Source: Micropruina sonneratiae
Lineage (GTDB): Bacteria; Actinomycetota; Actinomycetes; Propionibacteriales; Propionibacteriaceae
NCBI RefSeq assembly: GCF_025972045.1
Contig: NZ_JAPDHX010000001.1
Coordinates: 209,181-273,180 of the forward strand
Length of the DNA: 64,000 nt
Reading direction: 5' to 3'
In this document: positions 1 through 64,000 of the stretch, in pieces
Position numbering within the stretch: the stretch's first letter is position 1
Layout of the letters: the number at the start of each line of letters is the position of its first letter
Made by a program: the position numbers and the translations under genes
Notes under the pieces: generated by a model
Database searches by the model: none
Seen by the model: only the letters and a program-made list of their open reading frames with translations
What the model was told of the DNA's origin: nothing

Positions 1-1011
1 ATAGCGGGAGACGGGACGGGCCACGTCGTGGTTGCCCAGCACCCAGGTCGGCGGGGCGCCGACGGATGCGTGCGAGTCGATGGTCCGGTCGATCACCGCC
101 CGGAGGTCGCCGGGCAGCCATGGCGCGGTCAGGAAGTCGAAGTTGAACGCGGTGTGCAGTTCGTCGGGCCGCAGGTACGCCACCAGCCGATGTGCCCGGC
201 CGACCCAGATCTCGCCGCAGAACGCCCGGGACGGGCTGTACTCGTCGGCCACCGTGCGCCACTCGCGGAAGATGTCGTGCACCCTCGGCTGGTCCCAGTG
301 CGGGTGGTCGTGCTCGGCGTCGTCCTCGAGCGGGAACTCCAGGCCGTTGAGGTCGGGCAGCGCCCAGTCCTTCTCCAGCCCGTGCGCGACGTCGATCCGG
401 AAGCCGTCGATCCCCCGGTCGAACCAGAACCGCAGGCTGGTCTCGAACTCGGCCCTGATCGCCGGACTGCGCCAGTTCACGTCCGGCTGCTCGGGGGTGA
501 ACAGGTGCAGATACCACTGGCCGTCGGCGACGCGCGTCCAGGCCGGACCGCCGAACGTGCTCTGCCAGTCGTTCGGCGGCAGTTCGCCGCCGGCGCCGCG
601 GCCGTCGCGGAAGATGAACAGGTCGCGCTCCGGCGAGCCCGGACCCGCGGCGAGGGCCCGCTGGAACAGCACGTGCTGGTCGGAGGTGTGGTTCGGGACG
701 ATGTCAATGATCACCTTGATGCCGGCTTCGTGGGCCTCGGCGATCAGGGCGTCGGCCTCGGCCAGGGTGCCGAAGACAGGCTCGATGTCGCGGTAGTCGC
801 TGACGTCGTAGCCGGCGTCCTTCATCGGTGAGGGGTACCACGGGCTGATCCAGATGGCGTCGACGCCCAGCGCCGCCAGGTGGGGAAGCTTCGACCGGAT
901 GCCGGCGACATCGCCCACCCCGTCACCGTCGGCGTCGGCGAAGCTGCGCGGATACACCTGATACACCACCGCGTGCCGCCACCAGTCGTCGTCTGCGTTC
1001 CGACCCTGCAT
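1..1011 (-). CDS. GH13 alpha-glucosidase (partial, C-terminus outside window)
   Basis: The first 337 residues of a glycoside hydrolase family 13 enzyme that cleaves alpha-glucosidic bonds in short oligosaccharides, probably in the cytoplasm because no signal peptide is visible. The barrel begins at VVYQVYPRSF near residue 15. Region I (DIVPNHTS) places His108. Region II (GFRIDVAHG) supplies the nucleophile Asp207, region III (GEIWV) the acid/base Glu267, and region IV (LGNHD) Asp329, so all catalytic residues are present. The ATG at 1011 follows a purine-rich AAGGGG. It is divergent from a LacI-type regulator and shares its operator, so it is probably induced by its sugar. The exact substrate (maltose, isomaltose or trehalose type) cannot be told. 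Confidence 0.93.
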   Translation of the reverse strand, partial: MQGRNADDDWWRHAVVYQVYPRSFADADGDGVGDVAGIRSKLPHLAALGVDAIWISPWYPSPMKDAGYDVSDYRDIEPVFGTLAEADALIAEAHEAGIKVIIDIVPNHTSDQHVLFQRALAAGPGSPERDLFIFRDGRGAGGELPPNDWQSTFGGPAWTRVADGQWYLHLFTPEQPDVNWRSPAIRAEFETSLRFWFDRGIDGFRIDVAHGLEKDWALPDLNGLEFPLEDDAEHDHPHWDQPRVHDIFREWRTVADEYSPSRAFCGEIWVGRAHRLVAYLRPDELHTAFNFDFLTAPWLPGDLRAVIDRTIDSHASVGAPPTWVLGNHDVARPVSRY

Positions 1012-1021
1012 TTTCCAACCC

Positions 1022-1050
1022 CTTTACCGGTATAGTCTGTACCGGTAAAG
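1022..1050. promoter_or_regulatory. Divergent LacI-type double operator
   Basis: A perfect inverted repeat with 11-bp arms (CTTTACCGGTA / TACCGGTAAAG) separated by 7 bp. Each arm also contains its own 8-bp palindrome TACCGGTA (1025-1032 and 1040-1047), centred 15 bp apart. A central CG is typical of LacI-family operators. The site lies between the GH13 gene and the regulator gene, just upstream of the GH13 ribosome binding site, so binding should block transcription of the hydrolase and possibly of the regulator itself. Confidence 0.8.
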
Positions 1051-1111
1051 TATCGTCGCGGTAGCAGCAGCGCAAGTCCCGCGGAGAGCTCGATCACAGG
1101 AGGGGGTGCCG

Positions 1112-2119
1112 GTGCCTAAGGTGACCCTGCAGTCCATCGCCGCCCGGCTGGGCGTCAGCCGGATGACGGTCTCGAACGCCTTCTCGCGCCCCGACCAGCT
1201 GTCGGCGCAACTGCGCGAGCGCATCCTGGCCGAGGCGGCGCAACTGGGCTACACGGGCCCCGACCCGGCCGCCCGCTCGCTGGCCCGCGGGACGTCGGGA
1301 GCGATCGGCGTGCTCTGGACGGAACCGTTGCGCCTCGCCCTCTCGGACGCCGTCACCGCCGGTTTCCTGGGCGCCCTTGCCGACGAGCTGAGCGGCGACG
1401 GACTGGCCCTGACCCTGCTGCCACCCACCGTGCCCGCCCACGACATCGCCATGGACGGCGCAATCGCCTACTCATCCCCCCTGGACTCGCCCAGCATGCG
1501 CTGGCTGCGCCGGCGCAGGGTGCCGGTCGTCGGAGTCGACATGGCTTGGCCGGACGGCCCGTCGGTGACCATCCACGACCGCGAGGGGGCCAGGGACGCC
1601 GCCGCCCACCTGCTGGGGCTCGGCCATCGCCGCATCGCCGTCCTCACCCAGGCCGGCGGGGGCGATGCGGGACCGGGAGAACGCGTCGCCGGCTGGCTGG
1701 AGGGGCTCGGCGGGATCAAGCCGGTGGTGAGCCTCGTCCACGTCTATGCCGACAACCGGGCCGTGATCGTCGACCTGCTCCGCCGGGTCAGGCCCACGGC
1801 CGTGCTGTGCCTGACCGACCTGGTCGCGGCCCAGGTGCTGGCCGTCGCCGCCGAACTGGAACTCAGCGTGCCCGGCGAGTTGTCGGTGATCGGCTTCGAC
1901 GACCATCCGATCGCGGCCGGGCTCGGCCTGACCACGGTCGCGCAGGACGTGGACGCCAAGGGCCGGGCCGCCGCCCAGCTCATGCGCGACCTGCTGGCGA
2001 GGGAGGCCGGCTCGGAGGCCGAGCCGCCGGCCGGGGTCCGGCTCGGCGTCGAGCTGGTGCTGCGCGGCAGCACCGGCCCCGCCCCCTCGACCACGGGGGC
2101 TGTCCGGGGCCGCTACTAG
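1112..2119 (+). CDS. LacI-family transcriptional repressor
   Basis: A sugar-responsive DNA-binding repressor. The N-terminal helix-turn-helix (VTLQSIAARLGVSRMTVSNAF, described here by its ends) occupies about residues 3-27 and is followed by a periplasmic-binding-protein-like effector domain. The C-terminal part has the usual VIGFDDHPIA stretch. GTG at 1112 is preferred over the in-frame GTG at 1106 because AGGAGG (1098-1103) lies 8 bases before 1112 but only 2 before 1106. That gives about 335 residues, normal for the family. The divergent GH13 gene and the double operator between them make it the likely local regulator of alpha-glucoside use. Confidence 0.93.
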   Translation: MPKVTLQSIAARLGVSRMTVSNAFSRPDQLSAQLRERILAEAAQLGYTGPDPAARSLARGTSGAIGVLWTEPLRLALSDAVTAGFLGALADELSGDGLALTLLPPTVPAHDIAMDGAIAYSSPLDSPSMRWLRRRRVPVVGVDMAWPDGPSVTIHDREGARDAAAHLLGLGHRRIAVLTQAGGGDAGPGERVAGWLEGLGGIKPVVSLVHVYADNRAVIVDLLRRVRPTAVLCLTDLVAAQVLAVAAELELSVPGELSVIGFDDHPIAAGLGLTTVAQDVDAKGRAAAQLMRDLLAREAGSEAEPPAGVRLGVELVLRGSTGPAPSTTGAVRGRY

Positions 2120-2122
2120 CAT
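2117..2122 (+). promoter_or_regulatory. -10 element (TAGCAT), leaderless start
   Basis: TAGCAT lies 6 bases before the ATG at 2129, so transcription would start on or next to the start codon. Its TAG is also the stop codon of the preceding LacI-type gene. No Shine-Dalgarno sequence precedes the ATG. Confidence 0.6.
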
Positions 2123-2128
2123 GCGGCC

Positions 2129-3772
2129 ATGCCCACACCGCAGCCCGGACGTCGCAGCCGTTGGCTGATCGTCGTCATCGTGACGGTGGTCGTGGCCGTC
2201 GGGGGCGGCTTCCTCGCCTGGCGCGCGGTGACAGACCCGCTACCCGCCGCCACCGCCGCGGCGCAGCGGGCGGCCGACGCGTTGGCCGCCCGGTCGATCG
2301 GTGACGGCTCGTTCGGTTCCAGCGTGGGCCCTGCCGAGCTCGACGACCTGGCTGCGACACTGCGCGGCATGGGCACGCTGCGGCCCACCGTCACCGTCGA
2401 GTCGGTGCAACTGCGCGACGACGGACGCGAGGGCACCGCACGGCTGCGCGCCGAATGGGTCATCCACGCCGGCAAACCGGTCTGGATCCAGGACGCCTAC
2501 CTGCGGCTGGTGCGCGGCGCGGACGGCTGGACGGGGGTGTGGGACCGTGACCTGATCGCGTCCGGACTGGCGGTGGACGACCGGCTGCGCGCCGTGCGGC
2601 TGGCACCGACCCGCGGCGAGATCCTGGGCGCCGGCGACGAGCGGCTGGTGTGGAACGCCGACGCAAAGCGGATCGGGCTGGACAAGACCCTGATCGCGGC
2701 CGACGCGCAGCCCAGGGCCGCCTCCCGGCTCGCGAAGGCGGTCGGCATCGACGTCGACGCCTACGTGGCCAAGGTCGCGGCGTACGGTCCCAAGGCCTAC
2801 GTCGAGGCGACGGTGATCCGCGCCGTCGGCAGCGCCGAGTGGCCCACGTTGACCGCGGCGCGGGCCGTCGAGGGTGTCAGGGTGTTCGACACCGTCCGCC
2901 CACTGGCGCTGTCACCGACCTTCGCCCGGCAACTGCTGGGCAGCGTCGGCGAGGCGACCGCCGACCTGATCGACCACTCCGACGGCACCATCCGGGCCGG
3001 CGACCTGGTCGGGCTGGGCGGCCTGCAGCGGGTGCACAATGCCGAGCTGATGGGGGTCACCGGGTTCGTCGTGCAGTCCTACCCGAAGGACCACCCCGAG
3101 GATCCGACCGAGCTGTTCCGGGTGGACTCGGTGCCCGGCAGTTCGCTGCGGCTGACCCTCGACGCCGGCCTGCAACAACGAGCCGAAGCCCTGGTGAATC
3201 GGTCCTCCGGCAGGTCGGCGGCGGTGCTGCTGCGACCCTCCGACGGGGCGATCCTGGCACTCGCCAGCCGTCCCGGCGCGACCACGGCCACCACTCAGCG
3301 GGTCTATCCCGACGACTTCGCGCCGGTGAGCGCCGTGGCCGGCGACGGCGACACGGCGGGTGCGCTGCGGCTGCTGGGCGTGACCGAGCCGTTCGGGCTG
3401 GGCGTGGACACCTTCGGCGCCGACCTCGAGGGCGGCACGCTGCGGCTGTCGCCGTTGTCCATGGCCGTGGCGACGGCCTCGGTGGCCCGGGGCAGCACCG
3501 TCGTGCCGGCACTGCTGGCCGACGAGACGTCGACCCAGGCCGCCGAGTCGATCACCCCGGCGCAGGCCGAACGGGCCCGCCGGGCCATGGTCGAGCGGGC
3601 CGGATCCACGGTCCTGGCCGGCCTCCGCAAGGCCACCGGCGCGAGGCTGCCGGCCGACGGCGATGGCAAGTTCTGGACCGTGGCGGTCCGCGGCGACCTG
3701 GTCGTGGTCGGCTACGACTCCGACAAGGGGTCGGTGGCCCTTACCGCTGCGCTGCTGCGCGCGGCCGGCTGA
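2129..3772 (+). CDS. Penicillin-binding-protein-like protein lacking catalytic motifs
   Basis: A 547-residue, membrane-anchored relative of class B penicillin-binding proteins. Visible order: one TM segment (about residues 12-32), an NTF2-like MecA-N domain (about 35-145), a dimerisation region with RGEILGAGDERLV, then a transpeptidase-like domain from LRLTLDAGLQQRAEALV onward. The stretch that should hold SxxK and SxN is missing: ILALASRPG runs within about 40 residues into FGLGVDTFG, and the last motif reads KATGAR instead of KTG. No active-site serine is recognisable, so it is probably a non-catalytic scaffold or regulatory homologue. The frame is open throughout, so this is not simple decay. 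Confidence 0.82.
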   Translation: MPTPQPGRRSRWLIVVIVTVVVAVGGGFLAWRAVTDPLPAATAAAQRAADALAARSIGDGSFGSSVGPAELDDLAATLRGMGTLRPTVTVESVQLRDDGREGTARLRAEWVIHAGKPVWIQDAYLRLVRGADGWTGVWDRDLIASGLAVDDRLRAVRLAPTRGEILGAGDERLVWNADAKRIGLDKTLIAADAQPRAASRLAKAVGIDVDAYVAKVAAYGPKAYVEATVIRAVGSAEWPTLTAARAVEGVRVFDTVRPLALSPTFARQLLGSVGEATADLIDHSDGTIRAGDLVGLGGLQRVHNAELMGVTGFVVQSYPKDHPEDPTELFRVDSVPGSSLRLTLDAGLQQRAEALVNRSSGRSAAVLLRPSDGAILALASRPGATTATTQRVYPDDFAPVSAVAGDGDTAGALRLLGVTEPFGLGVDTFGADLEGGTLRLSPLSMAVATASVARGSTVVPALLADETSTQAAESITPAQAERARRAMVERAGSTVLAGLRKATGARLPADGDGKFWTVAVRGDLVVVGYDSDKGSVALTAALLRAAG

Positions 3773-3786
3773 GGGTGGCGGGCTCC

Positions 3787-3792
3787 TAGACT
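3787..3792 (+). promoter_or_regulatory. -10 element (TAGACT), leaderless start
   Basis: TAGACT lies 6 bases upstream of the ATG at 3799. There is no ribosome binding site between them, fitting a leaderless transcript. Confidence 0.6.
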
Positions 3793-3798
3793 GGCGAC

Positions 3799-4242
3799 AT
3801 GCGCCGCCTCGGATGCCTCGCCGCCCTCGTCCTGCTGAGTGCCTGCTCGATGACGGGGCCCGGCCAGACAGCTGCTCCGGGAGGCACCCCCAGTCCGGGC
3901 GGCTCGCGGTTCTCGACCGCTCCGCCACTGCCCAGCGCCGGCACGCCGTCCGGGACGCCCGTGCCGTTGCCGCAGGCGCGGCTCGAGGCGATCCGCAGCG
4001 ACCTGACCGGACGCGGGGTGGCGATCGCCGATCTCGTCGTGACCAGCACCGAAGCGGTCACCTTCAACGACTCCTCGCTGGGCTGTCCCAAGCCCGGCGT
4101 CCAGTACACCCAGGCCCTCGTTCCGGGCATGCGGGTGGTGGTCCAGGCCGGCGGCCGCGACTACGACTACCGGTTCGGCCGCGGTGATACGCCGACCCTG
4201 TGCGAACAGCCGGGGCCGGGCGCCACCTCGACCACCCGCTGA
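3799..4242 (+). CDS. Putative lipoprotein
   Basis: A 147-residue secreted lipoprotein. The signal peptide MRRLGCLAALVLLSAC ends in the lipobox LLSAC, with Cys16 as the lipidated residue. A P/S/G/T-rich spacer follows, then a small folded region with DSSLGCPKPG and MRVVVQAGGRDYDYRF, ending in a second cysteine (LCEQP) that could pair with the first. Similar SLGCP-type domains occur in uncharacterised envelope proteins of several phyla. No function can be assigned. It is convergent with the subtilisin-like protease gene and separated from it by a strong hairpin. Confidence 0.85.
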   Translation: MRRLGCLAALVLLSACSMTGPGQTAAPGGTPSPGGSRFSTAPPLPSAGTPSGTPVPLPQARLEAIRSDLTGRGVAIADLVVTSTEAVTFNDSSLGCPKPGVQYTQALVPGMRVVVQAGGRDYDYRFGRGDTPTLCEQPGPGATSTTR

Positions 4243-4265
4243 CCGTCCCGACCACGGCACGAAAA

Positions 4266-4299
4266 GCCGACGCCCCCGGGAGAACCCGGGGGCGTCGGC
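4266..4299. terminator. Strong hairpin terminator between convergent genes
   Basis: A perfect 15-bp stem (GCCGACGCCCCCGGG and its complement) with an AGAA loop. On the minus strand the stem is followed by TTTTC, so it fits intrinsic termination of the protease gene best. It probably also stops readthrough from the lipoprotein gene. Confidence 0.85.
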
Positions 4300-4315
4300 G
4301 TCGTGCTCAGGACCG

Positions 4316-7300
4316 TTACGGCGTCGGCAGCGTCAGCGCCTCATCCATTCCGGCCTTGTTGTCGAGGACGACGACCATGGTGCCCAGCGGCTGCTGGTCG
4401 GCCACTGCGTCGGCGTCCACACTCACCTCGACGGTGCGGCTGCCGTTGACCGGCACGGTGGCGAATCCGCCGTTGCTGATCGAGGGCTGCCACGGGTTGT
4501 AGCTCGCCAGTCCCGGCATCTCGTCCGCTGCCGCGGAGTTCAGGATGCTGTAGCTCGCCACCCCGTAGTCGAACGTTCCCGAGTCCTCGCTGATGCCGAG
4601 GTCACTGGCGTACACCGGCAACAGGATGGTGCTGCTGTCGGTGGGGGCCTGGGCGTAGAAGCCGGCCGCGTAGGTGGCGCGGTTGGCGATGTCGTACAGG
4701 AACACCTCGGTGATCCCGTTCGGGTCGTCGGCCCGGATGATGCCGGAGTCGTAGCTGAACACGATCCAGTCCGGGTTGCCGTCGCGGTCGCTGTCGATCA
4801 GGACGTCGAACTCCTGGGTGGCAGCAGTCGACCAGCGGCTCCAGTTGTTCACCGCGAAGACCAGCAACTGGTCGTCGCCGTCGGCGAAGGACTGCACGCC
4901 CGCCGCCCGAAGGTCGAACCCGCGACCCATGGTCGAGGACACGTCCTTCTCGTCACGCAGGCCCCAGGTGTAGAAGTCGGCCGCCGCGGGCAGCGCACCG
5001 TTGGGGTTGGTCAGCTTGACGTTGACGGTGGTCGGCGCCGCCGGCTCGGTCGGCTCCGGCGTGGGCTCGGCCGTGGTCTCGCTCGGGCTCGGGCTCGGCG
5101 AGGTGGTGATCTCGGTCGGGCTCGGGCTCGGTGAGGTGGTGGTCTCGCTCGGGCTCGGGCTCGGCGAGGTGGTGGTCTCGCTCGGGCTCGGGCTGGGCGA
5201 ACCGCTCGAGCTCGGGTTCGGCTTGGGCTTGCCCCTGCCGTCGACCTTGGTCTGGACCGACTTGCCGCCGGTGATCTTCACCGTCTTCTTGCCGGTCGTC
5301 TTGGCGGTGGTGTCCACCACCGACTGGCTCGCCTCGACCATGGCCTGGGCGCGCGGCACCAGCAGGTACGGCACCCGCAGGGTGCCCTTGCCGTTGGAGC
5401 CGATCTTGATGTTGCCCGACACCTCACGCAGGTTGAACAGGTCGTCGGAACTGAGCGAGGTGCCGACGTCGGAGCCCTTCACGGTGAGCTTGACAGTGAC
5501 CTTCTTGCTGCTCTTCGCCGGCACCGTCAGCAGCTTCTTGCTGAACGTGACCTTGGCCTTGCTCGACTGGGAGGTCGCTTGGTTGGCCAGCGTGAAGATG
5601 ACCCGTTTGGAACCCTTGTTCACCAGCGTGATGGTCTTGGTGTAGCTCTTGGTGCCGCGGATGTTCTTGAACCCGAAGCTCAAGGTGGCCTCGGAGACCT
5701 TTCCGGCCGCGGTCTTGTGCTGGTCGCCGATCGCGTAGATCGAGGTGTTCACGACCTGCTTGGTGTCGACCAGTCCGCCGCCCAGGGTGAGCCGGTAACC
5801 GCTCACCTTGGCCGGATCGGCGGTGCTGACCAGAGCCGCGCTGATCGCGTTGGAGCTCCAGCCCTTGTGCGCCTGCCTGGCCAGCGCCGCGACGCCGGCG
5901 ACGTGCGGGGCCGCCATCGACGTGCCGGAGATGGTCGCCGGACCGTTGCCGGTGCCGACGCCGGTGGACACGATGCTGACGCCGGGCGCCGAGATCGACG
6001 GCTTCAGGCCGCTGTCGTTGTTGCGCGGGCCGCCAGAGCTGAACGAGGCGTACGCCTTGAAGTCCGGATTCTGCAGGTCCTTGGCGCTCAGCGTGAGGTC
6101 CGTGCCCGCGGCCGCCACCAGGGCGGCCCCGTCCGAGCTGCGGACGCCCAGGAACGGAATGGTGACCGTGTAGGCCTCACCGGTGTCGGGGTTGCTGGTG
6201 ATCTCACCCTCGACCGGCGGGTAGCTGTCCACGTTGTTGACCATGATGACCGCGTCCGCGCCGGCCTGCTGGCCGAAGATCGCCTTGGCGACCCGGGCGC
6301 AGGTGCCGCGGTTCACGATCGCGATCTGCAGCGGGGCGCTGGGGTCGGAACTGATCCCGGCGGCGGTGAACGAGGCGGTGTCGCAGCCCAGCGAGTTGGT
6401 GTTGACGATCGTGTACGGGCCTTCCGGCAGGTTGGCGCCGTTGGCGTTTACGGCGTCCATCGTGGTGCCACCGAAGCTCAGCGAGGCACCCGGGAAGGTC
6501 GCCGTGGAGTCGACCGCGGCCACGCTGACGACACCCTTGCCGGTGCCGGGCGAGCCGGTCATGTACGGGTTCGGGCCGGAGTTGCCGGCCGAGGCCACAA
6601 CCACCACGCCGGCGGCCTGGGCGTTCGTCGCCGCCACCGCGGAGGGGTCGGTCGCGTCGCCGTAGGTGGAGCCGAGGGACATGTTGATGACGTCCATGTC
6701 GTGCGCCACGGCCCAGTCGATGGCCTCGGTGGTGACGTCGGTGGAGCCCTCGCAACCGAACACCTTCAGCGCGTACAGGTCGACCTTGGGCGCGACGCCC
6801 GGGCCGATCAGGAAGTCGTTGTCGGGGGTCTTGCTGTTGTAGGGGCCCTTGTAGGTGGTGCCCTCGTCGGTCACACCGTTGCCGCCGGTGGTGCCGGCCA
6901 CGTGGCTGCCGTGCCCGTTACAGTCGAGCGGGTTGGCGTCCGGCTTCGGCAACGAACCCTCGACGCTCGCGTCGTAGTCGTCGCCGACGAAGTCGTAGCC
7001 GCCCTTGACCCGGGGGGCGTTGGGTCCGAAGTACTTCGGGTTGGGGGTGTCGCTCGCCTTGGCCTTGTCGAACGCCTGCACCGTGCCCGGGCCGGCGAAG
7101 TTGGCGTGGGTGTAGTCGATGCCGGTGTCGATGATCGCGACCTTGACGCCCTCACCGCGGTACTTGCTGCTCTGCCACACCTGCGGGACGCCGAGGAACG
7201 GCACGCTGGTGGCGTTGTTGATCGTCTGTTGCTGGATCGCCCGCACCGCCTTCACACCCGGCAGCTGGGACACCGCGCGCACCTGCTTGCGCGGCAGTTG

Positions 7301-7657
7301 GACCCGCATGCCGTTGTAGGCGGACTGCATCTGCGAGAAGACCTTGCCGCCGCGTCCGGTAATCTCCTTCTTGACCCGATCCTGGGACTTCTTCAGTCCG
7401 CTGCGGATCTGGGTGACGCGGCTCGCGGAGAGCTTCTCACCGGTCTGGCCCTCGACGACGGCGACGGGGTCGCCGGTCAGTTCGACCATGACGGTGACCT
7501 TCGCGTCGGAGTCGAGGTAGGACGGGGTGAACTTCGTGTCGAGCTTCGACGACGAGGGTGCCTCGTCGAAGCGGTCGACGCCGGTATCGGCGTAGGCGAC
7601 TGTCGGGACTGCCAGGGCAAATGCGCCCGTGGCTATCAGGAGTTTCCGGCGTAGCAA
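4316..7657 (-). CDS. Secreted S8 (subtilisin-like) serine protease
   Basis: A 1113-residue extracellular protease. Order: signal peptide (about 1-23, ending AYADTG); I9-type propeptide (about 50-145); S8 domain with Asp177 (IIDTGIDYTHAN), His249 (NGHGSHVAG), oxyanion Asn359 (SAGNSG) and Ser580 (SGTSMAAPHVAG). A protease-associated domain is inserted at about 415-530. An Fn3-like region (about 650-790), an S/P/T-rich repeat linker and a C-terminal beta domain follow. No LPXTG or S-layer motif is seen. The start is TTG at 7657, preceded by AAAGG; no ATG or GTG is available in frame nearby. It probably supplies peptides from outside protein. Confidence 0.93.
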   Translation of the reverse strand: MLRRKLLIATGAFALAVPTVAYADTGVDRFDEAPSSSKLDTKFTPSYLDSDAKVTVMVELTGDPVAVVEGQTGEKLSASRVTQIRSGLKKSQDRVKKEITGRGGKVFSQMQSAYNGMRVQLPRKQVRAVSQLPGVKAVRAIQQQTINNATSVPFLGVPQVWQSSKYRGEGVKVAIIDTGIDYTHANFAGPGTVQAFDKAKASDTPNPKYFGPNAPRVKGGYDFVGDDYDASVEGSLPKPDANPLDCNGHGSHVAGTTGGNGVTDEGTTYKGPYNSKTPDNDFLIGPGVAPKVDLYALKVFGCEGSTDVTTEAIDWAVAHDMDVINMSLGSTYGDATDPSAVAATNAQAAGVVVVASAGNSGPNPYMTGSPGTGKGVVSVAAVDSTATFPGASLSFGGTTMDAVNANGANLPEGPYTIVNTNSLGCDTASFTAAGISSDPSAPLQIAIVNRGTCARVAKAIFGQQAGADAVIMVNNVDSYPPVEGEITSNPDTGEAYTVTIPFLGVRSSDGAALVAAAGTDLTLSAKDLQNPDFKAYASFSSGGPRNNDSGLKPSISAPGVSIVSTGVGTGNGPATISGTSMAAPHVAGVAALARQAHKGWSSNAISAALVSTADPAKVSGYRLTLGGGLVDTKQVVNTSIYAIGDQHKTAAGKVSEATLSFGFKNIRGTKSYTKTITLVNKGSKRVIFTLANQATSQSSKAKVTFSKKLLTVPAKSSKKVTVKLTVKGSDVGTSLSSDDLFNLREVSGNIKIGSNGKGTLRVPYLLVPRAQAMVEASQSVVDTTAKTTGKKTVKITGGKSVQTKVDGRGKPKPNPSSSGSPSPSPSETTTSPSPSPSETTTSPSPSPTEITTSPSPSPSETTAEPTPEPTEPAAPTTVNVKLTNPNGALPAAADFYTWGLRDEKDVSSTMGRGFDLRAAGVQSFADGDDQLLVFAVNNWSRWSTAATQEFDVLIDSDRDGNPDWIVFSYDSGIIRADDPNGITEVFLYDIANRATYAAGFYAQAPTDSSTILLPVYASDLGISEDSGTFDYGVASYSILNSAAADEMPGLASYNPWQPSISNGGFATVPVNGSRTVEVSVDADAVADQQPLGTMVVVLDNKAGMDEALTLPTP
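5073..5201 (-). repeat. 33-bp tandem repeats coding for SPSPSPSETTT
   Basis: Four adjacent units (5073-5102, 5103-5135, 5136-5168, 5169-5201), three of 33 bp and one of 30 bp, almost identical. They encode 11-residue repeats of Ser-Pro and Thr in the linker of the protease. Such in-frame repeats can change copy number without breaking the gene. Confidence 0.9.
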
Positions 7658-7715
7658 GATCTGCAGCCTTTCTGCACATGGGGCGACGGGAGGAGAGATG
7701 GCCCTCCCGCGGAGG

Positions 7716-7745
7716 AATCTACGTAGGCCTCCGGAGGGGAGTCAA
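7716..7745 (-). promoter_or_regulatory. Sigma-70-type promoter of the protease gene
   Basis: On the minus strand TTGACT (7745-7740) and TAGATT (7721-7716) are separated by 18 bases, close to the housekeeping consensus. Transcription would start near 7709, leaving a leader of about 50 bases before the TTG start. Confidence 0.65.
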
Positions 7746-7805
7746 CGGATCGCACAGGTGTAGTTCCCGCCTGCCACGGCGTCCGGGCGGCTGCGACACA
7801 AACCG

Positions 7806-8870
7806 TTACTCAGCTGTGACCTGCGGCGGGTCCGCGGCGGGCGGCTCGATGGCCAGCTCCATGCCGGCGACGGCATGGCTGAGGCCCCGGTGGTCGCGTG
7901 ACCAGATCGCCCACCCGACGGTGAGTGCTCCGAAGACGACACTGAGTGCGCCGAAGTAGGGCACGGGCAGGCTGAGCACCACGTAGCCCCCGACGCCGGC
8001 CAGCAGCTTCAGCACGCGGCTGCGCGTCTCGGCGCCGGGCCGGGCGCGCGGTTCGAGGCCGACCATCGTCTCGCCGATGGTGCGGCCACGCGCCAACACC
8101 GACCAGCCCTCGACGAGCAGCGGGACACCGGTGGACAGCACGATGTCGACCCACTGCGGCAGTTGCTCGGTCGGCCACTGCAGCAGGTACAGGGCGACCA
8201 CCCGCCACGCGATCGTCAGGACGCCGCCGACGGTGCCGATCACCAGCAGGTCGGCGAGCAGGCCGATCAGCCGGCGCCCCAGCGTGACCCTGGTCGTTCG
8301 AGGGGGCGGACGTCGTCGGCTGCTGAGCCGTTGCAGCGGAATGGCGAGCACCGAGCCGAGCAGTGCGCCGGTGGTGTTCACCAGCATGTCGTCGACGTCG
8401 AACACCCGGTACGCGCAGTGATAGAGCCCCCACACGCCGGTGAGCTGGGTGAATTCGATCAGCGCGGAACCGCCGAGGCCGACCAGGGCCGCCACGACGA
8501 TCCCACGGCCCAGCAGCAGTCGCAGGAACACCCCAAGAGGGACGAAGAGCACGACGTTCAGCGCGACCTGCAGGAACGCCCGATTGTGCAGCAGGTTCCG
8601 ACCGCCGGCGGCGATGTCGGCGAGGAACGCGAGGGGGTGCAGGTTGTGACCGACGCAGCGGAAGCCGTCGTTCTCGGGAATCGGCACCAGCGTGTACGAC
8701 CACATCGCCACCGCGTAGACGGCGACCGCCAGCAGCATCGCCATGTCGGCCGGCCGGAACCTTCCGGCCCGGCGGTAACGTGCGGCGGCGACCGGGACGA
8801 AGGCCACGATGGCGAGCAGACCGCCCAGCACCAGGGCGGTCAAGGTGCTGGGTCCGAACGGGCTCAGCAT
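7806..8870 (-). CDS. VanZ-like and RDD-domain membrane protein
   Basis: A 354-residue polytopic membrane protein of unknown function. The N-terminal half is VanZ-like: TM segments from about residue 8, a conserved TLVPIPE-type loop, and a later segment with EFTQL and FDVDDMLVNTTGALLG, which is the family signature. The C-terminal part is an RDD domain (LIGLLADLLVIGTVGG). ATG at 8870 is chosen because AGGAGG lies 9 bases upstream; the ATG at 8891 has none. A TAGACT -10 candidate is at 8912-8907 on the minus strand. VanZ proteins are linked to glycopeptide tolerance in Gram-positives, but no resistance genes are nearby, so no phenotype is inferred. Confidence 0.85.
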   Translation of the reverse strand: MLSPFGPSTLTALVLGGLLAIVAFVPVAAARYRRAGRFRPADMAMLLAVAVYAVAMWSYTLVPIPENDGFRCVGHNLHPLAFLADIAAGGRNLLHNRAFLQVALNVVLFVPLGVFLRLLLGRGIVVAALVGLGGSALIEFTQLTGVWGLYHCAYRVFDVDDMLVNTTGALLGSVLAIPLQRLSSRRRPPPRTTRVTLGRRLIGLLADLLVIGTVGGVLTIAWRVVALYLLQWPTEQLPQWVDIVLSTGVPLLVEGWSVLARGRTIGETMVGLEPRARPGAETRSRVLKLLAGVGGYVVLSLPVPYFGALSVVFGALTVGWAIWSRDHRGLSHAVAGMELAIEPPAADPPQVTAE

Positions 8871-9007
8871 GGGGTCGTTCCTCCTGGGCATCCGGGGTGG
8901 CGGGACAGTCTAGGCGCCGGGTGCGGGCGACGTCGCGCCGGGCCCGGTGCGGGCCGCCTCGGCAGGACGTGGTGCAATTGACCCGTCCGTAGATCCGATG
9001 GGAGCCC

Positions 9008-11140
9008 ATGAACCAGCCCAGTGACACCTTCGCCCAACGCACCCGACGTCTGGCCTCCGAGGTCCAGCGGCTGCGCGACTGGGCCGGCGGGGACCCCTCC
9101 CGGCTCGGTCCGGTGGCTGATGCCCTTATCGAAGTGACCGCGCACCGGTTGGCCGGGCACGCCTGGGCCGAGGCCGCCGCGGGGGCCCAGGAAGCGGTCT
9201 CGCTGTCGGCCAAACTGCTGGCCCAGCACGGCCCGGTCGGTCCGTACACCGCACCGGCCGACGCCGTGCGTTCGATCACGGCCCTGGTGCACCTGGCGTT
9301 GATCCAGTCGGCGGCGGGGCTGCATGCGCAGGCCGAGCAGGTGCTGGCGGCGGCCTTCGGCCTGCGGACCCAACTGAGCCGGATCGACCTCGACTCGCAG
9401 CTTGAACCGCGAACGGTGGCCTGGGCACTGCTCGCCTGGTCGCGCGCCGCCCTGGCCGACGGCCGGGTGGCCGACGCCAACGCACGCATCGACGCGGCGG
9501 TCGCGCTGGCCGCCACCGACGAGGAGTTTCTGGCCGTCGACGTCGACCGCGCCGCGGCTGAAGCCCGTTGGGCGGCGGGCTGGCCGGAGCCGTCGGTGGA
9601 GTTCGCGCTGCGCGCGGTCGAACGCTACGACCAGCGGGCCTCGGCCGTCCTGCAGCGCCCCTCCTCGACGCCCGAGGGCGTTCTGGAGCGGCTCTCCGAG
9701 CCCCTGTTCGGCTTGTACAGCGAAACGGCCGACCGGGCGCTCGCGATCGGCGCGCCGGGGCTCGGGCTCGAGCTCCGCCGCCGGCTGGTCGACCGGCTCG
9801 GAGCCCTCGCGGTCCGGACGTCGGTTGCGCAACTGCAGTTGGTGTCGGCGCTGGGCGACCTCGCGGACGACCTCCGTGGCCAGCAGCGGACGGCCGAGGC
9901 GAAGGACGTGGCCGAATTGGCGTCCTCGATCGCCGGCGACACCGAAGCCGAGCAGCTGGCTCGCCGGCAGCGCGCCCGGCTGGGCAGCCCGACCTCGTGG
10001 AGTTCCCTGCCCGCGCCCGACGCCTTCGGCGTCGAGACGGGGGCGAATCAGCCGACCGGGCGGCTCGCTGCCCTGCGCGGGCCGGCGGACGCCGCCGAAC
10101 AACGCCGCCGCAGCGAAACCGAGGCGGAGCTGGCGCGTCGCAGTGAAGCCGCGAGAGCGGACGAACTGGCGCGGGCCGAGCGAGAGCGCGCCGATCGCGC
10201 GGAGGCAGAGCGCCTCGCTCTCGAACGGGAGAGCGCGGAGCGGGCGGCCGCAGCGGCCGCAGCGGAGGCGGAGCGGATCGAGAACAGGCGCAAGCGTGAG
10301 GAGCGGATCGCCGAGCACGAGCGCCTCGAGCAGGCGCGGAGGGCCGAACAGGAGGCCGCGCTGCGGGCACGGGTCAGCGACGAGACCCCGCAGGAGCGCG
10401 TCGAACGCGAGGAGCTCGAGCGGCTGGCTGCGGAACTGGCCGAGCTCGAGGCCGAGGAGGCGGCCCGGGCCGAACGGGAGGCCGCCGAGTTGGCCGCGCT
10501 GGAAGCCCAACTGGCCGCCGAGGAAGCCGAACGCGAGCAGGCCCGCGCGGAGCGGGCCGAGCGGGAGCGGATCGAGGCGGAGGAGCTCGAGCAGGAGCGG
10601 TTGGCGGTCGAGCAGGCGGAGTTGGAGCGTCAGGCCCTGGCTGCGCAGCGTGCCGAAGCGGAACGGCTACGGCTGGTCGAACTGGCCGAGGCGCAGGCCC
10701 GCGAACGGGCTGAGCGTGAGGAGGCCGAGCGATTGGCCCGCGAGCAGGCCGAGCGTGCGGAGGCCGAGGCGCAGGCCCGCGAACGGGCTGAGCGTGAGGA
10801 GGCCGAGCGGTTGGCCCGCGAACGGGCTGAGCGTGAGGAGGCCGAGCAGCCGGCCACGGAACAGGCCGACCGCGGGGGCGTCGAGCAGGATCTCGAGCGT
10901 GCCCGCGCCCAGCTGGACGAGGCGTCCACCGCCGGCAAACGTCGCGACGTCCGCGCCGCGAGCGAGGAACTGGTCGATATGCTGCGCGACCGCTACGCGG
11001 CCGATCCGGAGCAGTACCTCACCGAGTTCCTGGATGCCCTGGATCAACTGGCGACCGCGCGCTGGCAGGCCGGCGACTGGTGGGGTTCGCGCGGACCGGC
11101 CAAAGAGGCCAAGACCCTGCGCAAGGCACACGGCCGGTAG
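9008..11140 (+). CDS. Large Glu/Arg/Ala-rich coiled-coil protein
   Basis: A 710-residue cytoplasmic protein of unknown function. Residues 1-330 are all-helical and Ala/Leu-rich with a TPR-like character (repeated WALLAWSRAALADG-type segments). Residues about 355-635 are an almost unbroken charged coiled coil dominated by Ala, Glu and Arg, including a 26-residue tandem duplication. Residues 640-710 form a separate C-terminal helical domain (RDVRAASEELVDMLRDRY) that resembles the N-terminal repeats. The ATG follows GATGGGAG. It has no TM segment or signal. The architecture suggests a cytoskeleton-like or scaffold role, but the sequence does not prove it. Confidence 0.8.
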   Translation: MNQPSDTFAQRTRRLASEVQRLRDWAGGDPSRLGPVADALIEVTAHRLAGHAWAEAAAGAQEAVSLSAKLLAQHGPVGPYTAPADAVRSITALVHLALIQSAAGLHAQAEQVLAAAFGLRTQLSRIDLDSQLEPRTVAWALLAWSRAALADGRVADANARIDAAVALAATDEEFLAVDVDRAAAEARWAAGWPEPSVEFALRAVERYDQRASAVLQRPSSTPEGVLERLSEPLFGLYSETADRALAIGAPGLGLELRRRLVDRLGALAVRTSVAQLQLVSALGDLADDLRGQQRTAEAKDVAELASSIAGDTEAEQLARRQRARLGSPTSWSSLPAPDAFGVETGANQPTGRLAALRGPADAAEQRRRSETEAELARRSEAARADELARAERERADRAEAERLALERESAERAAAAAAAEAERIENRRKREERIAEHERLEQARRAEQEAALRARVSDETPQERVEREELERLAAELAELEAEEAARAEREAAELAALEAQLAAEEAEREQARAERAERERIEAEELEQERLAVEQAELERQALAAQRAEAERLRLVELAEAQARERAEREEAERLAREQAERAEAEAQARERAEREEAERLARERAEREEAEQPATEQADRGGVEQDLERARAQLDEASTAGKRRDVRAASEELVDMLRDRYAADPEQYLTEFLDALDQLATARWQAGDWWGSRGPAKEAKTLRKAHGR
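10684..10839 (+). repeat. 78-bp tandem duplication in the coiled coil
   Basis: Two adjacent 78-bp copies (10684-10761 and 10762-10839) differ at only a few positions. They encode 26 residues of the AEAQARERAEREEAERLA type. A partial third copy of the internal segment (CGGGCTGAGCGTGAGGAGG) follows. Near-identity at the DNA level implies recent duplication. Confidence 0.85.
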
Positions 11141-11352
11141 CCGCGAGCCGATTGTCGGAATCCGCCAAACCTGCTCCCGCTCGACTGTGGGATCACCCCA
11201 ACCACGCCGGGCGGCCCGGGCCGAATCTGCCCCGGTCCGCTCGGGTCGCCTCGCCAACCAGGCACAGACGTGGAAGATTTCTGAGCCAGGACTGTGAGCG
11301 GTCCGGGGCGATGCCTGCCCCTGGCCGCGCCAAGGAAGCGAGGAGGCGCCGG

Positions 11353-16863
<5,511 letters not shown>

Positions 16864-16878
16864 GCGAGTCGGGGGCGC

Positions 16879-16884
16879 TACGAT
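16879..16884 (+). promoter_or_regulatory. -10 element (TACGAT), leaderless start
   Basis: TACGAT lies 7 bases before the ATG at 16892. The CGGAG between them is too close to the ATG to act as a ribosome binding site. Confidence 0.55.
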
Positions 16885-16891
16885 CCGGAGC

Positions 16892-17410
16892 ATGGCGACC
16901 CTTGTGCTCACCGTGATAGGCGACGACCGGGCCGGACTGGTCAACGCGCTGGCCGAAGCCATCACCGCTCATGGCGGCAACTGGGAACGCAGCCAGTTGG
17001 CCGAGCTGGCGGGCAAGTTCGCCGGCATCGTGCTGGTGACGGTGCCGGACGAACGTGCGGACGAGCTCGCGGCGGCGGTCCGGCCGCTGGCCGGACTGCT
17101 CGAGGTTTCGGTGCACTCCGCGGCGCCGGACGCCGACCGGCCCCAGCCCCGCGACCACGTCCAGGTCGATCTGGTCGGCAACGACCGTCCCGGCATCGTG
17201 CGCGACGTGTCCGGGGTGCTCAGCAGGCACGGGATCAGCATCGAGCGGATGATCACCGAGAACCGCGAGGCTCCGATGGCCGGTGGGCGGCTGTTCGAAG
17301 CCCACCTGACCGCGCCGCTGAGTCCCGGCGCCGACCTGGACGCCGTGCAGGCCGACCTGGAACGGCTGGCGACCGAGATCGTCGTCGACATCACCGTGGC
17401 GGCAGGGTGA
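16892..17410 (+). CDS. Double ACT-domain protein (GcvR-like)
   Basis: A 172-residue protein made of two ACT domains (about 3-78 and 88-170), a fold that binds amino acids and regulates enzymes or transcription. Each domain opens with the same pattern: LTVIGDDRAGLVNALAEAI and VDLVGNDRPGIVRDVSGVL. This is the layout of GcvR, the regulator of glycine cleavage in enterobacteria, but actinobacterial members are uncharacterised and no gcv genes are nearby. It overlaps the next gene by 4 bases (GTGA), so the two are probably co-transcribed. Confidence 0.8.
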   Translation: MATLVLTVIGDDRAGLVNALAEAITAHGGNWERSQLAELAGKFAGIVLVTVPDERADELAAAVRPLAGLLEVSVHSAAPDADRPQPRDHVQVDLVGNDRPGIVRDVSGVLSRHGISIERMITENREAPMAGGRLFEAHLTAPLSPGADLDAVQADLERLATEIVVDITVAAG

Positions 17411-18363
17411 GCGGCCCGATGAGCAGTGAGGTGATCCGTCTCGAAGGGCCGGAACTGGCGCTCGAGGTGTTGCCGTTGGGAGCCACCCTGCACCGGTTCG
17501 AGGTGCCCGAGGCTGGCGGCGGATGGCGCAACCTGGTGCTCTCCCGACCCGACGTCACCGCCTTCGATTCGGGCTATCGCGGCGCCTCGGTCGGCCGCTA
17601 CGCCAACCGCCTCGGCGACGCACGGTTCGACCTGGACGGCGTCCGATACGACCTGGTGGCCAACGAGGGTGCCAATCAACTGCACGGCGGGCCCGGTGGG
17701 TTCTCCACGCTGGTGTGGACGGTCGACGAGGTCACCGCCGAGTCGGTCACGCTGAGCCTGGTCAGTCCCGACGGCGACCAGGGCTTCCCCGGCCGGCTCG
17801 CCGTGACGGCACGGTTCGCGCTGATTCCCGGCGGCGCCCGGGTCGACTACCGGGCAACCACCGACGCCCCGACCGTGGTCAACCTGACGACGCACCCGTA
17901 CTTCCGGTTGGGCGGTGACGACATCGAGGGCCACACCCTGACCGTGCACGCGAGCAGCTACACCGCCGTCCGCCCTGACCTGATCCCGACCGGGGAGGTC
18001 GTCGGCGTCGCCGGCACCGCCCTCGACCTGCGCCGGGGACGCCTGCTGGCCGACGCCCTGGCCGACGTGGTGACCGAGGGGATCGACGCGGGTGGCGGCA
18101 TCGATCACAACTTCGTGGTCGACGGCGAGGGGCTGCGCGACCACGTCAGGCTGGCCGGTCCCGACGGCCACGTGCTCACGGTGCGCAGCGACGCACCGGC
18201 CGTCCAGGTCTATTCGGGTGAGGCGTTCGGCCGGGCAGGGGTGGCCGTGGAGCCGCAGAACTATCCCGATGCACCCAACCACGCCGGTTTCCCTTCGGCC
18301 GTGCTACGCCCCGGGCAGGCGTACCACACCGCCACCGAATGGCTGGTCGCACTGGGCGGGTGA
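17407..18363 (+). CDS. galM: Aldose 1-epimerase
   Basis: A cytoplasmic mutarotase that interconverts alpha and beta anomers of hexoses; 318 residues, typical for the family. Family motifs are visible: GASVGRYANRLGDARF near the N-terminus, NQLHGGPGGF, the catalytic His in NLTTHPYFRLGG, GGGIDHNFVVDG, and the catalytic Glu region YSGEAFGRAGVAVEPQNYPDAP. GTG at 17407 overlaps the previous stop; ATG at 17419 (with GGTGAG upstream) is an equally good start and would shorten the protein by four residues. It may serve sugar catabolism together with unlinked genes. Confidence 0.9.
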   Translation: MSGPMSSEVIRLEGPELALEVLPLGATLHRFEVPEAGGGWRNLVLSRPDVTAFDSGYRGASVGRYANRLGDARFDLDGVRYDLVANEGANQLHGGPGGFSTLVWTVDEVTAESVTLSLVSPDGDQGFPGRLAVTARFALIPGGARVDYRATTDAPTVVNLTTHPYFRLGGDDIEGHTLTVHASSYTAVRPDLIPTGEVVGVAGTALDLRRGRLLADALADVVTEGIDAGGGIDHNFVVDGEGLRDHVRLAGPDGHVLTVRSDAPAVQVYSGEAFGRAGVAVEPQNYPDAPNHAGFPSAVLRPGQAYHTATEWLVALGG

Positions 18364-18386
18364 CCACCCCGGCTCGGCCGCACCAC

Positions 18387-18392
18387 TACCCT
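18387..18392 (+). promoter_or_regulatory. -10 element (TACCCT), leaderless start
   Basis: TACCCT lies 7 bases before the ATG at 18400 with no ribosome binding site between. Confidence 0.55.
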
Positions 18393-18399
18393 GCTGGTC

Positions 18400-19197
18400 A
18401 TGCTCGTCCTGCTGTCGCCCGCGAAATCCCTCGACTTCGAGTCGCCGCCGGCCACCCGCAAGCACTCCGAGCCGCGGCTGCTGGACCGGTCGGAGCAACT
18501 CATCGAGGTGATGCGGCGCAAGTCGCCGGCCGAACTGGCCGGGCTGATGCATATCTCCGACGAGCTCGCCGCCCTGAACGCTCAGCGCTACGCCGACTTC
18601 AGCACCCCGTTCACCCCGCGCAACGCACGGGCCGCGGTGCTCGCCTTCGCCGGGGACGTGTACCAGGGACTGGCGGCGCGGCAGTGGGACGCCCGCGACC
18701 ACACCGAGGCGCAGAAGACGGTGCGCATCCTGTCCGGGCTGTACGGGGTGTTGCGTCCGCTCGACCTGATCCAGCCGTACCGACTCGAGATGGGGCTCCC
18801 CGTGGCGACCGACCGCGGCAACAGCCTGTACGCGTTCTGGGGGTCGACCATCACCGACCTGCTGCGGGCCGACCTGGCCGAGTCGCCCGGGGCGGACGTC
18901 GTGATCAACCTCGCCTCCGAGGAGTACGCCCGGTCGGTCCGCTTCGACGAGTTGGGTAGCCCGGTCGTCTCGCCGCGTTTCGAGGACACCAACGCCCGCG
19001 GCACCCGCGGCGTCATCTCGTTCTTCGCCAAGCGGGCCAGGGGCACGATGGCGGCCTGGCTCGTCCAGGGGCGGATCCGCAGCGCCGCCGCCCTGAAGCG
19101 GTTCGACGCCGGCGGCTACCGTTTCGACCCGGACGCCTCGAGCCACGGCCAGCCCGTCTTCGTGCGGCACTACGCGGACCGGCTGACCGCCGGCTGA
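18400..19197 (+). CDS. yaaA: YaaA family (UPF0246) peroxide-stress protein
   Basis: A 265-residue protein of the YaaA/DUF328 family, which in E. coli lowers free iron and DNA damage during peroxide stress. Family landmarks: LLSPAKSLDFE at the start, QRYADFSTPFTP, ARAAVLAFAGDVYQGL, the SGLYGVLRPLDLIQPYRLEMG block, NLASEEYARSV, and a C-terminal GVISFFAKRARG with GYRFD. Length and motif order fit the family well. It stands alone with its own leaderless-type promoter and is convergent with the VOC gene downstream. Confidence 0.92.
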   Translation: MLVLLSPAKSLDFESPPATRKHSEPRLLDRSEQLIEVMRRKSPAELAGLMHISDELAALNAQRYADFSTPFTPRNARAAVLAFAGDVYQGLAARQWDARDHTEAQKTVRILSGLYGVLRPLDLIQPYRLEMGLPVATDRGNSLYAFWGSTITDLLRADLAESPGADVVINLASEEYARSVRFDELGSPVVSPRFEDTNARGTRGVISFFAKRARGTMAAWLVQGRIRSAAALKRFDAGGYRFDPDASSHGQPVFVRHYADRLTAG

Positions 19198-19202
19198 CGG
19201 AC

Positions 19203-19568
19203 TCAGGCGTGCACGACCGCCTCGACGTTGTTGCCGTCCGGGTCGCGCACGAACGCCCCGTAGTAGCCGGGGTGGTACTCGGGCCATTCCCGCGGGGCGT
19301 GCAGCTGCTCGGCCCCGAGCGAGACGGCCGCGTCGAAGAAGGCCTGCACCTGCGCGCGGTCGGCGGCGCTGAAGGCGATGTGGCATTCCCTGTTCGACGG
19401 CGCCGCAGCCGTCGCCCCGATCCAGAAATCCGGGTGGCCCTCGGTGCCGTAGCCGATGGCCTGGCCGAAGTCCATCTGCCGGGTCAGGCCCAGCACGCCC
19501 AACACGGTGTCGTAGAAGCGAGCCGAGGCGCCCATGTCTGACACCTGAATGCCGAAATGATCCATCAT
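19203..19568 (-). CDS. VOC (glyoxalase/bleomycin-resistance) family protein
   Basis: A 121-residue vicinal-oxygen-chelate protein. The pattern is typical: MMDHFGIQVSDMGASARFYD at the start, a central FWIG strand, CHIAFSAADRAQVQAFFDAA, and YGAFVRDPDGNNVEAV at the end, where Glu would be a metal ligand. The start is taken as one of the tandem ATGs at 19568/19565, because the upstream in-frame residues do not fit the family. CACAGT lies 7 bases before it, a weak leaderless-type -10. The substrate is unknown. Confidence 0.87.
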   Translation of the reverse strand: MMDHFGIQVSDMGASARFYDTVLGVLGLTRQMDFGQAIGYGTEGHPDFWIGATAAAPSNRECHIAFSAADRAQVQAFFDAAVSLGAEQLHAPREWPEYHPGYYGAFVRDPDGNNVEAVVHA

Positions 19569-19631
19569 GGGCACCACTGTGCCGGGCGGCCCCGACAAAA
19601 GCCGGGCACTCCGCCCACCGCCCACGCGGCG

Positions 19632-19817
19632 CGCTTCGTCCTAACCGACGGCTCTGTTGCCGACGGTGCCGGCTTCGGCGACAAGCCGATGGTGGGCGGA
19701 TTCTCGATCGTCGAGGTCGACACCCCGCAGGAGGGCCTGGACTGGGCTGCCAGGATCGCGGCCGCGGGTCGCTGCGCTTAGGAGGTCCGCGAGATCATGT
19801 ACGACCCCGAGTCCTGA
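19632..19817 (+). pseudogene. Remnant of a YciI/DGPF-domain gene
   Basis: This frame reads RFVLTDGSVADGAGFGDKPM, then GGFSIVEVDTPQEGLDWAARI, the C-terminal half of the YciI-like DGPF family. It hits an in-frame TAG at 19779-19781, after which the family's C-terminus continues as EVREIMYDPES to a TGA at 19815. The N-terminal half is absent: upstream sequence is the start region of the opposite-strand VOC gene. Both a nonsense mutation and 5' loss are therefore visible. DGPF proteins are often neighbours of VOC and ECF sigma genes, so it may be the relic of a former pair. Confidence 0.75.
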
Positions 19818-19846
19818 GACTCCCGCGGCTGCCGCCCACGGCCGGC

Positions 19847-20683
19847 TCACAGCCGGTCGATCACCTCGTCCAGCATCCGTTCGGTCAGCTTGCCGGTGAA
19901 GGTGTTCTGCTGGCTGACGTGGTAGCTGCCGACCAGCCGGACCGTCCGGTCCCCGGCCACCAGCAGTGCTTCGGCGCCGTGGCCGAAGCGTGGCTTGGGC
20001 CGCGGCACCGTCCAGCCCAGCCGTCGCGCGGCGGCCAGGGCGGCGTCCCAGCCGATCGAACCCAGCGCCAGCATCGACCGCAGCCTCGGTAGGGCCAGCT
20101 GCAGCTCGCGGTCCAGCCAGGGCGCGCAGGTGCCCCGCTCGAGCGGTGTCGGCTTGTTGTCCGGCGGTGCGCAGCGCACCGCCGCCACGATCCGGACGCC
20201 GGCGAGCCGGAGCCCGTCACCGGCGTGCACCGAGGTGGGTTGCGAGGCGTAGCCGGCGCGGTGCAGCGCCGCGTACAGCCAGTCGCCGGAGCGGTCCCCG
20301 GTGAACATCCGGCCGGTCCGGTTCGCGCCGTGCGCGGCCGGCGCCAGCCCGACGATCAGCACCGCGGCGTCCGGATCGCCGAACGAGGGCACCGCACGCC
20401 CCCAGTACGGCTGGGCGGCGAACGCGGCCCGCTTGCCTCGCGCCACCCCTTCGCGCCACGCCACCAGCCGAGGGCACGCCCGGCAGACCGACACCAGCGC
20501 GTCCAGTTCGCCCACCCCGGACGCCCCGGCGGCCAGCGCGCGCACCTGGGCGGCCACCTCGGCCACCGGGGTGGCAGCGGTCGCCGGATCGCCGGGCCAA
20601 CCCGTCCCCGGCGCGACCGGCGACGAGAAAACCGCTTCCGACAAGGGATGACGAAGCGTTGCGTCGTCGTCGGCGCTAGCCAT
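19847..20683 (-). CDS. Family 5 uracil-DNA glycosylase (UdgB type)
   Basis: A base-excision-repair glycosylase of 278 residues with an expected [4Fe-4S] cluster. Cysteines are seen in [19 protein letters not shown] and ERGTCAPW. Motif A reads [19 protein letters not shown], which lacks the Asp of family 1 enzymes as expected for family 5. The second motif is [15 protein letters not shown]. The ATG at 20683 follows AAGGAG; the long in-frame extension upstream lies antisense to the alcohol dehydrogenase and was discarded. High-GC genomes often use this enzyme against deaminated cytosine. Confidence 0.9.
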
Positions 20684-20715
20684 CGGTTCTCCTTCCGCGC
20701 GGGCAGGCGCACCAC

Positions 20716-20721
20716 TAGGGT
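20716..20721 (+). promoter_or_regulatory. -10 element (TAGGGT), leaderless start
   Basis: TAGGGT lies 7 bases before the ATG at 20729 and no convincing ribosome binding site intervenes. Confidence 0.55.
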
Positions 20722-20728
20722 GGCGGAC

Positions 20729-21745
20729 ATGCACGGCACCATCCTGCACGCAGCCGGCGACGTCCGCTTCGAGGAGCGGCCCGATCCCGAGCTCCGCACC
20801 CCCACCGACGCGATCGTTCGGGTCACCGCGACCTGTGTCTGCGGTTCCGACCTGTGGCCCTACCGCGGCATCAGTCCGGTCACCAAGCCGCGGCCGATCG
20901 GTCACGAGTACGTCGGCGTCGTCGAGGCGATCGGCCAGCAGGTGACCGGCCTCGAGGTCGGCCAGTTCGTCGTCGGGCCGTTCTTTGCCTGCGACAACAC
21001 CTGCCCGCACTGCCGGGCCGGTTTCCAGTCGGTCTGCGAACAACTCGACTGGTACGACGGGTGCCAGTCCGAGTTGCTGCGGGTGCCGCTCGCCGACGGC
21101 ACGCTGGTCGCCGCGCCGGAACAGCCCGACGACGACCTGATCCCGAGCCTGCTCACTCTCTCGGACGTGATGGGCACCGGCTGGCACGCCGCCACGATGG
21201 CCGGTGTCCAGCCCGGCATGACCGTGGCCGTGGTCGGCGACGGTGCCGTCGGCCTGTGCGGCGTGCTGGCCTGCGCGCAACTTGGTGCCGCACGGGTGAT
21301 CGCGATGAGCCGGCACGAGTCCCGGCAGCGGGTCGCCACAGCCTTCGGCGCCACCGACATCGTCGAGGAGCGCGGGGTCGAGGGGGTTACCCGGATCAAC
21401 GAACTCACCGACGGCGTCGGCGCCGACGCGGTGCTCGAGTGCGTCGGCACCGGCGACGCCATGCTGCAGGCGCTGAGCTGTGCCCGGCCGGGGGCGATGG
21501 TCGGCTATGTCGGGGTGCCGCACGGCGTCGAGTTGCCGGTGCGGCAGATGTTCGAGCGCAACGTGGGGGTGCGCGGCGGGATGGCGCCGGTGCGCAACTA
21601 CCTGCCGCAGCTGATGCAGCGGGTGCTGGCCCGCGAGATCGAGCCCGGCCTGGTGTTCGACCTGGAGCTGCCGCTGGCCGAGGTCGCCCAGGCCTACGCC
21701 GCGATGGACGATCGCCGCGCCATCAAGGCGCTGCTGCGGCCCTGA
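20729..21745 (+). CDS. Zinc-dependent alcohol dehydrogenase (MDR family)
   Basis: A 338-residue medium-chain dehydrogenase. Catalytic zinc ligands are in CVCGSD and GHEY; the structural zinc lobe is [16 protein letters not shown] with four cysteines. The NAD(P)-binding fold has [18 protein letters not shown]-like sequence (actual [19 protein letters not shown]), and SRHES after beta-2 suggests preference for NADP. The substrate is unknown. ATG at 20729 is the first methionine that leaves a normal family N-terminus ([20 protein letters not shown]); longer frames run antisense to the glycosylase gene. Confidence 0.9.
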
Positions 21746-21760
21746 CTCCGACGCCCGGGC

Positions 21761-22627
21761 CTACGTCGACTGGGGTAGCCGCTTGGTGCCCCGGCGCACG
21801 CTGCGCGGAGCGGAGGGCGGCGGCACCACCGGCCCGATGTCGCCGTCGGGTGCGGTGTCGAGATCGACCACGACCGGCGCGTGGTCGCTCGGACCGGTGC
21901 CCTTGCGGGCCTGCCGGTCGATCCAGGCGGCGGCCACCCTGGACGCCGTCGCCGCATCGGTGAGCACCAGGTCGATCCGCATCCCCAGGTCCTGGTGGAA
22001 CATCCCGGCCCGGTAGTCCCAGTAGCTGAACACCCGTCGGCCGGGCCAGCGGTCGCGCACGACGTCGTGCAGGCCGAGGTCGAGCAGCGCCTGCAGCGCG
22101 GCCCGCTCCGGGGCAGTCACGTGGGTGTGTCCCAGGTAGGCGGCCGGGTCGAACACGTCGGCGTCGGTGGGCGCGATGTTGACGTCGCCGCACAGCGCCA
22201 CCCGCTGCGGTCCGGCCGCCACTGCGTCCCGCAGTGCCCGCAGCCAGGCGAGCTTGTAGACGTAGTGATCGGAGTCGGGCACCCGGCCGTTCGGTACGTA
22301 CAGGCTGTGCACCCGCACCCCTGCGCAGTCGGCGCTGATCGCCCGGGCCTCGGCGTCGGGGAAGCCGGGCATCGCCGGGAAACCACGCTCGACGTCGGCC
22401 AGACCGACCCGGGAGAGCAGGGCCACGCCGTTCCATTGGCCCTGGCCGTTGCTCGCGAACTCGTAGCCGCGTTGCGCCAGCGGTTCGCCGAGCAGGTCGG
22501 CGAAGGCGGCGTCGGTCAGCTTGGTCTCCTGCAGGCAGACCACGTCGGGACGCCGCTCGTCCAGCCAGGGCAGCAGCCGTGGCAGTCGCTGCTTCACCGA
22601 GTTGACGTTCCAGGTCGCCAGGCGCAT
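21761..22627 (-). CDS. xth: Exodeoxyribonuclease III
   Basis: A 288-residue AP endonuclease / 3'-5' exonuclease of base-excision repair. Motifs of the Mg-dependent EEP fold are intact: LATWNVNSVKQRL, VVCLQETKL (metal Glu), YVPNGR, GDVNIAPTDADV, FSYWDYRAG and the catalytic SDHAPVV near the C-terminus. The C-terminal 25 residues after that are not conserved. The ATG at 22627 is leaderless-type. It lies near the uracil-DNA glycosylase but is not in one operon with it. Confidence 0.95.
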   Translation of the reverse strand: MRLATWNVNSVKQRLPRLLPWLDERRPDVVCLQETKLTDAAFADLLGEPLAQRGYEFASNGQGQWNGVALLSRVGLADVERGFPAMPGFPDAEARAISADCAGVRVHSLYVPNGRVPDSDHYVYKLAWLRALRDAVAAGPQRVALCGDVNIAPTDADVFDPAAYLGHTHVTAPERAALQALLDLGLHDVVRDRWPGRRVFSYWDYRAGMFHQDLGMRIDLVLTDAATASRVAAAWIDRQARKGTGPSDHAPVVVDLDTAPDGDIGPVVPPPSAPRSVRRGTKRLPQST

Positions 22628-22633
22628 GACCCC

Positions 22634-22639
22634 AAACTA
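22634..22639 (-). promoter_or_regulatory. -10 element (TAGTTT), leaderless start of xth
   Basis: On the minus strand TAGTTT lies 6 bases before the ATG at 22627. Confidence 0.55.
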
Positions 22640-22733
22640 GTACCGCGCCCCGCCAGCCCGACCCGGTGCGGCGCCGGTCGGCGTGCTGTGTAAGAATCGG
22701 GGATCGCGAAACCTACCCCCGAGCGGAGTGTTG

Positions 22734-23411
22734 ATGCAGGACTGCGAGGCCTGCGGCGAGCGGTTGCCCGCCGACGCCGTCCGCTGTCCGGGCTGTGGCG
22801 CCGCGGTCGCGCCGGCTCCGGAGGCGTCCGTGGGAGTGCCGACCCGGTTCGGATCCGATCAGGCGCAGCCGGACACCTGGCCGACGCAGCCCGAGTTCGA
22901 CCCCCCCGAGCACGAGCCGATGCAGCCGTCCGCCCGGGAGGCAGAGCCGGACAGTCCCGACTTCGATCCGGACGAGTCCAGCCATTTCCAGGTCGGCTAT
23001 GCGAGCCGCCGCACCATCAAGAACAACGTGGCGCTGGTCGCGATCGCCGTGGCCCTGGTCGCCGCGGTGTCGTCGCTGGCCTGGTTGATCGGTCAGACCG
23101 TCGGGTCGCGCAGCAACGGCGGGACACAGCCGACGGTGTCGGCGTCCCCGACGGTGTTGAGCACCACCCCGCCCCGCGGGTCGGTGGTGTGCACCACCGA
23201 GGTCACCCGCAGCGACAACACCACCTGCGTCGTCGCCACCAGGGTGCTCTCGGCGGTGCGCCGGCTCGGCACCGACCTGCCGAGCACGTTCCGGGTCACC
23301 ATCGAGAGCCCCCAGACCAACAAGAACGTCACCTTCGTGTGCCGGATCAAGTCCTGGATCGTCTGTTCGGCCAAGGACGACGTCGTCGTCAACGTGATGC
23401 GCCAGGCCTGA
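22734..23411 (+). CDS. Zinc-ribbon membrane protein with DUF4333-like C-terminus
   Basis: A 225-residue protein of unknown function. It begins with a four-cysteine zinc ribbon (CEACGERLPADAVRCPGCG, residues about 4-22). An acidic, Pro-rich cytoplasmic stretch follows, then one TM helix (about 98-120, VALVAIAVALVAAVSSLAWL), a Ser/Thr-rich spacer and an outside domain with three cysteines (VVCTTEV, TTCVVAT, FVCRIK), similar to DUF4333. ATG at 22734 is chosen for its GGAG five bases upstream. A TGTAAGAAT extended -10 lies at about 22689-22697. Confidence 0.8.
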   Translation: MQDCEACGERLPADAVRCPGCGAAVAPAPEASVGVPTRFGSDQAQPDTWPTQPEFDPPEHEPMQPSAREAEPDSPDFDPDESSHFQVGYASRRTIKNNVALVAIAVALVAAVSSLAWLIGQTVGSRSNGGTQPTVSASPTVLSTTPPRGSVVCTTEVTRSDNTTCVVATRVLSAVRRLGTDLPSTFRVTIESPQTNKNVTFVCRIKSWIVCSAKDDVVVNVMRQA

Positions 23412-23423
23412 GCGCCGGGCGGA

Positions 23424-23918
23424 TCAGCCTGGGTCGGACGCGATCCGGGCCGAGGTGAGCGTCGCTGCACGGAGCTTCGACCACAAGGTGTGCACCGTCA
23501 GCGTGGTGAGCGTGGCGGGCGGGTAGCGGAACGCGATCGTCGACTTCGCGGCGGCGTCCGAGGAGTTGTCGGCCAGCAGGTGCGCCAGGGCGGGAATCCC
23601 CGGCGCGTGGCCCACCACCAGCACCCTGGAGAAACCGTCGGGCACGGTGAGCAGCTGCTGCAGGATGCTGTTCGCACCGGCGTTGTAGATCTCGTCGCGG
23701 GACCAGACCGGTACCCGCAGCCCGAGCGCCTCGGCGGTCTGCAGGGTGCGGGTCGCCGAGGACGCCAGGATCAGCTCGACCCCGGCGTCGCGCAACGCCG
23801 CACCGACTCCGCGGGCCTGCGCCACCCCTCGCGCGCTCAACGGGCGGGCGTGGTCGCCGTCGGGCCCGGGCGACTGCCACTGCGCCTCGGCATGCCGGAG
23901 CAGGTGCAGGGTTCTCAC
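23424..23918 (-). CDS. SixA-type histidine phosphatase
   Basis: A 164-residue branch-1 histidine phosphatase, small like SixA, which removes phosphate from phosphohistidine proteins. The catalytic RHA motif (LHLLRHAEAQW) places the nucleophile at His9, followed by PLSARGVAQARGVG and ASSATRTLQTAEALG; the second His is in VVGHAPGIPALAHLL. GTG at 23918 is chosen because it puts the RHA motif at the usual distance, and it lies just after the pyrophosphatase stop codon, implying co-transcription. Its target here is unknown. Confidence 0.88.
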   Translation of the reverse strand: MRTLHLLRHAEAQWQSPGPDGDHARPLSARGVAQARGVGAALRDAGVELILASSATRTLQTAEALGLRVPVWSRDEIYNAGANSILQQLLTVPDGFSRVLVVGHAPGIPALAHLLADNSSDAAAKSTIAFRYPPATLTTLTVHTLWSKLRAATLTSARIASDPG

Positions 23919-23919
23919 G

Positions 23920-24468
23920 TCACTCCGTGCGGGTGAATTCGTTCTCGTAGTCGGTACCGGACGCACGCCTCCAGCTCTCGAAGATCTCCTTCTCGGCCTC
24001 GGTGCGACCCACCCAGACCGCGCCCTCGACCGACTTGCCGGGCTCGAGGTCCTTGTAGACGGCGAAGAAGTGCTCGATCTCGAGCAGCGTCAGCTGCGGC
24101 AGGTCCTTCAACTCGGTCAGGTAGTCCTGGCGCTGGTCGGCGACCGGAATGCACAGCACCTTGTCGTCGCCGCCCATCTCGTCGGTCATCCGGAACATGC
24201 CGATCGCCCGGCACTCGATGAGTGCCCCCGGGAAGGTGGCCTCCGGCACCAGCACCATCGCGTCCAGCGGGTCGCCGTCCTGCCCCAGCGTGCCCTCGAT
24301 GAAGCCGTAGTCGTTGGGGTACTGGGTCGAGGTGAACAGCGTCCGGTCGAGCCTGATCCGGCCCGTGTGGTGGTCCATCTCGTACTTGTTCTTCGTACCC
24401 TTGGGGATCTCGATCGTCACGTCGAAGTGCAGGCTAGGCTGAATCTTCGGGCGGGTGTAGTCGGCCAC
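23920..24468 (-). CDS. ppa: Inorganic pyrophosphatase (family I)
   Basis: A soluble family I pyrophosphatase (182 residues) that hydrolyses PPi and drives biosynthetic reactions. Signature stretches: [40 protein letters not shown], and the metal site [10 protein letters not shown], followed by [11 protein letters not shown] and [15 protein letters not shown] at 24468 is preceded by AAGGGGA; this start gives the common short N-terminus [10 protein letters not shown]. The sixA-like gene begins two bases after its stop codon. Confidence 0.96.
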
Positions 24469-24502
24469 TGATGTTCCCCTTCCGGTGGGCTGACATGATG
24501 GC

Positions 24503-25927
24503 GTGGATGTCGGATTCGAGACTATCGCCAACCGAGCCGCAGGCACCATGCCGCGGCTAGGCGGGACGGTTGCGCGGCTGGGCCGCACGGCGGTGCTGAT
24601 CGTGCTGGCCGTGATCGTGCTGGGGGCTGCGGTGCTGCTCGCCGTGCCGCAGTGGCGCGACGCGGTGCTGCCCAGCTCGACGGTGACCCTCAGCGCCGGA
24701 CCGCCGGCCGGCTGGCGTCAGCCGAGCACCGCGGCCCCGGCGCAACTGCCGCTCGAGGCCGCCGAACCGGCGCCCGCGCCGGCGGCGTCCGAACTGAAGA
24801 AGGCCATCGCCGACCTGCCGGCCGGGACGGCCGGCCGCACCGGGGTCGTCGTGGTCGACCCGCAGACCGGACGGACGCTGGTGAGCTCCGGCGACCGTCC
24901 GATGATCCCGGCCTCGACGATGAAGCTGCTCACCAGCGTCGCGGTGCTGGACACCCTCGGCGCGGACCGCACCTTCGCCACCAGCGCGCTGCTCGCCGGC
25001 CGCTCGACCGTCGTGCTGCGCGGGGGTGGCGACCCGCTGCTCACCGACGCCAGGACGACCGGCAGGGCCTCACTGGCCGACCTGGCCGCGAAAACCGCGG
25101 CCGCGCTGAAGCGAGCCGGAACCGACACGGTCACCCTCGGTTACGACGCGACGCTGTTCACCGGGGCGTCCTGGCACCCGCGCTGGACCGAGAACTACCA
25201 ATGGTCGGTGGGCCGGATCAGCGCGCTCAGCGTCGACGGAGGCACCGACACCAACGGGAAGGCCCGCAGGGATCCCGCCGCCGCGGCGGCGAAGCGGTTC
25301 GCCGCCCGGCTCGAGAAGGCGGGCATCGGCGTCACCTCGACGCGCTCGATGCGCACCCCGTCGGACGCCGACGAGCTGGCCTTTGTCTCCTCGCCGCCGG
25401 TGCAGCAGCTCATCGAACACACCCTGCGGTACAGCGACAACACGGCGATCGAGACCCTCGCCCGGCACACCGGCGTCGCCGCCCACGACGGTGCGGACTT
25501 CGCCGGCGCCGAGCAGGCGGTCCGGACGGCCCTGAAACGGCTCGGGCTGTGGCGCTCCGGCATGCGCAACGACGACAGCAGCGGGCTCAGCCGGGAGAAC
25601 CGGGTCAGCCCGGGCGTGTTGGCGAAGGCGATGCGGCTGGTGCTGACGCAGGACGGGTTGCGCAGCCTGATCGTGGGGTTGCCGGTGGGCGGCGTCACCG
25701 GCACGCTCTACGACCGCTTCGACGACGCCCGCGAGCGGGCCGGACGCGGCGTCGTGCGGGCCAAGACGGGCAGCCTGCGCGACGTCAGCACGCTGGCCGG
25801 CTACCTGATCACCGCCGACGGCTCACCGTTGGCCTTCGCGGTGATGGCCAACGAGGTGACCCGGCCGCTGGCCACCCGCGACTGGATCGACACCACGGTC
25901 GCGGCCTGGTCGACCTGCGGCTGCTGA
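24503..25927 (+). CDS. dacB: D-alanyl-D-alanine carboxypeptidase / endopeptidase (PBP4 type)
   Basis: An S13-family peptidase acting on peptidoglycan side chains outside the membrane. A TM/signal segment ([20 protein letters not shown]) is near the N-terminus. Active-site motifs are intact: SxxK in PASTMK (Ser138 when counted from 24503), SxN in [10 protein letters not shown], and KTG in [12 protein letters not shown]. The start is uncertain: GTG at 24503 gives 474 residues, ATG at 24548 gives 459, and neither has a strong ribosome binding site. It precedes the zincin-tilS-hpt-ftsH block, a common order in actinobacteria. Confidence 0.93.
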
Positions 25928-25945
25928 GGGCGCACAGGCGGCCAG

Positions 25946-25951
25946 TAGGCT
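25946..25951 (+). promoter_or_regulatory. -10 element (TAGGCT), leaderless start
   Basis: TAGGCT lies 7 bases before the ATG at 25959; the intervening GCCCCCC cannot act as a ribosome binding site. Confidence 0.6.
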
Positions 25952-25958
25952 GCCCCCC

Positions 25959-26918
25959 ATGAGCGCGGTTCCCGGGGTCGACTGGCGGGTCGTGACGGCG
26001 ACCGCCCGGCTGCTCACCCCGGCCGGCCCCGATCTGCCCCGCAACGAGGCGGCCGCCGCGGTCGCCGACCTGCGAGCCTGCGCGGCGCGGGCGACCGAGG
26101 CGGTCGCGGCGGCGAGCGCACTGCCCGGGCCGGTCGACGCGGCCGTGCTGGTGGTCGATCGCGAGGGCTGGGTGCAGGCGGCCTCGTCGATGGCCGAGGC
26201 GATGCTGGGGGGCGTCGGACAGGCGCCCCTGGTCACCTTGGGCGAAAGGGTCGGCGGCCGGCTGGCCGGCGCCCAACTGGGCGCCGCCTTCGCGTTCGTG
26301 GGCACCCGCATCCTCGGCCAGTTCGACCCCTACTCGCCGCAGCGGCGGCTGCTGCTGGTCGCGCCCAACATCGTGGCCGTCGAGCGGGCCATGGGAGTCG
26401 AACCGCACGGCTTCCGGCAGTGGGTGTGCCTGCACGAGGAGACGCACCGCTTCCAGTTCGGCGCCGCGCCGTGGCTGGCCGGGCACCTGCTGGGCCTGAT
26501 GGCCGTCGTCTTCGACGACTCCGGCGCCGACGCGCGGCGGGGGCTGTCGCTGCTCAGCCCCGGCCAGGCGTCCGGGGTGGACGAGATCACCGCCGTGATG
26601 TCGCTGCTCGAGGGCCACGCCGACGTGATGATGGACGCCGCGGGCGCCGGCCTCGTGCCACAGGTCACCCGGCTGCGGGCCGCGGTCGAGGCGCGCCGGG
26701 ACGCCCCCGGCTGGTTCCAGTTCCTGTCGAGGGTGCTGGGACTGCGGGCCAAGCGCGAGCAGTACCTGCACGGAGCCACTTTCTGCCGCGCGGTGATCGC
26801 CGCGGCCGGTGTCGAGGCGCTGAACGTGGCGTTCACCGCACCCGAGGCGCTGCCGACCCCGGCCGAGCTGCACGACCCGCAACGCTGGCTGAACCGCGTG
26901 CCGGCCCGGGTCGGCTGA
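25959..26918 (+). CDS. Zinc-dependent metalloprotease-like protein (DUF2342)
   Basis: A 319-residue member of the DUF2342 / zincin_2 family found mainly in actinobacteria. The zinc motif HEETH is at residues 159-163 within LHEETHRFQFGAAPWLAGHL. A later conserved LLEGHADVMMDAAG likely gives the third ligand. No signal peptide is seen, so it acts in the cytoplasm. The natural substrate is unknown. Its TGA overlaps the ATG of tilS, and this gene pair is widely conserved, which hints at a linked role but does not define it. Confidence 0.88.
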   Translation: MSAVPGVDWRVVTATARLLTPAGPDLPRNEAAAAVADLRACAARATEAVAAASALPGPVDAAVLVVDREGWVQAASSMAEAMLGGVGQAPLVTLGERVGGRLAGAQLGAAFAFVGTRILGQFDPYSPQRRLLLVAPNIVAVERAMGVEPHGFRQWVCLHEETHRFQFGAAPWLAGHLLGLMAVVFDDSGADARRGLSLLSPGQASGVDEITAVMSLLEGHADVMMDAAGAGLVPQVTRLRAAVEARRDAPGWFQFLSRVLGLRAKREQYLHGATFCRAVIAAAGVEALNVAFTAPEALPTPAELHDPQRWLNRVPARVG

Positions 26919-27865
26919 TGGCCCGGCGGGCGCTCGGACCCGCCACCCTGGCGGTGGTGGCCGCGGTCGCCGACGCGCACGACGGCGAGGACGTTGTCGT
27001 CGCCTGCTCCGGTGGGGCCGATTCGCTGGCCCTGGCGTTCGCCGCCCGGGTGGTCGCCGCTCGGCGCGGCGTCGGCGTCCGGGCCGTGGTGGTCGACCAC
27101 GGCCTGCAGGCCGGCTCCGCCGAACACGCCGCGGCGGTGGTGGACGGGCTGGGCCGGCTCGAGCTGGCGGCCGAGGGGGTCACCGTCGAGGTGCGCGACG
27201 ACGGCAGCGGTCCCGAGGCGGCCGCGCGGGCGGCCCGCTACGCCGCGCTCACCGCCAGCCTGCGACCCGGCGAGGCGTGCCACCTCGGCCACACCCGCGA
27301 CGACCAGGCGGAGACGGTGCTGCTCGGACTGGCGCGGGGCTCCGGCGTCCGTTCGCTGGCCGGCATGCCCGGCCGCCGGGACCGGTTCGTCCGCCCTCTC
27401 CTGGGCCTGCCGCGCAGCGTGACCAGGGACAGCTGCGCCGAGCTCGGCCTGCGACCCTGGCAGGACCCGCACAACGCCGAGCTGCGGTTCACCCGGGCAC
27501 GGGTGCGGCACACGGTGCTGCCCGTCATCGAGGCCGAGCTCGGCCCGGGCATCGCCGCCGCGCTCGCCCGGACCGCCGATCTGGCCCGCGAGGACGCCGA
27601 CGCCCTGGACGCCGTCGCGGCGCAGGTGCCCACTCCCGACGAACTGCCGTGCGACGCCGTCGCCGACCTGCCGGCAGGGGTGCGGTTGCGGGTGCTGCGG
27701 CGGTGGCTGCGGGCCCGTGGGGCGGGCGAGCTGTCCCGGGGGCACACCCTGGCGGTCGACGCGTTGATCACGGGGTGGCACGGCCAGCGCTGGGTGGAGG
27801 TGCCGGGGCTGCGGGTGCTGCGCCGCGACGGGCGGCTGCTGGCGTTCGCCGATTCGGCCCGGTGA
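26918..27865 (+). CDS. tilS: tRNA(Ile)-lysidine synthetase
   Basis: An ATP-dependent N-type PP-loop enzyme that converts C34 of tRNA-Ile(CAU) to lysidine so that it reads AUA. The PP-loop SGGADS is at residues 31-36, followed by VVDHGLQ and the family's CHLGHTRDDQAETVLLGLARGSG. The 315-residue length is that of the short actinobacterial form, with an N-terminal catalytic domain and one helical appendage. ATG at 26918 overlaps the previous TGA (ATGA-type), so translation is coupled. Confidence 0.95.
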   Translation: MARRALGPATLAVVAAVADAHDGEDVVVACSGGADSLALAFAARVVAARRGVGVRAVVVDHGLQAGSAEHAAAVVDGLGRLELAAEGVTVEVRDDGSGPEAAARAARYAALTASLRPGEACHLGHTRDDQAETVLLGLARGSGVRSLAGMPGRRDRFVRPLLGLPRSVTRDSCAELGLRPWQDPHNAELRFTRARVRHTVLPVIEAELGPGIAAALARTADLAREDADALDAVAAQVPTPDELPCDAVADLPAGVRLRVLRRWLRARGAGELSRGHTLAVDALITGWHGQRWVEVPGLRVLRRDGRLLAFADSAR

Positions 27866-27886
27866 ACGACCCCGTCCGGTGCGCGG

Positions 27887-27892
27887 TAGGGT
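27887..27892 (+). promoter_or_regulatory. -10 element (TAGGGT), leaderless start of hpt
   Basis: TAGGGT lies 6 bases before the GTG at 27899. Confidence 0.6.
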
Positions 27893-27898
27893 GCGCGT

Positions 27899-28450
27899 GT
27901 GGATGCCAGCGACATCAGCGACGACCTCACCGACGTGCTCTACACCGCCGACCAGATCCAGGCCCGGCTCACCGAGCTGGCCGCCGAGATCGAGGCCGAC
28001 TATGCGGGCCGTGACCTGCTGCTGGTCGGCGTCCTCAACGGCGCGATCATGGTGATGGCCGACCTGTCCCGGGCGCTGACCAGGCACTGCGAGATGGACT
28101 GGATGGCGATCTCGTCCTACGGCTCGGGCACCCAGTCCTCCGGGGTGGTGCGCATCCTGAAGGATCTCAACACCGAGCTGGAGGGGCGCCACGTGCTGGT
28201 GGTCGAGGACATCGTCGACACCGGCCTGACCCTCGCCTACCTGATCCAGAACCTGAAGTCGCGGCACCCGGCCAGCCTCGAGGTGGCCGCCATGTTCCGT
28301 AAGCCGGAGGCACTGAACAGCCCGGTCGAGGTGCGCTACGTGGGCTACGACCTGCCCAACGAGTTCGTCGTCGGCTACGGACTCGACTACGCCGGCCGCT
28401 ACCGCAACCTGCGTGACGTCGGCACCCTGTCGCCGCACGTCTACTCCTGA
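27899..28450 (+). CDS. hpt: Hypoxanthine phosphoribosyltransferase
   Basis: A purine-salvage enzyme joining hypoxanthine (and usually guanine) to PRPP; 183 residues. The PRPP loop VVEDIVDTGLTL, the upstream LLVGVLNGAIMVMADL, the flexible loop SSYGSGTQSSG, and the C-terminal base-binding YVGYDLPNEFVVGYGLDYAGRYRNL are all present. GTG at 27899 is leaderless-type. The tilS-hpt-ftsH order is conserved in Gram-positive bacteria. Confidence 0.97.
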   Translation: MDASDISDDLTDVLYTADQIQARLTELAAEIEADYAGRDLLLVGVLNGAIMVMADLSRALTRHCEMDWMAISSYGSGTQSSGVVRILKDLNTELEGRHVLVVEDIVDTGLTLAYLIQNLKSRHPASLEVAAMFRKPEALNSPVEVRYVGYDLPNEFVVGYGLDYAGRYRNLRDVGTLSPHVYS

Positions 28451-28475
28451 CCGGCCACGTCCGCCCGTCTATCCT
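28447..28475 (+). promoter_or_regulatory. Promoter of ftsH
   Basis: CTGACC (28447-28452) and TATCCT (28470-28475) are spaced by 17 bases, matching the housekeeping pattern. The -35 overlaps the stop codon of hpt. A leader of about 34 bases with AAAGGTGG before the ATG follows. Confidence 0.6.
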
Positions 28476-28515
28476 TGGGGCTCGGCGGCGTCAGCCGTCC
28501 TGACAAAGGTGGGTA

Positions 28516-30663
28516 ATGAAGGCTCAACGACTGTTCCGCGGACCGATCCTGTGGATCATCCTGGCGTTCCTCGGGATCGCGTTGCTGATCGACTACATCG
28601 GCAATGCCAACGGCTACACCGAGAAGCCCACCTCCGAGGTGGTGGCGCTGATCAACAGCGACACCCCGCTCAAGGAGGTCGTGCTGGTCGAGGGCGAGCA
28701 GGAGATCCGGGTCGAGCAGTCCGACGGAACCAAAGTCCGGGCCAACTGGATCGGCACGCAGAGCCAGGAGATCATCGAACGGCTGAACGCCCGGGTCGCC
28801 GGCGGGTCGCTGGAGAACTGGCGCGGCGAGGTCCCGCAGCAGGGCATCTGGAGCATGCTGCTGTTCACCGTGGTGCCGTTCGTGGTGATCGGCCTCATCT
28901 TCTTCTTCCTGCTCAGCCAGATGCAGGGCGGCGGCAACCGGGTGATGGGCTTCGGCAAGTCGAAGGCGAAGCTGGCCACCAAGGACACGCCGCGCACCAC
29001 CTTCACCGACGTCGCAGGCTGTGAGGAGGCGATCGAGGAGCTGCAGGAGATCCGCGAGTTCCTCTCCGAACCGGCCAAGTTCCAGGCCGTCGGCGCCAAG
29101 ATCCCCAAGGGCGTCCTGCTGTACGGCCCGCCCGGCACCGGCAAGACGCTGCTGGCCCGCGCGGTGGCCGGCGAGGCGGGCGTCCCGTTCTTCTCCATCT
29201 CCGGCTCCGACTTCGTCGAGATGTTCGTGGGCGTCGGCGCCAGCCGGGTCCGCGACCTGTTCGAGCAGGCCAAGGAGGCAGCCCCGGCGATCGTCTTCAT
29301 CGACGAGATCGACGCCGTCGGACGCCACCGCGGCGCCGGCATGGGCGGCGGCCACGACGAGCGCGAGCAGACCCTGAACCAGCTGCTGGTCGAGATGGAC
29401 GGCTTCGACGTGCGCGGCGGCGTGGTGCTGATCGCGGCCACCAACCGGCCCGACGTGCTCGACCCCGCGTTGCTGCGGCCGGGCCGCTTCGACCGGCAGA
29501 TCCCGGTGGAGGCGCCCGACATGCAGGGCCGGCTGCAGATCCTGCGGGTGCACGCGGCCAACAAGCCGATGGCGCCGGACGCCAACCTCGAGTCGGTCGC
29601 CAAGCGGACGCCGGGCTTCACCGGCGCCGACCTGGCCAACGTGCTCAACGAGGCGGCGCTGCTGTGCGCCCGGCAGAACCAGCGCTACATCACCAAGGAG
29701 CATCTCGACGAGGCGATCGACCGGGTGATCGCCGGCCCGCAGAAGCGCAGCCGGATCATGAACGAGCGCGAACTGCTGATCACCGCCTACCACGAGGGCG
29801 GACACGCGCTCGTCGCGGCGGCCATGCCCGGCACCGACCCGGTGCAGAAGGTGACGATCCTCCCCCGCGGCCGGGCCCTCGGCTACACGATGGTGATGCC
29901 CGATTCCGACAAGTACTCCAAGACCCGCGGCGAACTGCTCGACCAGCTCGCGTACATGATGGGTGGCCGGGCAGCCGAGGAACTGGTCTTCCACGACCCG
30001 ACCACGGGCGCCGCCAACGACATCGAGAAGGCCACCAACGTGGCCCGGGCGATGGTCACCCAGTACGGCATGACCGAGCGGCTGGGCGCGGTGAAGCTCG
30101 GCAGCGACTCCGACGAGCCGTTCCTGGGGATGCAGGCGGGCATGGGTTCGGGGCACCGCGACTACTCCGACGCGATCGCAGCGGCCATCGACGAGGAGGT
30201 CGCGAACCTGATCAACACCGCCCATCAGGAGGCGTTCGACTGCCTGCGCACCAACCGCGAGGTGCTCGACGAGCTGGTCCGCCAGTTGTTCGAGAAGGAG
30301 ACCCTCGACAAGGAGCAGGTGGCAAAGGTGTTCGAGCCCCTGGTGCGGCACCCGAAGCGGCCGGCCTGGACGGGCTCGGAGACCCGGGAACCCTCCGACG
30401 TGCCCCCGGTCGACCCGCCGCCGCCGGCGCCCCGGCCCGAGCCGACCTACGGGCCTCCGCTGCTGGGGCCGAACGGCAAGATCCAGGTGCCGGTACCCTC
30501 CGGCGGACCGGGCTCCGGCCCGATGCCGCCGCACGACATCGGCCCCTCGGGCCCGCAGCAGCCGCCGCCGTGGCAACCGCCCTACGGCCAGCAGCCACCG
30601 TCGGGCCAGCCGCCCACGCAGCAGCCGCCGAACCCGGGCTGGGGTTCACAGCAGGGGAGCTGA
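28516..30663 (+). CDS. ftsH: ATP-dependent zinc metalloprotease FtsH
   Basis: A hexameric membrane AAA+ protease that degrades misfolded membrane and short-lived regulatory proteins. Order: TM1 (about 10-28), an outside loop, TM2 (about 113-135), the AAA domain with Walker A GPPGTGKT at 204-211, Walker [12 protein letters not shown], and the M41 zinc site HEGGH at 426-430. The C-terminal 100 residues form a Pro/Gln-rich tail ([15 protein letters not shown]-type) seen in some actinobacterial FtsH. SD AAAGGTGG precedes the ATG. folE follows after one base. Confidence 0.97.
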
Positions 30664-30664
30664 C

Positions 30665-31228
30665 GTGGCCGTCGACCAGTCCCGGGTCGCCGCCGCGGTG
30701 CGCGAACTGCTCGCCGCGATCGGTGAGGACCCCGACCGCGAGGGCCTGCTCGACACACCGGCCAGGGTCGCCCGCGCCTACGCCGAGATGTTCGAGGGCC
30801 TGGACGCCGACGCCGCCGACGTGCTCGGCACCACCTTCGACATCGCCCACGACGAACTGGTGCTGGTCAAGGACATCGAGGTGTGGAGCACCTGCGAACA
30901 CCACCTGGTGCCGTTCACCGGCGTCGCGCACGTCGGCTACATCCCCGCGGTCGACGGCCGGATCACCGGCCTGAGCAAGCTGGCCCGACTGGTCGACGTG
31001 TTCGCTAAGCGCCCGCAGGTGCAGGAGCGGCTGACCACGCAGATCGCGGACGCCCTGGTCGAGCACCTGCGTCCGCGCGGGGTGATCGTCGTGGTCGAGT
31101 GCGAGCACCTGTGCATGACCATGCGTGGCGTCCGCAAGCCCGGGTCGCGCACCGTCACCTCTGCCGTGCGGGGCGCCCTGCGCGACCCCGCTACCCGGGC
31201 CGAGGCGATGAGTCTGATCCTGGGCTGA
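30665..31228 (+). CDS. folE: GTP cyclohydrolase I
   Basis: The first enzyme of tetrahydrofolate synthesis, converting GTP to dihydroneopterin triphosphate; 187 residues. Motifs: [19 protein letters not shown], the zinc/catalytic [43 protein letters not shown], and [13 protein letters not shown] with the second zinc cysteine. GTG at 30665 starts just after the ftsH stop, with AGGGGAG upstream inside ftsH, so the two are co-transcribed. The next folate gene is 1.4 kb away because of an inserted segment. Confidence 0.97.
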
Positions 31229-31235
31229 CCCGCAT

Positions 31236-31267
31236 GGCCTGAAATGGGGACGGTTCCTTTACAGGCC
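31236..31267. repeat. Imperfect hairpin with RAYT/REP-like sequence
   Basis: GGCCTG (31236-31241) and CAGGCC (31262-31267) close an imperfect stem around AAATGGGGACGGTTCCTTTA. It starts 8 bases after the folE stop and could act as a terminator. The inner GGGGACGGTTCC resembles the short palindromes that accompany Y1 (RAYT-like) transposases. No transposase is nearby, so this is only a resemblance. Confidence 0.4.
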
Positions 31268-31392
31268 ACGCTGAGGCGCCCGGCCGGCGACGTAGCTGCC
31301 CTTGTGACGTGTGGCGTCCGGCACAGGCAGGTACGTGCTTTAGCAGGCAGCTTCCCGGGACGCCGGGCGCGGCGTTCGGCGTTCGCCCCGAG

Positions 31393-31401
31393 TTGTCCAC
31401 A
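31393..31401 (+). other. Isolated DnaA-box-like 9-mer
   Basis: TTGTCCACA matches the box preferred by DnaA of high-GC actinobacteria. It is a single copy in the 235-base gap before the AbiEi-like gene, not a cluster, so it is not an origin. It might titrate DnaA, or it may be a chance match. Confidence 0.35.
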
Positions 31402-31463
31402 GATTTTGCCGTCGGGATCGCCCGGTCGGCCGCCCGCGCCCGTCGGAGGCACACACTGAGTCG

Positions 31464-32414
31464 ATGCGCACCCCGAAGCCCTGCGTACTGCCGAAGCGTC
31501 CAACCACCCGCGCCGACCTGCTCGCCTCGGGAATGACCCAGCAGATGATCCGGACGGCCCTGGGCGCCGGGCGGCTGCACCGCGTCAGACGAGGCGTGTT
31601 CATCGATGCCGCCCTCTGGCCGCCGGAGCCGCGCGAGCAGCACCTCCTGCGGGCGGTGGCCGAGCGCGAGCTGTTCCCCGAGGGCGTGCTCAGTCACCAG
31701 TCGGCGGCAGCGGCGTGGCAGTTGCCCCACCCGGGATTCACCGCGTGGCACGATCTGCCGGTCAGCATCACCCTGCCTCGGGGTTCCCGCTCGCGCACCG
31801 GTGCGGTCATTCACCATGTGGGGACGCTTCCCCCCTCCCAGGTCACCGTCGACGCCGAGGGGCGACGGCTGACGTCGCTTGCGCGCACCGCGGTCGACGT
31901 GGCGGCCGGACGTGCCCTGCCCGAGGCGCTGGTGGTGTTCGATGCGGCCGCTCGGCTGCTCTGCGCCGCGATGGTGGTCGGCCCGCGCCGCTCCGACTAT
32001 GCCAACCACCGATTGATCGCCGCAGCTCGCGAGGCCTTCGAGCAGGCCGCGCTCACCCGGCCACCGGCCGGGCTGCGGCCGGTGATCGCGCTGGCCGACC
32101 CGTGCCGTGAATCCGCACCCGAATCGCTGTCCGCGGGCCACTTCCATCTGGCGGGGCTGCCGCGGCCGGAGTGTCAGGCCAGATTGAACACCGCCGTCGG
32201 CACCCTCTACCCGGACTTCTACTGGTCCGAGCAGCAGCTGATCGGCGAATGCGACGGTGCCGTCAAGTACACCGACCCCTCCGGATATGTGCGCGAGAAG
32301 GAGCGTGAGCAGGTGCTGCGTGACCTCGGCTACCGGATGGTGCGCTGGCAGGCCAAGGAGATCATGCTGGCCCCGGCGGCGGTCATCGAACGGGTGAGCC
32401 GCGCGTTCGGCTGA
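31464..32414 (+). CDS. AbiEi-like / Vsr-like (DUF559) fusion protein
   Basis: A 316-residue orphan with two recognisable parts. The N-terminus (about 10-50: TTRADLLASGMTQQMIRTALGAGRLHRVRRGVFID) is the winged-helix domain of AbiEi antitoxins. The C-terminus (about 245-310: YPDFYWSEQQLIGECDG, then REKEREQVLRDLGYRMVRWQ) resembles the Vsr/DUF559 PD-(D/E)xK nuclease-like fold, with Asp-Glu-Lys candidates. No AbiEii toxin gene follows. Such proteins are frequent solitary genes in actinobacteria with unknown role. It sits between folE and folP, interrupting a normally contiguous folate operon. No good ribosome binding site was found, and start codons further in are possible. Confidence 0.75.
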   Translation: MRTPKPCVLPKRPTTRADLLASGMTQQMIRTALGAGRLHRVRRGVFIDAALWPPEPREQHLLRAVAERELFPEGVLSHQSAAAAWQLPHPGFTAWHDLPVSITLPRGSRSRTGAVIHHVGTLPPSQVTVDAEGRRLTSLARTAVDVAAGRALPEALVVFDAAARLLCAAMVVGPRRSDYANHRLIAAAREAFEQAALTRPPAGLRPVIALADPCRESAPESLSAGHFHLAGLPRPECQARLNTAVGTLYPDFYWSEQQLIGECDGAVKYTDPSGYVREKEREQVLRDLGYRMVRWQAKEIMLAPAAVIERVSRAFG

Positions 32415-32416
32415 CT

Positions 32417-32588
32417 CGCGAACCACCTTGTGGTTGATACCAGACGCAGGGTGTCGGGCTCGTCAGGGGCGGACCAGGTTATGGTTGATACCGATACCCG
32501 CCGGGGGTATCCATAGCAACCACAACCTGGTTCGCGGACGTCAGGCGTCGCACGGGGCGTCGCAAATCAACAACAGCCTGGTCCGCGG
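32417..32588. repeat. Four-copy inverted repeat cluster (about 24-bp unit)
   Basis: The unit, close to GCGRACCAGGTTGTGGTTGA, occurs as A (32418-32441, +), B (32469-32492, +), C (32506-32536, -) and D (32561-32588, -). B and C face each other around a second perfect 7-bp inverted repeat (GATACCC at 32493-32499 and GGGTATC at 32505-32511), so 32469-32536 can fold into one long hairpin. The cluster fills the gap between the AbiEi-like gene and folP. Confidence 0.85.
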
Positions 32589-32597
32589 GCGAACCGC

Positions 32598-32603
32598 TAC
32601 GCT
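32598..32603 (+). promoter_or_regulatory. -10 element (TACGCT), leaderless start of folP
   Basis: TACGCT lies 6 bases before the GTG at 32610, so folP appears to have its own promoter downstream of the repeat cluster. Confidence 0.6.
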
Positions 32604-32609
32604 GCGGCC

Positions 32610-33446
32610 GTGATCCTGTTGCCGGACGCTGGGCGCACCCTGGTGATGGGCATCCTCAACGTCACCCCCGACTCGTTCTCCGACGGCGGCGACTTCCTCG
32701 CCGCCGAGGCGGCGATCGCCCACGGACGGCGGTTGTTGGCCGACGGCGCCGACCTGGTCGACGTGGGCGGCGAATCCACCCGGCCGGGCGCCGAACGGGT
32801 GCCGGTCGAGGAGGAGCTGCGGCGGGTGCTCCCGGTGATCCGGGCATTGGCCGGCGACGGCGCGATGGTCAGTATCGACACGATGCGTGCCGAGGTGGCG
32901 GCCACTGCCGTCGGGGCCGGCGCCACGATCGTCAACGACGTCTCCGGCGGACTGGCCGACCCCGCCATGCTCGACACCGTCGCCGCCCTGGGCGCCTGCT
33001 ACGTAGCCATGCACTGGCGGGGGCAGTCCGACGTGATGCACCGGCTGACGGACTACCACGACGTGGTCGCCGATGTCGCCGCCGAGCTGGCCGGACGCCG
33101 CGACGCCGCGCTTGCCGCCGGCATCGACCCCGGGCGGCTGATCCTCGACCCGGGCATCGGCTTCGCCAAGACCGCCGACCAGAACTGGACCCTGCTGGCA
33201 GGCCTGGACGGCATCGCCGCCCTCGGCCAGCCGGTGCTGGTGGGCGTGTCGCGCAAGCGGTTCCTCGGTACCCTGTTGGACGACCGCCCGCCCCGGCAGC
33301 GCGACGACGCTTCGGTCGCCCTGACCACCCTGCTGGCCCAGCGCGGCGTGTGGGCGGTGCGCACCCACACCGTCCGTGCGCACGCCGACGCGGTGGCCGT
33401 CGTCACCCGGCTGCGGCGGGGGGAGGCGTCCGCACCGGTGGAGTAG
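32610..33446 (+). CDS. folP: Dihydropteroate synthase
   Basis: A TIM-barrel enzyme joining para-aminobenzoate to dihydropterin pyrophosphate, the target of sulfonamides; 278 residues. The pterin signature MGILNVTPDSFSDGG is at about 12-26, followed by GADLVDVGGESTRPGA, SIDTMRAEVA, VNDVSGG, MHWRGQSDVM, DPGIGFAKTADQNW and VGVSRKRFLG. GTG at 32610 is leaderless-type. folB follows after 23 bases and folK overlaps folB, so the three form a unit. Confidence 0.97.
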   Translation: MILLPDAGRTLVMGILNVTPDSFSDGGDFLAAEAAIAHGRRLLADGADLVDVGGESTRPGAERVPVEEELRRVLPVIRALAGDGAMVSIDTMRAEVAATAVGAGATIVNDVSGGLADPAMLDTVAALGACYVAMHWRGQSDVMHRLTDYHDVVADVAAELAGRRDAALAAGIDPGRLILDPGIGFAKTADQNWTLLAGLDGIAALGQPVLVGVSRKRFLGTLLDDRPPRQRDDASVALTTLLAQRGVWAVRTHTVRAHADAVAVVTRLRRGEASAPVE

Positions 33447-33469
33447 GTTGGGCGGTCGGAGGTGAGTGC

Positions 33470-33841
33470 ATGGCAGCGGCGGAACCGGACCTGATCCGGC
33501 TGACCGGACTGCGGTTCAGCGCGATCCACGGGGTGTACGACTTCGAACGCGAGGAGCCGCAGTCGTTCGTGGTCGATCTGACCTGTGAGCTGGCGCCGCG
33601 GCCCGACGCCGACGACCTGGCCACCACCGTCGACTACGCCGCGCTGAGCCGGTCCGTCGAGGCGGTCGTCCTCGGCGACCCGGTGAACCTGATCGAAACG
33701 CTCGCACAGCGGATCGCCACGGCCTGCCTCGCCGAACCCCTGCTCGAGCGAGTCACGGTCACCGTGCACAAACCGCAGGCGGCGATGCCCGTCGCGCTCG
33801 ACGACGTCGCCGTCACGATCAGCAGGAGCGGGACCCGATGA
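33470..33841 (+). CDS. folB: Dihydroneopterin aldolase
   Basis: A 123-residue tunnel-fold enzyme converting dihydroneopterin to hydroxymethyl-dihydropterin. Motifs: LTGLRFSAIHGVYDFEREEPQSFVVDL at the start, the TTVDYAALSRSVEAVV segment, and the active-site Glu in NLIETLAQRIA; the end VTVHKPQAAMPV contains the conserved Lys. ATG at 33470 follows GGAGGTGA. The last codons overlap the folK start (ATGA). Confidence 0.95.
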   Translation: MAAAEPDLIRLTGLRFSAIHGVYDFEREEPQSFVVDLTCELAPRPDADDLATTVDYAALSRSVEAVVLGDPVNLIETLAQRIATACLAEPLLERVTVTVHKPQAAMPVALDDVAVTISRSGTR

Positions 33842-34407
33842 CCGCCGAGCCGTACCCGAACCCGTACGTCGACTTCGACGTCGACACCCTGTCCGGCATG
33901 GTGCCGATCAGGCCGGTGGTGTTCTCGATCGGGTCGAACCTGGGCGATCGGCTCGGCCACCTGCAGGGTGCGGTGGACGCCCTACGGGTCACCCCTCAGC
34001 TGAACCTCGTCGACGTGTCCTCGGTGTACGAGACCGCCCCGGTCGGTCCCGTCGTCGATCAGCCGGACTTCCTCAACCTGATCGTTCGCGCGGACAGCAC
34101 GCTGGCGTCGCTGGTGCTGCTGGAGCGCGCCCATGCGATCGAGCAGCACTTCCGCCGAACCCGCGAGGTGCCCGGCGGGCCGCGCACCCTCGACGTCGAC
34201 CTGATCGTGCTGGGCGAACGGATCAAGAACACGCCGCTGCTCACCCTGCCGCACCCGCGCGCCCACGAGCGGGCCTTCGTGCTGCGGCCCTGGCTCGAGA
34301 TCGACCCGACGGCGGTCGTTCCCGAACGCGGGCCGGTCAGCGACCTGCTCGCCCGGCTCGACACCTCCGGGGTGCGCCGCCGCGCCGACCTCGTCATCGA
34401 CCGGTGA
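33838..34407 (+). CDS. folK: HPPK, dihydropterin pyrophosphokinase
   Basis: Transfers pyrophosphate from ATP to hydroxymethyl-dihydropterin, giving the substrate of FolP; 189 residues. Motifs: FSIGSNLGDRLGHLQ, VYETAPVGPVVDQPDFLNL, and the signature RTREVPGGPRTLDVDLIVLG with its metal Asp pair, then LPHPRAHERAFVLRPW. An N-terminal extension of about 22 residues (MTAEPYPNPYVDFDVDTLSG) precedes the normal start. The alternative ATG at 33898 would match the family better but would lose the ATGA coupling to folB. Confidence 0.95.
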   Translation: MTAEPYPNPYVDFDVDTLSGMVPIRPVVFSIGSNLGDRLGHLQGAVDALRVTPQLNLVDVSSVYETAPVGPVVDQPDFLNLIVRADSTLASLVLLERAHAIEQHFRRTREVPGGPRTLDVDLIVLGERIKNTPLLTLPHPRAHERAFVLRPWLEIDPTAVVPERGPVSDLLARLDTSGVRRRADLVIDR

Positions 34408-34919
34408 GTCCCGGTCCCAGCGTCGAACCGACCCGGACCTCCGCATTGGTGATCGCCGGGGTGGTCGGCGCCGGCCTGGCCTGGGTGGGACTGTCGGTGG
34501 CCGAGAGCTTCGGCTGGCCGATCCCGCCGGTGCCGTGGCTGACAGCCGTCGTGATCGGCGTCCTGGCGCTGAGTGCGTGGCTGGCCGCCCGCTGGATGCG
34601 ACGCACCGTCCGGGAGGGGCGCCAGAGCGTCGAGCCGGCCCGGGCGGTGGCACTCCTGCTCGCCGGCAAGGCCGCCTTGATCGGCGGCGCGGCGCTGGCC
34701 GGCGGGTACCTGGCGGTGGCGCTGCGCAACCTGCCGCACGTGGACGTCGTACTGCCCCGCGAGCGCGCGCTGGCCTCTGTGCTGGCGGCGGTGCTCAGCG
34801 TGCTGCTGATGCTTGCCGGACGCTCGCTGGAGCGTGCCTGTCAGGTCCCGCGTCCGCCCGAGGGCCAATCCGGCGACGCGCCCGGCGGCGACGGACCGGT
34901 GACGCCGGGGGCCGGTTAG
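34404..34919 (+). CDS. DUF3180 family membrane protein
   Basis: A 171-residue integral membrane protein with about four TM helices (about 12-32, 38-58, 82-102, 118-140) and a basic loop between the second and third. DUF3180 proteins follow folK in many actinobacteria and are otherwise uncharacterised. GTG at 34404 overlaps the folK stop (GTGA), so it is translated with the folate genes. A transport or assembly role is only a guess from context. Confidence 0.85.
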   Translation: MSPGPSVEPTRTSALVIAGVVGAGLAWVGLSVAESFGWPIPPVPWLTAVVIGVLALSAWLAARWMRRTVREGRQSVEPARAVALLLAGKAALIGGAALAGGYLAVALRNLPHVDVVLPRERALASVLAAVLSVLLMLAGRSLERACQVPRPPEGQSGDAPGGDGPVTPGAG

Positions 34920-34922
34920 GCT
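34917..34922 (+). promoter_or_regulatory. -10 element (TAGGCT) made from a stop codon
   Basis: TAGGCT lies 6 bases before the GTG at 34929. Its TAG is the stop codon of the DUF3180 gene. Confidence 0.55.
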
Positions 34923-34928
34923 GCGGGC

Positions 34929-35480
34929 GTGAAGCCTGCGCCGGGACGAGTCCGCCGCCCCACCCGGGGCCGCGTCGTCTCCTGGACGGTGCTGGTGCTG
35001 GTCGGCTGCGTGGCCACCCTGGCGGTGCTGCTGGGTGACCAGCTGAGCCGGTGGCTCGGCCTGGCGGCGCTGCTCGCCGGAACGTTGCTGGCCTGCCTGC
35101 TGGCCTGGCGGGAGAACCGGACGTCCGACCGGTTGCGCGAGGCGCGCTCGATCGACGAGGCGGCCCGGTTCTACGAGCGACTGCACGCGGAGCGCCGCCG
35201 GCACGCCGCCGTCCTCACGGTGCTGACCCGCCGGACGGCCACCCTGCGCCGGCGTGCCGCCGCGGCCGAGCGGACGGCCAGCCTGCTGCAACAGGAACTG
35301 TCCACGCTGCGCGGCAATTACGAGGCGCTGCGCGTCGAACTGGAAATGCAGGCGAGCCTGTCCGCCGAGGCCGACATCGTCGAACTCGTCCGGCGTGGTG
35401 AGTCGATTGATCCGTGGGTGACCGCCAGGCAACTGTGGCTGCTCGACGATTCTGCACCCTCCTTGCGGCGTCCAGCCTGA
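34929..35480 (+). CDS. Membrane protein with coiled-coil domain, unknown function
   Basis: A 183-residue protein not recognised as a named family. Two adjacent TM helices (about 18-38 and 42-60) are followed by a basic coiled coil (about 65-140, RENRTSDRLREARSIDEAAR onward, rich in Arg, Ala, Leu and Glu). A short C-terminal part contains IVELVRRGESIDPWVTARQLWLL. The topology suggests a membrane-anchored cytoplasmic rod. It is placed directly after the folate unit and before lsr2 but has its own leaderless-type promoter. Confidence 0.78.
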   Translation: MKPAPGRVRRPTRGRVVSWTVLVLVGCVATLAVLLGDQLSRWLGLAALLAGTLLACLLAWRENRTSDRLREARSIDEAARFYERLHAERRRHAAVLTVLTRRTATLRRRAAAAERTASLLQQELSTLRGNYEALRVELEMQASLSAEADIVELVRRGESIDPWVTARQLWLLDDSAPSLRRPA

Positions 35481-35514
35481 ATAAATGTGCATTTGCGGAT
35501 CCGAAGAGACAACT

Positions 35515-35543
35515 TTCACAAATCATTTGGCTGCCTGTAAGGT
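35515..35543 (+). promoter_or_regulatory. Promoter of lsr2
   Basis: TTCACA (35515-35520) and TAAGGT (35538-35543) are separated by 17 bases, with a TG extension just before the -10. The region 35480-35550 is strikingly A/T-rich for this genome, which also suits self-regulation by Lsr2, a protein that prefers AT-rich DNA. Confidence 0.7.
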
Positions 35544-35613
35544 TGCCGCAACGACTGTCGGGGGACCGGTCGGAATGCAAATACAGGTACGACCCGCAAG
35601 GGAGGAACACTCA

Positions 35614-35949
35614 ATGGCTCAACGAATCGTCTATCGACTCGAAGACGATCTGGACAGCACCGAGGCCGCCGAGACGATTGTCTTCGGTCTCGATTCGGTC
35701 AGCTACGAGATCGATCTGTCCGAACCGAATGCCGCTCAATTCCGCGACGTGCTCGCCCCCTACGTCGCGGCCGCCCGTCGGGTGGGTGGACGCCGAAGGG
35801 CAGGTTCGACCGGGACCGGCCGCAAGCGCGGCACGGGCAGCCCGGCGACCGAGATCAGGGCCTGGGCCACCGAGAACGGCTACCAGGTTTCGTCGCGGGG
35901 ACGCGTCCCCGCCGAGGTGCGCGAGGCGTACGAGCGCGCCCACGCCTGA
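35614..35949 (+). CDS. lsr2: Lsr2 nucleoid-associated protein
   Basis: An H-NS-like xenogeneic silencer restricted to actinobacteria, 111 residues. The N-terminal dimerisation domain (MAQRIVYRLEDDLDSTEAAE, then FGLDSVSYEIDLSEPNA) is followed by a basic Gly/Arg linker and the C-terminal DNA-binding domain with the AT-hook-like SSRGRVPAEVREAYERAH. ATG follows GGGAGGAA. It has its own promoter and a strong terminator, so it is monocistronic. It probably keeps imported AT-rich DNA silent. Confidence 0.97.
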   Translation: MAQRIVYRLEDDLDSTEAAETIVFGLDSVSYEIDLSEPNAAQFRDVLAPYVAAARRVGGRRRAGSTGTGRKRGTGSPATEIRAWATENGYQVSSRGRVPAEVREAYERAHA

Positions 35950-35962
35950 CCGCGTGAAATGT

Positions 35963-35992
35963 AACGGCCCCGGGGAACTTTCCGGGGCCGTT
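35963..35992 (+). terminator. Terminator of lsr2
   Basis: A perfect 11-bp stem (AACGGCCCCGG and its complement) with an 8-base loop begins 13 bases after the lsr2 stop. No long T run follows. Its last bases overlap the putative ClgR site. Confidence 0.8.
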
Positions 35993-36005
35993 CGCCGTGG
36001 GCGAA
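35991..36005. promoter_or_regulatory. Putative ClgR operator upstream of clpC
   Basis: TTCGC-CGTGG-GCGAA is a perfect palindromic pair with 5-base spacing and contains CGC-N5-GCG, the core described for ClgR, the activator of clp genes in actinobacteria. It lies just upstream of the clpC promoter elements, where an activator would bind. Confidence 0.55.
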
Positions 36006-36008
36006 GCC

Positions 36009-36034
36009 GGAACAGATCCCCCGGCGGGTCGGTT
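36009..36034 (+). promoter_or_regulatory. SigR/SigH-type promoter of clpC
   Basis: GGAAC (36009-36013), 18 bases, then GTT (36032-36034) matches the pattern of thiol/heat-stress ECF sigma factors (GGAAY-N18-GTT). A housekeeping-like TAGACT at 36038-36043 overlaps the same start region, so both sigma types may act. Confidence 0.5.
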
Positions 36035-36117
36035 GCATAGACTGAGGGTGCCCGGGCTGGATCGGCCGATCCCGCCGGAGCGCCACCCGGCCCGACGGCC
36101 GGAGTGAGGAGTGCGGA

Positions 36118-38616
<2,499 letters not shown>

Positions 38617-38630
38617 CGCTGATCACGACG

Positions 38631-38660
38631 AACGCCCCGGGGAGGACTCCCCGGGGCGTT
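38631..38660. terminator. Terminator between clpC and the DUF4190 gene
   Basis: A perfect 12-bp stem (AACGCCCCGGGG and its complement) with an AGGACT loop, extendable by two pairs, followed on the plus strand by TTCG and further Ts. It lies between convergent genes and probably serves both. Confidence 0.85.
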
Positions 38661-38682
38661 TCGTCGTTGCCGGCCCGCCCGG

Positions 38683-39261
38683 TCAGGCGACGACCAGCGC
38701 CAGCGCGACGAGGATCAGGGCCACGAAGGCGATTGCTATCAGGGTGCCGACGATGCCGAGCACGTAGCCCGCGGTCAGCGATCCGCTGGTGCGCCAGCGT
38801 CCGGGCTGTTCGCGCATCTCGCGCCGGCCCTTCGCGCCCAGGTACCACGCCACCGGGCTGATCAGCGGAAACATCACGAACAGCGCCATGATGCCGACGA
38901 TGCCTACCACCAGTGCCGCCGTCGCGTTGGGGTGCTCCGGCTGCTCGGCCGACAGTCCGTAGGGCAGCCGCTGGCCGAAGCTGTACGCCTGGGCGGGGGA
39001 GGGGTACTGCGGCTGGGCCGGCTGCAGCGCCGAACCGAACTGCTGGGGCTGTGACCAGCCGGTCGGCTCCGCGCTGTCACCCACGGCCGGATTGGAGTAG
39101 GTGCTTGTGGGATTGGCGTGGCCGACCGTCGGATTGGAGTAGTTGGACGCCGGCTGGTCGAGCGTGGGCGGGTAGTCCTCGGGTGGCGACGGGCGCTGCT
39201 GGGGGGCGGGCGTGCCGAAGCCGTCCCCGCTGGCCCAGGGTGAGTACTGCTCGTTGCTCAT
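38683..39261 (-). CDS. DUF4190 domain membrane protein
   Basis: A 192-residue protein of unknown function. The first 105 residues are a disordered, Pro/Ser/Asn/Gln-rich cytoplasmic stretch with repeated SNPTVGHANPTSTYSNPAVG-type units. The DUF4190 part follows: two TM helices (about 110-135 and 160-190) around the conserved loop AWYLGAKGRREMREQPGRW. A good AGGAGG lies just upstream of its ATG. Such proteins are common in actinobacteria, often several per genome. Confidence 0.85.
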   Translation of the reverse strand: MSNEQYSPWASGDGFGTPAPQQRPSPPEDYPPTLDQPASNYSNPTVGHANPTSTYSNPAVGDSAEPTGWSQPQQFGSALQPAQPQYPSPAQAYSFGQRLPYGLSAEQPEHPNATAALVVGIVGIMALFVMFPLISPVAWYLGAKGRREMREQPGRWRTSGSLTAGYVLGIVGTLIAIAFVALILVALALVVA

Positions 39262-39306
39262 CGTTCCTCCTCGTCGCCAAGGATACGGGGCGGCAGTGGC
39301 GCCGAC

Positions 39307-40170
39307 TCAGAGCCGGTAGCCGGTGGGGGTCTGGAGCACCAGGCCGTCGGCGACCAGCGATGCCAGCGCCGCGCGGGCCTGGGCCGGGTCGGGCCAGCCG
39401 TCGATCAGCTCCGCGACGGAGGCCGACCGGTCGCGCCGCTGCTCCCGCAGCACGGCCAGCACCCGGCCACGGGCGGCCCGGTCGGTGCCCGCGTAGAGCT
39501 GACGCCGCCGGGGCGGTCCGGCCGGGCGTCCGGCCGCCAGCCACCGGCAGTCCCCGGCCACCGGGCACTCGGCGCAGCGCGGCGCGCTCGCGCGGCACAG
39601 CTGGGCGCCGAGTTCCATCGCGGCGACCGACCAGCGCGGGGCGTCCGGTCCCTCGGGCAACCACGCCTGCGCCAGCCGGCGCTCGGCCGAGCTCGGCGCT
39701 CCCTGCGGGGCGTCGCTGCCGGTCGCCAGCCTGGCCAGCACCCGGCGCACGTTGACGTCGAGGACGACGGTGCGGGCACCGTAGGCGAACGCGGCCACCG
39801 CCGCGGCGGTGTAGTCACCCACGCCGGGCAGCGCCCGCAACTGTTCGGGGTCGGAGGGCACCCGGCCCGCGTGACGCTCGACGATGACGGACGCGGCGGC
39901 GTGCAGCCGCTGGGCCCGCCGTGGGTAGCCCAGCCGTCCCCAGGCACGGACGGCCTCACCCACGTCGTCGGCGGCCAGGGCGGCCGGTGTCGGCCACCGC
40001 TGCAGCCAGTCCCGCCACGGTGCCAGCACTCTCGCCACCGGGGTCTGCTGCAGCATGAACTCGCTCACCAGCACGCCCCACGGGTCGGCGTCCGGACGCC
40101 GCCAGGGCAGATCGCGGGCGTGCCGGTCGTACCAGGCGAGGATCGCATCGACCTGGCGGGTGGAGTCCAT
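39307..40170 (-). CDS. mutY: A/G-specific adenine glycosylase
   Basis: Removes adenine mispaired with 8-oxoguanine; 287 residues. The helix-hairpin-helix LRALPGVGDYTAAAVAAFAYG and the catalytic Asp in VVLDVNVRRVLARL are clear, as is the early VSEFMLQQTPVARV motif with its catalytic Glu. The [4Fe-4S] cysteines are in LCRASAPRCAECPVAGDC. The C-terminal NUDIX-like domain of E. coli MutY is replaced by a short winged-helix-like tail (AELIDGWPDPAQARAALASL). ATG at 40170 is leaderless-type; the longer frame upstream is not conserved. Confidence 0.94.
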   Translation of the reverse strand: MDSTRQVDAILAWYDRHARDLPWRRPDADPWGVLVSEFMLQQTPVARVLAPWRDWLQRWPTPAALAADDVGEAVRAWGRLGYPRRAQRLHAAASVIVERHAGRVPSDPEQLRALPGVGDYTAAAVAAFAYGARTVVLDVNVRRVLARLATGSDAPQGAPSSAERRLAQAWLPEGPDAPRWSVAAMELGAQLCRASAPRCAECPVAGDCRWLAAGRPAGPPRRRQLYAGTDRAARGRVLAVLREQRRDRSASVAELIDGWPDPAQARAALASLVADGLVLQTPTGYRL

Positions 40171-40176
40171 CCGGCC

Positions 40177-40182
40177 ACTGTA
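40177..40182 (-). promoter_or_regulatory. -10 element (TACAGT), leaderless start of mutY
   Basis: On the minus strand TACAGT lies 6 bases before the ATG at 40170. Confidence 0.55.
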
Positions 40183-40226
40183 GGCGGCTGCGGCGTGGTG
40201 CACCGACGGGTGCGGGTGCCGCTGCC

Positions 40227-40232
40227 TACCCT
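40227..40232 (+). promoter_or_regulatory. -10 element (TACCCT), leaderless start
   Basis: TACCCT lies 6 bases before the ATG at 40239. Together with the mutY element it makes a compact divergent promoter pair. Confidence 0.55.
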
Positions 40233-40238
40233 TGGGCC

Positions 40239-40916
40239 ATGAGCGATGTGCTGACCGGGAAAGGTCCCCAGCCACCCCAGGTGTACTGGATCCGGCGGCT
40301 CCTGGTCCTGCTCGTCGCGGTGGTGGTTGTCGGCTTGCTGGTGTGGGCCTTCCTGCCCAAGGGCCAGCCGGTGACGGCGACCCCCGAGGCGTCGGGCACC
40401 CCGACCGCGACCGAGACGGTCGCCTCCGAAACACCCAGCCCGTTCTCCTCCACGAGCACGTCCTCCTCGACGGAGCCCTCGCCCAGCGCCAGTGCCACCC
40501 CGACCGCGTCCGCGGGCACCGCGACCTGCGAGGCGATCGGTGTCCAGCTGGAACTCAGCGGTTTCAAGAGCGTGAAGTCCGGCGCCACCCAGACCTTCAG
40601 CGTCACAGTCGAGAACAACACCGCGCTGCCGTGCGTGATGGCGATCAACGCCGACACCTTCGTGCTGCGGGTCAACTCGGGCAAGGATCCGATCTGGAGC
40701 ACAGCGCACTGCGAGAAGTGGCTGCCCGAGGTGAAGAAGCAGACGCTCGAGGCCGGCAAGGCGGTCGAGTTCAAGGTCACCTGGAAGACGTTCCGCTCGG
40801 CCGAGGGCTGCAAGCAGGCCAAGAGCGTGCTGGGCGCCGGTACCTACGTCGCCACCGCCACCTACCTGAAGGATTCGACCCGGCAGATGGCGTTCCAGTT
40901 GACCAAGGCGTCGTAG
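40239..40916 (+). CDS. Membrane-anchored Ser/Thr-rich protein
   Basis: A 225-residue envelope protein of unknown function. A short cytoplasmic N-terminus is followed by one TM helix (about 21-42, LLVLLVAVVVVGLLVWAFL), a Ser/Thr/Pro linker to about residue 90, and a folded outside domain of about 130 residues. That domain contains paired cysteines (ATCEAIG, ALPCVMA, AHCEKW, EGCKQA) and the pattern VTVENNTALPC, so it is likely an immunoglobulin-like beta sandwich. It ends 7 bases before disA on the opposite strand. Confidence 0.8.
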   Translation: MSDVLTGKGPQPPQVYWIRRLLVLLVAVVVVGLLVWAFLPKGQPVTATPEASGTPTATETVASETPSPFSSTSTSSSTEPSPSASATPTASAGTATCEAIGVQLELSGFKSVKSGATQTFSVTVENNTALPCVMAINADTFVLRVNSGKDPIWSTAHCEKWLPEVKKQTLEAGKAVEFKVTWKTFRSAEGCKQAKSVLGAGTYVATATYLKDSTRQMAFQLTKAS

Positions 40917-40922
40917 GACGGA

Positions 40923-41972
40923 TCAGCCGAGCCGCTCGGCGTAGGCCGATTCGGTGAGCCGGACGAGGCCCTCGCGCACGGTGCGAGCGATGCCGTAGTC
41001 GACGCCCTCGACCGCCAGCAGGTCGGCGGTGCTCGCCCCGAACAAGCCCTGCAGGTTGCCGAAGTGGCCCACCAGCGAGTCGGCGACCGAGCTGGGCAGC
41101 CGGCCGATCAGTGCCAGCTGGCGGTGCCCGCGGGGTGCCAGCTTCCTGCTCACCTGGGTGCCCAGGCCGCAGGCCTGCGCGATCAGCTCGGCGTGGGCGA
41201 GGTCGTCGGTGTCCAGGGTGGAGAGTCGAGCGAACCGCAGGCCGGCCTCGTCGGTGCTGTAGTCGCGCTCGAGCTGGACGGCGAGCTCGTCCAGACCCGA
41301 GATCAGCTCCTGCAACTGCAACCGCACCAGCCGGCCGTCGCTGCCCAACTCGACGGTGTAGCCGTTCAGCTCCTTGCGCAGCCGGTGCATCATCTCCAGC
41401 CGCTGAGCGATCAGGGTGATGTCGGCCACGGTCACCGAATCCTGCACCTCGGCCGCCGACAGCCTGGCGACGGCAGCCGACAGGCGTTCGGCGTAGCGGG
41501 CCAGGGTGGCCAGCGCCTGGTTGGCACGGGGCAGCAACTGTTCGGGACGCTGCACCACCCAGCGTCGGTTGTCGATGAACAGCGAGATGGTCGACATCGA
41601 CGCCGAGACCGTCGTGGTCGGGACGCCGGTCTGTCGGGCCACCCGGTCGGCCGTCCGGTGCCGGGTGCCGGTCTCGGCGGTCTCCACCGCCGCGTCCGGC
41701 ATCAGTTGCACCGCGGCGTACAGAATGCGGTCGAGGTCGTTGTCGAGCACGATCGCGCCGTCCATCTTGGCCAGTTCGCGCAGCGCGGTGGGACTGAACG
41801 GGACGTCGATGGCGAAGCCGCCGGTGATCAGCGCCTGCAGCCTTGCGTTGCTGCCCAGCGTGACCAGTGCGCCGGTGCGGCCCAGCACGATGCGGTCCAG
41901 GCCGTCGCGCACGGCCGTGCCGGGTGCGATCAGGGCAAGCGCCCGGTTGAGGCGGTTCGACGGGACGCTCAC
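40923..41972 (-). CDS. disA: DisA, diadenylate cyclase / DNA integrity scanning protein
   Basis: Makes the second messenger c-di-AMP from two ATP and monitors branched DNA; 349 residues, octameric in the family. The N-terminal DAC domain shows MDGAIVLDNDLDRILYAAVQL (DGA motif) and GTRHRTADRVARQT (RHR motif). A helical linker and a C-terminal helix-hairpin-helix DNA-binding region (SSVADSLVGHFGNLQGLFGAS) complete it. GTG at 41972 has AGAGGT upstream. It follows radA after 58 bases; this pairing is conserved and DisA and RadA interact functionally. Confidence 0.96.
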   Translation of the reverse strand: MSVPSNRLNRALALIAPGTAVRDGLDRIVLGRTGALVTLGSNARLQALITGGFAIDVPFSPTALRELAKMDGAIVLDNDLDRILYAAVQLMPDAAVETAETGTRHRTADRVARQTGVPTTTVSASMSTISLFIDNRRWVVQRPEQLLPRANQALATLARYAERLSAAVARLSAAEVQDSVTVADITLIAQRLEMMHRLRKELNGYTVELGSDGRLVRLQLQELISGLDELAVQLERDYSTDEAGLRFARLSTLDTDDLAHAELIAQACGLGTQVSRKLAPRGHRQLALIGRLPSSVADSLVGHFGNLQGLFGASTADLLAVEGVDYGIARTVREGLVRLTESAYAERLG

Positions 41973-42030
41973 GGGGGACCTCTTGCGACATGGGGGCGGC
42001 GGCGGGATCTGCCACAGACTACCCCGGTGG

Positions 42031-43449
42031 TCAGCCGGCGGGGTCGGGGCCGGCAAGCCGCAGCCTGGGTGGCCCGGTGTACTCCTTCTTGCGGGTCGGG
42101 CGCAGGCCCAGCAAGTCGACGGCCGCATCGGCCGAGGCCACCTCGACCACCTTCATGCCGTCGGGGCGGGCGGTGACGCCCGGCGGCACGATGGCCAGGG
42201 TGAACCCCAGCCTGCGCGCCTCGGCGAGCCGGCGCTCGAGGCCGGCCACCGGCCGCAATTCGCCGGACAGGCCGACCTCGCCCAGGGCGATCACCGGCCG
42301 GTGGTAGGTGCGCTCGACGGCCGCGGACGCGACCGCGAGCGCCACGGCCAGGTCGGCGGCCGGGTCGGCCAGTTTGGCGCCGCCCACCGTCGAGACGTAG
42401 GCCTCCTTGTTGTGCAGGCGGACGCCGGCCTTGCGCTGCAACACGGCCAGGATCACCGACACCCGGCCCGACTCCAGACCGTGGGTGACCCGGCGCGGCA
42501 CCTGGGCGGCGGAGGGAGCGACCAGGGCCTGCACCTCGCTGAGCAGCGGACGCCGCCCCTGCAGGGTGACGGTCAGCGCCGTGCCCGGCACCGGTTCGGC
42601 GCGGGCGGAGGCGAACAGCCGGCTCGGGTCGACGACCTCGCGGATGCCGCTCTCGGTCATCTCGAAACAGCCCACCTCGTCGGCCGGGCCGAAGCGGTTC
42701 TTGGTGGCCCGGACCAGTCGCAGCCCGCTGTGCCTGTCGCCCTCGAACGACAGCACCACGTCGACCAGGTGCTCCAGCAGCCGGGGCCCGGCGACCGTGC
42801 CCTCCTTGGTGACGTGGCCGACCAGCAGCACCGGCAGCCGGCGGGCCTTGGCGACCCGGACCAGCGCGTTGGTGACCTCGCGCACCTGGGCCACCCCGCC
42901 ACTGACCCCGTCGCTGCCGCCGACCGTCACCGCCTGCACCGAGTCGAGCACCAGCAGCCGCGGCTCGACCTGCTCGATCTGGGCGAGGATCGCGCCCAGA
43001 TCGGTCTCGGCGGCCAGGTACAGCTCGTCGGCCAGGGCGCCGATGCGGCCCGCACGCAGCCGCACCTGGGCGGCCGACTCTTCAGCCGAGACGTACAGGG
43101 TGCGGCCCGAACCGGACGCCCAGCGGCCGGCCACGTCGAGCAGCAGGGTTGACTTGCCGACACCCGGTTCACCGGCGAGCAGCACCACGGCGCCCGCGAC
43201 CAGGCCCTCGCCGAGCACCCGGTCGAGTTCGGCGACCCCCGTCGGGGTGGACGCCGCCTCGGCCACCGGCACCTGGCCGATCGGCCGCGCGGGATGCGTC
43301 GGTGCCTCGCGTGCCCCGCCGGGGCGGCTCGCCACAGGGGTGTGCGGAGCCATCGAGCCCCAGCTCTGGCATTGGGTGCAGCGCCCGACCCAGCGGGCGC
43401 TCGTCCAGCCGCACTCGGAGCACCGGTGGGCGACAGCGGTCTTGGCCAT
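42031..43449 (-). CDS. radA: DNA repair protein RadA (Sms)
   Basis: A hexameric RecA-like helicase helping branch migration in recombination; 472 residues. The N-terminal zinc finger is CSECGWTSARWVGRCTQC. The RecA core has Walker A GEPGVGKST and LLVLDSVQAV as Walker B, then the RadA-specific TKNRFGPADE motif (KNRFG). The C-terminal Lon-like domain (EAYVSTVGGAKLADPAADLAVALA) is present. Leaderless-type ATG at 43449; operon with disA. Confidence 0.97.
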   Translation of the reverse strand: MAKTAVAHRCSECGWTSARWVGRCTQCQSWGSMAPHTPVASRPGGAREAPTHPARPIGQVPVAEAASTPTGVAELDRVLGEGLVAGAVVLLAGEPGVGKSTLLLDVAGRWASGSGRTLYVSAEESAAQVRLRAGRIGALADELYLAAETDLGAILAQIEQVEPRLLVLDSVQAVTVGGSDGVSGGVAQVREVTNALVRVAKARRLPVLLVGHVTKEGTVAGPRLLEHLVDVVLSFEGDRHSGLRLVRATKNRFGPADEVGCFEMTESGIREVVDPSRLFASARAEPVPGTALTVTLQGRRPLLSEVQALVAPSAAQVPRRVTHGLESGRVSVILAVLQRKAGVRLHNKEAYVSTVGGAKLADPAADLAVALAVASAAVERTYHRPVIALGEVGLSGELRPVAGLERRLAEARRLGFTLAIVPPGVTARPDGMKVVEVASADAAVDLLGLRPTRKKEYTGPPRLRLAGPDPAG

Positions 43450-43456
43450 GCTCCGC

Positions 43457-43462
43457 AGGCTA
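43457..43462 (-). promoter_or_regulatory. -10 element (TAGCCT), leaderless start of radA
   Basis: On the minus strand TAGCCT lies 7 bases before the ATG at 43449. Confidence 0.6.
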
Positions 43463-43514
43463 GGGGGCGGCCCCGACAGTTCCGGACGCCCCGCGCCGGG
43501 GGCGTCCGCCCGGG

Positions 43515-44150
43515 TCAGATCCGGACCAGGCCGTTGGGCGTGTTGAAGGTGGCCGCGACCAGGCCGGGCTGGCCGTTGGGGGCCGTGAAGCGAATGTTGA
43601 TGCCGTCGAAGGCGCCGTCGACCTCTGCGCCGATCCAGGCCTCGACCCGCTCCTCGTTGCCCGAGATCTCGAGCTCGGCCAGTTGCAGGTCGCCGTGCAG
43701 CGCCTTGGGCAGCACCGACTCGTCGCTGGTCCACCTGATGAAATACGGCAGTTGCGGGTCGGCGATCAGTCCCTTGACCCCGATCTGCTGCCATTCCAGC
43801 AGCCGGCCGTCGGGGAAGTGCCGCGAGCCGATCACGGCCTCGCGACCCAGCCGGATCTCGTAGGGGGCGAGGTCGGGCACCGACACGACCCAGCCCAGCC
43901 AGCCGCCGCCCATCTCGGAGCGTGCCCGGACGGCCTGACCGAACGGGGCCTTCTCGGCGGCGGGGTGCTCGAGCACCTCGACCACTTCGAGATAACGGTC
44001 GTCGGCCAGCGGCAGAATGTTGTTGCGGGTGCCGAAGCGGGGGTGGAAGCCGCCGTCGCGGAACTTGGCGCCGAGCAGGTCACCCAGTCTCTCGACCTCA
44101 GCCTTGAGACCGTCCGGACCAGCCGCGAACGTCAAGTGATCGACATGCAT
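43515..44150 (-). CDS. VOC-like (glyoxalase-3 type) protein
   Basis: A 211-residue protein with a single large VOC-like fold. It starts with MHVDHLTFAAGPDGLKAEVERL, which carries the usual HxxF pattern, then RFGTRNNILPLADDRYLEVVEVLEHP with the conserved Glu, and ends with NIRFTAPNGQPGLVAATF. This is the long variant common in soil actinobacteria; its substrate is unknown. ATG at 44150 is preferred because it gives the HxxF start; CAGAAT lies 6 bases upstream, a weak leaderless-type -10. Confidence 0.82.
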   Translation of the reverse strand: MHVDHLTFAAGPDGLKAEVERLGDLLGAKFRDGGFHPRFGTRNNILPLADDRYLEVVEVLEHPAAEKAPFGQAVRARSEMGGGWLGWVVSVPDLAPYEIRLGREAVIGSRHFPDGRLLEWQQIGVKGLIADPQLPYFIRWTSDESVLPKALHGDLQLAELEISGNEERVEAWIGAEVDGAFDGINIRFTAPNGQPGLVAATFNTPNGLVRI

Positions 44151-44304
44151 ACCGACATTCTGACCGGCGGGGCCCGCCGATGCGAAATCGGGCCCTGCGG
44201 GAGGCCCGGCCCTGCCGTCGCGCGTCACGAAACGGTTACGGCGAGGAAATATGACGTGTCAGATGATGACCGTCAGCCTTGCCCGGCCGGCTGGCGCTCG
44301 CCCC

Positions 44305-44310
44305 TATGAT
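44305..44310 (+). promoter_or_regulatory. -10 element (TATGAT), leaderless start
   Basis: TATGAT, close to the ideal TATAAT, lies 7 bases before the GTG at 44318. Confidence 0.6.
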
Positions 44311-44317
44311 TGCCGGT

Positions 44318-45127
44318 GTGAGTGACTCCGGGAGCGACGTCAAGGTCGCCCTGTCGACGTCCTCGGTCTACCCCGAGAGCACCGCCGCCGGCTTCGAGAT
44401 CGCCAGCCTGCTCGGCTACGACGGCGTCGAGTTGATGGTCGGCATCGATCCGCTCGCGGCCGACGTGGACGCCGTGGAGCGCCTGCGTGACTATCACCAG
44501 ATGCCGGTGGTGTCGGTGCACGCGCCCTGCCTGCTGATCACCCAGCGGGTCTGGGGGACCGATCCCTGGGTCAAGCTCGAGCGGGCCACCGAGGCGGCCA
44601 ACCAACTGGACGCCGACCTGGTCGTGGTGCATCCGCCGTTCCGGTGGCAACGCAGCTACGCAACCAGGTTCGTCGAGGGCGTGCGCGAGCTGGCCGACCG
44701 CAGTGGGGTGCGGATCGCGGTGGAGAACATGTTCCCGTGGCGGGCGCCGGGTGGCGGCGACTTCAAGGCCTACCGGCCGAGTTGGGACCCGACCGACCTC
44801 GACTACGACCACCTCACGCTCGACCTGTCCCACGCCGCCACCGCCCGGCAGGATTCGCTCGAGTTGGTCCGCCGGTGGGACGACCGGCTGGCTCACGTCC
44901 ACCTCACCGACGGCAACGGCTCGGCCAAGGACGAGCACCTGCTGCCCGGTCAGGGCAACCAGCGGGCCGATGAGGTGCTGGAGGAGTTGTCCCGACGCGG
45001 CTACGCGGGCCACGTCGTCCTGGAGGTGAACACCAACGACGCTGACCGGGGCGGCCGCGAGGAGGCGCTGGACACAGCGCTGGCGTTCGCGCGGCGACAC
45101 CTGAACCAGGTGAAGGGGGCCGCGTGA
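44318..45127 (+). CDS. Sugar phosphate isomerase/epimerase family protein
   Basis: A 269-residue TIM-barrel protein of the xylose-isomerase-like / AP endonuclease 2 superfamily. Conserved points: [30 protein letters not shown] at the N-terminus, [27 protein letters not shown] (metal Glu), [35 protein letters not shown] and VVLEVNT. These residues make a metal site as in IolE/endonuclease IV. The substrate is unknown. The next gene overlaps by 4 bases. GTG at 44318 is leaderless-type and fits the normal N-terminus. Confidence 0.87.
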
Positions 45128-45893
45128 GCGAACCGGTGCCCGTCGCCGAGCCGGCCCCGCCGGCCCCGCCGGCGTGCCGGCCGCGGTGGGGTTGGGAGGT
45201 CCTGCTGGTCCTCGGGGTGTCCCTCGGCCAGTCCGCGGTGTACTCGATCCTGTCGATCGCCGAGAAGCTCAGCCGGCCCGAGCCGCTCGGCCAGCAGACC
45301 ACCACCATCAACTCCTCGGTGACCCCGGACCGACCGTGGCTCGACCTGTCCTACCAGCTGGCCGGCGTCGTCTTCCCGCTGGTGCCGGCCCTGCTGGCGC
45401 TGTACCTGCTGCGGCTGACCGGCGACCGGGACCGGATCGGCTTCGACCTGCGCCGGCCGTGGCAGGACCTCGGCTGGGGCTTCGCGATCGCGGCCGGCAT
45501 CGGCATTCCCGGACTGGGGCTCTACTTCGCCGCCCGGGCGTTCGGGCTCAACACCAACGTGCAGCCGGCGAACCTGGCGGAGAACTGGTGGACGATCCCG
45601 GTACTGGTCGGACTGGCGGTGATGAACGGGGTGCTCGAAGAGGTGGTGATCGTCGGCTACTGGTTCACCCGGATGGCCCAGTGCGGCTGGACGACGGCGG
45701 CCGTGCTGATCGGCTCGGCGGTGATCCGTGGTTCGTACCACCTCTACCAGGGGTTCGGCGGCTTCGTCGGCAACCTGGTGATGGGCCTGGTTTTCGGCTG
45801 GCTCTACCTGCGCTACAAACGGGTCGGCCCACTGGTGGCGGCGCACATCATCCTCGACCTGTTCGCCTTCGTCGGCTACTCCCTGATCGCCCC

Positions 45894-45912
<19 letters not shown>
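45124..45912 (+). CDS. CPBP-family intramembrane protease-like protein
   Basis: A 262-residue polytopic protein with about seven TM helices. The family motifs are present: paired Glu in [14 protein letters not shown] (motif 1), and [25 protein letters not shown] with the His and Asn of motifs 2-3. CPBP (Abi) proteins cleave prenylated or other membrane substrates, or act in bacteriocin self-protection. No bacteriocin gene is nearby. GTG at 45124 overlaps the previous stop codon. Its 3' end overlaps the opposite-strand M23-like gene by 19 bases. Confidence 0.87.
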
Positions 45913-48465
<2,553 letters not shown>

Positions 48466-48586
48466 CCCCGGCGTGGCCCCCTTTGCGCGCGGGCTGCGGC
48501 CGGCCACCGGGTGGGGTATGGTGGCCCGCACATCAGCGTCGACCGGGGTTGGCGCCGTGCACTTTCCGGCCCAGAGAAGAGTTCCG

Positions 48587-48790
48587 ATGACCGACTCGCC
48601 CGTCCCGTTGTCAGCGATCAAGTTCCTCAAGGTCACCGAGGTCGCCACGCTGTTGCGGGTCTCGCGGATGAGCGTCTACCGGCTGATCCATTCCGGGGAA
48701 CTCGAGGCGGTGCGGTTCGGGCGAAGCTTCCGCGTACCCGAGCACGCGGTCAACGCCTACCTGCAACAGTCCTTCTACGACGCGGGCTGA
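48587..48790 (+). CDS. Small excisionase-type HTH protein
   Basis: A 67-residue DNA-binding protein with one MerR/excisionase-like helix-turn-helix: KFLKVTEVATLLRVSRMSVYRLIHSGELEAVRFGRSFRVPEHAV in parts. It ends with the conserved YLQQSFYDAG. It matches the small protein encoded next to proC in mycobacteria and streptomycetes, a relative of BldC. ATG at 48587 follows AGAGAAGAG; the longer frame is not conserved. TATGGT at 48517-48522 is a candidate -10. No phage genes are near, so this is a chromosomal regulator and not a true excisionase. Confidence 0.9.
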   Translation: MTDSPVPLSAIKFLKVTEVATLLRVSRMSVYRLIHSGELEAVRFGRSFRVPEHAVNAYLQQSFYDAG

Positions 48791-48921
48791 TGACGTCGGC
48801 GCCGAGAACCGGGGGCAATTCGCACTCGGTGTGGGGCACTCGGTAAGCTTGCCCGGTTGGCTGGCTCGCCCAGCCGTCGTCCGCGGGTCAATCCCGCACG
48901 TAATCAGCGAGAGGTCAGCAC

Positions 48922-49023
48922 GTGGGTTCGGTCATCAAGAAGCGTCGCAAGCGGATGGCGAAGAAGAAGCACCGCAAGCTTCTGAAGAAGACGCGCATCC
49001 AGCGTCGTCGCGCCGGTAAGTAG
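48922..49023 (+). CDS. Small ribosomal subunit protein bS22
   Basis: A 33-residue, very basic peptide: it begins [19 protein letters not shown] and ends IQRRRAGK, the AURKAIP1/COX24 domain. This is the actinobacterial bS22 protein seen in mycobacterial 30S ribosomes. GTG at 48922 follows GAGAGGTC. It is far too short for ordinary gene finding but is recognised by sequence and by its fixed place after proC and the HTH gene. Confidence 0.95.
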
Positions 49024-49039
49024 CCAACCGGTCCGCGCC

Positions 49040-49282
49040 ATGATGACCACTGCCCGGGTGCAGGTCATCGTGCGCGACGGCTGTCACCTCTGCGTCGACG
49101 CCGTCGAAATCGCCCGTCGGGTCTGCGCCGAAGCCGGCGCCACGTTCACGACCCTCGACGTGGACGCCGACCCTGCCCTGGCCACGCACACCGACCATGT
49201 GCCGGTGACGTTGGTGGACGGCGTCCGGCTGGCGATCTGGTTCCTCGACGAGCGGCAGTTGCGCGCCGCGCTGGCACGATGA
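49040..49282 (+). CDS. Glutaredoxin-like protein (DUF836)
   Basis: An 80-residue thioredoxin-fold protein with the redox motif CHLC (VIVRDGCHLCVDAVEIARRV) and the cis-Pro region DHVPVTLVDG. Glutaredoxin-like DUF836 proteins are common in actinobacteria and may work with mycothiol. Tandem ATGs at 49040 and 49043 are both possible starts. It overlaps the SRPBCC gene by 4 bases and stands upstream of the cytochrome c maturation cluster, which also handles thiols. Confidence 0.88.
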   Translation: MMTTARVQVIVRDGCHLCVDAVEIARRVCAEAGATFTTLDVDADPALATHTDHVPVTLVDGVRLAIWFLDERQLRAALAR

Positions 49283-49701
49283 CGCGCTCGGTCACCATAA
49301 CGGCCCCGGTCGCCGCCCCCGTGCTGTTCGACTACCTGACCGATCCGCGTCGGCGTCCGCAGTGGCAGGCCAGCCTGCTTGCCGTGGACCATCTCAGCGG
49401 GGACGGCTCACCCGGCACGCGCTGGACCGACGTGACCGCGGTCGGGGCCCGCCCGCACCTGTGGGTGTCGGCGTCCGAGCCGCCGCAGAGTTGGACGGAG
49501 CAGGGCCGCTGGCGCGGACTGCGTGCCGTGCTGCGGCTCGACTTCGTCGCCGCGTCGCAATCGTCCAGCGTGCTGGTCGCCACCTTCGCCCTGACCGGAC
49601 GCGGCCCGTGGCGTCCGCTCGCCGCGGCGCTCGAACTGCTGGCACCGGCGGCCATCGCCGCCGACCTGCGCCGCGGGGTGCGGCTCGCGGCCACCGGCTG
49701 A
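49279..49701 (+). CDS. SRPBCC family protein
   Basis: A 140-residue START/Bet v 1-like protein (polyketide-cyclase 2 type). It opens with MTRSVTITAPVAAPVLFDYLTDPRRRPQW (in parts), the usual first strand and DP-RR-W pattern. It continues with WVSASEPPQSWTEQGRWRG and ends in a helix (LAAALELLAPAAIAADLRRGV). It likely binds a small hydrophobic ligand, which is unknown. It overlaps the glutaredoxin-like gene (ATGA), so the two are translated together. Confidence 0.82.
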   Translation: MTRSVTITAPVAAPVLFDYLTDPRRRPQWQASLLAVDHLSGDGSPGTRWTDVTAVGARPHLWVSASEPPQSWTEQGRWRGLRAVLRLDFVAASQSSSVLVATFALTGRGPWRPLAAALELLAPAAIAADLRRGVRLAATG

Positions 49702-49773
49702 ACGCCCTGGCCGGGGGCGTCTGCGGCGTCCCGTATTGTTGGAGGCCGAGCAAGCGAAAGGCCCAGCCAACCC

Positions 49774-50427
49774 ATGCAATCGGTCGTTCACCTGGTCCGC
49801 CACGGGCAGGTTCACAACCCTGACGGCATTCTCTACGGACGGCTCCCCGGGTACGGGCTGAGTGAGGTCGGCCGGGCGATGGCGCAGCGGCTCGGCGAGT
49901 ACTTCGCCGACGCCGAGTTGACCCACCTGCGCTGCTCACCGCTGCAGCGGGCCCGGGAGACGATGGCGCCGATCGCCGAGCGGCACCCCGAGCTCGAGAT
50001 CGTCACCGACGAGCGGGTGATCGAGGCGGCCAACTACTTCGAGGGCAGCAACTTCGGCCGCTTCAACGAGAAGCTGCTGCTGCCCACCAACCTGTGGCAG
50101 CTGCGCAACCCGCTCCAGCCCTCCTGGGGCGAGCCCTACACCTCGATCGTGGCGCGGGTGCGCGAGGCGATGGGCGACGCCGCCCGGGCCGCCGGCGACG
50201 GGGGCCAGGCGCTGATCGTGATGCACGAACTGCCGATCTGGATCTCCCGGCTGGCCGCCGAGGGGCGTCCGCTGGTGCACGACCCGCGCAAGCGGCAGTG
50301 CCGGCTGGCCAGCGTCACCTCCTTCACCCTGATCGACGACCGCATCGTCGCCGTCGACTACGCCGAGCCGGCCGCCGACCTGGTGCCGCCGAAGAAGTCC
50401 CGAGTGCTGTTCCGCCCCGGATCCTGA
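49774..50427 (+). CDS. Histidine phosphatase family protein
   Basis: A 217-residue phosphoglycerate-mutase-fold enzyme. The RHG motif (VVHLVRHGQVHNPDGILYGR) puts the nucleophile at His10; LRCSPLQRARETMAPIA and VMHELPIWISRLAAEGRP give the other active-site parts. It heads the ResA-CcdA-ResB-CcsB genes, the same order as in mycobacteria, and overlaps the thioredoxin gene (TGATG). Its substrate and its role in cytochrome assembly are unknown. TATTGT at 49734-49739 is a candidate -10. Confidence 0.9.
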   Translation: MQSVVHLVRHGQVHNPDGILYGRLPGYGLSEVGRAMAQRLGEYFADAELTHLRCSPLQRARETMAPIAERHPELEIVTDERVIEAANYFEGSNFGRFNEKLLLPTNLWQLRNPLQPSWGEPYTSIVARVREAMGDAARAAGDGGQALIVMHELPIWISRLAAEGRPLVHDPRKRQCRLASVTSFTLIDDRIVAVDYAEPAADLVPPKKSRVLFRPGS

Positions 50428-50987
50428 TGCGCCGGTTCGTCTGCCTGCTCGTCGCCCTGCTGCTGCCGGCCCTGGCCGGCTGCACCGGTTCGACGTCGAG
50501 CGGTGGCGGCTACGTCAGCGGAGACGGCTCGATCACCCGGGTGCCGATCGACCAGCGGACGGCCGCGCCGCCGATCGAGGGCACCACGCTGGACGGAAAG
50601 GCCTGGAGCAGCAGTTCCGTTGACGACGGCAGGGTGATCGTCTACAACGTGTGGGGGTCGTGGTGCCCGCCGTGCGTCAAGGAGGCCCCGGCCCTGGCCG
50701 CAGCCGCCGAGCGGACGACGAAGACGGCCCAGTTCGTCGGGCTCAACACCCGCGACTCCGGCATCGCCCAGGCCCAGGCGTTCGTCCGCGACTTCAAGAT
50801 CTCCTACCCCAACCTGTACGACCCCTCAGGCGCCCTCGTGCTCGCCTTCTCGGGGCAGCTGCCGTTGAGCGCCATTCCGTCCACGGTGGTGGTGGACGCG
50901 CAGGGGCGGATCGCTGCCCGGGTGCTGGGCGAGACCACCGAGGCCACCCTGGTGGGCCTGATCGAGGACGTCGCGGCGGGCCGATGA
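50427..50987 (+). CDS. ResA/TlpA-like thiol-disulfide lipoprotein
   Basis: A membrane-anchored thioredoxin that reduces apocytochrome c disulfides outside the membrane. The signal MRRFVCLLVALLLPALAGC ends in lipobox LAGC with Cys19. The thioredoxin fold has VYNVWGSWCPPCVKEAPAL (WCPPC active site), and the cis-Pro in SAIPSTVVVDAQGRI. 186 residues, typical. It overlaps genes on both sides, so it belongs to a tightly coupled operon. Confidence 0.93.
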   Translation: MRRFVCLLVALLLPALAGCTGSTSSGGGYVSGDGSITRVPIDQRTAAPPIEGTTLDGKAWSSSSVDDGRVIVYNVWGSWCPPCVKEAPALAAAAERTTKTAQFVGLNTRDSGIAQAQAFVRDFKISYPNLYDPSGALVLAFSGQLPLSAIPSTVVVDAQGRIAARVLGETTEATLVGLIEDVAAGR

Positions 50988-51745
50988 TCGTGCTGGAGAT
51001 CGGGGACTGGGCCCGGGAGGCTGTCGGCGGCTCGATGCTGCTGGCCCTACCGGTCGCCGTGCTGGCCGGGCTGGTGTCGTTCTTCTCGCCGTGCGTGCTG
51101 CCGCTGCTGCCCGGCTACCTGTCCTACGCCTCCGGGCTGAGCTCGGCCCAGCTGGCCGACGGCTCCCGACGCGGCCGGGTGCTGGCCGGCACCTCGCTGT
51201 TCGTGCTCGGCTTCGCCGTCGTCTTCGTCTCCGGCGGCGCGCTGTTCGGCTCGCTCGGCACCCAGTTGATGCTGTGGCGCCGCGAGCTGACCGTCATCGG
51301 TGGCGTGCTGGCGATCGTGCTCGGCCTGGTGTTCGCCGGCTGGGTGCCGTTCGCCAACCGGACGGTGCGGCTCAACCTGCGGCCCCGGGTGGGGCTGGCC
51401 GCGGCGCCGCTGCTCGGCATCGTGTTCGCCCTCGGCTGGACGCCGTGCATCGGTCCCGCGCTGCAGGTGGTGCTCACCCTGGCCCTCAACGAGGCGACCG
51501 CCGTCCGGGGCGCGCTGCTCGCCCTCGCCTATGCGCTCGGGCTCGGCCTGCCCTTCCTGGTCGCCGGCCTGGCGCTGGACCGGTTCGGCACCGCGATCGG
51601 CTGGGTCCGCCGGCACCACCGGGCACTGCAGGTCTTCGGCGGGGTGCTGATGGTCGGGGTCGGCGTGCTGCTGCTCACCGGCTGGTGGGATGCGCTGATG
51701 GGCGTGCTGCGGCAGTGGGCGTCCGCCTTCGGGACGGTGATCTGA
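50984..51745 (+). CDS. ccdA: CcdA, cytochrome c biogenesis membrane protein
   Basis: A six-helix membrane protein (253 residues) passing electrons from cytoplasmic thioredoxin to the outer thioredoxin-like protein. The redox cysteines are in SFFSPCVLPLLPGYLSY and FALGWTPCIGPALQ, one in each half of the protein. ATG at 50984 overlaps the previous stop (ATGA); an upstream open frame is antisense-free but inside the resA-like gene and was rejected. The product probably supplies reductant to the ResA-like protein. Confidence 0.95.
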   Translation: MIVLEIGDWAREAVGGSMLLALPVAVLAGLVSFFSPCVLPLLPGYLSYASGLSSAQLADGSRRGRVLAGTSLFVLGFAVVFVSGGALFGSLGTQLMLWRRELTVIGGVLAIVLGLVFAGWVPFANRTVRLNLRPRVGLAAAPLLGIVFALGWTPCIGPALQVVLTLALNEATAVRGALLALAYALGLGLPFLVAGLALDRFGTAIGWVRRHHRALQVFGGVLMVGVGVLLLTGWWDALMGVLRQWASAFGTVI

Positions 51746-53337
51746 TGGCGGAGAGAACCCGGCGTCCCGGGACCCTGCGCGGCGCGGAGACGCTGCGCTG
51801 GCTCTGGACGCAGCTGACCTCGATGCGCACCGCCCTGGTGTTGCTGTTCGCCCTGGCGCTGGCCGCCATTCCCGGTTCGCTGCTGCCGCAGCGGCCCACC
51901 TCGCCGGTGCGGGTGCGGGAGTTCATCACCGACAATCCGCAGCTGGGGCCGATCTACGACGCCGTGGGCCTGTTCGACGTGTACGCCTCGCCGTGGTTCG
52001 CCGCGATCTACCTGCTGCTGTTCGTCTCGCTGGTCGGCTGCATCATTCCCCGGGTCGGGGTCTACGCACGAGGACTGCGTGCCCAGCCGCCGACCACCCC
52101 ACGCAATCTGGCGCGGCTGCCGGCGCACCTGGACGCGCCGGCGTCCGACGACCCGTCGACGGTGCTGGACGCCGCCGAGCGCGAGCTGCGCAGGCGACGG
52201 TTCCGGGTCCGCCGGCTGGACGATTCGGTGAGCGCCGAGCGCGGCTACCTGCGCGAACTGGGCAACCTGGTCTTCCACTGCTCGCTGGTGTTCCTGCTGT
52301 CCGGGGTGGCCGTGGGCAGCCTCTTCGGCTACAAGGGCACGGTCGCGGTCGTCGAGGGCCAGTCGTTCAGCAACACCCTCACCCAGTTCGACGACTTCTC
52401 CTCCGGCGGGCTGTTCAGTCCCCAACAGCTGGTGCCGTTCACGGTCAAACTGGACAGCTTCGAGGCCAAGTTCGAGACCGGGCCGGTGCAGCGTGGCGCC
52501 GCGCGGGTGTTCCGGGCGCACACCACGACCACCATCGACGGCGCCAGCACCGACGGCCTGCTCGAGGTGAACCATCCGCTCAGCCTCGGCGACAGCGTGG
52601 TGCACCTGGTCGGGCACGGGTACGCCGTCGACGTCACGGTGAAGGACGCCAACGGCGACGTCGCCTTCACGGGGCCGGTGATCCTGCTGCCGCAGGACGG
52701 CAACTTCCTGTCCGTCGGGGTGGTCAAGGCGCCGTTCGCCCGCCCGGAGCGGCTGGCGTTCGAGGCGCTGTTCCTGCCCACGGCGGTGGACACCGACTCG
52801 GGTGGCGCGTCCGCCTTCCCCGACGCGCTCAACCCGGCCCTGCTGCTCAACGCCTGGCACGGACCGCCGAAGGAGGCGACCGGCGAGCCGGAGAACGTCT
52901 ACTCGCTGAACACCGTCGGACTGACTCAGTTCACCACCGACGACGGCGACAAGTTGCGCTTCACGCTGGTGCCCGGGCAGAGCTACACCCTGCCCGACGG
53001 TTCGACGATCGAGTTCCACGACTGGAAGCGCTGGGTGAGCCTGCAGGTCTCCTCCACGCCGGGGCTGTGGCTGGTGTTCGCGTCGGTGCTGGTCGCCGTG
53101 ACCGGGCTGTGCCTGTCGCTGTTCATCCGTCCCCGCCGGCTGTGGGTGCGGGCCGGGGCCGGTGGCGTCGAGGTGGCCGGACTGGACCGCACCGAGGGCC
53201 GCGGTGGGCTGCAGGACGAGGTGCGCTCGCTGGCCGAGGCGCTGGAGCTCGCCGTGACCGACGAACCCGTGGACGAGGGGGTTGCGCAGTCGCCCCCGGG
53301 CGGCGCAGGCTCACCGCAGGAGGACGAGGAGGACTGA
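51745..53337 (+). CDS. resB: ResB-like cytochrome c synthase subunit
   Basis: A 530-residue System II component that, with CcsB, carries haem across the membrane and attaches it to apocytochrome c. It has three N-terminal TM helices (about 30-50, 85-110, 172-195), with the conserved LWTQLTSMRTALVLLFALALAAIPGSLLPQR (in parts), a large outside domain, and a last TM helix (about 443-465, WLVFASVLVAVTGLCLSLF). A cytoplasmic acidic tail ends the protein. ATG at 51745 overlaps the ccdA stop. Confidence 0.94.
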   Translation: MAERTRRPGTLRGAETLRWLWTQLTSMRTALVLLFALALAAIPGSLLPQRPTSPVRVREFITDNPQLGPIYDAVGLFDVYASPWFAAIYLLLFVSLVGCIIPRVGVYARGLRAQPPTTPRNLARLPAHLDAPASDDPSTVLDAAERELRRRRFRVRRLDDSVSAERGYLRELGNLVFHCSLVFLLSGVAVGSLFGYKGTVAVVEGQSFSNTLTQFDDFSSGGLFSPQQLVPFTVKLDSFEAKFETGPVQRGAARVFRAHTTTTIDGASTDGLLEVNHPLSLGDSVVHLVGHGYAVDVTVKDANGDVAFTGPVILLPQDGNFLSVGVVKAPFARPERLAFEALFLPTAVDTDSGGASAFPDALNPALLLNAWHGPPKEATGEPENVYSLNTVGLTQFTTDDGDKLRFTLVPGQSYTLPDGSTIEFHDWKRWVSLQVSSTPGLWLVFASVLVAVTGLCLSLFIRPRRLWVRAGAGGVEVAGLDRTEGRGGLQDEVRSLAEALELAVTDEPVDEGVAQSPPGGAGSPQEDEED

Positions 53338-54308
53338 TGGCCGAGTACTGGTCGAACCTGGCGATGGTGACCTCGGTGGTGGTCTACCTGCTTGCCCTGG
53401 GTGCGTTCGCCGCCGAGTGGGCCGCCGCCCGCAAGCTGGAGCCCGAGGTGGTGCCGGCCGGCGTGCTGGTCGCCAGCGGCGGCGAGGAGGTGATCGGCGA
53501 CGCGCCGGCGCCCGAGGTCGCCGCGCCGACCTCGAAGGCGCCGGACGACACCGCGACCCGCATCCGGGTGGACATGTTCGGCCGGATGGGGCTGGCCCTG
53601 ACGCTGATCGGCTGGGCGTCGCACCTGGCCGGGGTGGTGATGCGCGGGGTGGCGGGCAACCGGTTTCCATGGGGCAACATGTACGAGTTCGTCACGGCGG
53701 CGATGCTGTTCATCGTCACGATCTTCCTGGTGCTCGCCTTCCGCGGGGTGCGGTGGCTGGGCCTTCCGGTGACGCTGCTCGCCGTGATCGGCCAGGGGCT
53801 GGCGGTCACGGTCTTCTACGTGGCCGTGGCGCCGCTGGTGCCTGCGCTGCACTCGGTGTGGTTCGTCATCCACATCGTCGCCGCCGCGGTCGCCGGGGCG
53901 GCATTCAACGTGGGTGGCCTGCTGTCGATCCTGTACCTGCTGAAGAGCCGGGCGGTGCGCCGCGAAAAGGTGCGCGGCTACCTGGCCAAGCTGCCCTCGC
54001 CGACCCGGATCGACGAGTTGGCCTACCGCTTCCACGCCTTTGCCTTCCCGCTGTGGACGTTCGCCATCGCCGCCGGTTCGGTATGGGCCGAGTACGCCTG
54101 GGGACGGTTCTGGGGCTGGGACCCCAAGGAGACCTGGTCGCTGGTCACCTGGGTGGTCTACGCCGGCTACCTGCACGCCCGGGCCACCGCCGGCTGGCGG
54201 GGCAGGCGGGCCGCGGTGGTGGCCATCGTCGGCCTGGCCTGCTTCTGGTTCAACTTCGTCGGCATCAACCTGCTGGTCTCGGGCCTGCACTCCTACGCCG
54301 GCATCTGA
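53337..54308 (+). CDS. ccsB: CcsB/ResC-like cytochrome c assembly protein
   Basis: A 323-residue polytopic protein with about eight TM helices. It holds the tryptophan-rich haem-binding motif WGRFWGWDPKETWSLVTW and conserved histidines at YRFHAFAFPLWT, VWFVIHI and LVSGLHSYAG. A longer cytoplasmic loop (about 35-80) rich in Ala, Glu and Val is an insertion. It is the partner of ResB in System II maturation. ATG overlaps the resB stop (TGATG). Confidence 0.95.
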   Translation: MAEYWSNLAMVTSVVVYLLALGAFAAEWAAARKLEPEVVPAGVLVASGGEEVIGDAPAPEVAAPTSKAPDDTATRIRVDMFGRMGLALTLIGWASHLAGVVMRGVAGNRFPWGNMYEFVTAAMLFIVTIFLVLAFRGVRWLGLPVTLLAVIGQGLAVTVFYVAVAPLVPALHSVWFVIHIVAAAVAGAAFNVGGLLSILYLLKSRAVRREKVRGYLAKLPSPTRIDELAYRFHAFAFPLWTFAIAAGSVWAEYAWGRFWGWDPKETWSLVTWVVYAGYLHARATAGWRGRRAAVVAIVGLACFWFNFVGINLLVSGLHSYAGI

Positions 54309-54321
54309 GTCGCCGGAAGCC

Positions 54322-54349
54322 TTCCGTCGCAGGGTGCGATGGCTAGCCT
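54322..54349 (+). promoter_or_regulatory. Promoter of the acyl-CoA ligase gene
   Basis: TTCCGT (54322-54327) and TAGCCT (54344-54349) are spaced by 16 bases. A leader of about 35 bases with GGAG before the ATG at 54391 follows. Confidence 0.45.
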
Positions 54350-54390
54350 GACGCCCACGATCCCCGCCAGTGCCGTCGATGGAGTCCCAC

Positions 54391-55962
54391 ATGCCGAGCC
54401 CGGAAGCCCTTGTCGTCCCCAACGTCACCGTCTACGACAGCCTGTTCGCCGACCTCACCGAAGCGGACGCCGACCGCGTCGCCATGGTCAACGGCGCCAA
54501 TGGGGTCGAGGTGACCTTCGGCCAACTGCGTGAACGGGTCGACGCCTTCGCCGGCTGGCTGGCCGTGCAGGGCATCGGGCCGGGCGACGTCGTCGGCCTG
54601 CTGGCGCCCAACGGTGCCGCGTTCGCCATCGCCTTCCACGGCATCCTCGCCGCCGGCGCGACCGCCACCACGATCAACGCCCTGTACACCCCGGCCCAGA
54701 TCACCAACCAACTGCGGGACGCGTCCGCCGTGGCGGTGGTGACCGTTTCGCAGCTGCTGCCCGGTGTCGAGGTGGCCGCCGCCGAGCTCGGCATCCCGGC
54801 CGGGCGGGTGGTGGTCATCGACGGTGCCGAGGGCCACCCGTCGGCCTCCGAGATCCTGGCCGCCGGCCATCCGCGGCCCGAGCTCGACCTCGACCCCGCG
54901 ACCCGGCTGGCCGTGCTGCCGTACAGCTCGGGCACCACCGGCTACCCGAAGGGGGTGATGCTCACCCACCGCAACCTGGTCGCCAACGTCGCCCAGTGCC
55001 AGCCGATCGGGGTGACCGGCGACGACGTGGTGCTGGCGGTGTTGCCCTTCTTCCACATCTACGGAATGACGGTGCTGCTCAACTACGCGCTGCAGCGGCG
55101 GGCCCGGCTGGTCACGATGGCCCGCTTCGACCTGGCCGAGTTCCTCCGGATCATCGAGCGGCACCGCACCACGTGGGTGTTCATCGCGCCGCCGATCGCG
55201 GTGGCGCTGGCCAAGCACCCGGCCGTGGACGCCGTGGACACCTCCGCGGTCAAGGTGGTGTTCTCGGGCGCCGCCCCGCTCGATGCGGCGCTCGCCGACG
55301 CGGTGGCGAAACGCCTGGGCTGCGTGGTGGCGCAGGGTTACGGGATGACCGAGACCTCGCCGGTCACCCACGTGATCGACTGGCGCGACGCGTCCATCGA
55401 CCGCTCCTCGATCGGGACTCCCGTGCCGGGAACGCAGGCCAGGGTCGTGGACGCCGACGGCAACGACGTGGCGGTACCGCCGGAGGGCCCGAGTGAACGC
55501 GGTGAGCTGTGGATCCGCGGCCCGCAGGTGATGACCGGGTACCTCAACGACCCTGAGGCCACGGCGGCCACCCTGGACGCCGATGGCTGGCTGCACACCG
55601 GTGACCTGGCCACGGTGGACGCCCTGGGCATCTACCGCATCGTCGACCGGCTCAAGGAGCTGATCAAGTACCGCGGCTACCAGGTGCCGCCGGCGGTGCT
55701 GGAATCGGTGCTGCTGCAGCACCCCGACGTGGCGGACGCCGCGGCGGTCGGGGCGCTCGACGACGACGGGCAGGAGTTCCCCAAGGCGTTCGTCGTGCGG
55801 CGTCCGGGCAGCGAGGTGAGCGCCGAGGACGTGATGGCCTTCGTCGCCGAGCGGGTGGCACCGCACGAGAAGGTGCGGGCGGTGGAGTTCATCGAGGCGG
55901 TGCCCAAGTCGGCCTCCGGCAAGATCCTGCGCCGCGAGCTGAAGGACGCCCACGGCGCCTGA
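54391..55962 (+). CDS. AMP-binding acyl/aryl-CoA ligase
   Basis: A 523-residue adenylate-forming enzyme close to 4-coumarate:CoA ligase and medium-chain fatty acid ligases. The P-loop is LPYSSGTTGYPKGVMLTH, the A5 motif QGYGMTETSPVTH, the A7 motif WLHTGDLATVD with its Asp, the hinge RLKELIKYRGYQVPP, and the catalytic Lys in PKSASGKILRREL. Start ATG at 54391 has GGAG 6 bases upstream, better than GTG at 54370. The substrate cannot be read from sequence. No beta-oxidation genes adjoin. Confidence 0.92.
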   Translation: MPSPEALVVPNVTVYDSLFADLTEADADRVAMVNGANGVEVTFGQLRERVDAFAGWLAVQGIGPGDVVGLLAPNGAAFAIAFHGILAAGATATTINALYTPAQITNQLRDASAVAVVTVSQLLPGVEVAAAELGIPAGRVVVIDGAEGHPSASEILAAGHPRPELDLDPATRLAVLPYSSGTTGYPKGVMLTHRNLVANVAQCQPIGVTGDDVVLAVLPFFHIYGMTVLLNYALQRRARLVTMARFDLAEFLRIIERHRTTWVFIAPPIAVALAKHPAVDAVDTSAVKVVFSGAAPLDAALADAVAKRLGCVVAQGYGMTETSPVTHVIDWRDASIDRSSIGTPVPGTQARVVDADGNDVAVPPEGPSERGELWIRGPQVMTGYLNDPEATAATLDADGWLHTGDLATVDALGIYRIVDRLKELIKYRGYQVPPAVLESVLLQHPDVADAAAVGALDDDGQEFPKAFVVRRPGSEVSAEDVMAFVAERVAPHEKVRAVEFIEAVPKSASGKILRRELKDAHGA

Positions 55963-56029
55963 GGTCCAGCGCCGGCGGCGAGGTGGGGTCGTCACCGCAG
56001 CGTCATCGGAGAGTGCAAGAATCGGCCCC

Positions 56030-57415
56030 ATGCGGCATTTCGACCTGTGCGTGATCGGCTCCGGCTCGGGCAACTCGATCATCGACGACCAGTTCAGCGA
56101 CCAGCAGGTCGCGCTGGTCGACAAGGGCGAACGGTTCGGCGGTACCTGCCTCAACGTGGGCTGCATCCCGACCAAGATGTTCGTCCACCCGGCCGACCTG
56201 GCCGCGTCGGTCGACCACGCGCGGGCCCTCGGCGTCGACCTCACCCTCGACGGCGTCCACTGGGCCGCCGTCCGCGACCGCATCTTCGGCCGGATCGACC
56301 CGATCAGCGAGGCCGGCGAGCAGTGGCGCGAGCACAACGAGAACGTCACCCTGTTCCGTGAACCGGCCCGGTTCACCGGCCCCAGGCAGTTGCTGGTCGG
56401 CGACGAGACGATCACCGCCGAGAAGTTCGTCATCGCGGCCGGGTCGCGGCCGCAGTTCCCCCCGATCGCAGGTCTGGACGACCCGGCGGTCGCCGACCGG
56501 GTGCACACCTCCGACGACGTGATGCGGCTGGACCACCTGCCCGCTTCGCTGGTGATCATCGGCGGCGGCTTCGTGTCAGCCGAGTTCGCACACATCTTCA
56601 GCGCGTTCGGCACCGACGTCACCGTCCTGCAGCGTTCGGACGTGATGCTGCGCAAGGAGGACGCCGACATCGCCGCCGCCTTCACCGAGCAACTGGCCCG
56701 GCGGGTCAACGTGCGGCTGCGGCAGGAGGTCATCGGCATCGAGCCGACCGGCCGCGACACGGTGCTGGTCGAGAGCGTGGACCCCGACGGCATCCACTAC
56801 GACTTCGAGGCCGAACAGGTGCTGGTCGCCCTTGGCCGCATCCCCAACGGCGACCTGCTCGACCTGCCGGCCACCGGCGTCGCCGTCGACGCCGACGGCC
56901 TGGTCGTCGTCGACGAGTACCAGCAGACGAGCGTGAAGGGCATCTTCGCCCTCGGCGACGTGTGCTCACCCGCGCAGCTCAAGCACGTCGCCAACCACGA
57001 GGCCCGCGTCGTGCAGCACAACCTGCTGCACCCCAGGCGGATGACCGCCGCCGACCACCGGTTCATCCCGCACGCGGTGTTCAGCGACCCGCAGATCGCC
57101 TCGGTCGGGCTCACCGAGCAGCAGGCCATGCAGCGCAAGGCCAGCTACGTGGTGGCCCGGCAGGACTACTCCGGTGTCGCCTACGGTTGGGCGATGGAGA
57201 ACACCGACAGCTTCTGCAAGCTGATCGCCGACCCGCGCACCAAGCAGCTGCTCGGCGCGCACATCATCGGGCCCGAGGCGTCCACCCTCCTCCAGCCGCT
57301 GATCCAGGCGATGTCGTTCGGGCTGAAGGCCCCCGACATGGCCCGCGGCCAGTACTGGATCCACCCGGCGCTCACCGAGGTGGTCGAGAACGCGCTATTG
57401 GCGCTCAAGTTGTGA
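56030..57415 (+). CDS. mtr: Mycothione reductase
   Basis: A flavoprotein disulfide reductase that restores mycothiol, the main low-molecular thiol of actinobacteria; 461 residues. FAD loop CVIGSGSGNSII, redox pair Cys40/Cys45 in GGTCLNVGCIPTK, NADPH-binding VIIGGGFVSAEFAHIF, FALGDVC, and the C-terminal catalytic His-Glu HPALTEVVENALLAL. GSGSGN, where glutathione reductases have GxGxGG, is characteristic of Mtr. AAGAAT lies 7 bases before the ATG, a weak leaderless-type element. The next gene overlaps its stop codon. Confidence 0.95.
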   Translation: MRHFDLCVIGSGSGNSIIDDQFSDQQVALVDKGERFGGTCLNVGCIPTKMFVHPADLAASVDHARALGVDLTLDGVHWAAVRDRIFGRIDPISEAGEQWREHNENVTLFREPARFTGPRQLLVGDETITAEKFVIAAGSRPQFPPIAGLDDPAVADRVHTSDDVMRLDHLPASLVIIGGGFVSAEFAHIFSAFGTDVTVLQRSDVMLRKEDADIAAAFTEQLARRVNVRLRQEVIGIEPTGRDTVLVESVDPDGIHYDFEAEQVLVALGRIPNGDLLDLPATGVAVDADGLVVVDEYQQTSVKGIFALGDVCSPAQLKHVANHEARVVQHNLLHPRRMTAADHRFIPHAVFSDPQIASVGLTEQQAMQRKASYVVARQDYSGVAYGWAMENTDSFCKLIADPRTKQLLGAHIIGPEASTLLQPLIQAMSFGLKAPDMARGQYWIHPALTEVVENALLALKL

Positions 57416-58620
57416 AGCGTCTGGCCGCGGCCATCGCCGCCGTCACCCTGCTCGCCGGCTGCACGTCCGGGGCGCCGGCCGTGTCGGTCACCCCGCCCCC
57501 GGTCGTCTCCAGCCCCGCAACGACAGCCGGCCCGGGCGCCCCCACGCCGAGCCCCACGCCCTCGGCGTCCACGACGGCCCCGCCGTCGGTCGCCGAATGT
57601 GCCGCCACCGTGGTCGACGGGCTGAGCCTGCGCGAGCGGGTGGGGCTGACCGTGATGGTCGGGGTGACCGGCGCGTCGAGTTCCGAGTTGAGCGTGCTGC
57701 GCTCGCAGCGGATCGGATCGGTGATCCTGATGGGGCAGCACACCGACGGGGTCGCCGGAGTGAGGCGGCTGACCGCTCGGCTCGCCCTCGACGACCTGCC
57801 CACCCCGCTGCTGATCTCGGTCGACCAGGAGGGTGGGGTCGTCCAGCGGCTCAAGGGCACCGGTTTCAGCACGATTCCGTCGGCGGTCGTGCAGGCGGGG
57901 TTGAGTGACGCCACGTTGCGTTCACGGGCGGCCCGCTGGGGCAGACAACTCGCCTCAGCGGGGGTGGGCTGGACGTTGGCCCCGGTCGCCGATACGGTGC
58001 CGGCCGACATGACCAGCCGCAACGAGCCGATCGGGGTGCTCGAGCGCGGCTACGGGTCGACCCCCGGCACGGTGGCGGACAAGGTGACCGCCTTCGTCCA
58101 GGGCATGCACGATTCGGGCGTCGCGACCTCGGCGAAACACTTCCCGGGCATCGGCAGGGTGGTCGGCAACACCGACTTCACCGCGGGCGTGAAGGACACC
58201 GTCACCCGCTCCGACGACCCCTACCTGCAGCCGTTCGCGGCGGCGGTCGAGGCCGGCGCGCCCAGCATCATGGTCTCCACCGTCACCTACACCAGGATCG
58301 ACGCCCGGCATCCGGCGGTGTTCTCCCCGACGGTGATCGGTCTGCTGCGCGACCAGCTCGGCTTCGACGGCGTGGTCATCTCCGACGACCTGGGCGCAGC
58401 GAAGTCGATGGCGTCGGTGCCGGCCGACGAGCGGGGCGTCGGCTTCATCGAGGCCGGCGGCGACATCGCGATGACGGTCACCCCCGGACTCGCCGACGAC
58501 TTCGCCGCGGGCATCCGCCGGGCCGCGAGGGACGACCCCGCGATCGCCGATCAGGTCCGGGCGGCAGCCACCAGGGTGGTCGCGATGAAGATCGACGCCG
58601 GTCTGCTGCCCTGCCGCTGA
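57412..58620 (+). CDS. GH3 beta-N-acetylhexosaminidase-like lipoprotein
   Basis: A 402-residue family 3 glycosidase anchored as a lipoprotein. The signal MKRLAAAIAAVTLLAGC has lipobox LLAGC at Cys17; a Ser/Pro/Thr linker leads to the TIM-barrel (about 65-400). Family signatures: VSVDQEGGVVQRLKG, SAKHFPGIGRVVGNTDF (the usual KHFPGHGD, with Ile for His), and the nucleophile Asp in VVISDDLGA. GTG at 57412 overlaps the mtr stop (GTGA). The role is probably peptidoglycan or muropeptide recycling. The changed HFPG position may affect activity. Confidence 0.9.
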   Translation: MKRLAAAIAAVTLLAGCTSGAPAVSVTPPPVVSSPATTAGPGAPTPSPTPSASTTAPPSVAECAATVVDGLSLRERVGLTVMVGVTGASSSELSVLRSQRIGSVILMGQHTDGVAGVRRLTARLALDDLPTPLLISVDQEGGVVQRLKGTGFSTIPSAVVQAGLSDATLRSRAARWGRQLASAGVGWTLAPVADTVPADMTSRNEPIGVLERGYGSTPGTVADKVTAFVQGMHDSGVATSAKHFPGIGRVVGNTDFTAGVKDTVTRSDDPYLQPFAAAVEAGAPSIMVSTVTYTRIDARHPAVFSPTVIGLLRDQLGFDGVVISDDLGAAKSMASVPADERGVGFIEAGGDIAMTVTPGLADDFAAGIRRAARDDPAIADQVRAAATRVVAMKIDAGLLPCR

Positions 58621-58627
58621 TCGCGGC

Positions 58628-59506
58628 TCAGCCGTCGACCTTGAGGCCCTTCATTGCCGCACGGGCGTCCGGCACGAGCTCGGCGGCGGTGTCGGGGATC
58701 GAGGCGTAGAAGATGCTGGACGCCGCATCCGAGGTGGCGACGATCAGGATGATGGCCAGCTCGCCCTTGGTCTGCAGGCCGGGGATGTCGAAGGTCAGGT
58801 GCGTCTCGACCAGCCAGGCGTCCTTGCCGTCGATGGTGCTGGCCTTGTTGACCTGGTCGTCGCGGACGACCTCGGCGTCGTCGTAGAAGACACCCATGAT
58901 GCACTTGACCACGATCTCGGAGCCCTGCTGCGGGCTGAAGAAGCCGTCCCCGGCGACGAGTTCGCCGACCAGCACCGACGCCACCCAGTTCGAGCCGGGC
59001 TTGTAGTTCTGTTCGATGGTCACCGTCTGAGTGAGCACGTCGCGGCCGAACGGGACGCGGTCCTCGACCTGCGGGCTGCTCCACGGGCTGCCCAGTTGCG
59101 GGTAGGAGAGCCGGCCGCCGTGCACCCGGCCGTCGTTGGGTGCGGCCTCGGGGCTGACCGTGGTGGCCACCTGTTTGGGGCACACGTTCTGGGTGGGGTT
59201 CGAGCCAGGGTCGTTTCCGCCGCCGAAGATGCCGCCGAGCCCGCGAATCGCGAACCAGGCGATCACGCCCAGCACGAGCACGACGGCGGCGATGCCCAGC
59301 CACCAGCCGACCGGGGTGCGGCGCTGCTGCGGCTGGTTGGGGTGCCAGCCGGGTTGCCCACCGGGCCGTTGCGGGGTGCCCAGGCCACCGGCCGGGGGCG
59401 CCTGGGTGGGGTTGTTCGTTATGGACGCCGACCAGGAGGACCCGGTCCAGTACCGGTACATTCCCGGTTGGCCGCCCGGATCCGGATACCACCCTGCGCT
59501 GCTCAC
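58628..59506 (-). CDS. DUF2510 membrane protein
   Basis: A 292-residue protein beginning with a DUF2510 motif (GWYPDPGGQPGMYRYWTGSSW), common at the N-terminus of actinobacterial membrane proteins. A Pro/Gln-rich stretch, one TM helix (about 68-92, WLGIAAVVLVLGVIAWFAI), a Gly-rich spacer and a folded outside domain of about 180 residues with two conserved cysteines (NVCPKQ, VKCIMG) follow. The function is unknown. GTG at 59506 is leaderless-type. It lies between the GH3 gene and the pst operon. Confidence 0.82.
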   Translation of the reverse strand: MSSAGWYPDPGGQPGMYRYWTGSSWSASITNNPTQAPPAGGLGTPQRPGGQPGWHPNQPQQRRTPVGWWLGIAAVVLVLGVIAWFAIRGLGGIFGGGNDPGSNPTQNVCPKQVATTVSPEAAPNDGRVHGGRLSYPQLGSPWSSPQVEDRVPFGRDVLTQTVTIEQNYKPGSNWVASVLVGELVAGDGFFSPQQGSEIVVKCIMGVFYDDAEVVRDDQVNKASTIDGKDAWLVETHLTFDIPGLQTKGELAIILIVATSDAASSIFYASIPDTAAELVPDARAAMKGLKVDG

Positions 59507-59513
59507 GCCGCCG

Positions 59514-59519
59514 ATTCTA
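59514..59519 (-). promoter_or_regulatory. -10 element (TAGAAT), leaderless start
   Basis: On the minus strand TAGAAT lies 7 bases before the GTG at 59506. Confidence 0.6.
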
Positions 59520-59549
59520 GCCAGGGCCGGGAATCGGGCCCGGGGTCGC

Positions 59550-60329
59550 TCAGCCGAAGCGTCCGGTGATGTAGTCCTCGGTGGCCTGCACGTCGGGGGT
59601 GGAGAAGATCTTCTCGGTCGGCCCCATCTCGACCAGCTTGCCGGGCGCGCCGGTGCCGGCGATGTTGAAGAAGGCGGTCTCGTCCGAGACCCGGGCGGCC
59701 TGCTGCATGTTGTGGGTGACGATGACGATCGTGTAGGTCTCCTTGAGCTCCTGCACCAGGTCCTCGACGGCCAGCGTCGAGATCGGGTCGAGGGCGGAGC
59801 AGGGCTCGTCCATCAGCAGAACCTCGGGTTGCATGGCGATCGCCCGGGCGATGCACAGCCGCTGTTGCTGGCCGCCCGAGAGCCCCGAGCCGGGCCGGTC
59901 GAGCCGGTTCTTGACCTCCTCCCACAGGTTGGCGCCGCGCAGCGAGCGCTCCAGCAACTCGTCGGCCTCCCTGGCCTTCATCCGCTGCGCGTTCAGCCGG
60001 TAGCCGGCGAGCACGTTGTCCTTGATCGACATTGTGGGGAACGGGTTGGGACGCTGGAACACCATGCCGACCTGCCGCCGCACGTTGACCGGGTCGACGC
60101 CGTTGCCGTACAGGTTGTGGCCGTCGAGCAGCACGTCGCCCTCGACGTGGGCGCCGGGGATCACCTCGTGCATCCGGTTCAGGGTGCGCAGGAAGGTCGA
60201 CTTGCCGCAGCCGGACGGGCCGATGAAGGCCGTCACCGAACGCGGCTGAATGGTCATGGTGACGTCCTCGACGGCCTTGAACGTGCCGTAGTAGCAGTTG
60301 AGGTCGGTGACCTCGATCCTCTTGGACAT
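59550..60329 (-). CDS. pstB: Phosphate ABC transporter ATPase PstB
   Basis: The ATP-hydrolysing subunit of the high-affinity phosphate importer; 259 residues. Walker [11 protein letters not shown], the Q-loop [12 protein letters not shown], signature LSGGQQQRL, Walker [13 protein letters not shown], and the switch His in [11 protein letters not shown] are intact. It also has the PstB-typical [13 protein letters not shown] start and a C-terminal EDYITGRFG. Translation starts at ATG 60329, 15 bases after the pstA stop. Confidence 0.97.
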
Positions 60330-60344
60330 GCGAGGGACTCCTTG

Positions 60345-61409
60345 TCAGCGCCCGGTCTTCGGGCTGAAGCGGTTGGCGATGAAGCGGCCCAGCAGGTTGA
60401 GCACCATGACCAGCACGATCAGGGTCAGGGCACCGGCCCAGGCCCGCTCGTTGTAGAAGATGCGGTCCACGCCGGGGTGCGCGTACTGGTCGTAGACGAA
60501 CACCGGCAGCGTCATCATCGGGTTGGCGAACGGGTTGGTGTTGATCGAGTTGGTGAAGCCGGCGGCGATCATCAGCGGTGCCGTCTCGCCGATGATCCGG
60601 GCGATCGACAAGATGACGCCCGAGACGATGCCGGACACCGCGGTCGGCAGCACCACCGAGGTGATCGTGCGCCACTTCGGCACACCCAACGCGTAGGACG
60701 CCTCCCGCAGCTCGTTGGGGACGATCCGCAGCAACTCCTCGGTGGCACGCACCACGATCGGGATCATCAGCACCGACAGGGCCAGTGACCCGGCGAAGCC
60801 GTTGATGGTGCCGGGGCCGAACACGATCGCCATCAGCGCATAGGCGAACAGGCCGGCCACGATGGAGGGGATGCCGGTCATCACGTCGACGAAGAACGTG
60901 ATGCCGCGGGCGAGCGCGCCGCGTCCGTACTCAACCAGGTAGATGGCCGTCATCAGTCCGATGGGCACCGAGATCAGCGTCGCGATGCCGGTCACGTACA
61001 ACGTCCCGTACAGGGCGTGGGCGGCGCCGCCGCCGTCCCCGATCACGTTGCGCATCGACCAGGTGAACAACGTGACGTCGAAGCGGGGCAGGCCCTGCGA
61101 CAGGGTCTCCCACAGCAGCGACAGCAGTGGCAGCAGGGCGAGCAGGAAGGCGCCGGTGACCAAGTTGGTGGCGAGCCGGTCGGCAGCGGCGCGGCGTCCT
61201 TGGACGACGCGGGCCACCAGATAGGCCACCGGAAGGAAGATCACGGCGCCGAGGAAGGCGGTGGTTCCCGGGTCGAAACCGCCCAGGAGGGAGGCATCGA
61301 TCATTCCAGCCACCAGCAGGCTGCCCGCCAGCGCCACCCAGGTGGTGTAGCCGGGCAACTGCCCGGCGGTCAGCGGATCGGCGTTGCGGGTGGTGGTCGC
61401 GGTGCTCAT
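60345..61409 (-). CDS. pstA: Phosphate ABC transporter permease PstA
   Basis: A permease subunit (354 residues) with about eight TM segments, two more at the N-terminus than the usual six (WVALAGSLLVAGMID, TAFLGAVIFLPVAYLVARV). The binding-protein-dependent transport motif is EASYALGVPKWRTITSVVLP, preceded by MTGIPSIVAGLFAYAL. ATG at 61409 overlaps the pstC stop (ATGA). It forms the channel with PstC. Confidence 0.95.
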   Translation of the reverse strand: MSTATTTRNADPLTAGQLPGYTTWVALAGSLLVAGMIDASLLGGFDPGTTAFLGAVIFLPVAYLVARVVQGRRAAADRLATNLVTGAFLLALLPLLSLLWETLSQGLPRFDVTLFTWSMRNVIGDGGGAAHALYGTLYVTGIATLISVPIGLMTAIYLVEYGRGALARGITFFVDVMTGIPSIVAGLFAYALMAIVFGPGTINGFAGSLALSVLMIPIVVRATEELLRIVPNELREASYALGVPKWRTITSVVLPTAVSGIVSGVILSIARIIGETAPLMIAAGFTNSINTNPFANPMMTLPVFVYDQYAHPGVDRIFYNERAWAGALTLIVLVMVLNLLGRFIANRFSPKTGR

Positions 61410-62398
61410 CAGTTGGCCCCCGAGAATTCCTTGTAGCGGGAGATGATCAGCCGGGCTCCGGCGTTGACCAGCAGGGTGATCACGAACAGCACCAGGCCGC
61501 CGGCGATCAACTGGTTGGTCTTCAGGCCGTAGGCCTCGGGGAAGTTCTGGGCGATGACGGCGGCGATGGTGTTGGGGTTCTGCGAGGTGAGGATCTGGAA
61601 GTGCACGACCGCGGCGCCCGAGAGCACCATGGCGACCGCCATCGTCTCGCCGAGTGCCCGGCCCAGACCGAGCATGACGGCGCTGATGATGCCGGCCCGG
61701 GCGAATGGCAGCACCGCCATCGTGATCATCTCCCAGCGGGTCGCGCCCAGCGCGAGCGCCGCCTCCTCGTGCAGCATCGGGGTCTGCAGGAAGACCTCCC
61801 GGGACAGCGAGGTGATGATCGGCAGAATCATCACCGCCAGCACGATCGCGGCGGTGAGCAGCGTCCGGCCGGTGCCGGACGGCTGGCCGGCGAAGAACGG
61901 GATCCAGCCCAGGTAGGTGTTCAGCCACAGGTACAGCGGCTGCACGGCGGGGGCCAGCACGATGCTGCCCCACAGGCCGAAGACCACCGACGGCACCGCC
62001 GCCAGCAGGTCGATCACGTAGCCCAGACCGGCGGCCAGCCGGCGCGGCGCGTAGTGGGAGATGAACAGGGCGATGCCGATCGACACCGGCACCGCCATCA
62101 GCAGCGCCCAGAACGACGCCCACACGGTGCCCCAGGCGAACGGCAGGATCCAGGACAGGAACGGGCCGTAGCCCTGCGCCTGCAGCACCTCGGGTGAGGT
62201 GGTCAGCGCTGGGAAGGCCTGCATCAGCAGGAAGCCGGCGACCGCGGCGAGGATGACCAGGATCGCAACGCCCGAGCCGGTCGAGAGCCCGCTGAACACG
62301 CGGTCGCCTAGTCGCCGCAGCGGACGGCCGGGACCGCCGGGCCGCTCGGGCGAGGGGCTGGGGGTCACCTCCTGGGTGGACTGCGTCACGGTTGCCAT
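61409..62398 (-). CDS. pstC: Phosphate ABC transporter permease PstC
   Basis: The other permease (329 residues) with six TM helices. The cytoplasmic EAA-like loop is EAALALGATRWEMITMAVLP; the conserved SVVFGLWGSIVLAP and GLGRALGETMAVAMVLSG follow. A Pro-rich N-terminal stretch (TPSPSPERPGGPGRPL) is not conserved. No strong ribosome binding site precedes ATG 62398. It is separated from pstS by 84 bases containing a strong hairpin. Confidence 0.96.
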   Translation of the reverse strand: MATVTQSTQEVTPSPSPERPGGPGRPLRRLGDRVFSGLSTGSGVAILVILAAVAGFLLMQAFPALTTSPEVLQAQGYGPFLSWILPFAWGTVWASFWALLMAVPVSIGIALFISHYAPRRLAAGLGYVIDLLAAVPSVVFGLWGSIVLAPAVQPLYLWLNTYLGWIPFFAGQPSGTGRTLLTAAIVLAVMILPIITSLSREVFLQTPMLHEEAALALGATRWEMITMAVLPFARAGIISAVMLGLGRALGETMAVAMVLSGAAVVHFQILTSQNPNTIAAVIAQNFPEAYGLKTNQLIAGGLVLFVITLLVNAGARLIISRYKEFSGAN

Positions 62399-62440
62399 CT
62401 TTCGCTCACTCTTGGTGGGAGGCTAGAGGATCGGGACCAT

Positions 62441-62476
62441 CCAGCGCCCGCCCGGCGGAAACCGGGCGGGCGCTGG
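62441..62476 (-). terminator. Intercistronic hairpin between pstS and pstC
   Basis: A perfect 15-bp stem (CCAGCGCCCGCCCGG and its complement) with a six-base loop lies 6 bases after the pstS stop. No T run follows on the minus strand, so it is more likely to stop only part of the transcription or protect the pstS mRNA than to end it fully. Confidence 0.75.
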
Positions 62477-62482
62477 CCGGAC

Positions 62483-63574
62483 TCACTTGATCGACGCGAC
62501 CGCCGCTGCGACCTTGGCCTGCATGTCGGCGCTCAGCGGCGCACTGCCGGCGGCTTCGGCGGCCGCCTGCTGGCCCTCGGCGGACGCCACGTAGCCGATG
62601 AAGCTCTTCACCAGCTCGGCCGTGGCGGAGTCCTTGTAGGCCTCGCAGACCAGCGCGTACGAGACCAGCACGGCCGGGTAGGCGCCCTCGGCCTTGCGGT
62701 TCAGCGTCAGCGCGAGGTCATGCTCGGAGCGGCCGGAGATCGTCTCGGAGGCGTCCACCACCTTGGCCGCCGCCTCCGCGGTCGGCTGCAGCCACTCGTC
62801 GCCGACCTGCAGTTGGGCGTGGCTGACCTCCCTGGCTGCGGAGGCGTCCGCGTAGCCGATCGTGTTGGTGCCGGTCGACACGGCGTCCACCACCGCCGAG
62901 GTGCCCTTGGCGGCCTCGCCGCCGAACGCGGCCGGGAAGGTGTCGGACGCCTCCTCGCTCCACACCGACGGTGCGGCCTGGTGCAGGTAGTCGGTGAAGT
63001 TGTTGGTGGTGCCCGAGTCGTCGGAGCGGTGCACCGCGGTGATGGCGGCATCGGGCAGCTTCGCGTCGGGGTTGGTGGCAACGATGGCCTCGTCGTTCCA
63101 CTTGGTGATCGTGCCCGCGAAGATGCCGGCCACGGTGTCGGCGTCCAGCTTCAGTTCGTCGACTCCTTCGACGTTGAAGATGACGGCGATCGGGGAGATG
63201 TAGACCGGCAGGTCGAGAGCGTTGGATTCGGCGGTGCAGCCGGCGAACTTGCCCGCGCCCATCTCCTCGTCCTGGAACGGACGATCAGAGCCGGCGTACT
63301 GCACGGCGCCGGACGTGAACGCCTCACGGCCCGCGCCGGAGCCGTCGGGGGAGTAGTTGATGGTGACGCCGGAGTGGGCGGACTGGTAGTCGGCGATCCA
63401 CTTCTGCTGCGCCGCGGACATCGACGAAGCGCCCTTGCCGGCCAGCGTGCTGGACGCGGCGGTGCCGCTGGTCCCAGTGCCCGGGTCGGCGGGTTCGTTG
63501 GCTGCGCAGGCGGACAGAGTCAGCGCAGCCGCGGCAATCAGTGCCACCGGCGCGCCGAGCTTGGAGATCTTCAC
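62483..63574 (-). CDS. pstS: Phosphate-binding lipoprotein PstS
   Basis: The extracellular phosphate receptor of the Pst importer; 363 residues. Signal MKISKLGAPVALIAAAALTLSAC ends in lipobox LSAC at Cys23. Phosphate-contacting features: GKGASSMSAAQQKWI, VTINYSPDGSGAGREAFTSG, YAGSDRPF, VHRSDDSGTTNNF and VVDAVSTGTNTIGY. GTG at 63574 follows AAAGGAAA; the longer frame lacks a signal sequence. The upstream PHO box implies induction by low phosphate through PhoP. Confidence 0.96.
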   Translation of the reverse strand: MKISKLGAPVALIAAAALTLSACAANEPADPGTGTSGTAASSTLAGKGASSMSAAQQKWIADYQSAHSGVTINYSPDGSGAGREAFTSGAVQYAGSDRPFQDEEMGAGKFAGCTAESNALDLPVYISPIAVIFNVEGVDELKLDADTVAGIFAGTITKWNDEAIVATNPDAKLPDAAITAVHRSDDSGTTNNFTDYLHQAAPSVWSEEASDTFPAAFGGEAAKGTSAVVDAVSTGTNTIGYADASAAREVSHAQLQVGDEWLQPTAEAAAKVVDASETISGRSEHDLALTLNRKAEGAYPAVLVSYALVCEAYKDSATAELVKSFIGYVASAEGQQAAAEAAGSAPLSADMQAKVAAAVASIK

Positions 63575-63650
63575 GGCTTTCCTTTCGCGAACGTTGGAGC
63601 GACTCGCTCCGCGAAGCACGCTAGGCAGCCCAGGAAACCGAATGGGGGCT

Positions 63651-63672
63651 CTTGGGTGAACAGCCGGTGAAC
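63651..63672 (-). promoter_or_regulatory. PHO box (PhoP-binding direct repeats)
   Basis: On the minus strand two adjacent 11-bp units read GTTCACCGGCT and GTTCACCCAAG, sharing GTTCACC. This is the layout of PhoP boxes in actinobacteria. They lie about 80-100 bases upstream of pstS; a candidate -10 TAGCGT is at 63623-63618. Confidence 0.78.
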
Positions 63673-63697
63673 TCCGTATCGCTGCTTGTCAGCAGGG

Positions 63698-64000
63698 TCA
63701 AACGCGGGGTTTGTGCCACTCGACGCTGACGGTCTCGCCGGTCGGCGACAGGTGCGCGACCAGTACCGCGGCGGTCAGCATCGGCCGGTCGGGAACCCCC
63801 AGCGCGTCCAGCATCAGCGGCAGCACGGGGCGGTGGCCGCAGATGGCTCGGGGCACCCCGGAGGCGGCGGTCTGGCCGATGAGCCGTTTCATCAGCTTGC
63901 GGACGGCCTCGGGATGGTCCTTCGCCTGTTCCTCCGACAGCGTCGACCACCCCTTCACGTCGAGCCGTTGCGCCTTCGCGTACGGGCCCAACGTGCTCAT
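63698..64000 (-). CDS. Histidine phosphatase, MutT1-like C-terminus (partial)
   Basis: At least the last 100 residues of a protein that runs off the window; the ATG at 64000 need not be its true start. CGHRPVLPLMLDALG fits the second catalytic His region of the histidine phosphatase fold, and the end AAVLVAHLSPTGETVSVEWHKPRV is typical of actinobacterial MutT1, in which a NUDIX domain precedes this fold. In that family the enzyme clears 8-oxo-GTP. Only the C-terminal domain can be seen, so the NUDIX part is assumed. The neighbouring pst genes suggest phosphate metabolism. Confidence 0.65.
   Translation of the reverse strand: MSTLGPYAKAQRLDVKGWSTLSEEQAKDHPEAVRKLMKRLIGQTAASGVPRAICGHRPVLPLMLDALGVPDRPMLTAAVLVAHLSPTGETVSVEWHKPRV

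Follow-up and report, generated by a model that had tools for sequence, protein, structure and literature searches.

A class B penicillin-binding protein homologue without catalytic motifs, probably kept for a non-enzymatic role in Micropruina

The window, i.e. the whole stretch of 64,000 nucleotides that was analysed, comes from the 3.5 Mb genome of the actinomycete Micropruina sonneratiae, whose genus NCBI places in the Nocardioidaceae. Near its start lies a gene for a class B penicillin-binding protein (PBP) homologue without catalytic motifs, hereafter the pseudo-PBP, in a compact neighbourhood of a LacI-family regulator, a putative lipoprotein and an S8 protease (Table 1). This order of genes (LacI, pseudo-PBP, lipoprotein, then S8 protease) is found in all five Micropruina species carrying the lesion described below, the contig of one of them (G001) stopping inside the LacI gene. 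The lipoprotein gave no Pfam or NCBIfam match; it carries the signature 'DSSLGCPKPGVQYTQAL', and in related genera its location close to PBP, GH13 and S8 genes is conserved. At positions 7806-8891 of the window, beside the S8 protease, we noted a membrane protein that has a VanZ domain and is extended at its C-terminus.

Table 1. Position of the pseudo-PBP gene, its predicted parts and its neighbours in the window.
Feature	Positions	Strand	Basis or remark
GH13 enzyme (alpha-amylase family), truncated at the start of the window	1..1011	-	divergent from LacI gene
LacI-family regulator	1106..2119	+	ends 9 bp before the pseudo-PBP gene; order same in sister species
Pseudo-PBP gene (homologous to class B PBPs, catalytic motifs lost)	2129..3772	+	547 aa, frame intact
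Single N-terminal membrane anchor WLIVVIVTVVVAVGGGFLAWRAV, without lipobox	2162..2230	+	hydropathy; residues 12-34
Likely MecA_N/NTF2-like region, borders approximate	2237..2578	+	weak Pfam MecA_N in relatives; PBP2a alignment
PBP_dimer (pedestal) domain, intact; now the most conserved part	2603..3070	+	Pfam, conservation comparison
Transpeptidase-domain remnant (presumed beta1-beta2 hairpin, some helices, beta4-beta5, C-terminal helix)	3125..3769	+	alignment to intact orthologues
Place of the SxxK box, substituted to DDFA	3311..3322	+	alignment-dependent
Junction of the ~57-60-residue deletion that had carried SxN	3338..3349	+	alignment with intact orthologues
KATG, not homologous to the KTG box	3629..3640	+	residues 501-504
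147-aa putative lipoprotein (LLSAC)	3799..4242	+	26 bp downstream of the pseudo-PBP gene
S8 (subtilase) protease with PA domain	4316..7657	-	flanks the cluster in lesion-bearing species

Pfam matched the dimerisation domain with confidence (PBP_dimer, PF03717, E=1.7e-10, 42 bits at a cut-off of 24.4, residues 159-314), and the transpeptidase match (residues 436-494) stayed below the cut-off (13.5 bits vs 22.1). Searches of the PDB returned class B PBPs (PBP3, Enterococcus PBP5/4 and MecA/PBP2a) that align to about residue 385 and no further, which we take to be the place where the active site would start. The names of the secondary structure elements in the remnant are likewise ours, assigned from the established PBP fold. 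A first reading made from the sequence alone had the MecA-N, dimerisation and terminal parts preserved; this holds for PBP_dimer, and the N-terminal region is the less certain part. Pfam found no MecA_N match in the pseudo-PBP itself, two of seven close family members matched weakly (best E 0.0026) and the alignment to PBP2a begins at about residue 84, so that a MecA_N/NTF2-like identity is likely and moderately supported. Structure prediction from two sequences reached a pLDDT of 36, and the model was too poor to be used.

Alignment with many intact relatives agrees with the sequence-only reading that this is a class B PBP homologue with an intact frame whose active site is lost, and it redraws the lesion in two respects. 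The SxN motif is indeed gone, deleted with about 57-60 residues directly after the place of the SxxK box. The SxxK motif, thought to lie in the same deletion, was probably substituted: SSFK of the intact congener G002 corresponds to DDFA (Ser to Asp, Lys to Ala) and the sister species read ADFA, DDFA, KSFP or DAFA at this position, all of these assignments being alignment-dependent. About 14 further residues (the 'GxVP...AASMIGQG' segment), ahead of the 'LSPL' helix, are also missing, as is the KTG strand, the loss around which is larger in G001 and G005 than in the other lesion-bearing species. Nor is KATG a mutated KTG box, as had been proposed: it aligns with KMPG or RLPG in the sister species and, in the intact proteins, with a VPG that precedes KTG, and the KTG column falls on 'DG-', so that the resemblance is a coincidence. 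The three motif places thus read DDFA, a gap and DG-, none of which corresponds to SxxK, SxN or K[TS]G, and as judged from the alignment all three catalytic motifs of the transpeptidase domain are lost. From what we know of the PBP fold, the lesion presumably takes away the larger part of the helical lobe together with the edge strand of the cleft that holds the active site; what would be left are beta1-beta2, beta4-beta5 and the terminal helix. Because the nucleophile, the general base, SxN and KTG are all lost, it is near certain that the protein would support neither acylation by beta-lactams nor transpeptidation.

The lesion is present in five out of six Micropruina genomes (the window's own, G001, G003, G004 and G005), the other four proteins matching that of the window over the full length at 61-69% identity. 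An assembly or frameshift artefact in one genome, conceivable since several congeners are draft or metagenome assemblies, is thereby refuted: the five genomes are separate and include the one-contig G005 as well as the 100%-complete genome of the window. The sixth congener, G002, has an intact orthologue with SSFK, SCN and KTG that is 47% identical to the pseudo-PBP over residues 8-389; this identity, a common neighbour gene and the position in the tree mark the pseudo-PBP as an orthologue of the intact family members. In a tree of the N-terminal part the five lesion-bearing proteins split from G002 and the outgroups with 100% support, and in a second, wider tree the node of the five shows lower support after midpoint rooting. 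These data are consistent with one ancestral event, shared by close relatives, and the loss is not the decay of a single strain among motif-bearing ones: one congener retains the motifs and five species share the loss. Among 199 genomes of the family, full-length matches with short frames were found only in Micropruina. A transpeptidase-domain search detected no redundant intact paralogue elsewhere in the genome of the window, and a replacement by such a paralogue was rejected, the domain occurring only in FtsI, PbpA and two class A PBPs. All complete lesion-bearing genomes encode four intact PF00905 proteins; in that of the window these are an FtsI-like protein, a PbpA-like protein and the two class A PBPs. 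G002 encodes five, the fifth being the intact orthologue.

Across the five species, omega for the whole pseudo-PBP gene was 0.18, with about 0.16, 0.16 and 0.20 for the N-terminal part, the dimerisation domain and the transpeptidase remnant (codon model MG+F3X4 on five or fewer sequences, for which synonymous saturation is probable). Omega=1 was rejected for the whole gene and for each of these parts (2ΔlnL of 482, 132, 198 and 151, respectively). FtsI and PbpA of the same genomes gave 0.16 and 0.12, and active orthologues of a related genus 0.064-0.079; since the values of the pseudo-PBP are about 2-3 times higher than the latter, constraint is relaxed. Purifying selection on every domain is thus real and weaker than on the active enzyme. 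The distribution of conservation is inverted: active orthologues score 0.61 in the transpeptidase, 0.57 in the dimerisation and 0.40 in the N-terminal domain, the five pseudo-PBPs 0.55, 0.70 and 0.67, indicating that constraint has shifted from the catalytic domain to the N-terminal and dimerisation domains. The catalytic residues are lost and purifying selection acts across species, as in a pseudoenzyme; the maintenance that the sequence-only reading had suspected is borne out by this selection, by the five species that carry the deletion and by the recurrence of the loss in other lineages.

Slow erosion of a dispensable enzyme whose frame merely happens to be still open might produce a similar picture. 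The gene is dispensable in the family (a homologue in 138 of 199 genomes, no match in 61), the transpeptidase remnant evolves faster and is still shrinking, as the further loss of the KTG region in G001 and G005 illustrates, and the related gene of G634 is truncated. We nevertheless regard such decay as very unlikely, because omega lies well under 1 in every domain, the remnant among them, the five frames are open at about 60% identity, the indels that followed the founding deletion (at least 10) are all in phase and the same pattern is maintained in three other clades. In a neutral, substitution-only simulation with 400 runs per setting, no run ended with all five frames open.

These other clades came from a class-wide sample of 396 genomes, 100 of which contain a homologue, screened by frame length (<600 aa); full-length copies with dead motifs are undercounted by such a screen. 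Three of the 100 had shorter frames: the gene of the window, a second copy in G604 and a gene in G406, the latter two lacking the motifs and carrying a deletion at the same place as in Micropruina. Homologue searches in the families of G604 and G406, with the motifs then read gene by gene, brought up further dead copies. In genus g152, to which G604 belongs, five species have a deleted copy (TGFE, TGFQ or SSFL, no SxN, AAG or AEG) and a sixth, G684, has a full-length copy reading SAFQ, SCD and KNG. The dead copy adjoins an intact one in G604, G637, G704 and G684, and the intact copy lies elsewhere in G662 and G736; these pairs, together with the intermediate of G684, possibly represent a series of duplication followed by loss. 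The tandem of G604 occupies positions 1521-3623 and 3685-5451 of locus L095, one gene being active and one dead, and further loci with such pairs are L159-L161. Genus g111 has dead genes in G406, G763, G761 and G782, an eroded one in G785 and, separately, those of G774 and G777 (ATFT, no SxN, no KTG); no intact copy was detected by the family search in the genomes with dead g111 copies. G774 and G777 (loci L157 and L158) are closely related, comparatively small genomes of 2.4-2.6 Mb in which the short motif-less PBP has 553 aa. The motifs of 18 dead genes in total were compared with about 100 rows having all three motifs (some of them duplicates). In the tree, the dead proteins form separate clades interleaved with intact proteins, which implies at least four losses: besides Micropruina, three or more other actinomycete clades lost the active site independently and at an equivalent position of the fold. 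Omega for the N-terminal, dimerisation and transpeptidase parts was 0.13, 0.10 and 0.24 in the dead g152 copies vs 0.10, 0.10 and 0.095 in the active ones, and 0.15, 0.09 and 0.25 in the dead g111 genes; G785 (453 aa, more eroded) and G634, whose frame is truncated, were excluded from the selection tests, and the genomes compared are partly drafts. The frame of the related PBP in G634 (L113) breaks before KTG, by true truncation or by assembly error. The dead proteins of g152 carry a lipobox (LAGC or LSAC), and the others have a membrane helix.

The neighbourhood suggests a different use of the protein, namely as a sensor or envelope protein of a sugar-regulated LacI/GH13 cluster, in which the PBP shell would have been repurposed for a carbohydrate or storage role together with the lipoprotein. 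The lipoprotein gene adjoins the PBP gene in each of the five species with the lesion and also in G002, the congener with the intact protein, where the orientation differs and LacI and GH13 do not flank the pair. Neither G002 nor the two g12 genomes searched have a close LacI orthologue, so that the linkage of LacI and PBP looks new, as if it had arisen together with the dead form. The tight order of LacI, pseudo-PBP and lipoprotein in the lesion-bearing species, where 9-26 bp separate the genes, and the location of the intact G002 gene elsewhere, away from LacI and GH13, would fit such a recruitment. It is nonetheless unlikely, given that no such lipoprotein accompanies the pseudo-PBPs of the other clades and that we saw no carbohydrate-binding feature. 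The lipoprotein as a constant partner of dead PBPs was rejected outside Micropruina from the few kb around the other dead genes.

With its PBP ancestry and the part of the alpha/beta subdomain that is left, the remnant might also bind peptidoglycan, its precursors or beta-lactams, and binding to precursors was one of two roles originally suggested. We consider this quite unlikely: in known PBPs the cleft is formed by the lobe between SxxK and the LGL helix, by SxN and by the KTG strand, all of which the pseudo-PBP has lost, and the remnant is its least conserved part. Since the missing lobe and KTG strand make up the peptide-binding cleft, binding of precursors in particular is disfavoured. 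The second suggested role, binding to real PBPs or to other synthesis partners, is compatible with the present location of conservation.

We therefore favour, with a probability of roughly 0.6, the joint reading that the dead protein, a class B PBP of the MecA_N/PBP-lipo type, arose from an active transpeptidase in the ancestor of the five Micropruina species and is retained by selection because of a role other than catalysis. Class B PBPs are held in synthesis complexes by their anchor, NTF2-like and pedestal domains, and because constraint has moved to these, a scaffold, competitor or regulator is the simplest reading. The pseudo-PBP would then be a membrane-anchored scaffold or regulator of cell-wall synthesis, as partner or competitor. 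Its anchor and pedestal would dock on the synthesis complexes that remain (FtsI and PbpA with their SEDS partners, or class A PBPs), and the trimmed C-terminal domain may serve as a structural cap. Selection evidently acts on the remaining parts; from their identity we infer its target and a mechanism through partners.

More tentatively, and with slightly less than even odds, MecA_N/PBP-lipo-type PBPs may in general have a selectable non-catalytic function residing in anchor, NTF2-like region and pedestal, so that the catalytic site was repeatedly discarded and the shell kept, either upon replacement of the enzyme or after a duplication that left one active and one dead copy. If true, natural class B pseudo-PBPs that regulate cell-wall synthesis would form a class that has arisen repeatedly. 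Roles of class B PBPs beyond cross-linking have so far been studied mostly with engineered dead alleles, and we found no naturally dead class B PBP in the open literature, where absence is no proof. The clades described here, at least four, are natural experiments in which the protein is kept without its active site, one of them with an active sister copy and an intermediate; they point to anchor, NTF2-like region and pedestal as the seat of an independent function and offer material for finding the partner.

The pseudo-PBP shares its domain order (anchor, likely NTF2-like region, PBP_dimer, transpeptidase) with MecA_N-type PBPs such as S. aureus PBP2a/MecA, Enterococcus PBP5 and B. subtilis PBP 3 and with PBP-lipo (Rv2864c / MAB_3167c), the mycobacterial protein that we count among the MecA_N-type class B PBPs; by sequence profile it resembles MecA/PBP5. 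Unlike PBP2a and M. abscessus PBP-lipo, which are catalytic, it lacks the three motifs and the lobe between them. PBP-lipo of M. abscessus, a near precedent in function, needs its catalytic serine, the S364A mutant giving no rescue, and Mtb and Msm lose PBP-lipo without a growth defect (PMC9170245); by analogy, the serine requirement would speak against a simple transfer of a non-catalytic role. The structural role of B. subtilis PBP 2B does not depend on catalysis, and the inactive form of this protein supports assembly of the division complex (PMC5656894). The S309A mutant of PBP 2B resembles our reading of the pseudo-PBP in that presence, not activity, counts, with the difference that it is an active enzyme into which a point mutation was engineered, whereas the loss in Micropruina is natural, larger and fixed in clades. 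In S. aureus PBP1, enzymatic and non-enzymatic roles are distinct, and the protein as such regulates division (PMC9426605); it uses PASTA domains, which the pseudo-PBP lacks, and retains its catalytic site. Among bacterial pseudoenzymes, pseudokinases (PMC12599244) and pseudo-orthocaspases (PMC6426788) are like the pseudo-PBP in that the fold is retained, the catalytic residues are lost and the protein is conserved across species.

Follow-up and report, generated by a model that had tools for sequence, protein, structure and literature searches.

Predicted TPR domains flank a middle that is charged helix, proline-rich or both in a protein of Micropruina sonneratiae and its relatives

TPR adaptors such as LGN/Pins, kinesin light chain, the Rap regulators and BtubC are built on a superhelix of paired helices. 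Single alpha-helices (SAH domains), as in myosin-6 (PMC5347031) and CAF-1 (PMC10335832), are described in the part of PMC5347031 drawn on here as charge-rich stretches without a hydrophobic seam that carry pairs of opposite charges at spacing 3 or 4; the same part quotes lengths of 40 to about 200 residues, adds that such helices are often mistaken for coiled coils, and reports that Arg-rich designed single helices aggregated. TolA and TonB of double-membraned bacteria are anchored in the inner membrane and driven by a motor, and the relevant sections of PMC12204202 describe an exchange between helical and proline-rich spacers in the periplasm, in which the helical spacer needs more residues for equal reach. 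Finally, intermediate-filament-like proteins of the FilP type exist in actinobacteria, and FilP is a coiled-coil protein, as stated in a portion of PMC6599971.

Here, we compare these systems with a protein encoded in a stretch of 64,000 nucleotides from Micropruina sonneratiae (the window). Micropruina is known from wastewater treatment (PMC5974061, in an excerpt), and the genome of the window, 3.5 Mb in 17 contigs, contains one copy of the gene. A sequence-only reading had proposed an open reading frame at 9008-11140 for a protein with a long coiled coil between two helical end domains. The frame is real: the N domain is under purifying selection (dN/dS 0.23-0.33 in three pairs with congeners), as is the C domain (dN/dS 0.13-0.24 in two pairs), and GC3 in the comparison of the 710-aa ORF is 0.83-0.89, which together with the dN/dS values backs coding. 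The features of the gene are as follows.

9008..11140, + strand: ORF with ATG start, 710 aa, TPR superhelix, charged helical rod and TPR pair (purifying selection, GC3, relatives)
9026..9934, + strand: predicted N-terminal TPR superhelix, residues 7-309, 13 helices (AF2, 10-residue pLDDT means 89-98 past the first block; VIA-align)
9935..10060, + strand: connector, mostly non-helical, residues 310-351, with the nearly invariant W331
10061..10369, + strand: predicted rod helix 1, residues 352-454, 103 aa, about 15 nm (AF2)
10370..10393, + strand: kink that separates the two rod helices, residues 455-462 (pLDDT under 50, with a comparable stretch at this position in the relatives L010 and L011)
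10394..10837, + strand: predicted rod helix 2, residues 463-610, 148 aa, about 22 nm (AF2)
10684..10846, + strand: tandem duplication, 78-bp unit consisting of two 39-bp half units (TRF)
10838..10873, + strand: low-confidence hinge, residues 611-622 (AF2 pLDDT under 50 at 606-622)
10874..11128, + strand: predicted C-terminal TPR pair, residues 623-707, with the motif GDWWGSR..KEAK (AF2 pLDDT about 95-98 from residue 631; profile matches)

The full-length AF2 model, built on an alignment of 33 relatives, had a mean pLDDT of 88.4 and gave the layout listed above, with 13 helices in the N-terminal superhelix (residues 7-309), the two rod helices parted by the kink, and four helices after the hinge (residues 623-707). 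The N domain modelled alone reached a pLDDT of 92.1 and a pTM of 0.88. The best VIA-align match of this domain was the TPR domain of LGN (Z 19.7, 270 residues, rmsd 4.4), and the best 50 rows had Z 15.3-19.7, on a scale where Z under about 13 has little meaning for repeat proteins. In both Foldseek and VIA-align, the PDB neighbours were mostly TPR domains (LGN, Pins, kinesin light chain, Rap and BtubC), and the best Foldseek E-values were 1.3e-4 (full model) and 3.1e-4 (N domain). Thus, the proposed TPR-like character of the N terminus agrees with both the model and its neighbours. The likeness to TPR adaptors is confined to the superhelix; the protein differs from them in its sequence identity of 8-18% in the best 50 rows and in the lack of a convincing PDB sequence match for either the single N domain (best E 0.85) or the N-domain profile (best E 0.012, to a pentatricopeptide repeat protein). 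A shared TPR fold is by itself no evidence of function.

The C-terminal domain, previously described only as helical, is helical in the AF2 model and is itself a TPR unit by profile. The C-domain profile gave two alignments to the N domain (P 7e-4 and 8e-4; one of 30 column-shuffled controls fell below 0.01, the lowest at 0.005) and matched tandem arrays in two further genomes (G073 and G065), with 14 places in a single 1873-residue frame of G073. Based on these two results, both ends are TPR, and in the predicted structure residues 7-309 and 623-707 each form an array of paired antiparallel helices, as in the TPR superfamily. In Pfam, TPR_10 and TPR_12 were each matched weakly by five of 36 relatives (best E 8e-4). 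For the window protein, a Pfam and NCBIfam scan at E 1, TPR models included, gave no match, in keeping with the statement that no family name is evident. Similarly, PADLOC anti-phage defence models yielded 0 families at E 0.001 in the four of 36 members scanned. A match of the C-domain profile to a CarD-type regulator in the PDB (E 0.0039) covered only 31 residues and was taken as chance. Unlike TolA and TonB with their N-terminal transmembrane anchor, the window protein contains no transmembrane-like stretch; its maximum 19-residue Kyte-Doolittle mean is 1.36, at residue 87 inside the TPR domain (hydropathy values cover 27 of 36 members).

Between the two ends, the long Ala/Glu/Arg helix of the sequence-only reading is recovered by AF2 at residues 352-610, broken at the kink. 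Charged repeats are readily drawn as helices by structure prediction. Residues 356-630 are 51% charged and 27% Ala, and they have the richness in Glu and Arg that characterizes single alpha-helices. At spacing 4, the rod has 60 pairs of opposite charge versus 10 of like charge (z 6.6), while pairs at spacing 3 are not enriched (30 opposite versus 44 like, z -1.4); the opposite-charge pairs expected of a single alpha-helix are thus present through spacing 4. Two SMC arms from the same genome, included as controls, had no excess of charge pairs at spacing 4 (z 1.1 and 1.2). The rod shares with SAH domains such as those of myosin-6 and CAF-1 its Glu/Arg-rich composition and opposite charges at spacing 4, and no hydrophobic seam was detected over most of its length; it differs from them in being nearly free of lysine (1 K, 52 R) and in having 251 helical residues, in two pieces, where known ones have 40 to about 200.

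Over the whole rod, the occupancy of positions a and d by LIVMF in the best register was 0.27 versus 0.25 in shuffled sequences, i.e. at chance, and the power at period 3.5 had a z of 0.7 for LIVMF and of -1.1 when Ala was included. Over the duplicated stretch, the a/d occupancy was 0.17 in most 21-residue windows. SMC arm 1 was clearly heptad by the same count (0.49 versus 0.36 shuffled); by contrast, SMC arm 2, which is a coiled coil by family, failed it (0.39 versus 0.38; period-3.5 power z 2.1). The count is a crude stand-in for coiled-coil programs, and because a real coiled coil also failed it, its power is limited. By this crude test, an extended heptad seam is absent from most of the rod.

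The exception is a leucine patch from the kink to about residue 480 (about 456-480), which is heptad-like, with an a/d occupancy of up to 0.67 in 21-residue windows. In the window protein, L010 and L011 alike, the best 28-residue heptad window has the same location, and its score was equalled by shuffles in 22-28 of 200 cases. In the longer rod of L011, the period-3.5 power of LIVMF had a z of 5.0, yet the a/d occupancy was low (0.21 versus 0.19). These observations would suit a parallel dimeric coiled coil, in which the leucine patch zips two side-by-side chains into a two-stranded rod with TPR heads at both ends, and the low a/d count of SMC arm 2 speaks for the same arrangement. Against such a dimer, the heptad signal is at chance over the whole rod and absent from its duplicated part, the dominant repeat units among relatives are 5, 10, 13 or, in the g9 group, 9 residues, none of which is a heptad multiple, and the linkers of the g12 group are nearly all proline-rich. 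We regard the dimer as possible and rather doubtful. The claim that the repeat shifts the register of a coiled coil was not supported: apart from the chance-level a/d values in this crude test, the unit length differs among congeners (10 versus 13/26 residues), so that no common register is kept, and many relatives have proline-rich sequence at the same place.

The sequence-only reading had named a filament or scaffold as a possibility. The long helical middle with a break, placed between two end domains in an actinobacterium, also resembles FilP, and an intermediate-filament-like cytoskeletal protein of the FilP or crescentin type could be built in this way. However, FilP is a coiled-coil protein in the portion of PMC6599971 drawn on, while the window protein, as known from sequence and prediction, has TPR ends and no heptad seam over most of its rod; moreover, the replacement of all or part of the rod by proline-rich sequence would be hard to square with filament packing. 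A filament is therefore very improbable, and a scaffold or tether is the better reading.

The 78-bp duplication is clear. TRF reported a 78-bp period at 10684-10846 (2.1 copies, 94% matches) with a 39-bp sub-period (3.9 copies, 84% matches). The in-frame copies 10685-10762 and 10763-10840 are identical at 73 of 78 positions, and three of the five differences lie in synonymous codons. In 5000 shuffles of synonymous codons within the coil, the identities had a mean of 61.3 and a maximum of 70; in 300 shuffles of all codons, the best 78-nt self-match had a mean of 47.7 and a maximum of 56. Thus, the likeness of the copies exceeds chance or amino-acid constraint and arose at the DNA level, when the unit was recently duplicated or the copies were later homogenised. 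The case for part of a third copy, which had also been proposed, is weak: against each of the four 39-bp units, the 39 bp on the 3' side have 13 differences (26/39 match). Halves 0 and 2 of the duplication are identical. The repeat is better stated as four 39-bp units in two pairs, and the third copy is at best a decayed remnant.

We found the TPR-rod-TPR protein in 39 of 198 Propionibacteriaceae genomes: 32 with both domains, three with the N domain alone (G002, G143 and G144) and four with the C domain alone (G003, G128, G159 and G172). Taken singly, the N domain occurs in 35 of 198 family genomes and in seven of 29 genera, and the C domain in 39 of 198, three of them weaker; these three, which the 39-genome total leaves out, are G065 and G073, where the matches are tandem TPR arrays in other proteins, and G085, where the match is one short frame at a contig start. 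With the A1 profile, no full-length relative was found outside the Propionibacteriaceae in a sample of 391 genomes of the order and 394 of the class, in which five candidates per genome were scored, so that misses are possible. The remaining matches in these searches (E 2e-5 to 1e-3) covered roughly 60-110 profile positions, as other TPR proteins would give, with the exception of a 48-position fragment in G143 (E 4e-13). A search of the open literature, with most subscription journals outside its scope, turned up nothing on this protein family and no report of a TPR protein whose spacer is a single alpha-helix.

The N and C domains lie on separate contigs in four genomes (G004, G145, G147 and G161), and in three (G003, G159 and G172) the C domain starts within the first 201 bases of its contig. 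This suggests that fragmented assemblies tend to break in the linker, and copy numbers in such genomes are uncertain for that reason. Three of 36 members (L012, L040 and L043, from G002, G144 and G143, respectively) end in helical linker, without a C domain in the frame read; no C-domain match was detected elsewhere in these three assemblies, which are partial or broken, and the gene of G144 ends near its contig end. In L054 and L055, the frame leaves the expected composition in the linker before the C domain, as a result of a real shift or of a sequencing error in a GC-rich repeat. The g12 genome G161, which has 7% contamination, contains an additional copy of g9 type, L065 (G161:C34), which probably lies on a foreign contig.

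Among the relatives, both TPR ends are conserved while the middle is swapped: it is a charged helix, an EPEP-type proline-rich stretch, or both in series. Domains were aligned in 33 of 36 members (alignment A3, without L054, L055 and L065) and in 23 members with the C domain located by a motif rule (alignment A2). Linkers were counted in 26 of 36 members, after five at contig ends, two with frame shifts and three without a C domain had been dropped, and a linker was scored as proline-rich where a 15-residue window held 3 or more Pro. In four g12 members the linker is at least 95% proline-rich, and g12 relatives have almost no linker outside proline-rich sequence; M. glycogenica and five of eight g9 members have no proline-rich window at all; and seven of eight complete g18 members have mixed linkers, 20-51% proline-rich. 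A quick N-domain tree requires at least three changes of the proline-rich label by well-supported branches and five in all, with L059 borderline. The length of the complete linkers ranges from 122 to 514 residues, an about four-fold spread.

The repeat units differ as well. Many helical linkers of g1, g18, g20 and g25 have a leading period of 5, 10 or 15 residues, while TRF found 9-residue units instead in g9 linkers. L011, L090 and L091 have units of 10 residues and the window has units of 13/26; proline-rich linkers have units of, for example, 6, 8 or 14. Heptad multiples are seen in a few members, as units of 42 bp (14 residues) in L060 and the proline-rich L051 and of 21 bp (7 residues) in L047.

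These differences in unit length and copy number between species, the frame shift inside the linker of L054 and the missing C domain in three of 36 members are what one would expect of a neutral linker of low complexity, drifting through slippage of its repeats between TPR ends that alone matter. Several properties of the linkers argue against this. Each of the 26 complete linkers carries a net negative charge (-0.01 to -0.24 per residue), and, unlike flexible linkers, they are poor in Gly, Ser and Asn (mean 4.5% together, versus 12.7% in the N domain). A charge-pairing score, in which spacing 4 has full weight and spacing 3 half weight, was above shuffles by z 2.5 or more in 24 of 35 linkers with roughly set bounds; all seven g12 members (L065 set aside) are among the 11 without this signal. 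Between the window protein and L011, 285 aligned linker columns are 68% identical, a value inflated by the alignment of low-complexity sequence, and have a dN/dS of 0.21, near the values of the ends. By eye, part of helix 1 and the stretch past the kink are similar in g1 and g18.

The reach of the linkers bears on the same question. A helix reaches 0.15 nm per residue and a proline-rich stretch 0.30 nm. On these values, in the 20 of 26 members in which the end of the N domain was located by motif, the g9 members and L014 have an estimated reach of 19-24 nm and the remaining 12 members one of 38-77 nm. A ruler of fixed length is thus ruled out by the range of 19-77 nm across the 20 members. Outside g9, reach varies less than residue number (CV 0.26 versus 0.43 in 13 members; 0.06% of 5000 permutations gave a value as low), where the omission of g9 was a post hoc choice and related rows were treated as independent, ignoring kinship; with g9 included, the difference across 20 members is not significant (10%). 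Altogether, we consider it unlikely that the middle is a neutral linker.

The neighbouring genes vary with genus. They were chosen by a GC-position rule, which missed the family gene in four of 36 loci. In the window, the neighbours are a VanZ-type gene and a fused carboxylase; in g12 they include flotillin, IspH and exonuclease VII; an RNase-J-like gene is present at five of eight g9 loci; and g18 loci carry sugar enzymes, an L,D-transpeptidase, a superoxide dismutase and others. In g1, the fused carboxylase lies downstream in three of four loci, the fourth being cut by a contig end, and this is not so in other genera. The flotillin gene (SPFH/Flot) is just upstream of the relative in five of seven g12 loci (L051, L052, L053, L054 and L062). 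As a general partner, flotillin was rejected: it is found in 127 of 198 genomes, i.e. in 21 of the 39 with the TPR-rod-TPR protein versus 106 of the 159 without it, and in the genome of the window the flotillin relative sits on another contig. No partner candidate emerged from the neighbours across genera.

Other genes of the window were noted in passing. The next gene downstream, at 11353-16863 (+), encodes a single-chain carboxylase of 1836 aa with biotin carboxylase, ACC_central, biotinyl and carboxyltransferase domains, and a multidomain carboxylase is likewise downstream in L011 and L012. At 3799-4239 (+) lies a 147-aa gene without a Pfam match that is near the family gene in g1, with genes of the same cluster near some g9 loci. 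At 4316-7657 (-), a subtilase (Peptidase_S8 with a PA domain) contains a 33-bp tandem repeat at 5073-5200 (3.9 copies, 92%), which encodes a Pro/Ser/Glu/Thr-rich stretch.

In total, we somewhat favour a reading in which the protein would serve as a tether or scaffold, soluble and in the cytoplasm, whose two TPR docks sit at the ends of a semi-stiff rod. The N-terminal superhelix would hold a peptide or helix of one partner, and the C-terminal TPR pair would hold a second partner or anchor the protein. For the most part, the rod would be a single alpha-helix that owes its stiffness to Glu-Arg pairs at spacing 4, and it may keep the two TPR ends some tens of nanometres apart. With the persistence length of about 15 nm, roughly 100 residues, given for single alpha-helices in the part of PMC5347031 drawn on, a rod of such length would bend and therefore be semi-flexible. 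Also counting against this reading are the missing enrichment of charge pairs at spacing 3, the near lack of lysine, given that Arg-rich designed helices aggregated, the leucine patch as a possible dimer contact, the four-fold spread of linker length, the neighbours that vary with genus and the three members in which no C domain was found. In-frame gain of 39- or 78-bp units would extend the rod, and no register would be harmed because that part has no register to keep. In other genera, an acidic proline-rich stretch would fill the same place, wholly or partly. The stiffness, the monomeric state, the binding and the tether function are what we infer for this protein.

A further reading, which we put forward tentatively, is that the family consists of struts whose middle is under selection for reach and stiffness and not for its sequence or secondary structure, so that helical and proline rods may interchange while in-frame repeats tune the length. 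TolA and TonB share with the window protein and its relatives the exchange of a helical for a proline-rich spacer; they differ from this actinobacterial protein with TPR at both ends in their membrane anchor and motor. If the strut reading is true, the family would be a soluble cytoplasmic counterpart of the helix-to-polyproline exchange in TolA and TonB.

Our reading, if true, also calls for caution, as composition alone would be no ground for calling long Ala/Glu/Arg stretches of actinobacterial proteins coiled coils. A single family would then offer a natural set of spacers of varied chemistry and length between the same two ends, and would let one ask whether cells value the reach and stiffness of a spacer or its sequence.
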